DNA from: Sycon ciliatum
Lineage: Eukaryota; Porifera; Calcarea; Leucosolenida; Sycettidae
Direction of reading: 5' to 3'
DNA length: 64,000 nt
Assembly (NCBI RefSeq): GCF_964019385.1
Contig: NC_088649.1
Span: 12,552,938 to 12,616,937 of the forward strand
The position numbers and the translations under genes are program-made. The notes beneath the pieces were generated by a model, which did no database searches, had not been told where the DNA came from, and was given only the letters and a program-made list of their open reading frames with translations. Below are positions 1-64,000 of the stretch, piece after piece; position 1 is the stretch's first letter, and every line of letters begins with the position of its first letter.

Positions 1-2721
1 AGCCATGTTTATGGTAAGCTCTAACCCTCTACTGCATATGCGATGTGCCATGGAGCATCGGAATTCCAACCGCCTTTCGGACCAGGCAAATTGGTCCGAT
101 TTCCGAATTTTTGCTTGACATCACGAAAAAAGAAACTTCACTTGAACATTCGCAGCTTTGAACACTAAAAAGACTTCTACGGGAACTGATGGTGAACCAA
201 CCTCATGCAATGTTTACGTATATGTCATGTATACACATTACACACACACACGCATGCACGCACACACCATACTGCTTCGCACAACTTGCCTCTCATTCCT
301 GCTTGGTCTCCATTGTCTGTGTGTGTGTTTTATGTTGTTTGCTATATCGCTTGCAGCTTGGCTATTCAGATCCTGGACAGCATGAGGCAGCCAAGGCTAT
401 CCTACTGCCGATGGGTGAATACTTCCAGATTCAGGTGAGCACAGCAGCAGTAACAGTTACTCGCTTTCTAAGCGTCGGTAGCGTTAAAGGTGTTTGAAAC
501 GTTTGTTTATGTTCCATTGATCTGAATACATGGAGGGTGGCGCTCTCGTCTCCTTCAAACTGCCTACAACTTTGTAAGGCTCTTGTAAATAGTACGTTAC
601 AAGTAGCGTTACCGAAAGCGTGTGTCGGCATGCTGTGTAGGCCCAGGCCTTCAAACAAAGGGCTCTGCTCGGGTGCGTGACAATAGCTTATAAACCAGAT
701 GCACAATGTCATTGTGATGTCATCTGTACATGAAATCGGTGCTTTTTAGAGAAACTGTTGCTGCTTTCGGGGCTTAAAACTAAATTAGACAGTGCAGCAC
801 CACACCCATTTCGTCCTACGGGTTTGTACACAGTTTGTACACGCTTCATTGTGCACCCTGTCTATTTGATGAGCCCAGATTTCATGGAGTAGCACTGTAC
901 ATTACCACACTGTACATATCAGAACAAGGTGAAGAGCTGAGTGTTCTTCACGTTCTCCATCCTATCATCTCTCTCTCTCCTTAATGGTGTGCAGGATGAC
1001 TATCTGGATTGTTACGGAGACCCAGCGGTGACGGGGAAGATTGGTACAGATATTCAGGACAACAAATGCAGCTGGCTGGTTGTGCAGGCCTTGGACAGGG
1101 TCACTGACGAACAGAAGAAACTTCTGGAGGTAAGCAGCTATAGGAGCAGTACTGGCACCAGCATACCAACCAGAGTATTCATTGTAGCAAACACAGTAGA
1201 TCTCTGCTAAGACGTACCCCACACATGGGCATCACAGGACAGTGCAGTTAGTATCCGTGGCACTTCTTATCCTAACATACTTCCGGGTGGATCAATAGCC
1301 CGTGCTCCGGACAATGTCCGCACTAAAGTATGTCTTATCACAGGACCGGCGGAGGCAGTTTTTCGATTGGTCCGCCATGCCATAGTTGCTTATACTCTGT
1401 GTGTATGGTAAGGCGGCAGAGACACATGCCCTCGCCAGCGGTGAACATGCGTTGGTGGCCAGACCAACCGTACCAGCTTCGCTGGTCCTGTATCACAGTA
1501 CGTACTAATAGGCGATTCAGACTGCAGTCGACTATGACCGCGTTTCTACGACTCGGACACTTTTGATCGGCGATTGTACACTCATCCCAACCTGCCCAGA
1601 TTAGGAGGGTTTTGCTGTGTTAGGGACCCTACATTATACTATACCAGACTTTGGATATAATAGTGTGTGTGTGCGTGTGTGACCTTCGACATGATGTGTG
1701 TTGACTGTGAAGTACAGACGTGTATGTCCCTTGGATATATAGTGTGTTGATTATTAAATGTACAAATTTTAAAGTCGCTTGTATGTACATTTCACTCTAG
1801 TATTTTCTGTCGGTGTCATGTGGCCTGGTTCACAGAAGTGCCTGCTTTGACTACAAGTCTGACTTTGCCAAGAGGGTAAATGAGAAACAAAGGGACAGAT
1901 ATGTTTTAGGTGGAAAGTTTGAGCAGCCATGGCTCCACTATGTATTTCATGGGAGCATGATGCAGCATGATCCCATGATACTCAACACCCAATGGTATAC
2001 ACACTAGGTCAAATCCAACGTAAAGTGCATACAATGTACATGTACAGTGTATTAGGCACCCTGTGCCCTGCAAAGTGCACACATGTATTTGAAACCCTGT
2101 ACCCTGTGCAAAGTGCATACATGTATTTTAGCACCCAGTACCCTGCAAAGTGCATCATGTATTTGGCACCCTGTGTCCGACCGCACGGTAGTTGGTACTC
2201 TAGAAATTCTGTGGACGTTGCTAGAGAGTCGAGACCTGTGCAAACTCGATTTAGAAGGCTGCACTGCCTTCAGGACTTGTGTGTGCGCACATTGGGTGTG
2301 TGCGGGTGAGCCGTACACTGGTGTGTAGGTGTAAACTGTAAAGGCAACTTTGGGGGTGCAGCTTCGTTTCACTTCGTGTGTGATAGTGCAGCTACCAGGA
2401 ACCATGCAGTGCCTGCAAGGAAAGGATGAGAGCTGGCCAGATTCCATGCTGCATGCTGGAATGTGTTTGCGGTTCATGAAGTGAGATCGTTCTTCCCTTC
2501 ATGTTCCCTGTCGTCTCTTGTAGGAGAACTATGGGCGTGACGAGGAAGCCCGTATTGCCGCTATTAGGGCACTCTTCGACGATCTCAAGCTTGAACAGCT
2601 GTACCGGGAATACGAAGACACCATGTATGCCAAGTTGCAGGCAATGATAGCGGAGCAGTCAGCACTGCCACCAGTCATCTTTGGCGACTTTCTGCAGAAG
2701 TTGTTCAAGAGAAACAAATGA
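1..2721 (+). CDS. FDPS: Farnesyl diphosphate synthase, 3' part (5' end outside window)
   Basis: Condenses IPP with DMAPP/GPP to farnesyl diphosphate in the mevalonate-isoprenoid pathway. Four exon pieces read in one frame: 1-13 (ends MFM at a GTAAGC donor), 357-434, 995-1129 and 2524-2721 with TGA at 2719-2721; all junctions are phase 0 with GT-AG signals. The second piece carries [14 protein letters not shown]. The third begins DDYLD, the second aspartate-rich motif that binds Mg-diphosphate, followed by [18 protein letters not shown], a stretch diagnostic of eukaryotic FPP synthases. The last exon contains ENYG and ends LFKRNK, close to the basic tail of animal enzymes. The first aspartate-rich motif and the N-terminal two thirds must lie left of base 1. 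Geranylgeranyl synthases are less likely because the EYFQIQDDYLD and IQDNKCSW segments match the FDPS type. No canonical AATAAA was seen soon after the stop. Confidence 0.95.
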
Positions 2722-4160
2722 ATGTAGAACGCATCGAGTGTGCCAGCTACCCACATCTAGTCAACATTGCATGTGTAGGTCGATTCTATTTATCTCTTTT
2801 TAGGATTAGATGTGTTTTATTTCACACCACGCTAGTTGCTCAAAAGGCTTTTTTAATTTCAATTTGGGTTTCGTATGGTGCACTAAGAGCACAACAAATT
2901 TTTAGGAAATTTTATATCAAACTTTTAGGATATTTTCTGACATCTCATCCACTCATTGTGGGCCGACTCTTTAGTGCTCACTTCTATTTAAAATATGTAG
3001 CACTCGTCCATGTTTCTCCTCATAAGTTATTGAAAACAGCACCTTCTTCTGTTCTTCTTGTGAAATGTTAGCTGTCAGCAGCATAACAGAGCTCTTCAAG
3101 GTGCTGCTATTGTTGTGAGCAGGGACTGCCTAACTCTATAGAAGTTGTGAGCATGATTTAATGGGGGAAGTCAGCGGAACGAAGTGCCAATCAATATTTT
3201 TGGGGGACCGTCTTCGTTGAAATGCCAATTTGTGTGACTCTAGAGTAGAGGGATCAGAAAGGTGCCCTGTAGATGAACGTGACCGGATTAGGGGTGTCAG
3301 GATTAGGGTATGGCGTTAACCAGTCCCACTGTGCCTCTGATCCAACAAGCTGATCTCTAGAGTGCCCGTATCCTGCACAGGTGCTGCTCAACGAAACACG
3401 CTTGTCCTGTGTCAGCGCCGTGATGTGGTGCAGCCCCTTAACTGCCAACCATAGCTGGCACGTGCATGCAGTGTGCTGACTAACGCATGAGATCACTGAA
3501 CACAACTTCATTTGGGGGGAATACATCTGAATAGGCCACCAACATCGACTTGTATAGTACCGTAAAGTATCATCCCACCTTGATTTTACAGCAAGGGAAA
3601 GGAAAACCGCAGAGTGCAACGAAGTTTGTACGGCGTGAGATCTTCAGTGTACTAAGGTCACACAAGTCACACTTAGCAGGTGTTTGTGTGGATCTCGTGT
3701 CCACTCGAAGGTAAATTGATGAGTGCATGATTTGAAGCACTTGAACCTGTTGCTACATTGTTTGGCTCGTGGCAGCCATTATCATTTTTGATTCCGGAAT
3801 GCTCATTCCAGCATTTGAGGTGGAATGATCATTCTCCTAAAAGAATCATTCTCAGCGGTTCCCATTCTGGAAGGTGACCAACCTAACGCACTTTTTTGAC
3901 CAACCAAACGGGCGAGAATGATTCCGAGTGATTCCCATTTGGGAATGTGTGACCAACCAAACGTAACCTGAGTACGGATTGACTGCGCAACGTGCAATAC
4001 AATAATGTTTACAAGGTTCGTGTTGTATGACCTACAGACAGGAGACCACCTCCACAATACGACCACGATAGGACGAGATTGTGGAGCGCTCTCGCTCTCG
4101 CGGTACTTTAGGGCAGAGGAGGGTGTTTCAAATAGGAACGGTAAAATTGTGTAGCCGATT
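2722..4160. other. FDPS 3' flank, no gene recognised
   Basis: AT-richer sequence after the FDPS stop, probably 3' UTR followed by intergenic DNA. The open frames present are short, have no recognisable motif and no paired splice signals. 3790-3960 contains locally repeated words (GATTCC, GAATGATT, gaccaacc) but no clear element borders were found. Confidence 0.4.
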
Positions 4161-4439
4161 ATCAGTGTGGATTGTTCACCCAAAATAAGTTTGTGGAAGG
4201 TAGCTGGCATGTTGAATTTTGCTCTGGGGCCAGAGTCGATCGAAGTGAGCCACTCCTTTGTGTTGGCCCGTTGTCTCAAAGTTGCCCGATTTTTGTTTCA
4301 AATATTGGTGTCATAGAGGTTGCTCCAGTGCAGTGGAGTCTGCGTCAAGTTCACCCGGAGTTCTGAAATTAGGTAATTGATATCGCTCCACGACAGCCAG
4401 TACAGAGAAACAATAAGCCTTGTGTGTGCTTCCATTAGT

Positions 4440-4738
4440 TTTCCTGCCACCTGGGGGCATGGATCGCTTGAAAAAGAAGTTTCTTGACCTGAATTTGAAC
4501 GAGTCTTGTTCAGCATATTGCTGAGTGCTGAAGGGTATGCCTCAAACTCTGATGAAGACGTCGACCTTAGCTGCAAGTGCAGCAAAGCGGGAGGCCACAA
4601 ACTAAAGCTTGGTTCGTCGACAATGCTCTGCTTCAATTTCTAGCTGATTTATCTGCCCTTCGAGTGGACAAATTACATTTGAAAAGTCGCTCTGGGAAGC
4701 GACAATTTTAACGACGCGGAGGAAGTAGTACTATCCAT
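4440..4738 (+). repeat. Truncated copy of the dispersed element at 49115-49932
   Basis: This stretch aligns by eye with 49635-49935: shared words include gcatggatcgc, gaagtttcttgacctgaatt, gaagacgtcgacctta and gcggaggaagta at the right end. The right terminus matches the inverted terminal repeat of the 49-kb copy. No left terminal repeat was found upstream, so the copy is probably 5' truncated or rearranged. Its coding content, if any, is broken by stops in every frame. Confidence 0.7.
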
Positions 4739-5071
4739 GTGCACTGCACGTGCACCCAGGGTCGAAAGTTCGAAACTGTACTCCATTTGTGTATGTCACG
4801 CGTCGCATGTCGCAAAAGTTGAACTTTCTTCAGCTTCTGCGAGAGGTGCCTTGTAACTGTATGCAACAGGCAGTTTCTTGTCGCAGCTGTCCCAAACCGC
4901 GTGTCGCGTCGCAGCAAGTTGTAGTGTGAATCGACCTTTAGGGTCTTTCTCAGCTTGCCATGACTGTCAAGTGCAAAATTCCACACTCCACTTCTATGTT
5001 ACCATGGGCTGTTGCCATGTAGTTTCGTAATATGCCTCGTAGCGTAGCAAGGAGCCACAGGTGTGTGTGTG

Positions 5072-5150
5072 ATCTCCGGTAGCCTAATCAGTAGGGCACT
5101 GTCCCGGAAAGACAGGGGTACTGGGTTCAAGAGTCGAACCCCACTCGTGA
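5072..5150 (+). repeat. tRNA-like segment, possible SINE head
   Basis: Contains an A-box-like TAGCCTAATCAGTAGGGCA followed about 40 bases later by a B-box-like GGGTTCAAGAGTCGAACC. The spacing resembles a tRNA, but the B box has an insertion and no clean cloverleaf with a paired acceptor stem can be drawn. A decayed tRNA-derived SINE is more likely than a working tRNA gene. Confidence 0.3.
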
Positions 5151-5358
5151 ATCCTTCTTATGCGACGTAATTCAACACTAAAATTTGATCATCGAGCTCC
5201 ATGCTACATTGTAGTCTGGTTGATTTCGCTAGCACCAGATAATTATATCAACAGTGCAATAGTCCTTACTGGACAAGAAGAACAGTAAAGGAGGGGGAGT
5301 TTCTAGCAAGTGGTGTACGAGAATAGCTCAGCAAGTTATTTGCACTTCCACATAAAAT

Positions 5359-5933
5359 CTGTCCCTCCAGAAACTTGCGGAGACATTTCGGAAATATCGC
5401 GGAAAAAGTTGCGAGATAAAATGCCACAAATTGCGGGGAATATTGCGGATTTTGTCAAATATTGCAGGATTACTGTGGTAAAATTGCGGCCGATTTTGGT
5501 ACTTGAACTGTAGTGCGATGCGATGTACAGCATAAATAATAATTATTATGCACGTGTGCTGCGCTGTACTCGATTGCGACTGTTCAACTGCCTGACATGT
5601 CGACAGGAGCTTGCAAGACAGCTTTCCTCTATCCTTGGACAACACTCGACGCGAGCCTTATTTTTGGACTTGTCAGCCGCTGATTTGCCCAGAAACTTCT
5701 CCATTCTGGTTTCGATCTCACAAGTAAACTACTGACGAGCTTGAAGAACTAAACATCGAAAGAAGACTCGAATATCGCGGGTGCTTTTCGAAATATCGCG
5801 GTGCTTTTCAAGGATCAAGGACAGTTTTCTACAATATCGCGGATGATTTTTCAAATATCGCGGATATCGCGGACTTTTGTTCAAATCGCGGAAAACAACG
5901 CGGCCGCGGAATCGCAAGTTCCTGGAGGGACAG
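5359..5933. mobile_element. Inverted-repeat (MITE-like) element with ATATCGCGG motifs
   Basis: Ends are inverted copies: CTGTCCCTCCAGAAACTTGC at the left and its imperfect complement (gcaagttcctggagggacag) at the right, ending 5933. The interior carries many copies of the word aatatcgcgg/aaattgcgg in both orientations. No transposase-like frame is visible, so it is a non-autonomous DNA element. Confidence 0.6.
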
Positions 5934-6197
5934 TAAAGTATTTCATGCTGGATATTCAAGGAACGGCGCTGGAATCCGGGTAAAATCCGGTACGGCCACA
6001 GCTATACCAGGGCAGTGTCACCGGACCTGCGTATAAACTATAAATGGGGCTTGATACGCCAGAATTGGGTTGATACATTTCAATAGTTTCAGTACATTTC
6101 AAAGGGAACCACACACATGAATGTGAATCATACAGTATGAATGGCATTCCTACATGTACATGCACATGTGCATGATATTTAAATGGTAACCATACAT

Positions 6198-6445
6198 CAG
6201 GGCCGGAGGCAGGTTCCGCGGAGTGGTGCGGCTGAAGGGCCATCTTTAAGGGGGGTGTGGGGTGTCCCCCAGAATTTTTTTGGAATTTAGACGGCAAATC
6301 CTGCACTCTGGGCGACTCCCTATACAAAATCATACATCGAAACTTTTCTCCCCGGTTTTGGACGTTCCATGTGAACCGACTTTTTGGGAAGGTTTTTTTT
6401 TGGTACGGCCATGGCCGTACCGGCCGTACCAGTGGCGCCGGCCCT
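6198..6445. mobile_element. Small CAGGGCCGG-ended element inserted in decayed satellite
   Basis: Terminal inverted repeat CAGGGCCGG...CCGGCCCTG with a direct TACAT on both sides (6193-6197 and 6446-6450), which may be the target duplication. The termini recall hAT-type non-autonomous elements, but the duplication seen is 5 rather than 8 bp, so the superfamily is open. The flanking DNA is a degenerate form of the 19-bp satellite found at 6.7-7.5 kb. Confidence 0.5.
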
Positions 6446-6707
6446 GTACATTAACCCACAGTTAATTGGGAACTCGTGGCCTGGCATGAGTAATACATGG
6501 ATGTGGCAAATGGGATCGAGGCCTCTGGCCTCTGGTTGGTGGATCTGATTTATCCTCCCCCACCGTTTAGGAGCCGCATCTGAAGCCTGATCATGGGGTG
6601 GTGGCGTCCCACAGAAGCGGAAAGGTGGTTATTGACCAGGGAGTTGTACGACTCCTTGTTCTTGACCTGCCCGGTACGCGAATCCCGTCGAATTTATTTA
6701 TTATACG

Positions 6708-7485
6708 TTTGAATGGTAGCCGTACAGTTGAATGTTAGCCATACAGTTGAATGGTGTCCATACATTTGAATGGTGTCCATACATTTGAATGGTGTCCATA
6801 CATTTGAATGATGTCCATACATTTGAATGGTATCCATACATTTGAATGGCAGCCATACATTTGAATGGCAGCCATACATTTGAATGGCAACCATACATTT
6901 GAATGGCAGCCATACATTTGAATGGCAGCCATACATTTGAATGGCAGCCATACATTTGAATGGCAGCTATACATTTGAATGGTGTCCATACATTTGAATG
7001 GCAGCCATACATTTGAATGGCAGCCATACATTTGAATGGCAGCTATACATTTGAATGGCAGCTATACATTTGAATGGTGTCCATACATTTGAATGGCAGC
7101 TATACATTTGAATGGTGTCCATACATTTGAATGGTGTCCATACATTTGAATGGTGTCCATACATTTGAATGGTGTCCATACATTTGAATGGTAGCCATAC
7201 ATTTGAATGGTGCCCATACATTTGAATGGTGTCCATACATTTGAATGGTGTCCATACATTTGAATGGTAGCCATACATTTGAATGGTGTCCATACATTTG
7301 AATGGTAACCATACATTTGAATGGAAACCATACATTTGAATGGCAAGCATGCACTTGAATGGCAAACATACATTTGATTGGGAAGCATACATTTTATTGT
7401 CAAGCATACATTTGAATGGCAACCATAGATTTGAATGGAGTCATACATTCGGATGGTGTCCATACATTTGTATAGAGACCATACA
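6708..7485. repeat. 19-bp tandem satellite, about 40 units
   Basis: Direct repetition of tgaatggtgtccatacatt with variants at the centre (gtgtcc, cagcc, tagcc, aacc). Degenerate units continue at both edges (from about 6085 on the left, up to about 7490 on the right). Because 19 is not a multiple of 3 and the unit lacks stops on the minus strand, all three minus frames stay open for long distances; these are shadows and not genes. Confidence 0.95.
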
Positions 7486-7693
7486 ATCAGATGGGGCCCA
7501 TATAATGCACATAGGTATAAAAATAGCAGCCAAACCTGAAAAATTTGGGCATAGGTCTGTTGCTTTTCCCCATTTTTTGTGTTTTTTTAAAGAATTTTGG
7601 AATTTTCTTAGATGTATAAGATGACATCATTTATGCCCCCAACTATGATCATAAATTTCAAAGACTTTGTGAGTTTAAAGTTTCCCTCCCCGT

Positions 7694-7925
7694 TGACAGG
7701 TGTTCCGTTCCATTTTTGGGTCAGCAATGAGACAAGGACATGGGTATGTGGCCATTTTGAAGAAACTCTGGAAAGCCAAAATTTCATGCCGCAAAAATGG
7801 TCAAAGATTACAGACTCAACTCATGCTCCCTGCTCATTGCTGATTCATTGGGAATATTTAAATAATAAAAGGAGGGAAGCTGCTGGCGACTCCATGACGT
7901 GGCCTTCATCGACGTTCCAAGCGGC
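7694..7925. repeat. Dispersed repeat related, inverted, to 11895-12020
   Basis: The edges gacaggtgttccgttccatt and gctgctggcgactccatgac recur in reverse orientation at 12020-11930. The 7.7-kb copy has about 130 bp of extra internal sequence. This looks like two members of one interspersed family; coding capacity is absent. Confidence 0.5.
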
Positions 7926-8932
7926 GTGTCGATAACCTGCACATGCGGGCTAATACATCTACGAATCAGTGAACAGCAATTTAGTTATACAGTCTGAACG
8001 CCACACTTGAAGTGTGTTGCTGCAATCTAGACGTTAGTACGTGTAAGGCGCATCTGCCTGCGAAGTACAGGTATGCCATCACAACAAACCCCAGGTGGAT
8101 TCGAATCTCCATTGGCAAGAACCATGCAAGAATATTAGGGGCTGGAGGGGATGGGGAGGGGGATTGCTGTGGATAAAGGTCTTCTAAGACGTGTACGCTC
8201 CCTGGAATGGGTCCCTCAAACAATATTTGCATTTGCTTTCTTTGAGAACTCAGTGGAGGCTTCACACTATTGAGAAGCATGCATGTGGCAAGTGCCAGTA
8301 GTTCCCTGCTCACTCGGAATCATGATAACGGGGTTCAGAGTGTGAGAGTGTCTATTCTAATTGTTACCGTCCAGTCAGCGTACAGTTACCCTCTCGAGAT
8401 CCTGGGCCTAGTGCTAACCGGGGTCCAATGTGCACTCCTAAAGGTTTCGACCTAGGTTCAGCATGCACGTTATGGCCATGAACTACATGCACCAGCCATC
8501 CTACACATACATTGTATGTGGTCGTGCACCCCCCCCCCCCCCCCCACCACCTAAACTGATGGGACCAGCTACACCCCTGTGTAAGTTCATGCAATTGCCT
8601 CCCAAGTCTGCACCACATGGGCAACAGCAAATGCTTTACCTTTTTTTTAGAGCTGGGGATGAAGGCAATGCCAAGCTGCATCCAACCCACACGATGAGAA
8701 AGACAGCTTCTCATCAGTAGTAACAGTGCGACTAACATCTTCAGAGTAGATATGACGGTGCCGGCATCATTGTGACACACACGAAGTGAGCAGTCATGGG
8801 ATGGCTGGTGTTGACTGCATTGGTGTTAGTGTGATGGTCATACAGCTGTAGTGATCAGATAGTCTATGCCGGTAGTAGCAATTTACAGCGCTGATAGTAC
8901 TGAGCTGGCTGATGCCGCTAGTAGCAAAGCAT

Positions 8933-9300
8933 CCGGCATCGGTAGTAGCGAAGTGGTCGAGCGTGTATGGCATCAAGCTGGCTGGAATCGGTAGTAGCGA
9001 GGTGGCCAGCATCGGTAGTGGCGAGGTGGCCAGCATCGGTAGTGGCGAGCTGCCTGGCATCGGTAGTAGTGAGGTGGTCAACATCGGTAGGTGGAAGGCA
9101 TCGGTAGTGACGAGCTGGCAGGCATCGGTAGTAGCGAGGTGGCCGGCATCAGTAGTAGCGAGGTGGCCGGCATCGGTAGTAGCGAGGTGGCCGGCATCGG
9201 TGGTAGCGAGGTGGCCGGCATCGGTGGTAGCGAGGTGGCCAGCATCGATAGTAGCGAAGTGGCCGGCATTGGTAATAGCGAGGTGGCCGGCATTGTTGTA
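8933..9300. repeat. 24-bp minisatellite (ggcatcggtagtagcgaggtggcc type)
   Basis: About 15 head-to-tail units of 24 bp. Since the unit is a multiple of three it yields periodic open frames on both strands (GIGSSEVA-like on plus, MPATSLLP-like on minus). No start context, splice sites or flanking coding sequence support translation. Confidence 0.9.
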
Positions 9301-9391
9301 GCGACTGAACTGATAGTGGTTGAGATAATCTACATGAGCAGTTATGAAGCAAACAGTTATTGTTTAGCTATGCTCTTATCACAGTTGTAAA

Positions 9392-10640
9392 GCACATAAG
9401 AACTTTCTGGCAAGCACAGTAGAAGAGTAAGCGGCATGGTCTGAGATGTGGTCAAGGCATGTAACTCCCTTTGTACATGCGATCATCAGCCACAAACAAG
9501 TTGCAAAGCGGTCCACACATTCACCGGCTGCGGACAGGGGAATCAAACTGGTGCACACGTCGCGAATACAAAGGGATAAAGAATGAATGTGCAGCAACAA
9601 ACAGCTGGAAAATGACTGCAATTGGCATTGATTGCTCCATTTCAGAATTCATCCATTTTGTATTAGCCACACATTCACCGACCCAACACACCTGCCAGTA
9701 GCAAGCAACTGCATGTAAGCCCTGCTCCTCATCAGTAACATCAACACCGCATCCACAACTAAGCAACATATCCAAACCACATGCTCTGGCCATGTCCCTA
9801 TCACCTACTCTGCAAGTCAGAAATAGAGAATTGCAGCATGCAGAAACCTGATTGTATAACGTACCAGAGAATTGGCTTATACTTAGCCATGCTGTGGTGG
9901 ATCTTGGGACGCAATGAGGCGGCTGTCATCTGCAACAGCGAGGCGGTCGTCATCAGTTGTAGTTATTGATATAATCTACGTGGGCAGGTATGAAGCAAAC
10001 AGTCAATGATTAGCACTAGGTGCAGAAGATGGTGATAACAGTTCACAAACACACAAGAACTTTCTGGCGAGCACAGTAGAAGAGTAAGCGGCGTGGTCTG
10101 AGATGTGGTCAAGGCATGTAACTCCCTTTGTACATGCGATCATCAGCCACAAACAAGTTGCAAAGCAGTCCAAACATTCACCGGCTACGGACAGGGGCAT
10201 CAAACTGGCGCACACGTCGCGAATACAAAGGGATAAAGAATGAATGTGCAGCAACAAACAGCTGGAAAATGACTGCAATTGGCATTGATTGCTCCATTTC
10301 AGAATTCATCCATTTTGCATTAGCCACACATTCACCGACCCAACACACCTGCCAGTAGCAAGCACATGCCTGTAAACTCTGCTCCTCGCCAGTAACCTCA
10401 AACACCCCATCTACAACTGAGCGACATATCCAAACCACATACTCTGGCCATGTCCCCATCACCTACTCCGCAAGCCAGAAATAGAAAGTTGCAGTATGCA
10501 GAAACCTGATTGTCAGAAATGGAGAATTGCAGCATTCAGAAACCTGATTTTCAGAAATGGAGAATTGTAGCATGCAGAAACCTGATTGTATAACGTACCA
10601 GAGAATTGGCTTATACTTAGCCATGCTGTGGTGGATCTTG
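9392..10640. repeat. Tandem duplication, two units of roughly 600-700 bp
   Basis: 9392-9960 and 10052-10640 are near copies: both contain ctttctggcaagcacagta or its one-base variant, the block around 9600/10260 (ctggaaaatgactgcaattg) and cagagaattggcttatac near the end. The second unit has an internal triplication of a 40-bp block (cagaaatggagaattg, about 10475-10590). No coding exons were recognised inside. Confidence 0.85.
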
Positions 10641-10659
10641 GTCCATTTGCCTTCCAGGT

Positions 10660-13250
10660 CTAGCTGAGGAAAAATAGGCAGCTTTAGACAATGGTTTAGA
10701 AACATACACCCATGTGACAACAGCCATCGACGGCTATTGTCACATGGGGGACTAGCAAGCCTAAACAGCAGAATGCATACCCTACCAATGTCTACATACG
10801 TACCACCCATTCATACGTTACCAGAGAGACGGGCGTTAGCGAGGCTGCCATGGTGTCCGTAGAGTGCTTGGACCTACCTGAGTAGGAATGAATGGGCATG
10901 ACACAATTGTTTAGTTACATACACCCATACAACAGCAGCCTGTGACAGCCACTGTTGTATGGGGATAGTACAAGTAACAGACACGGTTACTAAACAACAT
11001 GGTGTAGTACAATACACCAAGCATGCAGTACATAACAACATATTTACCAATGGTAGGCCCGATGACTTGACGCCGTAGCGCTGGTTGGTCGTAGCGCTTG
11101 TTGGATGTAGAAGAGATGACCTACTGGGCTCTTCTTACCTTGCCCTGATCTATGCCTAACTACCCTAACTAAGAGTGTGAATATAATAGAATTTGAGTGA
11201 GAGAAATGAAATAATGTGAGAATATGAATATAGTGTGGCATGAGGGTCGAATATTGTTTAGTGTTTGTTGTGGTTGATAGTCTGGTTGGCTCCAGCCACC
11301 AGTTGCCACCACTGCTTGACTGTTGCACTAATCATTGGCCGAGTGTGTGCCGCTCCACCTCGCTCCCCACCGGCCACATCATAGTGTGTAGTAATCACTG
11401 AGTGTTTGTGCACTGATCCCTGAGGTGTGTGTGGGAACAGACATGCAGGTGTGGAAATAGTAAGAATGATGTAGCTGTATGATAATGCTACATGCAGCAA
11501 TACAATTCAATTCATCCACAAACAAATGAATTCATGATTAATTCTACCAAACATGATTTGGAATTGTGCAAGATAGGTAATACAGGACTATTAGGGCAGG
11601 GATATTGATACTGCAGACTACTACGGACTACATTGGGCATGGGTTGTGACACAACAGACCATTATTTATGGAGCATGGGTTGTGATGGCATACATACAGG
11701 AAAATACCTTGAATTCTTTAAGTAGCAAAATTCAATGATCGAACACCAACATTTTTTTGTCGTGAGGCATTGTCGCCCTTTGTCGTGCAGTCTTGGCCGA
11801 CTGTCTTCCGCAATACAGGCCAGGAAAGTTTTGAATGGAGGCAATTTGACTGGCATTAAATCTTCCACTTATTCAAAGAATTACGTATTCCTTTTCCTGG
11901 AACCCCATTTTTGAGGCAAAGTTCGACTGAAGGCAGTCATGGAGTCGCCAGCAGCACCCCCACCCCCTTACCCTTCCGTAATGGTTAAAACCAGGGGAAA
12001 TGGAACGGAACACCTGTCATTTTGTGGCAGCTACATTGCAGCAAGAGTCTTGCCGCAATGAAGTGCCCCCTCCCAAAACCATTTTCCAGTAGCAAAATAA
12101 ATCATAAAGGGAAGCATGGATGGCAGATGGCAGGCCTGGAGCAAACATACACACACAGCGCGCACGCACATACACACGTACAAGAGGGAAACAAACCACA
12201 TGCATAATATCGTGGGCAGTTTGCAGCAAGAATTCTCAAAAGAAATCCGAAAAGGCACCAACACAATTACGATTGCCAGTCATGCTAAGTTACTTTTTCA
12301 AAGCTATGTTGGGGAAATCCCGTCTATTGCCTCGTTCTCATACTGGTAGAAACCATGGAAACAACTGCACATCCTTCACTGTAGGACTTATGGAGCTCTT
12401 CTGGTTCACATTAAAAATGGAGGTTGGATCAAGTCAGACTAAGGAGCAGGGTTTTCTAGTCCCAAGCCTAGTGACTAGTACTGTATTTCGAAAGTGCTAG
12501 ACTTGGGCTTTCCAGCTTAAGCTTGGTCCTGATTGGGGGCGTATGTCCAAGCTCCAAGGGTGAATTGTTTTACTGAGTGGAGTGTAAGTAGTATACAATA
12601 GCCTACAGTTGTGAGTTTGAGAGGAGCCTAACTTGATACTTATCATGACACCGCAACCGATCCTGTTTCCCAGCCTACATAGGTTGTCCGTGGCAGCAAA
12701 CTCGACTGGGCACACGCAAGAAATAGTGACACAGAACAACAGGGTCCTTTAGGGAAACCTATTCGATATGCTGTAATGCACCTAAGCCCACTCGTCCTCA
12801 TTCGCAGTCGTTTGGGCTTAAAAGTGAAGACATCAGAAGTCGTTTCAGAAGTCAACGACTTCCGGTTCAAATTTGATCCACTCTGCACATAGCAACGTAC
12901 GGTGTGGAGGGTAAGCCGCTCGTGTTGCATGCATGTATGTGAGGTTTTTCTGTACCAGGATTGGGTCCCCATCTAAGAGGGCACAGGCTGGCCAATATCA
13001 GCAGAGGTGGCACTTGCTGCAGAGGAAAACCACCTCTAAATATATCATGTGTATGCATCCATCCAAACTGGATCCACATGAATCCAAAGCGGACCAAAAG
13101 TCAGCCTGATGATTGGCATAGCTCCGGACTGGCTGTGACGTAGCACATTCAAGCCCTTTTGGTCAGCTATTCAACTGGCCGCACAAACTTCACGAGGTCA
13201 CATTGTGCACAATTTCAAATATTCCATCTGGCATCCATAATCACCATTTC
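10660..13250. other. Intergenic region, no gene recognised
   Basis: Contains short inverted words (catgtgacaacagcc / gctattgtcacatg around 10710-10745, a 15-bp near-palindromic stem) and a repeat copy at 11895-12020. Open frames here have no recognisable domain, and their ends do not pair with convincing splice sites. Confidence 0.35.
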
Positions 13251-13904
13251 TCACTAGACAGCATCTTAGCCATACAGTACAATCAATGTGAGCATGTTTA
13301 CCTGTGAGAAAGAAGGTGGGCAGCAGCAGCAGCAGGAAAGTTCTTGATGAAGCCTTGCTCCAGCAACGTACTTCCCAATGAAACCCGTTCCTAACCCGTA
13401 GCCTGTGTTTGTCCAGGTTTGCTGGTGAACAGACTGACTAGCAGCGGCAATTGTCATGGATGCTGTCCAGTTGCTGGTGCATAGTGGAGAATGCACGTTG
13501 CCTGGACCCAACATCTGGGTGGGAATTGCTCAGTGGTTGTAAAACACAGCACAACAAAGTGAAGAAGTCAATGCGTATGATCCCCTACATGCATTTAACC
13601 ATAGCCGAACAGAAGCATGCGTGCACCCATGTGCTATGGACTCAAACAAAGTAGACACACCGTATTCTATCGGGGGGGGGGGGGGGGGGCATCCCCCTCC
13701 CCCATATAGTACTGTACACACGTGCCCCATTCTGCACTCAAGCCAAATGGCTACGAAGTGCTCTAGCATGGGCAAGTGCCATCCTCTCCAGTACACACCT
13801 CGTTTCATGGACTCAGCCAACTTCCCCCCCCCCCCCCCACACCCACCCACAATCACCTTTATTGATCCATTCATATTGTATTCAAAAGTATCTCTGAGAG
13901 TAAC

Positions 13905-14190
13905 TGGGCACGGGATGGGTGGATGGGAGGAAACGGAAGGGAAGATAGGGATGGGAGGAGAGGGATGGGAGGAAATGGAAGGGAAGATAGGGATGGGAGG
14001 AAATGGAAGGGAGGAGAGGGATAGGAGGAAATGGAAGGGAGGAGAAGGATGGGAGGAAATGGAAGGGAATAGAGGGATGGGTGGAAACGGAAGGGAAGAG
14101 AGGGATGGGAGGAAATGGAAGGGAGGAGAGGGATGGGAGGAAATGGAAGGAGAAGGATGGGAGGAAATGGAAGGGAAGAGAGGGCGGGAA
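13905..14190. repeat. Purine-rich minisatellite (gggatgggaggaaatggaag units)
   Basis: About ten imperfect units of 23-28 bp consisting almost only of G and A on the plus strand. It is flanked by homopolymer G and C runs (13672-13690, 13824-13839, 14327-14340). Such polypurine tracts can adopt triplex DNA; that is a property of the class and was not measured here. Confidence 0.85.
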
Positions 14191-14569
14191 ATAGAGGTCC
14201 CCTGGCCTCTCGTTCTGTTAACTCGAGCTTAATTCATGCAGGGTATTCTATCGAAAGCAAGCACCCCCTCCCCAAACGTATGAATATACGTCCTGCAGAC
14301 CCCAGGCAAGAGATACGGCGTCTTCAGGTACCCCTCCCCCCCCCCCCCCACACACACACAACCCGGGTCTTACAAGAGCCCGCTGCACATAGCAGAACTA
14401 CTAGCATAGAATGCATGGGAACAGATTTCAATGGAAGGTTTGCTGGATGCTGATGATAGAGTGCAGCACATCTAGTGTGGTTTGGCACGAAAATAAAAAA
14501 GCCTCCACAGTGATATTGCTTGTCAGATTCAGTCTTCGAATATGAAGTTCCGAAAATTTACGACAGGCG

Positions 14570-14765
14570 GCCAGTTTTGTCTGGACATCCGATTGTATGT
14601 GGATGTCACACAGAAACCCTCATCCTGCCGTTGCTTAGAGTCAGCTAGTTAGTATATCAGCAGGTTGTCAGTTTTCATGAAAGAATAATGAAGAAGAAAT
14701 CATAAAATCATAACTGGCAGTATGAGAGCTTGCTGTAAGACATCCACAATTCACTAATAGCAACC
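14570..14765. repeat. Copy of a block repeated at 17100-17300
   Basis: Both copies share the order of words ggatgtcacac, gaaacc, agaataat(g/a)aaga and cataaaatcataa. They are diverged and about 2.5 kb apart in direct orientation, indicating an old segmental duplication in the 14-18 kb region. Function unknown. Confidence 0.55.
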
Positions 14766-15036
14766 AAGTCGAGTGTTAACCTTTGAATTGGCTAGAGAAG
14801 TGGCGCATCGATACACATGGTGTCATTTTTATAGAGGCGTGATTTTGAACTGCACCACAATCTCCAGCATCCAAGCATGTACATTTCTTAACAGGTCTTA
14901 CCGACTGTGCAGTGGGTGCCATGCAAATAATTATGCAGACATTTTGTACAATTTCAGCAGTTTTCATGACGTTTTCCCATTTCAAAACCTACTTTCCCCA
15001 TGGTTGCGGAACAGTTAAATAGATATCGGCCACAGA

Positions 15037-15344
15037 CCGTATTATCTCTAATAGAAGCAGTCTCCAATAATAGCACGTCTCCAATAATAGACCACCTTGG
15101 GGGGCATTCAAAAAATAAAGTGCTCAGTCTCCATTATAAGCACACTGTGTAAATTCATTATCTGTTCCGGCAAAAAAAAACCCTGAAATGTGTGTGTCTG
15201 ACATAAATTTGGCATGGCAACATGCCTCTGAAATGAGGTTGAAATAATAATGGAACAATCTCCAATAAAGGAACGTCTCCATTAATAGCACGGGGCGGAG
15301 GTGCATTGAAAAAAAAGGACCGTGCTTATAGAGATAATATGGTA
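15037..15344. mobile_element. MITE-like element with ATTATCTCTA termini
   Basis: Left end accgtattatctctaatag and right end cttatagagataatatggt are inverted complements. Inside, the phrase tctccaataatag/tctccattaatag recurs, itself arranged as sub-terminal repeats. No coding capacity. Confidence 0.55.
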
Positions 15345-15398
15345 TGCCTTTCCGAAACCGTCCAGTAAACTTCAGCATTCCATTTGGCTCAGATAGGC

Positions 15399-15593
15399 AC
15401 CGGCGGATTATGCCGGCAGAAAAATTAGCAGAATTCGGTACTTTTTCTGGTTAGTTTCATGCATGTTTGGTAAGTGGATAAAGAAATGGAGCAGAATTCG
15501 AGGAATTGCCCGCCTTAAGGTTTGTATGGATCTGCCAATTCCACTGCTTTTCGAGCAGAATCTGCCACCTTTTCGAGTATAATCCGCCGGTCC
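15399..15593. mobile_element. Short MITE-like element with CCGGCGGATTATGCC termini
   Basis: Left end accggcggattatgcc is complemented by gtataatccgccggt at the right. Interior words (gcagaattcg, gcagaatctgcca) also pair across the middle, so the whole element can fold back. No open frame of note. Confidence 0.5.
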
Positions 15594-15765
15594 CTAGGCT
15601 CAGACATCGACTACTACTTAGGGCTGGCTGGAGAATGAACTGGGATCACATTACTCTGCCGGACGGACACCAGCCAAAACTTGTGTCAAGGTTACATTTT
15701 CTTTAAGAATCAGAAAATGAACACTCTTTGCGGCAAAATCCTGCTTTCCATCAATAATTGCTCAC

Positions 15766-16079
15766 CTGAAAGTTGCATTACTTGGCTACATTCCAATGAG
15801 GGGGGTAACCAAGGGTCTTTTTGGTTGTGAGCAATGGTCAGCGGCTGTATAGTCATCGAAACAGAGGCTAAGCAACACAACTGTTCTGTAAGAATCGCCA
15901 CAGTGAACCGGTGGTCTAAGCTAGCTGGACGGGAATGTGCAATACGCCAGAGCGTAGAACGATGCACACAGCTGCCACTCACGGGTGCAGATGTAGCGGT
16001 CCCACACTTGTTGGCATCAAGTTTCAGCTGCTGGCATGACTGCATTCCATCAACCATGAGATAATTGACGACAGCCTCT
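15766..16079 (-). CDS. Possible internal exon of an unrecognised gene
   Basis: Read on the minus strand, an acceptor-like ccctgaag/AG at 16079 is followed by 314 nt open in one frame to a good donor (TTTCAG/GTGAGC) at 15766. The predicted peptide begins EAVVNYLMVDGMQSCQQ and has several cysteines, as in secreted or extracellular domains, but no family was recognised. A second donor with a similar context (CATCACAG/GTAAGC, 16339) lies upstream with open sequence behind it, hinting at further exons. It may equally be chance or a decayed duplicate. Confidence 0.22.
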
Positions 16080-17723
16080 CTTCAGGGAAACAAAGCGAAA
16101 CGGCAAAGAAAAGAAAAAGGCAGTGAATTTGTCATGTGAAACCTATCAGAATCCGAAGATCCATGGAGAGGAATAATGAGAATGTACAAAATGAGGTCTT
16201 CACCCAGGTTTTCTGGAAAGACAAGGAAGGAAACTGCAATGGCAAAAAACGTGAAATGCCATGGAAGGAAGCAACAACATAGGTGAAGTCACAGTCCAAA
16301 AGCAAAGTGTCCATGGACAACGAATTGCTTACCTGTGATGTGTAGAATGGTGCCTGTACATGTAGAGTTCCAGGATGAAGATTTCCCATTCTGCAAGGCA
16401 GGCTCCCGAGTACAAGCAACCCTCACTCCAGACTGTCAGTGGCCGATCGGAATCCAGCGGTGTAGCGGACACACCCAGGTGAGAGCGGCGGAATGGAATG
16501 CTGTCAGGTTGACGACGATTGAGAAGTCGACTTGAATGTCCCTGGCAATCCATCCACATGTTGCTCAGCAGTCACACAGGCACCGTGATACAGAAGAAAC
16601 AACCTCCATTAGATCATGATGCGGGAAAGCAGACATAGATACACGTCATACCAGATTGTGTAGAGAAGGGGGGGGGGGGGTTGAACCTTGGATCAGTGTG
16701 TTCTGTAGCTGCTAGTGCCATGCAGGAGAACTGGTCAACCTTCAACTGCTCATGCCAACACATTATTGACGGCAACTAAACTTCTGAAGTGAAGGGTAGG
16801 CCTGGCGGTGGGGATGAGCGTAAGTGCAAGATTATGGCTACGGACCGCTCTTACACCACCCTGGGAACATAAGTCATGGTCAAATCCCACAAAGGTCAGC
16901 AGTAGGGCTGACACACAAAGCAGCAATGCCGGTACAGATGGCTGTAGCACCACCTCTCTGAAGGTGCCATGCATGAGTAGATGCTGGCGATTAGTGGCAA
17001 ACGTTTTAGGATGGTTTGGCGAAATAGAAATCCAAAATCTCGAGCAGGGTGTTGCTACTAATGTTAGTCAGTTGCCCTTCAGATGTTGAAACTGCAAACA
17101 AAAGGCATATGCGCTCAGGATATTGGACGGATGTCACACCGAAACCTTCACACTGCCCGTTGTTGTTAGAATCAACTGGTTAGCAGTTTAGCAGGCTGTT
17201 AGTTTTCACCAAAGAATAATAAAGAGGAACTCATAAAATCATAATAGGCAGCATGGGACCTCGGTGCAAGTCATCCAATATCCATCAATGGGTCAGCCGT
17301 CTTGTATGCTCTTTATCAGAGTAAACAGGATTTGAAAGTAGGAATATTTTCCGGAGGCGGAATTTCGAAGTGCACCCTATCGCCAGCATCATAACATCTA
17401 CATATCCGTCACAGGGCCCCATGAGCTGAGCCTCTACCAGGCTCTAGATTGCATTGGTCTGTACTTACAGCTAACAGCTGCAATTATTTTGGTAATGCAG
17501 CCTAGCAAGCACAAGAATGTTCGAACAGACTAACAGCAAAGCGTCGCTCCACAGATGGACGCGTGCCAACGCATTCTATCGTATGTTGCTGCTAGCGACC
17601 ACAACACGTGTAGGTCCACACGCTTGGACATACATGTACTCGTACAACACTGTCTGAACAACAGGAATGTTAAGTTAACGCATGAAATAGCCACCCGACC
17701 ACCAAGAGGACAAGACACTGTAC

Positions 17724-18099
17724 CTTTTTTGTTTGGGGAGCGATGCCCTCCGCTACTCCAATCTGTACAGCGGTCGTGATGCAGGCACGCAGTCCATTGC
17801 GAGTGTGCCGGTTGCCCTGCCAAATAAGCGTTACGATAGCAATCCAGCCGAATATTCGACGCTCGAAAGATGACGAACTGCCAGCAGAGAAAAAAACCCA
17901 AAAAAACCAAGAAGAGGTCGGAGAAATGAGTCACCTGAAACTGCTCCGACTTTGAGGACGTATAAACAACTTTGCACTGGCATCGCCGACAACAATGGAA
18001 AACGTACTACACTCCCCAGGACCACAACGAGGCAGTCCAGTGCCGAAACCGTCGAAAGGTAAGTGGCCAATTTGTTTGGGCATTTCATCTATACACACC
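17724..18099 (-). CDS. Possible two-exon fragment with a 57-bp intron, unrecognised
   Basis: Minus strand: acceptor ctgtag/GG at 18099, open to donor TTTCAG/GTGACT at 17935; then a 57-bp intron with a strong polypyrimidine tract and ctggcag acceptor; second exon 17877-17724 ending AAAAAAG/GTACAG. The reading frame entering in phase 2 crosses the junction in phase and stays open through both exons (ending APQTKK). A segment just upstream (about 18350-18240) resembles 25831-25650, so this may belong to a repeated gene fragment or transposon. No domain recognised. Confidence 0.25.
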
Positions 18100-18639
18100 C
18101 TACAGAAGACACTGACGTCTTTGGAACGATGTACAGGAGCCGGTAGGATTTGATTTGCAGTAAAGCTTGTGTTCATCAAATCCTGGCCCAGGCAGAATCC
18201 TGTCCTAAACAATTCACAATCCACGTGGGACCTAACCAGACTGAGTTTTCCGCAGGAATGCCACCACCCTCAAGGATCAAGGTGCAGATGCAGGTCCTAA
18301 AGCGGTGGGACATGAGTAGATCAGACCCTTAACCAAGTGGTCAAAGACCAAAAATCTCTTTCGCTGTATACCTGTTGCAAAGCGTCTCTGCGTGACTAAA
18401 TGGCAATCAAGGGCTTAGGCTAGGTATTTCCTGTAGTCCACATTACAAAAAGCTTGTGGAAATGGCCTTCACGTGGCTCATGTGCAAGTCGAAATAGCGA
18501 GTGAAGAATTATTTAGCGACACGTCGGACACTGCAAGCCACACAGAGCACAGGTCCATATCAACAGAGCGATAAACTATCTGCACAGAAGTAAGTGTCAC
18601 TGTACACCTCCAAAGCTACATCTGCACGTGCTTACAATC

Positions 18640-20000
18640 TTCTTGCAGGGCAATACTCTTCCACGAAATTTACGCATGCGCAGTGCAACTGATAATGGCA
18701 ACGAGTTCGTTGGTCACCTTGGAGGAAAGAAAAAGAGAACAAAACAGGAAGGGTATGGAGGTTAGGTACAGCGACAAAGGAGCAGCAACGAAGCACCGCA
18801 AAGTGCAATTGCGAAATGAAGACACTGTACAGATAGCAGTCGTGTGATTAGTGGACAACAAATACCGGCCACGCCAAACAAATGAAGTTTGTCGGAAAGA
18901 AACTATCTCGACGATTACTAGCAATCCATGGTGAACGAAGTCAAGCCTTACCTTCGCTTCAGTCGCCCGCAGGTATAAACTTCTCACGGAGCTGCGGTTA
19001 CATAGTGCAGCTCTGCCTTTGCTTTGTATCACCGGTTCGCAAACAAAGCGTCAACGGGTCGACAAATGAACGGCATGTAGGACATGTACCTTGCAGTCGT
19101 CTTGCTGGATAATACTCTTCCACGGAATTTGAGCATGCGCAGTGTAACTGATAATGGCAACGAGTTCGTCGATCTCCTTTGGAGGAAAGAAAAGGAGAAT
19201 AAAACAGGAAGGGCATAGAGGTTAGGTACAGCGGCAAAGGAGCAGCAGCGAAGCACCACGAAGTGCAATGGGGAAAGGAGGACACAGCACAGATACCAGT
19301 CATGTGTTTAGTGGACAACAAATACCGGCCACACCGAACAAATTGGTCGGAAAGAATCTATCTCAACGATCACTAGCAACACATGGCGAACGAAAACAAA
19401 CTCTTACCATCGCTGCAGTCGCCCGTTATTGCTGGTTGAAACTTCTCACGGAGCTGTGGTTATATAGCGCAGCTCTGTCTTTGCTTTGTACCACCGTTTC
19501 GCCGATGTTCTCAAAAGCGTCAACAGGTCGACAAAAGAACTGCACGGAGGACATGTGCGGGAGGGTCTTCTTGCTGGACAGTGCACTTCCACGGGACTTG
19601 CGCATGCTCAGTGCAACTGATAATGGCAACGACTTCTTCGGTCACCTTGGAGGAAAGAAAAGGAGAACAAAACAGAAAGGGCATAGAGGTTAGGTACAGC
19701 GGCAAAGTAGCAGCATCGAAGCACCACAAAGTAAAGATTATTATTATTATAGCATATGTAAGTGGAATGGTAGGTAGGTAATTGCGAAAGGAAGACACAT
19801 TACAGATACCGGACAGGGGGACCACATAAAACAAATGAAGCTGGCAGGAAAGAAACTATCTCTACGATTATTAGCAACAGCTGGTAAGCGAAATTAAGCC
19901 TTACCTTCGCTGCAGTCGCCCGTATAGGAGCTGTAGTTACATAGCGAAGCTCTGTCTTTGCTTCTGATCACTGTTTCGCCAAGTTTCTCTGAAGCAAGGC
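18640..20000. repeat. Three-copy tandem array, unit about 465 bp
   Basis: Unit landmarks recur at 18680/19140/19605 (gtgcaactgataatggcaac), at 18720/19185/19650 (ggaggaaagaaaaggagaa) and at 18930/19390/19895. On the minus strand every unit contains a conserved block, GGGCGACTG(A/C)AGCGA followed by GGTAAG, that looks like a splice donor. A 30-codon minus frame (LYLTSMPFLF core) is conserved in all three units but is interrupted differently outside it. The role is unknown; a repeated promoter, RNA gene or decayed exon are all possible. Confidence 0.7.
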
Positions 20001-22280
20001 GGAAAGTTGTTCAAGTCCCTGCTTCAGGGCGCAAGCACTCACGGTTAGCGAGCGGTTTAGGGATTGGTCTGTTCACTATCGGACACTAGCTACTTGAAAC
20101 TTCTCGCAGCGAGGCATCGTATAATGATAACACAAGTCACAACTCAGTTCATCTCGAATGCAATTTGATACGAGAACACAAGCCACCAACAGCTAGGCAA
20201 GAGGAAGAAGCTCGGAGAGAGAACTGAAATGCAAACCACCTCCCACAACAAGAACGAAGAAAATGAGCCGTTAGTGCGTTCAAAGGAAATTCCGCAGCTG
20301 CGAACCAGTTCTGAGAAGCTCGAGTCGTGATCGCTGTGAGATGTGCAGGGGTCATGGGGTCACAGGTTCATCTCCGGTAGATTACTGTATGTGCACTGTA
20401 TAAACAGTTTGTTTCCATGGAGATTGTGTGAGAGGAAGGCTCGAGAAGAGAAAGTAGTCGACGTAGTAGATCTACGTCTAGACGTCTATTGCAGTATTGG
20501 TCAACGTCGGCTGGAATTCTGAGAAAGCACGTGGCAAACGTGAACCGAGTCACTCGAGAATCTGGTGCATGGTGCGATGTCACGGTACATAACGAGCTTG
20601 GTTCCACTTTGTCTACCACCGGTGCACCGGTGCACCGCGCGCTGGCAAGCAGGTAACCAAGAGTTCATGATATGACCCCAGTCCAGGGGGCTACGGGTTA
20701 TGCTTATTATGTTGTGGACTCTTGATGGTAGATTCCACCTGTAGACCTACAAGGCTACATTCATTGTAGGCTGTTGACAGACAGTGTTATACTACTTGTA
20801 CATGTATTTTTGTAGTCTGAAGAAGGATCTGCAACTACTTCAAGCGTCTGTCCTGCGTGTAGAAAGAGGTTGGCCCTGCGAGTTGTTCGAGTTTTGTGGT
20901 GCAGACCTCTGCACAGAAGTACATGTACAGCCCCCTACTCTACATGTAGATCTACTGGACGTTGCTGTTTGTCCTCGCCTTTGTGTAGGGTTGTGCAGCT
21001 TGTGCATTATCAATAAAAAAAAACAGAGATCCGCCGAAAAGTAACTACACGCGCTATTAGGGTCAATACTTTCTTGAATACATAAGTCGAAGAAGATTTA
21101 CGCTGCTACGGAGCGTCTCTGTAAGTTTGGTATCCCTGGTATCGGCAAGTGCACATAAAAGGATTATGAACTCTTGTTCGTATTGGTTAAAGGGGGGCCG
21201 GGGGAGAGAATGCTGGGAAACTTCGAACCCACTTGAAATTCAAGTGCCCTCATAAGTGAGGAGCTAAAGAGGGGGGTGTTAGTGGGGGAATGTCTCCCCA
21301 TGGTCCTGATGGGATCCACCCCTCCCAAAGGTCCCTGTAATTTAATGCATGTGACTCTTCTCTGTGGAGCGTGGTGTGTGTGTGTGTCGACGTCTATTGG
21401 TTGATGTAACGTTTGGCTATCGTTATCGGAGGAAAAGGTGAATGGTCTGGGAAGGTGTGCTGTTTCATCCGGTAATGATCGCCGAACGGTTTCCCTTCTT
21501 GTTGGTCTATACGAGGGAGTTGTATAGAACTCCCTGCTCTACTACTTCGAAGTAGTAGCACACCGTAGTACATGTAGCCCGTCTCATATACCGGTAGAAG
21601 TAGGTTTTGAATAGAAGCCTGGTTTTCAAGACTACACTGCCGGCACATAACTTCATAAGCTTGGTTTTAGTGTTGACATACCTGTCTTGTATCGAAGCCT
21701 GCTCAGATAAAAGCCTGCAAAAGTTCCCCCAAAAAAGTCATGTAAGCAGCGGCTTTTATAGTAATATACATGACTTTACAGCAGTCGTTTTTTTCTTCTT
21801 CTTTTCCATTATTTCAAGCACACTCGTACTCACACCCAACCACCCACACTCACATGATGTAGATCTACATGACACATACGCATGCATCCAGACACAGTGG
21901 TAGTCACACTCAACTCAGCTACTGCAGTACACTGCATGCAGTGCAGGTACTAGTCATACTAGTGACTGCTGGTGAATAGCAAGACTAGTGTGCACACCAG
22001 ACCTGCTGCCACCATGACAAAATAATAAAACCAAGGATATGAAAATAACATAAGCACTACGGCACCCGCCAGGAACCACATAACACAACAAGAGAATTCA
22101 GTAGAAAGCAGAAGCATAAATCGAACGGACAATCCAAACATGGAAAAGCAAGAGAGTTGCAGTACAAGTGTACAATCATCATGCACTCGATGCTGCTATA
22201 ACAGAAGTCAAAATACCCAACACCAACATAATACAGAACCAAGGAACTGGCTTCTGGCTTCGAAACTGGCTTCGAAACTC
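20000..22280. other. Intergenic region downstream of ZCCHC8, no gene recognised
   Basis: No coding sequence with supportive motifs was found. A (GA)n tract runs 22289-22323 and is followed by a G run at 22324-22336. Several short words (catgta, tagatctac) recur, but no element borders were found. Confidence 0.4.
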
Positions 22281-22288
22281 GACAGTAG

Positions 22289-22334
<46 letters not shown>

Positions 22335-22599
22335 GGAATAAAACAGTCATTCACAAACTAATAGAAGGAGTAGCACTACTGGACGCGACAGAGCCGTCCA
22401 TCCTCGCTACAATAAATAGAGAGCAAGAAGATGCAAAGGGCGCAGCCAGCACCAGACCTCCATAGATTCACAATCGAAAACTCGAGTAGCAAGTGCATGC
22501 AATCTACCACTCTCACAGGTTAACAAAGCCGCCAACACGGCCGCCACCGCAGTTGCTACTGCTGCTAGTAGTAGTAGTACCAAGCCCAAGCCGCTTCAC

Positions 22600-22999
22600 T
22601 AGTCATCCCAGCAATGTATCAACGGCGGCAGTGGTGGTGGTGGTATCAGCAACGGTGGCGATGGCGGCGCTGGTGGTACCGGCCACTTCACTAGTGATCC
22701 TAGCAATGTGTCAACAGCGGCGGTGGCGGTGGTGGTGGTGGTGATAGTATCGACAATGACAGCGGTGGTGGTGGTGGTGGTGGTGGTGGTGGTGGTGGTG
22801 GTGATAGTATCGACAATGACAGCGGTGGTGGTGGTGGTACCGCCCGAGTGCTGCACAGCACCAGGGTGATAGGTATTCTGCCTAAGCTTTGCCGCGACAC
22901 CTCATTACCCTCGCACGGTCAGTCACTCATTACCCACGCACGGTCAGTCACTCATTACCCTCGCACGGTCAGTCACTCATTACCCTCGCACAGTCAGTC
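22600..22999. repeat. GGT-rich repeats and a 25-bp minisatellite at the ZCCHC8 3' end
   Basis: 22620-22845 is mainly (GGT)n with repeats of the block tgatagtatcgacaatgaca. 22913-22998 consists of about 3.5 copies of a 25-bp unit (cacggtcagtcactcattac plus five bases). The TGA stop of the ZCCHC8 homologue (complement of 22994-22996) falls in the rightmost, diverged unit, so the array abuts or forms the start of the 3' UTR. Confidence 0.85.
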
Positions 23000-25092
23000 A
23001 CTTGCGTCCTTGCCGTCTCTACTCTTGCTCATCATACGACGCAGCTGAAGCCAAGTGTGTTTCAGCTCTCCCTCGACCGGTGCCATGTCCGGTGGGAAGT
23101 CGGTCGACCACTGTCTCTTCATCACCGGTGCTCCAGCCGCAGCAGCAGACACAGCCCCTGCGGGTTCCGGGTTCAAGTCGATCAGCATGACTTGCTCAGA
23201 ATCGGCCAGCTCAGGGTTGGCTGCAGCAGCATCATCGTCACCGTTCAGACCTTGTCCTGAGGGTGCTCGACCGGCTTGATCATCTCCATCATCAGCACTG
23301 TCAGTGTCGTCAATACACACAGCCGTGCTCTTCGCAGTACCGGCAGCGGCACCATCAGGTGCCACATTTTCAGAGGTGGAGTTGGACACCGATGCAGCGT
23401 TGGTCATAACTGCAACATTGGGCGACGCATCTCCACTGCAGATCTCACCGTCCTCTGAATAGAGCAAGAACACCCAAAACAACAAAGACATCATAATGAT
23501 TGTATTACAAATAAAAATGCACTCAATGAACACATGAAAAATTATGGAAAAGCAAGGTAAGGCAACAGACCAAACGCGGTAAAACCGAACCAACCATGGT
23601 GGCAATGGCAGTGTGGCAAGCTATTGAGCTACTGCTAAACCTTCGGGAGTCGGCAAGCCCACACTGCAAGCACACTTCACTGCATGAAGAAAACGTTTCA
23701 AAATGTAATTGCCTTCATACCACCGTAATCACATTCATGCCACAGCTTTCTAACTAAAAACAAGTTCTGATCCAAGGCTGATCTAAGGCAGCAGGCAAAG
23801 GCTTCCCCATGCCAGTGATGTGCAGAAGGACTACAATAACGCAGAGCCCCAAATGTTGCAGCCTCCTCTTTGGAACACAAGGCAATGTATTCAGACAGAC
23901 AGACGGACAGACGGACGGACGGACGGACAGACAGACAGATACACTACAGATCTGTACCTGTTTCATCTTGACTGTCTTCACCGTCTTTGCGAGAATCGCC
24001 GCGTGCAAACTTTGCTGAATGACGACGGTCAGGTGCAGAACTTCCAGCCTACACACAACACAACGAGAAGACACCAAACAAACGGAGAGACAAAGAGAGA
24101 GACAAAGAGAGGGAGAGAGAGAGAGAGGGAGAGAGAGAGAGACACACACACACACACACAGAATAGCAGGCGAGAATAAATGCATGCGATGTGACAGTGT
24201 GGCGTGCGCGGAGACAGGAGACAACTGTCAGTACTGACAAGGATAATACCAAGACAGATCCCCAACACCCTCGCTTTAGGTTTTTAGGCTGATGAGGATG
24301 CGGGTCCTTTAGTTTCGGCTCCACTAGAGCTCAACTAAAAGACAAGCTGGCGGACATCAAGAGGAAATTTCTCATCCGGAGAGGTGCGAGGTGTTGACCA
24401 AGTAACATCGTCAGCCCGGACAATGGCAGCTGATTCTTCGCCACCCTATCATTCCGGTTCTATTCCAGCACAGTGGCCCACTCTCTCTCTCGCTTTCAGC
24501 ACACACTATCAGCGGAAACAGTTTCTGCAACCAGTGCCTTGAGTGGCCAATATTTTTTTTGCGGTCTGCGCACCAACGGTGTTTTGCACTGACCTTATCC
24601 TTTTAGGCACTATGTTTTACTTCAGTGTCACTGTATCGTAACAAGGTGCCGTATTCTGGGAGCTTCTTCCAGTCACCGAGACATGAGAAAGAGAGACAGA
24701 GAGAGAGATAGAGAGACAGAGACACAGAGACACAAAGAAAGAAAGAGAGGTAGAGAGAGAGGGAGGGAGAGAGAGAAAAGCCTGTACATTTCCATGGCTT
24801 ACCTCGGTATCTGGCTCAGGGCTGGAGGTGATAGTAACTGGAACAGGTGAGGAGATCTGTGCAGTTGTCACAGAAGCTTTAGTTGCTGATGGCGTCGCGG
24901 GCGTGCTGTCGGTAGTGGTACTGGTGGCAGGTTTCTCCAGTAAGTTGCCACTGCCACCATATGCCGGAAAGCCAAGCCAACCAGATTTCTACACAAGCAC
25001 AGACAGAAAGAGTGACAGCAGACAGTACAAGTTTTAAGTACGAGTGGCAAAATATATATACGAGTCTCTCTCTCTCTCTCTCTCTCTGGCTG

Positions 25093-25148
<56 letters not shown>

Positions 25149-25438
25149 CCTCTCAAGGGCACCTCCACATATAAAAGGCATGGAAAAAACTCAAGACCCA
25201 AGAGTTTATTTTGAAGACTTGAATACTCATATTGACATGTCCTTATATCCGGAACATTTGTTTCCTGGTGAAAGGGAAAAAACGCATTTTCCCGCATATT
25301 AGGGCACGCACTTGTATGTGGGTGAACACGATAGCTAAAAATCACTAAGAAAGCTGGAGACGCATTACTTACATCCACGGCATTAGTCGGTAGTGGGCAG
25401 TTAAAGCCAGGGTAACGAATAGCTGCACACACACACAG

Positions 25439-25469
<31 letters not shown>

Positions 25470-27522
25470 TGCACGCACACACGCGCGCACCCACCCACCC
25501 ACACACAGCCGGAGCAAACAAATAAATAAAAACAAGAACAACGGTAATCATAAGACAACCAAGAGCAAAAGCAAGGGAAGCAGATACACCTCGCTGGGAA
25601 TAACGCACAGATAACAATACCTCAGCTAAGAATCCCCATAAAAATAAAATTCACCATTCGCGTCAGAGTCCGCCAGACAGACTTTTTCGCATCCGCAGGT
25701 ACGCCAGGATCAAGGCGCAGATGTAGCTCATAACGCAGTGGAAGGCGAGTAGTTCGGCCCCTCCTCAAAGTGGTCAAAGACAGTACATCCGATTCGTGCC
25801 CCCAGATCCCCACTACATGCATTGCAAACAAAATCTAACAGACCATTTAGTGTGTTTCCTAAAGAGCTTCACCATATTCATTACAAGCAGAATCAAAACC
25901 AAACACTTCGACGGGAGAATCTGAGAGCAAGAATAAGGGCACTGATCTGGGAAAAACTGCTGCAATGACGATCGTATTTAACTGTAAGGTTCTTGTTGTG
26001 GGGCTCACTCACTAACTCGCTGCGAGCTCCCTGTGTAACAACTACTACTTGAAGTACATGACTACACACAACGCATACATACATTCCTTAGCTGTTGGGG
26101 TGTAGTCAATCTTGGCCGCTTGCGTATTCTTGCGATCCGGTTCATCCACCTCCATTTCATCCTCATCTGCGACAAACACATGAACACACACAGAAATAGA
26201 CACATACATAGTAGCATCACCGTCAGCAGCATCAACAAGAGCAACCACCCACAACACAGCAACATCACCAGCCACCGTCACAGCCTCCACGACCACCGCC
26301 CCTGCCAAGGTCAAGGCCACCAGCACCAGCACCACCACCAGTAGAAACTGCAGCATCAACAACAGGTTAAAACCTGTCGACTGGTGGTCACATAGTTGCT
26401 GAACTCGCACCAGTGCCAATACCTCGACAGAAAACCATTTTCGAAAGAAAGAAAATATCTCGTCAAAGTACACTTTGGAGGTGAGACTCCAAGCCACCAT
26501 GCAATCTGATCTGTTGCTCTCAAGTGCCCAATTTGTCATGTCAAAATGCTGGTGTTGCAGAGAGTGCCCTACTAGTACTACCAAGAGTACATAACCCCCC
26601 AAGAGTGTCCAACTCGACTATGGGCGGTGTCCTGACAGAATTTCAAGTTGACGTCATTTTTATGATGCAATGCGCACTGTACACAGATTGTCAGACGAAT
26701 CCGGAACCTGTGGTGGACCAAAGCCCATCTGATCCTGTACAAATTATTGCAAAGAAAAACGTGTGATGCGTTGATACCCGTACACATGTTGTAAATCACT
26801 GGTGCAAGGAGCATTGCATCAATAATAATGACGTCAACTTGAAATTCTGTCGGGACAGCAGGGTATGTGGGAGTTGCACACTCTTGGAGGGGGGGGGGGG
26901 GGGTTATGTACTCTTGCTACTACTACTAGTAATTCCGGACAGCTCGGAATCGTCTCAAAATTCATCCTTCTTTCCGTCAATCTCCAATTGCAGTCCCTCA
27001 ATCACAACAAATACACCGAACCGATATGCTTGGTGCGTGCCTCCACCAGTATTCATTTCCAAAAGGGGTTGTTGGCGACAAGGGGCTGCTTTGCCTGTCC
27101 CCTATGAGAAGACGCAGCTGTGTTGTGTGCAGCCCCAGACCTGTGAACACTGGGATGTGCACTGACGCAGGACGAAAACTTATTCATGGGCCCAGTATTT
27201 CAACAGGCAGCTTGAGAGAATGATGTTAACATACCTTTCTCCCCGGAGTAGAGGTTTAGTGTGCACTTGACCTTATCAGTCCCGTACTGTTTATGCCCAT
27301 CTAGCATGCTATACGCTGGTGGGTAGCCCAGCACACGCATACGATAGATGTGCAGTGGAACGTCTTGTTCAGCAAGTCCCAGTGCTTCGCGTAGTTCAGC
27401 ACTGCGGTCATTGAGGGACATTGACATGATAAAATAATGCACACACACGACCATACATGTACACGTACACATGTGCGCACCCACACACGTGCACACGCAC
27501 ACACACACGCACATACACATAT

Positions 27523-27556
<34 letters not shown>

Positions 27557-30500
27557 CCATAGCCACACACAAACACAACAAAGACACACGCAGACACACC
27601 GACATACAGAATGATATGAAAGGAAAGGAGGTGGCCAAGAAGTGGAACAGATCACAGAATGCACCTCCCCCTTCCTAGATTAGTAGGTGGCAATGTACGG
27701 CAACAAGCAGCCTGACAGGTACCAACAATCCTACAATTACAAAAATGATTCCCATTGAATCACTACAGTAACCAGTATCACCTGACATTGTTCAGCTCAA
27801 GTCCGTCAAGTGTTTCAATTAGAATAAAATCGTTACGGCAACTCCCCGCTGAGCTTTCTGACATATTAAAATTGTATTTAATATAGTAAATTTTTCGTCT
27901 CCAGTTCCGAGGGAGCTCACGGCGACCGCTAACACCCGGAATACCCCAGCAGTAGATACAGCGCCTAGAGGTGGGGCGAAGAGATACGTCTTACAACTAC
28001 CGACACACGTGCTGCAAGCCCCATTAGCCACATCCATGTACCTTGTGCCTGGCCACAAGTTCCCAGTTGACTGTGGGTAGCAGCACGGCTGGAAAAAAGC
28101 CCCGCCGCATAACGTATGCATATGCTCTAATAGAACCTACATGTAAGAGGCATTATTCAAGACAGGGCTGTAACTGTGCCAGTGCAGTGAGTGGTATTAG
28201 GAGTACTACAGTCCATTTCAAAACTATAGACGCGTAGGGTTTTTGAAATATTTCAAATTTGGCGGGAACCTTTTGAGAATAGTTTTCGGAATATTGCTCA
28301 GGACCGCTCCACAATTACTCTCATATAGTTTCTAAACGATTGGATAACAGACGCCCAATTTGGAAAAAATTATGCACAAAGTGATCACAGATTTTATGGT
28401 GGTATAGATGCTGGCATAACGGTTTTTGCCTAGGTACGCGTCTAGACTATAGTTTTGAAATGCCGGACTGTACATGTACAGTAAAATCTGTCTTGGCGAC
28501 TAATCGGATAGGGCGACCACTGCAACCAGGACGAAAGGGACGTTATTTCTAGTCAAACGACCCTGGATAAGGAGACCAACTGGCTACAGAGGCAACGTTT
28601 TGAAAGGTCCTGTGAGCAGTCGTCTTAGACAGGTTTCACTGTACCAGAGTATGAAACTCTGCACGAGAGATTGGAACAGCGGAATTTATCACCTACACCA
28701 TTGTTATCATGTACATGTAAGCCATTACGGCATGCCTCAAACTGATGAGCATCATGGCACACTATGTACTTTTGACTTGCTTGAACCAGTACTGATCTAC
28801 CAGTACGTAATGTTGGATCAACTGAAATAAAATGCCAAATCAACAATCTTTAAGATACTGCAGCATCTGACCGATCGAACTGCATAAGTCAGGGAGCTCC
28901 GGCGAGTCAAAACAACAAAAAGTATCTGTTAAATTGGCACCCAGCCAATATTCATGAATCATGACTGTGCACCTGGTCTATAGTAGGCAGGTTACACTAT
29001 GAATACACACGACATGTGTGTACCTAATTTTCCCAGGTTCGAATTTAGGTCTCTGTCCGTCACCGAGATTGGCTGGATCTGTGTGATAGCGACTACACAG
29101 GGCACAATACACATGTACACACACACCACACACACACGCACGTACATGCACACACATGTCCATAAACACACAGAACAACGAAAATAAACACAGGAAGGCA
29201 CCCGCCCAGGTAGGTTGTCCTCCATTGCTGCAAACCTAAAATCATCATCACAGTCCACTAGCAACTGCAAGGCATATCTGTTCAAAGCTAGTAAGTCCAA
29301 GCTTGCACAACAACAACACTAGGGCAAAGAACTTCCGCATTCTATGATGTAAGGAGTACAAGACCAAGCACTATTCGAAGCAGCCAATGCATGAATGTCA
29401 ACCAGGCAGTCGTAGTGTGCAGGGGGAGGGGGGACTGTCACGCTAAACGTGGGTTCCCACCCCGGGCTGCATGTTACAGTCGCCCTCGGGGCAAGGCCGA
29501 TTTACACACGCTTGCACATTACACTGCTTGTCTGGGACGCACTTGGGCCCAAGTTGCAGCCAGCAGGTCAACGCTATGATCCATGATCGCGAGTGTGCAT
29601 ACCAGTAGACCATGAATCACATGGACCTTCCACATCCGGGGTCGAAACGCACATCCTTTCGGGTACAGTACTATGATGTTTGGGTCGTGGACTCACTGAT
29701 GCGCATACATTCACACAAACAAGACTACACAACATAATATTTTACTGAATCCTCTCGGGCCCAGCATTCTCTTACTTTGCATTGGGTGTGCGTGGAGTAC
29801 GCTGTGCGGCAAACTGTTGCCGATTGCGCTGGATTGCACCTTCATCACGAGGCTGCAGATAGAGAAATGAAAACAGAAACAAGACACCCGTCGCATGCCG
29901 GATTGATTGAATAGAAGTAGCCGTGTGCTTGCCTAGGATAACCAGTATGAACTTGTGCACACGGGAACAAGTGCATGCATGCGTGGGTGAGAGCGCACAG
30001 AGACACACACAATACACACAGAAAGTGCAGTACTCACCGCCTTGCAGTCACTGATACTGTGGCCAGGTTGACTACAGTTGAAGCACAGGCCGCCCCTACA
30101 ACACCACACAATACCACAGACATACAGACACACAGACAGACAGACAGACAGACACACACACACACACACACACACACACAAGAACATACACATGAACACA
30201 TACAAACACACACATGCACACAAATTAAATCATCAACCACCCAGCAAACAAGTTACAACCACGCCATTGCTGGATTTCGGAGGATAAAGGGGCTTATAAC
30301 CCCCCCCCCCCCCCTCTTTGAGGCAAAATATCATGGTCCAACTTCTATTTCTAAATCTACTCGCCTTTTCCTAGTTAAGCACTCTTCCTGGTTTGTGTCA
30401 AAAGTATCTGCCTTCATGCAAAGCTCACCTCGGCTACTCACTCTGAGCTCTGCCCATAAAACATATGAACGTGAAACAGCTACATTGTACCTGTCTGGAG

Positions 30501-31547
30501 CTTGAGTATTTCTCTGAACTAAAAGGCATGATGATGCCCTCCTGGGTGAAACTATGGAAAACAATTGTTGTATGCGGTGTAGCCCAGGATTGTTTGTGTG
30601 TCATGGATTGGAGGCCCCCCCCCCCCCCAAAGAGTGTGCAACTCGACTATGGGTGCTGTCCTGACAGAATTTCAAGTTGATATCACTTTTATGATGCAAT
30701 GCGCACTGTACACGGATTATCAGACAAATCCGGAACCTGTGGTGGACCAAAGCCCATCTGATCCTGTACGAATTATTGAAAAGGAGAACGTGTGATGCGT
30801 GGACACCCGTCCACATGTCGTAAATCACTGGTGCAAGGAGCATTGCATCATAAATAATGACGTCAACTCCAAATTCTGTCGGGAGTCGGGACAGCAGGGT
30901 ATGTGGGAGTTGCACACTCTTGGAGGGTAATGTACTCTTGGTAAAAGGCATGCTTGAGATAAAAGCCGCAGGGCAGATTTCAGACCACACTTCTCTGGAA
31001 CATAAGTGCAGCGTACAATGTATACCTCTGAGAAATAATACCAACATTCTAATGTAAAAAGTTAAGGCAGGGTCGCACACAGCAGCAGTACAGTGGCCAC
31101 AACAGCAACAATGGAACATACCTGCTAACTTTGGCCGTGATCTCTTCCTGAGTAGCTGGCAGAATGTGATGGAAGCCTCTCTGGAATCTACACAATGACC
31201 ACAGCAACCTGTTGTCAAGGAAACAAACATGGCCGACTCAAGGTGCATGATGGTGAACACTTGTACTCAGTGATGCCTTTCTCGCGGGCATGCAAGCTGC
31301 TGAAAACCGAGGAACGTCTGCGTTGGTTACTAGTAGCGATTTGCGAACACAGACATATTTGCATCTGGAAATGCTTGCGATTGGAGTCAATTTCAGTTTT
31401 TCACAACAGTTTACATTGAGCACCGGCTTGCTATTGAGATTCCACACCCATTGCGAAAATCGTGAAAGTTTCCAGATCGCGAAGGTTTCCCGTTTAGGCG
31501 TTTACAGTACATGTATCAAGATTGAGATGGTCCAGAGGGTAGTGTGT

Positions 31548-31623
<76 letters not shown>

Positions 31624-34600
31624 CAAGAGCTACAAGTAAGCCAAGAGGTTATAGCATGCATAGAAGAAGTACATTATATCACCAGGCAATGTGGACCAAT
31701 CACAGACTAGCACGATTATCATCCAATCCGATCATGACCATGCGCACAACAGAAACAGACTACATAAATCACCGAGGAGAGTTTCAGAGTGGATACGCAG
31801 GAGGCTCAAAGCAGGGTGATGCTGTTGGTAGATCTGTGACGAGTGGTGCTCCCAGCGTGTCAATCAAGAAACCACCGTGAGCTTGAATACTGCCTGTGAT
31901 CTATAAGCACAGAAACACAGCCAAGCAGGCATACAAATACAGGCCCACCCACGTACATACGTACGTACGCACGCACATACACAACACACACACACACACA
32001 CACATTAGGGCACAGCAGTGAAAGTGAGTGCAACTTAACCCCAAACCCGGGCGAGCCAGTCAAAATCAACAATAACCGACTGAAACTGCGTATGAAAGGC
32101 GAAACTCGAAAGTTCGACTGATATGGAAGAAAGGTTAAATCTTTTTCCAAACTTGATGGACTGGTATAGGCACTGACTCTAGTTCTGATTACCGTAAAAG
32201 CCTATATAAATAAGGCCCTGGGCGGAAACGTTAGTGAAGGTCAAGAACATGGGTGTCAATTTGGGCCCGGGCGCTATTTCGGATAAGTGAAATCAAACTA
32301 ATGTTCACATCATGCTGTACTACTACAGGTACGTATATGGTTAGCACTGGGCACTAGCGCACTGTACAATAGTTATACAGGTGGAATCCTGATAATTCGA
32401 ACCTCAAAATGCCAGGAAAAAATTCTAATTATCCGGACATTCTAATTATCAAACATGAATCGACAACACAATATGTATGTCAAAATGCTCTCATGGTCAT
32501 GCAGAGTTGCGCTATGGACCTTAGACATAGATTTTAGGGATACTGAACTGACCGGCACAGCCTGCTCATGCAAACTGAATTGACCAGTACAATGTACAGT
32601 GAACTTCGAATTACACTTTGCTAACTTCGAATTATCAGCACAAATCCCACACATTTTCTATGTAGGTGGGATCTATGGGACTTCTAATTAACCGGGACAT
32701 ATCCAGTTCGAGGTTCGAATTATCAGAATTTTTTATGTGGGAATTGTATTGATAGAAATCGGTCCTGGAAAAACTTCTAATTAAGCAGTATGTTCGAATT
32801 AAGCCATATTTGAATTATCAAGATTCCACCTGTACTACAGTACTGTTCATGCACGTGGAGCTGTGCATGCAATGCAATGCACTGGGTACTGAGCCTGTGC
32901 TTCCCACCAAGGGCGTTTACATGGAGTGGGCTAGAAAATGGGACAAGTGGGTTGACACGCAGCAACTGGGCGCGCACACGGGTAGTGGGCGATACCAAGA
33001 GTACATAACCCCCCAGAGTGTGCAACGCCTGATCCAGCTCTGCATAGGGTCTTGGTCAAGCGGAATCGGATCTTTGCGTCATAATACCGTACACATCTGA
33101 GGGGAACCCGGGGAGTCGCGGGTACTCTTGGATCAAAAACAATGGTGCCCTGCCTCGAGACCGGCCTTGCGCTGGTGTGGAGTGTACGCATGACATCAGA
33201 AGATCCGATTCCGCTCGACCAAGACCCTATGCAGAGCTGGATCGGCGTTGCACACTCTGGGGGGGTTATGTACTCTTGGCGATACTGGGTGGGCGCATAT
33301 ACGGGCTTTTTCTTTCTTAAAAAAACAAACATATATCACTGTACTATGTCCAGGCGCATCCATACCACTTCCAGAGCATCAAGGGCTGTGCAAGTTCAGG
33401 GCACAGAGTACTGTATAAGTACAACATTTTCGTTTGGAATTAACTTTCGCTATATTCGTTAGGAGGCACGTAATAACTAAAACAGCTTTTTTCTGAGCGT
33501 TCAGGGTGACAGACCTCGACAAAAAACGAAATTTAGTACGTAACAAGCCTGCTGGTGTGGAGTGATCTAACGAAAGATTTCGTGAATGAAAATTTGTACT
33601 TATACAGTATGTCAATTAGGTTGGATTTCACCGAGCACAACTGTAGTACATGTACTCAATCTCTGCCAAAAAATGCTCCATACACGGGTCCAGTAACAGA
33701 ACAAGATTCAGACAGAGCCGGTGCAGGACTCCAGCAGAATGCACACGTAAGAAGCTGAAGGCTTACATGTATAATTATACAGTGATGATCAGTGGAATCC
33801 GATTACATGACTCCACACCTAGTGGTGTCCTACACTGTGCATGCTTCATGGTCAACAACAGGACTAGCTGTAGCTGCACAGTGTTGACTCACATGATCAG
33901 ATCCATTGACCAGCACTGTACAACCCCCCCCCCCCCCTTGAATACACAAAGAGGCAAGTATACAGATTGCAGGCTCACTTACAGCAAGACCAGCAGTGGA
34001 CATGGAAGCACTCGCTGAGGATATCTGCACCGACGTGTCACCATTCTGCATTGGCTCCTCAGCTTTCTCATCCTCTTCGTCATCAACAAACTCAACTGTA
34101 TCCGATGTTAAGTGGATGGCTGAAGTCTGGGCAAGCATAAATCAGACACACACACACACGTATCAAAACACAACTCCGCGTGGTGAGACCTGTGACCCTC
34201 TCTGCCTCTCTCTCTCTCTCTCTCTCTCACGCACACACGCGCGCACGCACGCACACACACACACGTACACCCTCTCTCTCTTTCCATACCCTCCTTCCAT
34301 CACCCACCTGGCACTTGGTAGACCAGTGTGTTGCGGCGTTGCTACTGTCAATGACCTTCTGTTCATTAGAAGTGGAGCGGGTGGCTCGTGACAGCTCCAA
34401 GATGAAGTCTTCAATCTTACGCCGGCTCTCACTGTACAGCACAGCGACAGTGACAGAGAACCAGACAAGGAATAGTACAATATTAATCTAGTGAACAGCA
34501 CCACTATTCAAAAGTTTGAGTGCTGGGAAAAGGCCAGGAGAAACAAGTTGGCAGTGACCACCAGAACTCAAACACGCGGAATTCGCTACAGGCCACCGGT

Positions 34601-37021
34601 GGTTGACCACTAGCCATGATGTAGTTGCAATCCCAGCAGAGAGCGCTCTACGTTTCTGCATTATTATCAGCATTGCGAAGAAGAGGTTGGGTGACACACA
34701 TTTCCCCAATTATCAGCATTGTAGTTAGAAATTTGACCGAGAGCTAACATCTCATCCAGAGTTAAACAACTCTATTCCTATCTCTGCATGATAGAAACAC
34801 TCAGTGGTACAAAGCACATTTTTTTCATGTATTCAATCTGCGCACAGAACTGTTTCGACCTTTATGGATTCGTCAGGGCAGCACAGAGAAAATGAAGTCT
34901 GGCCTGATAGTTTAAAAGCATGTATATAAATGTATTGGTGATAACAACAGAACATCAGCAAGGATAGAAAAGTGACGCATGCGCTATGTAGTCTCTGGCA
35001 TACTAAGGGTTCGGTGGGTGATAATTTCCTTGAGAACGCTTCCTGTTCATGACATCAGTACACGTGTGTAGCTTGTGTAGACAAACACTAACAGGTGTAA
35101 CTAGTATTGCTACCATTGCTGCTTAGGTGTAAGTTTACACATTCGCTTTATCACTGGCTAGAGCTGTGTTGGAAACACAACCAGCTAGGAAGTGTTGCTT
35201 GTAGCAGGCCACCACCATGATACTTGACTAACCATGTACGGGTGTTTTGTGTGTGTGTGTGTGTGTACCAGGTCATCACGGCTATACCCTGTAAAGCGGG
35301 ATTCACAGAAGCTTTTTTTGCGATGCAACACGTGATATGACGTGATCTGCAACGGACGTGTGCGATGCGAACTCGCGGAATACCATTCACAGAAGAAGTC
35401 AGCGATGCGACGATGCCTTGCAAATTGGACGCGAAGTTCAATGCAGGTGGGTACGTCACCACGGTAATCGCGCGGTTTGGTACAACTTGTACAAATTTAT
35501 AGGCGACTCTTGAACCTTTGTACAACTTTGCTGTAGAAAAGGCCAAAATCGTACGCCAAGTCGCTTGTCGCATCGCAAAAGTTGAGTCAAGCTCAACTTC
35601 TGTGATGGCCCAGTTGCGGCAGTTGCGCAGCAGGGGCGAAACCTTGCTAGCTGTATCCATGTTGCTCTCGCTCCAAGCAGGGAGAACTGGTACCCAGTTG
35701 ACCTGTGGTGTTGTGCATGCATGGTGGCTTTAACTCTCCTTCTACATAGCCAGAGGGCACAATCAGGCCTCACGATACAGTCAAACAAACATCATCGGTC
35801 CCTTGGTGTTCGTCCTAAAAAGGTTTCACTGTACAGTCGTCCCTCTCTAATCCGGCACTTGTTTATCCGGAACCCTTGCCAACCGGCGCACTTTCTGACG
35901 AAACTGATTTTTTTCGTTCGATTCCTACATCTTAATCCGGCACTTGAATTCCGCCTCCGGCAGTGACTTTTTGAAACGAATCGCTCAAACTGCACGTAGT
36001 TTGATTTCATAATCCGGCGGTCGTAAATTGCGTACCGTACAGGTGCACTCCTTGCCAGGCCAGTCTGGTCAGTGTCGCGCGCGCGGGGCCACTTCAGAGT
36101 TCAGTTCAGTTGACTCGAGTTGCGGTGCCACAATCACTGCTGCAGACCTGATTGCCATATTTTCACAATTCGCTGACAGCAAGGAGTAGTGTGCTGCCAA
36201 TTTTCAGGTGTGTGGGTGCGTGTGTGTGCAAGAGTACATGTGAACATGTTCTCTGTTTTACTTTATCACTTTATCACTGTGTATATTCCTGGAGAACAGT
36301 TGAGAATATAAAGCCGTGCACCAAATACTTGGGTTGACACTGAAAAACCCTGCGTTTTGACGTATGATACATGCATGCAATTGGGTAGGGCCGGGTCAGA
36401 GGGCAGGATTTCTTAATCCAGCACCCTCGTTAATCCAGCAGAAAACGCCGTAGCAAAAGGTGCCGGTTTAGAGAGGGACGACTGTACATGCGTTTGGATT
36501 CAAAAGCAGCAAGCGCTGGCTGTCTAAACTACATGTATGCTGATCTGGCCGTGTCATTCGGGATTGTAAAGAGTAGGCATTTCAAACAGGCAGGATGTGC
36601 AATCAGGGACCGCTTTCATCACGTGAATTTGGCCACCGGGACTACTTTGAGCAGGCAGTTTTGAGCCGCCAGAATTTGCAACCAGGAACTGTTTCAAACT
36701 CCCGTTTCTGCTTTCCGCTGTTCTTCTCATCTTCCCTTCAGGCTTATATAAATGTTCACCCTGAGAAAGAGAACTCATGGCCTATGTGAATAGGCGAATA
36801 GCGCAATCCTTTCCATAAACCAGACAGTAAATTGTCATACATCATGTGGAGGTGAGTCCACTCCAACAAGACCAACAGCAAGAAAGACCCCTGCCCCTCA
36901 AGGACAAGGTTGCTGGACTCACACTGAAAGGCGACGATTGAAAAAGCACATGTGTGCGATGGGACCATTTGTATGGCGTACATCTGCGGCTGATGAGCTA
37001 ATGAGCGGTGCAAAGGCAAAC

Positions 37022-37094
<73 letters not shown>

Positions 37095-39153
37095 ACAATA
37101 GAGTACTTGTACACAAACTAAAGGTAGCCATATCCAAATACGAATGGTCTTGGTCCAGAGGCTGCTGCTCTGCACTGAACCCCAATCAAACAGTCTCCAA
37201 AAATCGCCCATTTCCAACATGTAAGTGCGGCTTGCCCAGTGCCCTCACCACCAGGTCGCAACACAATATACACTCGTTAGATTGGAAATCCTGACAAATG
37301 ATACATCGCAGCCTCATCAGACCGAGACTGTTCGAATTAGCACACCAATTTCTACAGATCTTTAACATTATAATGTCCACTAACTCTACCAGTTCCTTGG
37401 TCCTTTTCTTTACGATAATTTTATCATTGGCTCTCCATCCGAGTCTATCTTTAACATTATTTCCGTTTTTCATCGGAGCTTCACTTAGATGAATCGGAAT
37501 GGTAGCGCTGTGAAGTAACATTGATCCCCCCCCCCTCCCCGAACATGAAAATGTATATGTCAAAAATACGGTGTTGAACCGATGCATGCACTGCTGTACG
37601 CAACACATGGCAGGGTAGACATTTCCGTGGATAGAAGCATGCACAAACCAGCATGGCAAGTCTAGCGTTTCATACTTGCCTGCATTGTTGTACATCGTAC
37701 TGCACTTGACAGTGTTGATCTAATGGCCATATGGGAGCTATACAGTGCATGTCTGTGTGTGTGTGTGGGGGGGGGGGGGGGGGCACTTCACGGTACAAAC
37801 ACACCTAGCTCTACGTGCACACTCTCCACCAACACATCATCATCGTCACAACATCTCTCCTGACACGTGCACATGTACACCACAGAGTGGTAGCATCTTG
37901 GGAGACCACACACAATATCTTAATACCCGTAATGATGTGTGCATAGACCCCAAAGGTGGAAGTTCCATGGCGGCCAGGACCTATGCAACTCGTGATCGAG
38001 GTCACAGCCTTGACCTTGACCTTTGGACCCAAAAAACGGCACCTACCAGTGACGTCATACGAGAGCGTGCATAAATCGGCCCTGTCCCCTAGGGCGACAG
38101 GAACAGGCAGCTCGGGAGTGAAACCCACTTCGTTTCACATTTCTGTTGCCAGTTTTGTGTCCCTAGATGCATCGCCTCCCTGGTGTACATGCAATCATAT
38201 TAACTGTTAGGAAAGGCCGACCGTAAAATATCGGCTGAAGAAATTCAACAGAATACGTCTCGCAACCCGTGCAAATTACAGGACTACTATGCTGCCCGTC
38301 TAGTATTCTACGACATTCACGTTAGCATATCGGATATAGTTACCAGTCTATCATTATGATCTAGACAAGCTAGACAAACACTGGGTTTCTCAATGCATTG
38401 CTAGTACAGTAAAACTGCCCAGATCCGGGTTGCAGGTTGGGACCGAACACTGCGCGTAACTAGGAATTGCCCGTAACTCACAACTTACATACTTACTGCA
38501 CGCAAGTAAAGATTTTGTTATGCCAATCAACATGTTTTGGGGCCGTTATCCGTTGAAATGCCATTTTTGGGAGCTGGATGTGCCCGGATAAGGAGGTAAA
38601 TATTTAGGGATGTCCGGATCTGAGCAGTTTTCCTGTACATGCACATGTATGGCGTAATACCTGATTCTTTTCAGCAAGCGAACTTCCTCCCGGAGTCGAC
38701 GATCTTCCAGTTCGAACATGTCAAGGAAATTCGCCATAGAATTCCGGCTTTCTTCCTTTGCTGTATCGTGTACATTATGCACTTTCAAATGTTTAGACTT
38801 GCACTGTTTCACATATAAATTTACAAAGTAGTATTCTTGTGTTGCTAGATGGAGAGGACAGTGACGAGAATAATTCGGAATCAATTAAACAAACTAGGAA
38901 TCACTTTTATATCCTGCGCTACTACATGCTACTAGGAAAAGGAACGGAAGAGGACTATATCACCGGTCAGCAAGCAACAGTAAAATAGGATACTCTCAGC
39001 TTTCAGAGCAACGAGCCGATCCTTGCGGTGCACTCTTTCCACAGGCGCAACGACAGGGGCCTGGTGGGGTTCTGGAGCCGGAGCATCTCCAAAATCAGCA
39101 AAAAGCTCGTCTAAGCCAACCGCCGGAGCTGCTGCTGCCTGTTCTGAATCCAT
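22994..39153 (-). CDS. ZCCHC8: ZCCHC8 homologue (NEXT complex scaffold), 15 coding exons
   Basis: Scaffold joining the MTR4 helicase and RBM7 in the nuclear exosome targeting complex (known for the family). Exons: 39153-38994, 38760-38661, 34431-34308, 34126-33983, 31900-31797, 31187-31122, 30095-30038, 29852-29776, 29235-29202, 27401-27235, 26166-26083, 25422-25373, 24988-24803, 24048-23958, 23454-22994; about 635 residues. Seen: acidic/coiled-coil N-terminus ([17 protein letters not shown]); [27 protein letters not shown]; a CX2CX4HX4C zinc knuckle at about 237-250 ([14 protein letters not shown]); a PSP domain at about 280-345 ([17 protein letters not shown]); YPGFNCPLP; and a C-terminal [11 protein letters not shown] resembling the MTR4-contacting tail. 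All junctions agree in phase except exon 9/10, where strict GT-AG is out of frame. The piece between coiled coil and exon 3 is shorter than in vertebrates. The start is the only ATG upstream in frame. Confidence 0.9.
25063..25152. repeat. (CT)n microsatellite in a ZCCHC8 intron
   Basis: Nearly pure CT/TGTCTC repeats between coding exons 12 and 13. A similar purine run sits at 24690-24778. Long frames of S and L or R and E across it are artefacts of the dinucleotide repeat. Confidence 0.9.
26582..26916. mobile_element. CAAGAGTAC element, subtype A
   Basis: 335-bp element with inverted ends CAAGAGTACATAACCCCCC / GGGGGGTTATGTACTCTTG and a second inner pair (gacagaatttcaagttgacg / cgtcaacttgaaattctgtc), so it can fold almost end to end. 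Flanked by imperfect 7-bp direct repeats (gtactac / ctactac). Lies in the ZCCHC8 intron between coding exons 10 and 11. Non-autonomous: no transposase frame. Confidence 0.75.
27440..27600. repeat. (AC)n-rich tract in a ZCCHC8 intron
   Basis: AC/CACG dinucleotide repeats directly upstream of coding exon 10. On the minus strand they give long V/C-rich frames that are not coding. Confidence 0.85.
28209..28470. mobile_element. TA-flanked inverted-repeat element
   Basis: Bounded by TA on each side. Left end CAGTCCATTTCAAAACTATA and its complement near the right end (tatagttttgaaatg, then ccggactg) form inverted repeats of about 30 bp. 262 bp, no coding capacity. Confidence 0.7.
28479..28641. mobile_element. 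Adjacent TA-flanked inverted-repeat element
   Basis: Begins CAGTAAAATCTGTCTTGGCG and ends with the imperfect complement (gtcttagacaggtttcactg), with TA on both sides. It is separated from the 28209-28470 element by only eight bases. Confidence 0.65.
30614..30940. mobile_element. CAAGAGTAC element, subtype A, left end lost
   Basis: Close copy of 26582-26916 (shares gacagaatttcaagttga, ccggaacctgtggtggacca and gcaaggagcattgcatca). The left terminus CAAGAGTACATAA is replaced by a C run at 30615-30628; the right end ggtaatgtactcttg is present though its G run is short. Lies in the intron between ZCCHC8 coding exons 6 and 7. Confidence 0.75.
31549..31621. repeat. (GT)n microsatellite
   Basis: About 36 uninterrupted GT units in the intron downstream of ZCCHC8 coding exon 5. 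Confidence 0.95.
32378..32832. mobile_element. TA-flanked element with CAGGTGGAATC termini
   Basis: 455 bp. Left end CAGGTGGAATCCTGATAATT; right end aattatcaagattccacctg; TA on both sides (32376-32377 and 32833-32834). The interior repeats the phrase ttcgaattatca in both orientations. The TA duplication and CAG termini fit the Tc1/mariner-pogo group, non-autonomous. Confidence 0.75.
32996..33278. mobile_element. CAAGAGTAC element, subtype B, with perfect 7-bp target duplication
   Basis: 283 bp, ends CAAGAGTACATAACCCCCC / GGGGGGTTATGTACTCTTG. Long sub-terminal inverted repeats (cagctctgcatagggtcttg and complement; gcggaatcggatc and complement). GCGATAC is repeated directly on each side (32989-32995 and 33279-33285). 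Confidence 0.8.
35834..36484. mobile_element. Tigger/pogo-type element (CAGTCGTCCCTCTCTAATCC ends)
   Basis: 651 bp bounded by TA. The left end CAGTCGTCCCTCTCTAATCC and right end ggtttagagagggacgactg are inverted complements. Such CAGTNGTCCCTC... termini with TA duplication are characteristic of pogo/Tigger relatives. Internal copies of 'taatccggca' and 'taatccagca' occur as sub-terminal repeats. No transposase frame. Confidence 0.8.
38407..38635. mobile_element. TA-flanked inverted-repeat element
   Basis: Left end CAGTAAAACTGCCCAGATCC; right end ggatctgagcagttttcctg; TA on both sides. 229 bp, in the second ZCCHC8 intron close to coding exon 2. Confidence 0.75.
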
Positions 39154-39481
39154 TGCAAACAATTGCTCTGGGACAAACTTCAAACGAATCAGTCAAAGAA
39201 AAGATTTCGATTCCTGTTTGGATGTTTGCATTCTTTTCCCTCTCGATATCTTTTCATTTTTTCGAAACGTTACGTCACACCATGCACCAGCTAAAATTTT
39301 AATTTACGTCCAAACAAAGGACCAAAGAAACAAAACAAAACAAAAAAAATGAACACTGAGCTACAAAAAATAGAGACCCATCATCATAATCAGCAGGTTG
39401 ATTTGAATGGCTGTTTCAAGTGTTTGAGCTGAGAACTTACTTTACTTTTTTCTCTAGAAGTGCAAGACTCCACCTGTAAAG
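39154..39481. promoter_or_regulatory. Shared divergent promoter region of ZCCHC8 and UFC1
   Basis: 328 bp separate the two ATG codons, which point away from each other, so both transcription starts and 5' UTRs must lie here or in 5' introns. No TATA box stands out. At 39443-39460 a pyrimidine run ends in ctctag 21 bases before the UFC1 ATG; it looks like a splice acceptor, so UFC1 may have an intron in its 5' UTR. Confidence 0.6.
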
Positions 39482-39982
39482 ATGGTTGATGAGGCTACTA
39501 AGAAGACTCTTGCCAAGATTCCCTTGATGAAAACGAATGCTGGCCCTCGCGAATCGGAGAATTGGCCTATTCGTTTGAAGGAGGAATATTCAGCGATTAT
39601 TCGTTACGTACAGAGCAACAAAGAGTCTGACAGTGATTGGTTTCGCCTGCAGTCGAATAAGCAAGGGACGAAGTGGTTTGGCAAGTGCTGGTACGTCCAT
39701 GAGCTTATTCGTTACGAGTTCGACGTGGAGTTTGATATTCCGGTCACGTATCCAACAACGGCACCTGAAATCGCTCTTCCCGAGCTGGAAGGGAAAACAG
39801 CAAAGATGTACCGAGGAGGCAAGATCTGTCTAACAGATCACTTCAAGCCACTGTGGGCACGTAACGTACCTCGTTTTGGAATTCCTCATGCAATGGCACT
39901 TGGACTGGGGCCTTGGCTAGCTGTGGAAATTCCGGATCTTGTCTCCAAAGGACTTATCCAACCCAAGGATGCATCAGATTAG
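39482..39982 (+). CDS. UFC1: Ubiquitin-fold modifier-conjugating enzyme 1
   Basis: E2 enzyme that takes UFM1 from UBA5 and passes it to substrates with the UFL1 ligase at the ER (family knowledge). 166 residues, almost the length of human UFC1. The whole fold is present in one uninterrupted frame: [20 protein letters not shown] at the N-terminus, [40 protein letters not shown], then TAK at 106-108 and GGKIC with the catalytic cysteine at residue 116, and [15 protein letters not shown]. The TAK motif replaces the HPN of canonical E2s, as is known for UFC1. The start ATG at 39482 gives MVDEATKK, aligned with family N-termini. The lack of introns in the coding region is unusual next to the 13- and 15-exon neighbours; conservation is full, so a dead retrocopy is unlikely. 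Confidence 0.97.
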
Positions 39983-39999
39983 GTAACTCAGCTGTTTTC

Positions 40000-42740
40000 T
40001 AATTCTTAGCTGATCCAGGCTGCGAGCACATTATGAAGCAAAGAATTCCTTCCCAGGTGAGGCGATCTGACTTATACCATTTGTCAGAATGTAGAACGTC
40101 CTGCGTACGATCACATGGAAAAGAACCTGGGTGACTGGCTGTCTGGTTCAGTGCACCACACAGTCGTAGCAGTGAGTGCAAGCAGCGATCGTTAAAGAAA
40201 GACTGCTTCGGTCCAAACCTCTATAGAGGTGGCCCTATATATATTTTCACTGCGTTGCTCTCTCACTGCTATGTGGCGTTGTAGTTCGTTGCTGGACGAC
40301 TTGCGCACTTTGCTGCTGCTCCAGTGTTAACATGTACGCTCGCTTTTTCTTAGTTAATACTCTCCGGTGGCTTAGATTTTCCAAAATTGCTTGACTTGCG
40401 TATACCGGTAGCCTAGTACACCGTACCGGTACTAGTGAATGCTGCACAGTTCTGCCTTCCTCCTGATTAATGCTGCGTGTGCGGGCGCACGCCGGAACTT
40501 ACTTGCTGGTCACAGCAAAATAATATTCTCTGCTACTTGTGCATGCTGCTCGTGGCACGTGCTGCTTTTTAGCTGCACGTGCCCAGCAATTCAAACAGTC
40601 TTCCACTCTCGCAGAACTGTTGTGGCAGAGATTTAACCCAGCTAACAGGCAATGTGGACATAATATGCGTGAGATGGTGATGAGCAAAGCACTCGTAACG
40701 CAAACATGGCAACTAAAGTTGCCTTCCAGAGCATTTTCTTATCACAATTTTCAATGGAAGTGTGTGACTTAGGGGAATGGGGCAACAACAGCAAGATGTA
40801 TACACTTGTGGAAGTAAGCATTCAGAATGATCTGATCGGAATGTGTCCAGTTCCATCCTGTGTTTCGTTTACTCTTGCTGGCGTGTGCAGGGCTGGTCAA
40901 GGAAATTCGATCCAGTAAGCTCTGCGCCCTGCACCATTTCACATCCCAGGTCTAGGGCTATGTCAAGAAAAGTTGCAAAGTGCTGGAGTATCATCTCGTG
41001 GACACCCAGCAATGTCTGCAGCTGACCTTGCCAGAAAACAGAAAATGTATGCATGCTGATGTTGTTGGTATATGTTGCTGCTGCTGGCGCTATGGATGTT
41101 GGTGGTGCTGCTGCTGCTAGTGCTGCTGCTGCGTTTGTTGCTGGTGCTGGTGCCAGTACTGCTGCTGCCGCTATTGCTTGTGTTGTGGCGGGGCACTGAT
41201 GGATTGAAGTATTCTTCCTGTGCAGTTTGTTGTTTGTTGATCAAGAGTACAAAACCCCAGAGTGTGCAACGCCTGATCCAGCTCTGGATAGGGTCTTGGT
41301 CGAACGTAATCAGATATTTGCGTCATAATACCGTACCGATCTGAGGGGGACACAGGGAGTCACGGGGACTCTTGGATCAAAAACAACGGTGTTCTGCCTC
41401 GAGACTGGCCTTGTGCTGGGGTGAAGCGTACGCATGACATCAGAAGATCCGACTACGCTTGACCAGTACCTTATGCAGAACACGCCTACACTGGGGGGTT
41501 ATGTACTCTTGCTATAACTTAGCTTCGTGATTCCGGACTTATAGCTAATCAGCACACAAAGTACAGAAGCCAGATAGTTTCGACTAACTGTTACAATGAC
41601 GTGTGCAAGGGGTACACTGTCAGTATCATTACTCTAAGCGCAGTACTGTGATACAATGAAGCTTTTGACTGCACAGATCTGCAAGCAAAAAGTTAGCACC
41701 ACTCTCAGAGGCAATGGTGCCTATCTATATTCAAAGCCAAGAAGAGTACAGAGTGTGGATTTAGCGTGTGCAAGTGCAAGGGCGCATTACATGTTTTTTG
41801 TTTGGTCACTTTCTCATAGTGTAGACTTTCCTGGTTGTTTTATTTGCATACTACAAAATGATTGATACACACATGCGTGCATGCTCATACTCCTGCCCAT
41901 CGCTGAAGCGATGATAGCGAACAAACTATGTTAGACATAGCAACTTGCGCAGGAATTACATCATTCTACATGCGTGCACACACACAAGCGCGCGCGTACG
42001 CAACAAACAAGATGGACAGAGGAAGATTATTTGAACGCTTTCTAAAAAGCATTGGAAAATGCTGCAGGAAACTCCTGTGTTTTCGTGACAACGAAAGGGC
42101 TAAAAAGCAGCAAGAACGCAGAAAAAAACTATTATAATTTTTGGTTTCTCGTAGGGCAGGTCTTGAAATTCGTTACAGACATAATATTATTATTATCCTA
42201 GGGAATGCATGCAAATTGTACTTGCAAGTAATGGATTGCGAGTATGTGATAAACTGATAATGCCCATGCTATGGGCTCTATGGAAGAAAAACTACTCTAC
42301 GGTCGCCTAACATGCAGCTAGATCGGAGAGAGCTAGAGAGAAAGAGTAAAAAAAAACAAAGAGGAAAGGTTGAGGAAACATGGAATTTTGCAAACTGTGG
42401 TCTTGTGGCCAGCATGAGGTACTGGATAACTTACTGATGAAAGATTCGAAGCGGCAATAACTAAATATCGACACTGTAGTGGCACATGCCGTAGGGGATT
42501 TTGACAACGAGTCACGATAATTATCAACACAACAAAAGCAAGGCAGTGTTGTCGTTGAGATGTAAATAAGATATAGATGCTTCAGCTCCTCATTTTCTCA
42601 AAAAAAAAAAAAGCTATTAGCATGACGAGGCAGGCAGCAGGTTCTCAAACGGAATTTCAAGTTCACTAGTGTCGCATCAGCAGGGCACACACGACGGTGC
42701 CCTCAACGCGACAATTTCATGTCACACCCGACAAACAAAG
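40000..42740. other. Intergenic region after UFC1
   Basis: Probable UFC1 3' UTR followed by non-coding DNA. Contains a TGC/TGT-rich simple repeat (41070-41190) and a CAAGAGTAC element at 41242-41511. No gene was recognised; open frames are short and without domain signatures. Confidence 0.45.
41242..41511. mobile_element. CAAGAGTAC element, subtype B, diverged
   Basis: 270 bp, same order of words as 32996-33278 (agagtgtgcaacgcctgatc, ttgcgtcataataccgtac, ggactcttggatcaaaaaca, gcatgacatcagaagatccg). Ends caagagtac / gtactcttg are intact, but no target duplication could be seen. Confidence 0.8.
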
Positions 42741-42752
42741 GATGAGATTCCG

Positions 42753-43295
42753 TTAATTCGGTGGCGCTGAAACCAATAGCCTGCAAGGTAGAGCGTCAAG
42801 GGAAGTAGAAATAATGAGGAACAGCAGCAGCAGCAGGGGCAACACCAGCAGATACACGTTGAAATCAAGAACACGTAGCTGTCGAGCATTTGTCAGCTTC
42901 ACAATCAATATCGTGGATACTGCCAGCGTACAGGAACAGTCAAGGCCTGAGACAAAGGCAGTAATGCTCAACAGATCTAGACTCGGTTGGTGGCGCACGC
43001 AGACATCTGCCTGGAACAAGTGAGAAATATCAACAAACTCACAACCAACTAAAGACGACGAGATGCCGGAACTAGAGAGAAGACAAAACGAACAGCTGCC
43101 TTGCTTCTCGGTCTGCTGGCAGACACTGTACTACGGAGTCACTACGGAGTTGCCAGACCTGCCGGTGTCGGGCCGATGCGCTAGCTGCTGTACTAGACCG
43201 CCGTGATGGGGAAGTTGCGGCCGCGCGCACAGACTCGGAGAGAGCGCGACCAGCGCACATGCGAGGGCCAAATACCACAGTAAACAATACCTCAT
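42753..43295 (-). CDS. Candidate small secreted or membrane protein, two exons
   Basis: ATG at 43295 on the minus strand opens MRYCLLWYLALACALVALSP, a textbook signal peptide (hydrophobic core, then SLCA before a polar segment). Read without splicing the frame stops after 54 residues (TAG at 43131-43133). A weak donor (AACTCC/GTAGTG) at 43146 and a good acceptor (ttgttccag/GCAG) at 43010 join in phase 0 to a second open segment ending TAA at 42753, giving 135 residues. That second part carries a hydrophobic stretch (VYLLVLPLLLLLFLIISTSL) able to span a membrane and several cysteines. No family recognised. Either form could be real, or the frame may be chance; the downstream DDX3 3' end is 0.46 kb away on the same strand. 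Confidence 0.35.
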
Positions 43296-43753
43296 GGTGA
43301 TGACGTTGAGTCACAAGATGCATGCATGATCAGTTGGGGAAAGCGAAACACAACAGAACGGAATGCAGTGAAACAGACGCAGCAGTGGACACGTGGAACA
43401 CCTGCTGAGCTGAGAAAACACAGAGAGCTGCGAGGAAGAATGGCTTGAGAACGACGACGATGTACGCCTGCGGGACAGGGACAGGAACGCTGTTGCTTGC
43501 GCATCCGCTGCTGGAATGCAACACCAGCAATCAGATACCAGCTAATCGGCCTCAGATCATGAGGGACTCCTTCACTACTCAGCTCCTTGAAGCAGGAGTT
43601 TGCCGTGGCAAATGTATTCAGACGGCATGCAACATACCCAAATGCAGTTGCTTTAAGTGAGCCGCTGCCGCGTGAAACTAAAACGCAGCAGCAGCAGCGC
43701 GAGATGAAAATGCATCAAGACCTGCACACCAGAGAAACCGACCGACGCCTGGC

Positions 43754-57939
<14,186 letters not shown>

Positions 57940-58600
57940 CACTGGAGAAAGACGAACTGTTTCCTCTGGCCTGAATACAGCACAATGACTGTTTGCTGTG
58001 CTTCACCAAGACAATAAAATAGAAAAACCCCGACGACAGAGAAGAGTACTGTGCACTGGTACTCAAATGAACAAAACACGAAAGAGACCCAGCTGCGCGA
58101 ACGCAGCACCTTTTTGCTAGGTGCTGTAGACGTTACGTCGTTGGTAGACCCTGTAGCTAGTCCGAGTGTAGACGGTTCATGAATGACTGTGGCCCAGTGT
58201 GGGCCATTTTGTGGTCATACTTCATGGTGATCCTACGTCACTGTCCGTGGCCATGCATGCAGCGAATCCCCGGTCGCAGCGAGCGCCATATGATGGCATA
58301 TCATACGCCAGCGACTAGACCCCGGGCAGGCAAATGCACTAGTAGTACAGTAGTACAGTGCTTACAACATGTCAACTAACGTTACTTCGCTTATGACTTA
58401 TGTTATAACCGGACACTCGGCGGGGCATCAACAAATTGTCCTTATTCCCGAAGTGTCGTTATACCCGAAGTCTCATTATATGTATTACAGTGGGATGGGA
58501 CTTTAAATTTGCTCTGGGCATGGAAATTCTGTCGTTATTCGCGAACTGTCGTTATATCCGCAGTCGTTATTGGCGAAGTTGACTGTACATGTAGTAGTTA
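57940..58600. promoter_or_regulatory. DDX3 upstream region
   Basis: Sequence immediately 5' of the DDX3 ATG, presumably containing its promoter and 5' UTR. No TATA box or conserved element was identified with confidence. From about 58390 the phrase 'gttat.cccgaagt' recurs (58450, 58475, 58545), which belongs to a decayed repeat and not to the promoter. Confidence 0.35.
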
Positions 58601-58606
58601 GTTGTA

Positions 58607-58794
58607 CAGTCGTCCCTCTCTAATCCGGCACTTTATAATCCAGCACCCTCGATAAACCAGCACAATTTTCAGTAGCCAAAATGTCCTCTCCATGCACATT
58701 GCAGCAGTAAATCAGATTTGTTAATCCAGCACCCTCCCTGGGGCCAGCAGATTTTCCGTGGCACAAATGGTGCCGGATTATAGAGGGACCACTG
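58607..58794. mobile_element. Short Tigger/pogo-type element
   Basis: 188 bp bordered by TA. The left end CAGTCGTCCCTCTCTAATCC is identical over 20 bases to that of 35834-36484; the right end ccggattatagagggaccactg is its imperfect complement (key bases tagagggacc). A deletion derivative of the same family. Confidence 0.85.
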
Positions 58795-58821
58795 TACTCG
58801 TAGACCTGTTTGTACTATAAA

Positions 58822-59209
58822 GGGCGCGTTCGAATTGTTACTCTTTGACTTTTCGAGGAGTTTCGTTTTTCTGAAGAGGAGGTGGTCTCTTCAGAAAAAC
58901 GAAACTCCTCGAACAACCTCATCCGACGGGAGAGGTGGATTACAATTTACATGTAGCTACGGAGTACGTAGTTCTGAAGACGGTTTGGAATAGCTACGTC
59001 ATGACTGTGTAAATCGAGATGGTCGATCTGATCGGACGTCATCATTGCCATGACAATTCCACTGAAAAAGCTAACAAGAAACAAGAGTACAATCATGAAA
59101 ACCTGATGTACTCTTGTCTTGATAGAAACCGTTTTAATGGGACACTTCAAGTACTTGAACCTCTTCCAAAAATGTGTTCGAACAGTTGATGAAGACAATT
59201 CGAACGCCC
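58822..59209. mobile_element. Foldback element with GGGCG...TTCGAATTGT termini and perfect internal hairpin
   Basis: Ends gggcgcgttcgaattgt and acaattcgaacgccc are inverted, with a two-base indel. Inside, 58852-58878 and 58887-58913 form a perfect 27-bp stem around an 8-base loop. An 83-codon minus frame (59198-58947) covers the right half, with a hydrophobic segment FMIVLLFLVSFFSGIVMAMM; it has no family match and its relation to transposition is unknown. Confidence 0.65.
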
Positions 59210-59493
59210 ACTAGATGTGTCACGGTACGCTGAACCCACAAAAAAGGTTATTAATTATTATTATGCACCATGCCAGCCGGCTTCTAAAAGTCATCGGTAC
59301 TTGTAAGTAATAGTTGTAGTACTGTTTGTAGTGCTTGTATGTATTTGTAGATACTAGTAAGTACTAGTATACAGAAGGTGAAGGTCACTGAGGTGAAATC
59401 TCCCCCCCCCCCCCTTGGTACTCCTCCGGGCTACATGTTTACACAACAGTAGCCGCAAAGCTTGGCCATTAGTATGACATGGATTCAGGCCTT

Positions 59494-60122
<629 letters not shown>

Positions 60123-60513
60123 GCGCGTACCTCACCAGCAGAGCTCATGTAGCGCCTAAGCACACTTTGTTGTTTTTTGTTTGCTTCTCTTTGTTTTGTT
60201 TCCCCTTCTTCTGTAGGTGCTATACTGTATAGTAGCACAGCACATGCACCCCACACCCAACACACCCCACACACCCCACACACACATACGCACATACACA
60301 CACGCACATATCATGAGCACGTTGATTGCACTTAAAAATCAGCATTTTCCAAATGCTTATCTCACTGTGTGTACAACACCTAACCGGAGAAAACGAAGAT
60401 GAAGATGTTCTCTATGTACAAAAGTACTAGAGGGTGCGCCCAGAGAGGTCAACTTCCGGTAAGATATGTTCAGTTAGGAATGATAAAACAAGCGTCGTTC
60501 GAGTCTTCAGTTC

Positions 60514-60691
60514 TTATTTCCGCTTCCACTTCGGGGCTCCACGAAAGCCACCGCGGAAGCCACCACGGCCCCCTCTACCCCGACCTCGTCCCCGGGCGGC
60601 TCCAATGGCGGGACGGGCGTGTTCGCGGCGCTCTCTCTTGTGAGCGCGTAGCTTGTCCTCCTGCAGCTTTTCTTCAGCAGTCTGTCATCAT

Positions 60692-60741
<50 letters not shown>

Positions 60742-60778
60742 ACGTGCGCACACACACACACACACACATACACACGTG

Positions 60779-60848
<70 letters not shown>

Positions 60849-63572
60849 GAACAATAGAAGTATTTCTTGCGTCGGCAAAAAGTGCTCAATGTCCTAAGAC
60901 AGAGCGGGGTTATACACTCAGACACAAAGGATCTCCAAGTTTCTCAGTGTTGCTACTCTGAGTTTCGTGCAAAAGCACTCTTCAGGCAACTTACTCTTCT
61001 CTCACATCAGTATCCCTTTACATACCAGAAAAGACGAAAAGAAGCACCCTAGGTGGGAATCACAGGTGGAGAAAAGAAGCACGCTAGCCAGTCTAGGTGG
61101 GAATCACAGGTGAAGATAAATGTGGCAAGTGTGGTAGTGTGAGCAATCGCGCAGGCCGGGTGGTGTGCATAAAGTGAAGTAGGATGCATGCACATTAGAT
61201 AGCAGGAGTTCTGTATAATATTATGTGTAACAGATAGCAAGCGCAGTCTACAGTTCAGGTCACCTCCGATAGGAGGTACTTGGTGCTGTGGCGACATTTT
61301 GTGACCAGGCTGCATCTGGTGTTGAGGAGCGATGCCTTGTCACTCTTCATTATGCCCCACACAGAAACAGCACAGAATTGTCAAAGCATGCATGGGCATT
61401 GAAGGAGGCAGGTGAAGACGTCAACATCTCGTGGAGAATCAGGCAGAGATCCAGCGCCTACAAAAGAACCTCGAAGCGGTGCAACCTATGCCTATCGGAG
61501 AAGATCGCCATAATGAAGAGTGACAAGGCATCGCTCCTCAACACCAGATGCAGCCTGGTCACAATATGTCGCCACAGCACCAAGTACCTCCTATCGGAGG
61601 TGACCTGAACTGTAGACTGCGCTTGCTATCTGTTACACATAATATTATACAGAACTCCTGCTATCTAATGTGCATGCATCCTACTTCACTTTATGCACAC
61701 CACCCGGCCTGCGCGATTGCTCACACTACCACACTTGCCACATTTATCTTCACCTGTGATTCCCACCTAGACTGGCTAGCGTGCTTCTTTTCTCCACCTG
61801 TGATTCCCACCTAGGGTGCTTCTTTTCGTCTTTTCTGGTATGTAAAGGGATACTGATGTGAGAGAAGAGTAAGTTGCCTGAAGAGTGCTTTTGCACGAAA
61901 CTCAGAGTAGCAACACTGAGAAACTTGGAGATCCTTTGTGTCTGAGTGTATATATATATATATATACACACCTCACACATACACATATACACACACGAGC
62001 ACACATACACGCACACAAACAATGAAAATCAGATCAGGCTATACGGCAGAGAGCAACTAGGAACCATACATGCACGACCGAATTGACATGGTGTTTATAA
62101 AGGAATCCCGTTGGTACAGCAGAGGGCAGTGTGTAATGCAGCCCTAGTCTATATACCATAAAAGGCCTGTAATAAGGCTCTGGGCGGAAACGTAAGTGAA
62201 GGTCCAGAACACGGGCGTTAATTTGGGCCCAGGCGTTATTTCCGGTGAAATCAGACTGATTTTCAAATCAACTGTACTACGTACGAGGTTAGCGCAGTGC
62301 ACTGTATACTGTACTATCGTGTCGTGCATACGCCACCCTCTGTACTGAGCCTGCACGTCTGTCCATGGGCGTTCACATAGAGGTGGGCTAGGAAATGGGA
62401 CAAGAGTGTCAACACATGGCACCTGGGCGTGTACACAGGTAGTGGGCGTTATAGAGGGTGGGCGTTATAGAGGGTGGGCGTTATAGAGGGTGGGTGTTAT
62501 AGAGGGTGGGTGTTATAGAGGGTGGGTGTTATAGAGGGTGGGTGTTATAGAGGGTGGACGTTATAGAGGGTGGACGTTATAGAGGGTGGACGTTATAGAG
62601 GGTGGACGTTATAGAGGGTGGGCGTTATAGAGGGTGGACGTTATAGAGGGTGGACGTTATAGAGGGTGGGCGTTATAGAGGGTGGGCGTTATAGAGGGTG
62701 GGCGTTATAGAGGGTGGGTGTTATAGAGGGTGGGCGTTATAGAGGGTGGACGTTATAGAGGGTGGGTGTTATAGAGGGTGGGTGTTATAGAGGGTGGGTG
62801 TTATAGAGGGTGGACGTTATAGAGGGTGGACGTTATAGAGGGTGGACGTTATAGAGGGTGGGCGTTATAGAGGGTGGACGTTATAGAGGGTGGACGTTAT
62901 AGAGGGTGGGCGTTATAGAGGGTGGGTGTTATAGAGGGTGGGTGTTATAGAGGGTGGGTGTTATAGAGGGTGGGTGTTATAGAGGGTGGGTGTTATAGAG
63001 GGTGGGTGTTATAGAGGGTGGGTGTTATAGAGGGTGGGTGTTATAGAGGGTGGGTGTTATAGAGGGTGGGTGTTATAGAGGGTGGACGTTATAGAGGGTG
63101 GACGTTATAGAGGGTGGGCGTTATAGAGGGTGGACGTTATAGAGGGTGGACGTTATAGAGGGTGGGCGTTATAGAGGGTGGGTGTTATAGAGGGTGGGTG
63201 TTATAGAGGGTGGGTGTTATAGAGGGTGGGTGTTATAGAGGGTGGGCGTTATAGAGGGTGGGTGTTATAGAGGGTGGGTGTTATAGAGGGTGGGTGTTAT
63301 AGAGGGTGGGTGTTATAGAGGGTGGGCGTTATAGAGGGTGGGTGTTATAGAGGGTGGACGTTATTAGAAGCTTTTACGATATGGATACAGATATCGGATG
63401 GGACAGTTGCCCCACGAGGCGTCGAGCCTGATAAAATTTAATATCAGCTAGGCACACCATAGATGTTACCTTAACGGCGAATGTTATCTGCTTGCTGCCG
63501 TGTCCGCCATCCGACAGACTGCTACGTATCACATCACCGTCTTCACGGACATCACGCAGACGAGAGCCAAAG
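60514..63572 (-). CDS. C-terminal exons of a NOL10/Enp2-like nucleolar protein (5' part outside window)
   Basis: Two exons on the minus strand: 63572-63470 (acceptor gagtag, enters in phase 2, donor AAG/GTAACA) and 60681-60514 (acceptor gatgacag, TAA at 60514-60516), joined in phase 0. The peptide reads FGSRLRDVREDGDVIRSSL, then GSKQITFAVK, then TAEEKLQEDKLRAHKRERRE, followed by an RG-rich tail (GRGRGRGGRGGFRGGFRG) ending KWKRK. The order 'G-S-K-x-(I/M)-T-F, then charged helix with ERR' resembles the C-terminus of NOL10 (yeast Enp2), a WD40 protein of 40S ribosome biogenesis. The RG tail and basic end fit a nucleolar RNA-binding protein. Identification rests on about 85 residues, so the family name is tentative. 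The 2.8-kb intron contains a retroelement dimer and a transposon. Confidence 0.5.
60686..60850. repeat. (AC)n/(TA)n compound microsatellite
   Basis: AC repeats with short interruptions end in about ten TA units. They begin just inside the last intron of the NOL10-like gene, within 10 bases of its acceptor. A short (TA)n also borders the other side of the retroelement dimer at 61950-61965. Confidence 0.95.
60949..60990 (-). ncRNA. Minimal hammerhead ribozyme, minus-strand arm
   Basis: Exact copy, on the minus strand, of the 42-nt motif at 61873-61914, with the same core boxes, stem II and two-pair stem III. Reading 5' to 3' on the minus strand it starts at 60990 and predicted cleavage lies after the A at 60954, before GCAAC (60953-60949). 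Confidence 0.8.
61873..61914 (+). ncRNA. Minimal hammerhead ribozyme, plus-strand arm
   Basis: All conserved parts are present in order: stem I strand GTTGC (61873-61877), core CTGAAGA (61878-61884), stem II GTGC/GCAC with a TTTT loop (61885-61896), GAAA (61897-61900), a two-pair stem III CT/AG closing a CAG loop (61901-61907), TA (61908-61909), and the stem I partner GCAAC (61910-61914). Predicted self-cleavage is after A61909. The very short stem III is typical of retroelement hammerheads, which are thought to work best as dimers. Confidence 0.82.
62155..63382. mobile_element. GTAAAAGC-ended transposon with an internal minisatellite
   Basis: Left end taccataaaaggcctgtaat and right end gaagcttttacgatatg are inverted, imperfect repeats; the 32-kb copy has the cleaner left end taccgtaaaagcc. 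Bases 62160-62450 align with 32190-32995. The rest of the element is the 17-bp array. No transposase; probably a non-autonomous DNA element with TA-rich insertion site. Confidence 0.6.
62447..63366. repeat. 17-bp minisatellite, about 54 units
   Basis: Unit gggtgggcgttatagag with two variable positions giving three types: ggGCGtt, ggGTGtt and ggACGtt. The order of types is not random: the block A-A-C-A-A-C recurs three times, showing copying of multi-unit segments. It lies in the last intron of the NOL10-like gene. Confidence 0.95.
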
Positions 63573-64000
63573 CTACTCCTGTACACGAATAAGCGCATGT
63601 GTGTACACCACACGCACGCACGTACACACACACAGAAAGAAAAATGCACAACAATGTCAAGGGTGAAAGTGATGAATACGGGCATGCGGACAGCTGCAGC
63701 ACCATGGGCACCAGTACCACAAGCAGCACCAGAAACAGCAGCACCACCACGACCACAACCAACATGACCACCACAACCAACACCAGCAGTAGCAGCAGTG
63801 GTGGTGGTGGCAGCTGCCAGAGCAGAGAACCCAGTTACGGTGACATGGAAACTAAGAGCAGTGTCCAATGTCAACATCAACAAACAACACACTGCAAAGG
63901 AAAGAATACTTCAATCCATCAGCACCTAACTACAACACAAGCAATAGCAACAGCAGCAGCAACAAAAGCAGCAGCGGCAGCACCAACAGCAGCAACAGCA
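63573..64000 (-). other. Intron of the NOL10-like gene, repeat-rich
   Basis: Upstream of the 63572 acceptor the plus strand shows CCA/CAG-type triplet repeats (63700-63800, 63940-64000) and an AC-rich patch. No further exon of the gene could be identified before the window edge. Confidence 0.45.

Follow-up and report, generated by a model that had tools for sequence, protein, structure and literature searches.

Minimal type I hammerhead ribozymes are known from Penelope-like elements (PLEs; Cervera and De la Pena 2014, Lunse et al. 2017, as cited in PMC7761336, PMC6155905 and PMC11167929), whose features include a telomerase-like reverse transcriptase (RT) and a GIY-YIG domain (PMC11167929). 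These ribozymes are reported to act as dimers (Lunse 2017, via PMC7761336), the hammerhead of the Poseidon element PAc was described as giving no cleavage without the PLE protein (PMC11167929), and the role of hammerheads in PLEs has been called "still a mystery" (PMC7761336). From the coexistence of PLEs with small retrozymes it was suggested that the former mobilise the latter (PMC7229834, PMC7761336). Conserved hammerheads of amniotes, in turn, are suspected of a part in mRNA biogenesis (PMC7229834). Here, we analysed a stretch of 64,000 nt from the sponge Sycon ciliatum (the window), in which a preliminary description had recognised two hammerheads in opposite orientation, and compared it with sister copies of the same element elsewhere in the genome.

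Two opposed hammerheads in the window

Two complete 42-nt minimal type I hammerheads, exactly opposed, were confirmed at the positions first given for them (Table 1). Each reads GTTGC-CTGAAGA-GTGC-TTTT-GCAC-GAA-ACTCAGAGT-A/GCAAC (the slash marking the predicted cut) and has the CUGANGA and GAAA core, three helices, an open stem I and GUA as its NUH triplet, as expected for type I. Stem I has 5 bp and stem II 4 bp, in agreement with the preliminary description; stem III, given there as 2 bp, has 3 bp once the pair A15.1-U16.1 is counted. On the minus strand cleavage is predicted after A60954, that is between 60954 and 60953. A full descriptor (CTGANGA, GAAA, three stems) matched only these two motifs in the 64 kb, and three times altogether in 400 dinucleotide shuffles of the window, which makes a chance origin very unlikely, as had been argued before.

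The check proposed at that stage, a search with Rfam covariance models, returned no family at gathering score in the window and no hammerhead family even at E<=10, a result which, read literally, would count against the motif. However, the sister loci, 196 kb in which the descriptor finds dozens of well-formed hammerheads, likewise gave none at gathering score with these models, and at E<=10 sub-threshold hammerhead matches appeared at one retrozyme. Rfam is thus blind or nearly blind to this class of hammerhead and, since it misses those of the sister loci too, its silence on the window carries little weight. Detection by a covariance model did succeed with a model built from the sister family PLE2, which recovered both window copies at 43.4 bits (E 1.9e-13; next best E 0.42); with a model made from retrozyme hammerheads alone (R1), they ranked second and third, weakly (E 0.26).

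The pattern TGCCTGANGAN12GAAAN7TA occurs 345 + 367 = 712 times in the genome, and its reversed control 0 + 0 times. In 45 distinct variants, taken from the 100 listed of the 712 matches, stems II and III covary with a score that 0/500 shuffles reached, a control inflated by the relatedness of the sequences. Compensatory stem changes are present among these variants, the outermost pair of stem II being unpaired in 40/45 and G-C in PLE1, and 81.7% of cells were paired against at most 54.9% in a slid-partner control. Pair 15.4-16.4 is UA in 26 variants, CG in 14, UG in 2 and something else in 3. This pair encloses a single nucleotide, so that it cannot close a hairpin and needs a dimer, with pairing between two copies, which fits the dimer activity reported for PLE hammerheads (PMC7761336). 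Within PLEs, the likely task of the hammerhead is to process the element's RNA, either as a dimer or aided by the PLE protein.

A Penelope-like element inserted head to head

The arms surrounding the hammerheads agree at 443 of 444 positions, the sole mismatch being T61298 facing T61565. They had been described as an inverted repeat with matching arms at 60911-61952; the repeat stands, apart from that mismatch, but its bounds do not. The unique element sequence spans 60849-61948, the left arm extending 62 nt beyond 60911, and is flanked on each side by (TA)9, 18 nt long; no other (TA)5+ run occurs in the window. Both outer ends are PLE 3' ends abutting (TA)n, which bears out the earlier placement of the hammerheads in the 3' end of a retroelement. 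What the window keeps of the element is the C-terminal end of the ORF, the 3' UTR/pLTR, the hammerhead and the tail, and in each arm the hammerhead marks the pLTR/ORF junction of a 5'-truncated PLE.

Table 1. Features of the insertion and its surroundings (positions in the window)
Feature	Positions	Strand	Basis
Likely last intron of NOL10-like gene, contains the insertion	60682..63469	-	splice phase and weak homology
Left (TA)9 target flank	60831..60848		sequence
Left arm: 5'-truncated PLE1 copy, unit about 2188 to +109, long tail	60849..61354	-	mapping onto a single genomic tandem unit from L012
Part of long tail without counterpart in right arm	60849..60910	-	sequence comparison
Start hairpin 1, TATAACCCCGCTCTGTCTTAGGACATTGAGCACTTT	60879-60914	-	in 60849-60910 plus 60911-60914
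Minimal type I hammerhead	60949..60990	-	descriptor, PLE2 covariance model
TATA-like box TATGTAAA, 34 nt before the first G of the hammerhead	61017..61024	-	counted from 60990
Right arm: 5'-truncated PLE1 copy, unit about 2031 to +43, short tail	61355..61948	+	mapped to same L012 unit
C-terminal end of PLE ORF, SWRIRQRSSAYKRTSKRCNLCLSEKIAIMKSDKASLLNTRCSLVTICRHSTKYLLSEVT	61355..61608	+	translation
TATA-like TATGTAAA, 34 nt upstream of hammerhead	61839..61846	+	sequence
Minimal type I hammerhead, predicted cut after A61909	61873..61914	+	descriptor, PLE2 covariance model
Short tail, stops at RT start site 1 (TATA, +40 to +43 from the cut)	61915..61948	+	mapping
Right (TA)9 target flank	61949..61966		sequence

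The 113-bp pLTR end is found at 100% identity in at least 40 places of the 538-Mb genome (40 of 204 candidates scored), and at least two groups of pLTR copies lie in tandem arrays with a unit spacing of about 2590 bp. One array unit holds a 758-aa stop-to-stop frame with the reverse-transcriptase motif YRDDG, for which 2323 homologues were obtained at E<=1e-10 (7997 candidates scored). Among the 120 homologues listed, one from Solemya velum (P0002, 47% identical, 73% covered) is annotated with PF01541 (GIY-YIG). Pfam and NCBIfam models gave no RT and no GIY-YIG match on the PLE ORFs themselves, and a PDB search with the PLE2 protein gave no match. The AlphaFold model of another homologue (P0003, pLDDT 84) has its nearest fold in telomerase reverse transcriptase (3du5, E 1.6e-9, with a TM score of only 0.32-0.37), as expected for PLEs. 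Together with the YRDDG motif, this gives the telomerase-like RT ORF expected of such elements; the tandem or inverted pLTRs, optional tail and AT-rich target that also characterise them are present too. A retrozyme would be a tandem non-coding unit of 170-400 nt with a type I hammerhead, whereas the source of the window sequence is a coding unit of 2590 bp. The window element belongs to a recently active PLE, which we name PLE1.

A sister family, PLE2, encodes a protein 52% identical to that of PLE1 and keeps the hammerhead, with stem II altered on both sides, which suggests that the PLE1 hammerhead is under selection. The motif sits in the same place across several PLE families; as a ribozyme, it adds a new family to a class already known.

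The likely host intron and the question of self-cleavage

On the minus strand, one exon ends at 63470 (..GSKQITFAVK, followed by GT) and the next starts at 60681 (TAEEKLQ..KWKRK and a stop codon, preceded by AG), and the two join in phase. Searched against the PDB, the joined 91-aa peptide comes closest to nucleolar protein 10 (7mq8 chain NW, residues 632-685), a weak match (E 0.0074) that runs across the predicted splice. The insertion therefore likely lies inside the last intron of a minus-strand NOL10-like gene, and the earlier assignment of the intron to such a gene is probably right.

Each NOL10-like transcript would carry one sense hammerhead, as the preliminary description had stated correctly, but the further proposal that the intron could self-cleave is unsupported. 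In the predicted fold of the pre-mRNA stretch the hammerhead is paired over its whole length with the antisense arm, and the minimum free energy of the 1136-nt RNA with both arms was -980 kcal/mol, against -131.5 for the sense arm alone. With the antisense arm removed, the modelled probability of the active fold was 2.6e-6 to 2.5e-5; it was equally low for PLE2, and below 1e-3 for retrozymes with 100 nt of context, so that by this modelling a low probability alone does not single out the window hammerhead. Self-cleavage of the intron is unlikely from these models, and the window hammerheads are probably inert at this locus, because a transcript in either direction would hold one sense monomer and an antisense arm complementary to it at 443/444 positions.

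Outer ends at two fixed sites

Among the 100 hammerheads listed, neighbours within 5 kb, counted by eye, were head to head in 13 cases and tail to tail in none. Mapping onto one genomic unit or by eye covered 20 loci, then further small stretches. Counted downstream from the hammerhead cleavage site, the tail of one window arm stops at +43 and that of the other at +109, two separate fixed positions at which the scored outer ends of PLE1 in general also lie. Of the 31 ends checked, 30 adjoin TATATA; the left end of L015a does not. For PLE3, a third family, the outer ends lie near +38 and near +97, with target duplications of 13-16 bp at 6/8 loci (at the other two, L043 and L044, the shared stretch is just 8 and 9 bp).

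Among two-sided insertions with both outer ends scored, one short and one long end were found in 17/19 of PLE1 and in 8/8 of PLE3, giving a total of 25/27 (P 2.8e-6 against 50:50). The two concordant exceptions are L011 (109/109) and L034/L049 (43/43, middle 1.65 kb not read). Loci with an outer end damaged, absent or not fetched (L018, L020, L026, L027, L030, L033, L037) were excluded from the 27, and one-sided copies, such as L009, L016, L017, L023 and L025, were kept out of the count. Eight of the 27 (L038-L045) had been chosen for closely spaced hammerheads and four (L046, L047, L048, L034/L049) as neighbouring pairs in the genome-wide motif list; we know of no reason why either choice should favour mixed tails. 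These ends suggest two fixed starting points for reverse transcription, both 3' of the hammerhead. In the literature searched, with subscription papers mostly outside the search, we recognised no report of the one-of-each tail rule or of the start hairpins described below; as far as this search reached, the near-strict rule is apparently undescribed.

The arms of a pair are often identical over long stretches (2350/2350 positions in L014, 850/850 in L029, 684/684 in L028), against between-locus medians of 98.4-98.7%, which points to a single template RNA or a single source for both arms. Such identity is not unique to pairs, however: comparisons between loci were as high as the own pair in 1/19 cases for L014, 1/19 for L028, 3/19 for L029 and 1/20 for the window. 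Three further loci are uninformative or speak against one shared template: for L010, 11/20 between-locus comparisons were as high as its own pair; the arms of L019 differ by 16 mismatches and 1 gap in 1299 positions (6/19 as high), and those of L021 by 4 mismatches in 233 (6/20 as high).

Start hairpins, retrozymes and the putative RNA 5' end

A GCTC-stem-loop-UU-GAGC hairpin immediately follows the start sites read, on their 3' side. MAFFT misaligned these hairpins and they were judged by single folds instead; the outer GCTC/GAGC stem forms in 6/6 folds, while z-scores fall below -2 in only two of the six, both from PLE1. MAFFT likewise misaligned the PLE2 hammerhead with those of the retrozymes, and that alignment was left unused. 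Two copies of TTGAGC are spaced by 60 nt in PLE1, 63 in PLE2, 67 in retrozyme A and 65 in retrozyme B, whose second copy comes without an intact GCTC; the stretch of PLE3 leader read shows a single TTGAGC. A second start site was observed in use in PLE1 and PLE3 only.

The retrozymes are tandem repeats of 226 and about 236 bp with type I hammerheads, and they sit in sister loci. Retrozyme A, the 226-bp repeat, has at least 171 matching stretches in the genome. All 33 of its partial units that begin at query position 1, among those listed, end at 49-51, that is at start site 1. At the loci fetched, 22 site-1 ends run into (TA)n and 0/15 site-2 sequences do. Hammerhead, start hairpin and target are thus common to autonomous-type PLEs and retrozymes, and this resemblance supports the suggestion, first drawn from coexistence, that PLEs mobilise retrozymes.

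In eight close head-to-head pairs (L038-L045), the arms are truncated at, or a few bases from, GTTGCC, with which the hammerhead opens; in L044 and L045 the arms are separated by small pieces that are rearranged. Upstream of the hammerhead's first G, TATATA stands at 33 nt in PLE3 and TATGTAAA at 34 nt in PLE1, and no TATA-like box was found 33-34 nt upstream in PLE2. From this arrangement we infer that the RNA 5' end may lie at the start of the hammerhead and that these eight small insertions may be run-off copies of the mRNA leader. We also considered that insertions could proceed from an RNA 5' end made by hammerhead cleavage. This was rejected, as none of the mapped insertion 5' ends lies exactly at the cleavage site, the nearest being 3 nt before it in L026, a rearranged copy, and about 8 nt after it in L021.

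Origin of the insertion

We consider it likely that the window holds one PLE1 insertion, in which both strands of a break were primed at different start sites and the cDNAs joined head to head, with hammerheads that are inert here. The PLE endonuclease would open a (TA)n run on both strands, and the two free 3' ends would prime cDNA synthesis on PLE RNA, the first from start site 1 and the second from start site 2; the two 5'-truncated cDNAs would then be joined head to head. With such two-sided priming each arm would carry the pLTR/ORF junction and its hammerhead. To the broader proposal we lean only slightly: start sites 59-66 nt apart, set by hairpins in PLE1 and PLE3, would serve two RTs on one RNA, each taking one site and priming, in coordination, from one side of a staggered break, which would produce both the head-to-head pLTRs and the optional tail, with the hammerhead at the RNA 5' end and the retrozymes using the same machinery.

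Head-to-head order could also arise by fold-back, where a single cDNA or antisense template primes itself, one arm copies the other and the ends are later trimmed or joined to (TA)n by microhomology. This route was proposed for PLEs of Adineta vaga (PMC3846280), would account for arms that are often identical and is compatible with 8/14 discordant pairs. In the remaining 6/14 pairs tested, that of the window among them, it is the arm reaching less deep that bears the longer tail, with about 62 nt missing from the deeper one; in five of the six the difference in depth exceeds 20 nt. Such an arm cannot be a copy of its partner, which excludes fold-back in these six pairs and led us to reject it as a general explanation. 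Moreover, random trimming predicts about half concordant tails, against the 2/27 seen, and PLE3 keeps to its own two ends at targets that are mostly non-TA and carry duplications. For the window, we regard fold-back as improbable compared with two-sided priming. A function in the host, by which the intronic hammerhead would cleave the NOL10-like pre-mRNA, is very unlikely. The intact core and stems, the sense copy in the transcript and some support for the intron placement are in its favour, but this copy is an ordinary member of a recent repeat, present at 100% identity in 40 or more places, its RNA is predicted to form a duplex with the antisense arm, it comes as a single sense copy where the covariation implies a dimer, and the hammerhead of PAc needed protein (PMC11167929). 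That the motif is a chance or non-catalytic inverted repeat merely resembling a hammerhead would agree with the silence of Rfam and with a monomer predicted to prefer another fold; it is hardly credible given 712 genome-wide matches against none, covarying stems in 45 variants and the same location in several PLE families.

Comparison with known systems

The hammerheads of Sycon ciliatum resemble the minimal type I hammerheads known from PLEs in their pseudo-LTR position, minimal stem III, tandem copies and dimer logic. Compared with these, as the citing papers describe them, the families are new, stem III shows covariation that requires a dimer, and PLE1 and PLE3 have a TATA-like box 33-34 nt upstream of the hammerhead. 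Poseidon PAc of Anolis carolinensis, as presented in PMC11167929, likewise has its hammerhead at the pLTR/ORF junction and an AT-rich target, two internal RT start sites that explain the optional tail, and both target strands cut and extended. It differs from the sponge elements in that the scored two-sided insertions of the latter nearly always use both sites, one per side, and in that its start is an AC-rich stem loop, whereas here the start sites lie beside a GCTC..TTGAGC hairpin (PMC11167929). Penelope elements of Adineta vaga share head-to-head pLTRs, a tail on one inverted pLTR and target duplications of 8-10 bp; the account in PMC3846280 prefers self-priming on an antisense template, and the tails observed here contradict simple fold-back in 6/14 pairs. 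Metazoan non-LTR retrozymes (PMC7229834) are matched by the tandem repeats with type I hammerheads in sister loci, whose listed partial units end at one site; unlike them, the window element is a fragment of an autonomous-type PLE, the shared start hairpin being the link (PMC7229834).

The sister copies matter more than the window ribozyme itself. They bear on head-to-head insertion of PLEs, on the role of the PLE hammerhead and on the mobilisation of small retrozymes by PLEs, and the fixed start sites, recognisable hairpins and one-of-each rule make all three points testable in the existing in vitro PLE system.

Sister loci of the PLE1 insertion

Elsewhere in the genome, one arm of the Penelope-like element at sister locus L018 (L018:5044-5271) contains a jump from position +82 to position 2588 of the PLE1 tandem unit, the landing point lying 2 bases before the site of hammerhead cleavage; reverse transcription may here have switched templates to the end of a cleaved RNA. 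At the sister loci L038-L045, mini insertions are composed of two hammerheads and their tails arranged head-to-head, and their inner ends, which fall at or near the first bases of the hammerhead, may mark the transcription start of the element.

Other features of the window

Neighboring genes and repeats in the window
Feature	Position	Strand	Details
Retrozyme-type hammerhead, decayed	34838-34881	-	45.8 bits, E 2.2e-11 (retrozyme covariance model)
Long open frame	39458-39982	+	
DEAD-box helicase exons, DDX3/PL10-like	about 44000-56000	-	
Perfect hairpin	58852-58913		27 bp, 8-nt loop
Minisatellite	62442-63364		16-bp repeat, ~58 copies; same probable NOL10-like intron as the PLE1 insertion

Among the helicase exons, the one region compared (51000-51530) matches DDX3X, the others being assigned by eye, and the long open frame may be UFC1-like, judging by resemblance. 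The hairpin carries CTGAAGAG and CGAAACTC on both strands and gave no match to the hammerhead descriptor (CTGANGA and GAAA core with three stems). Stem II of the decayed hammerhead contains mismatches; the hammerhead's core is intact.
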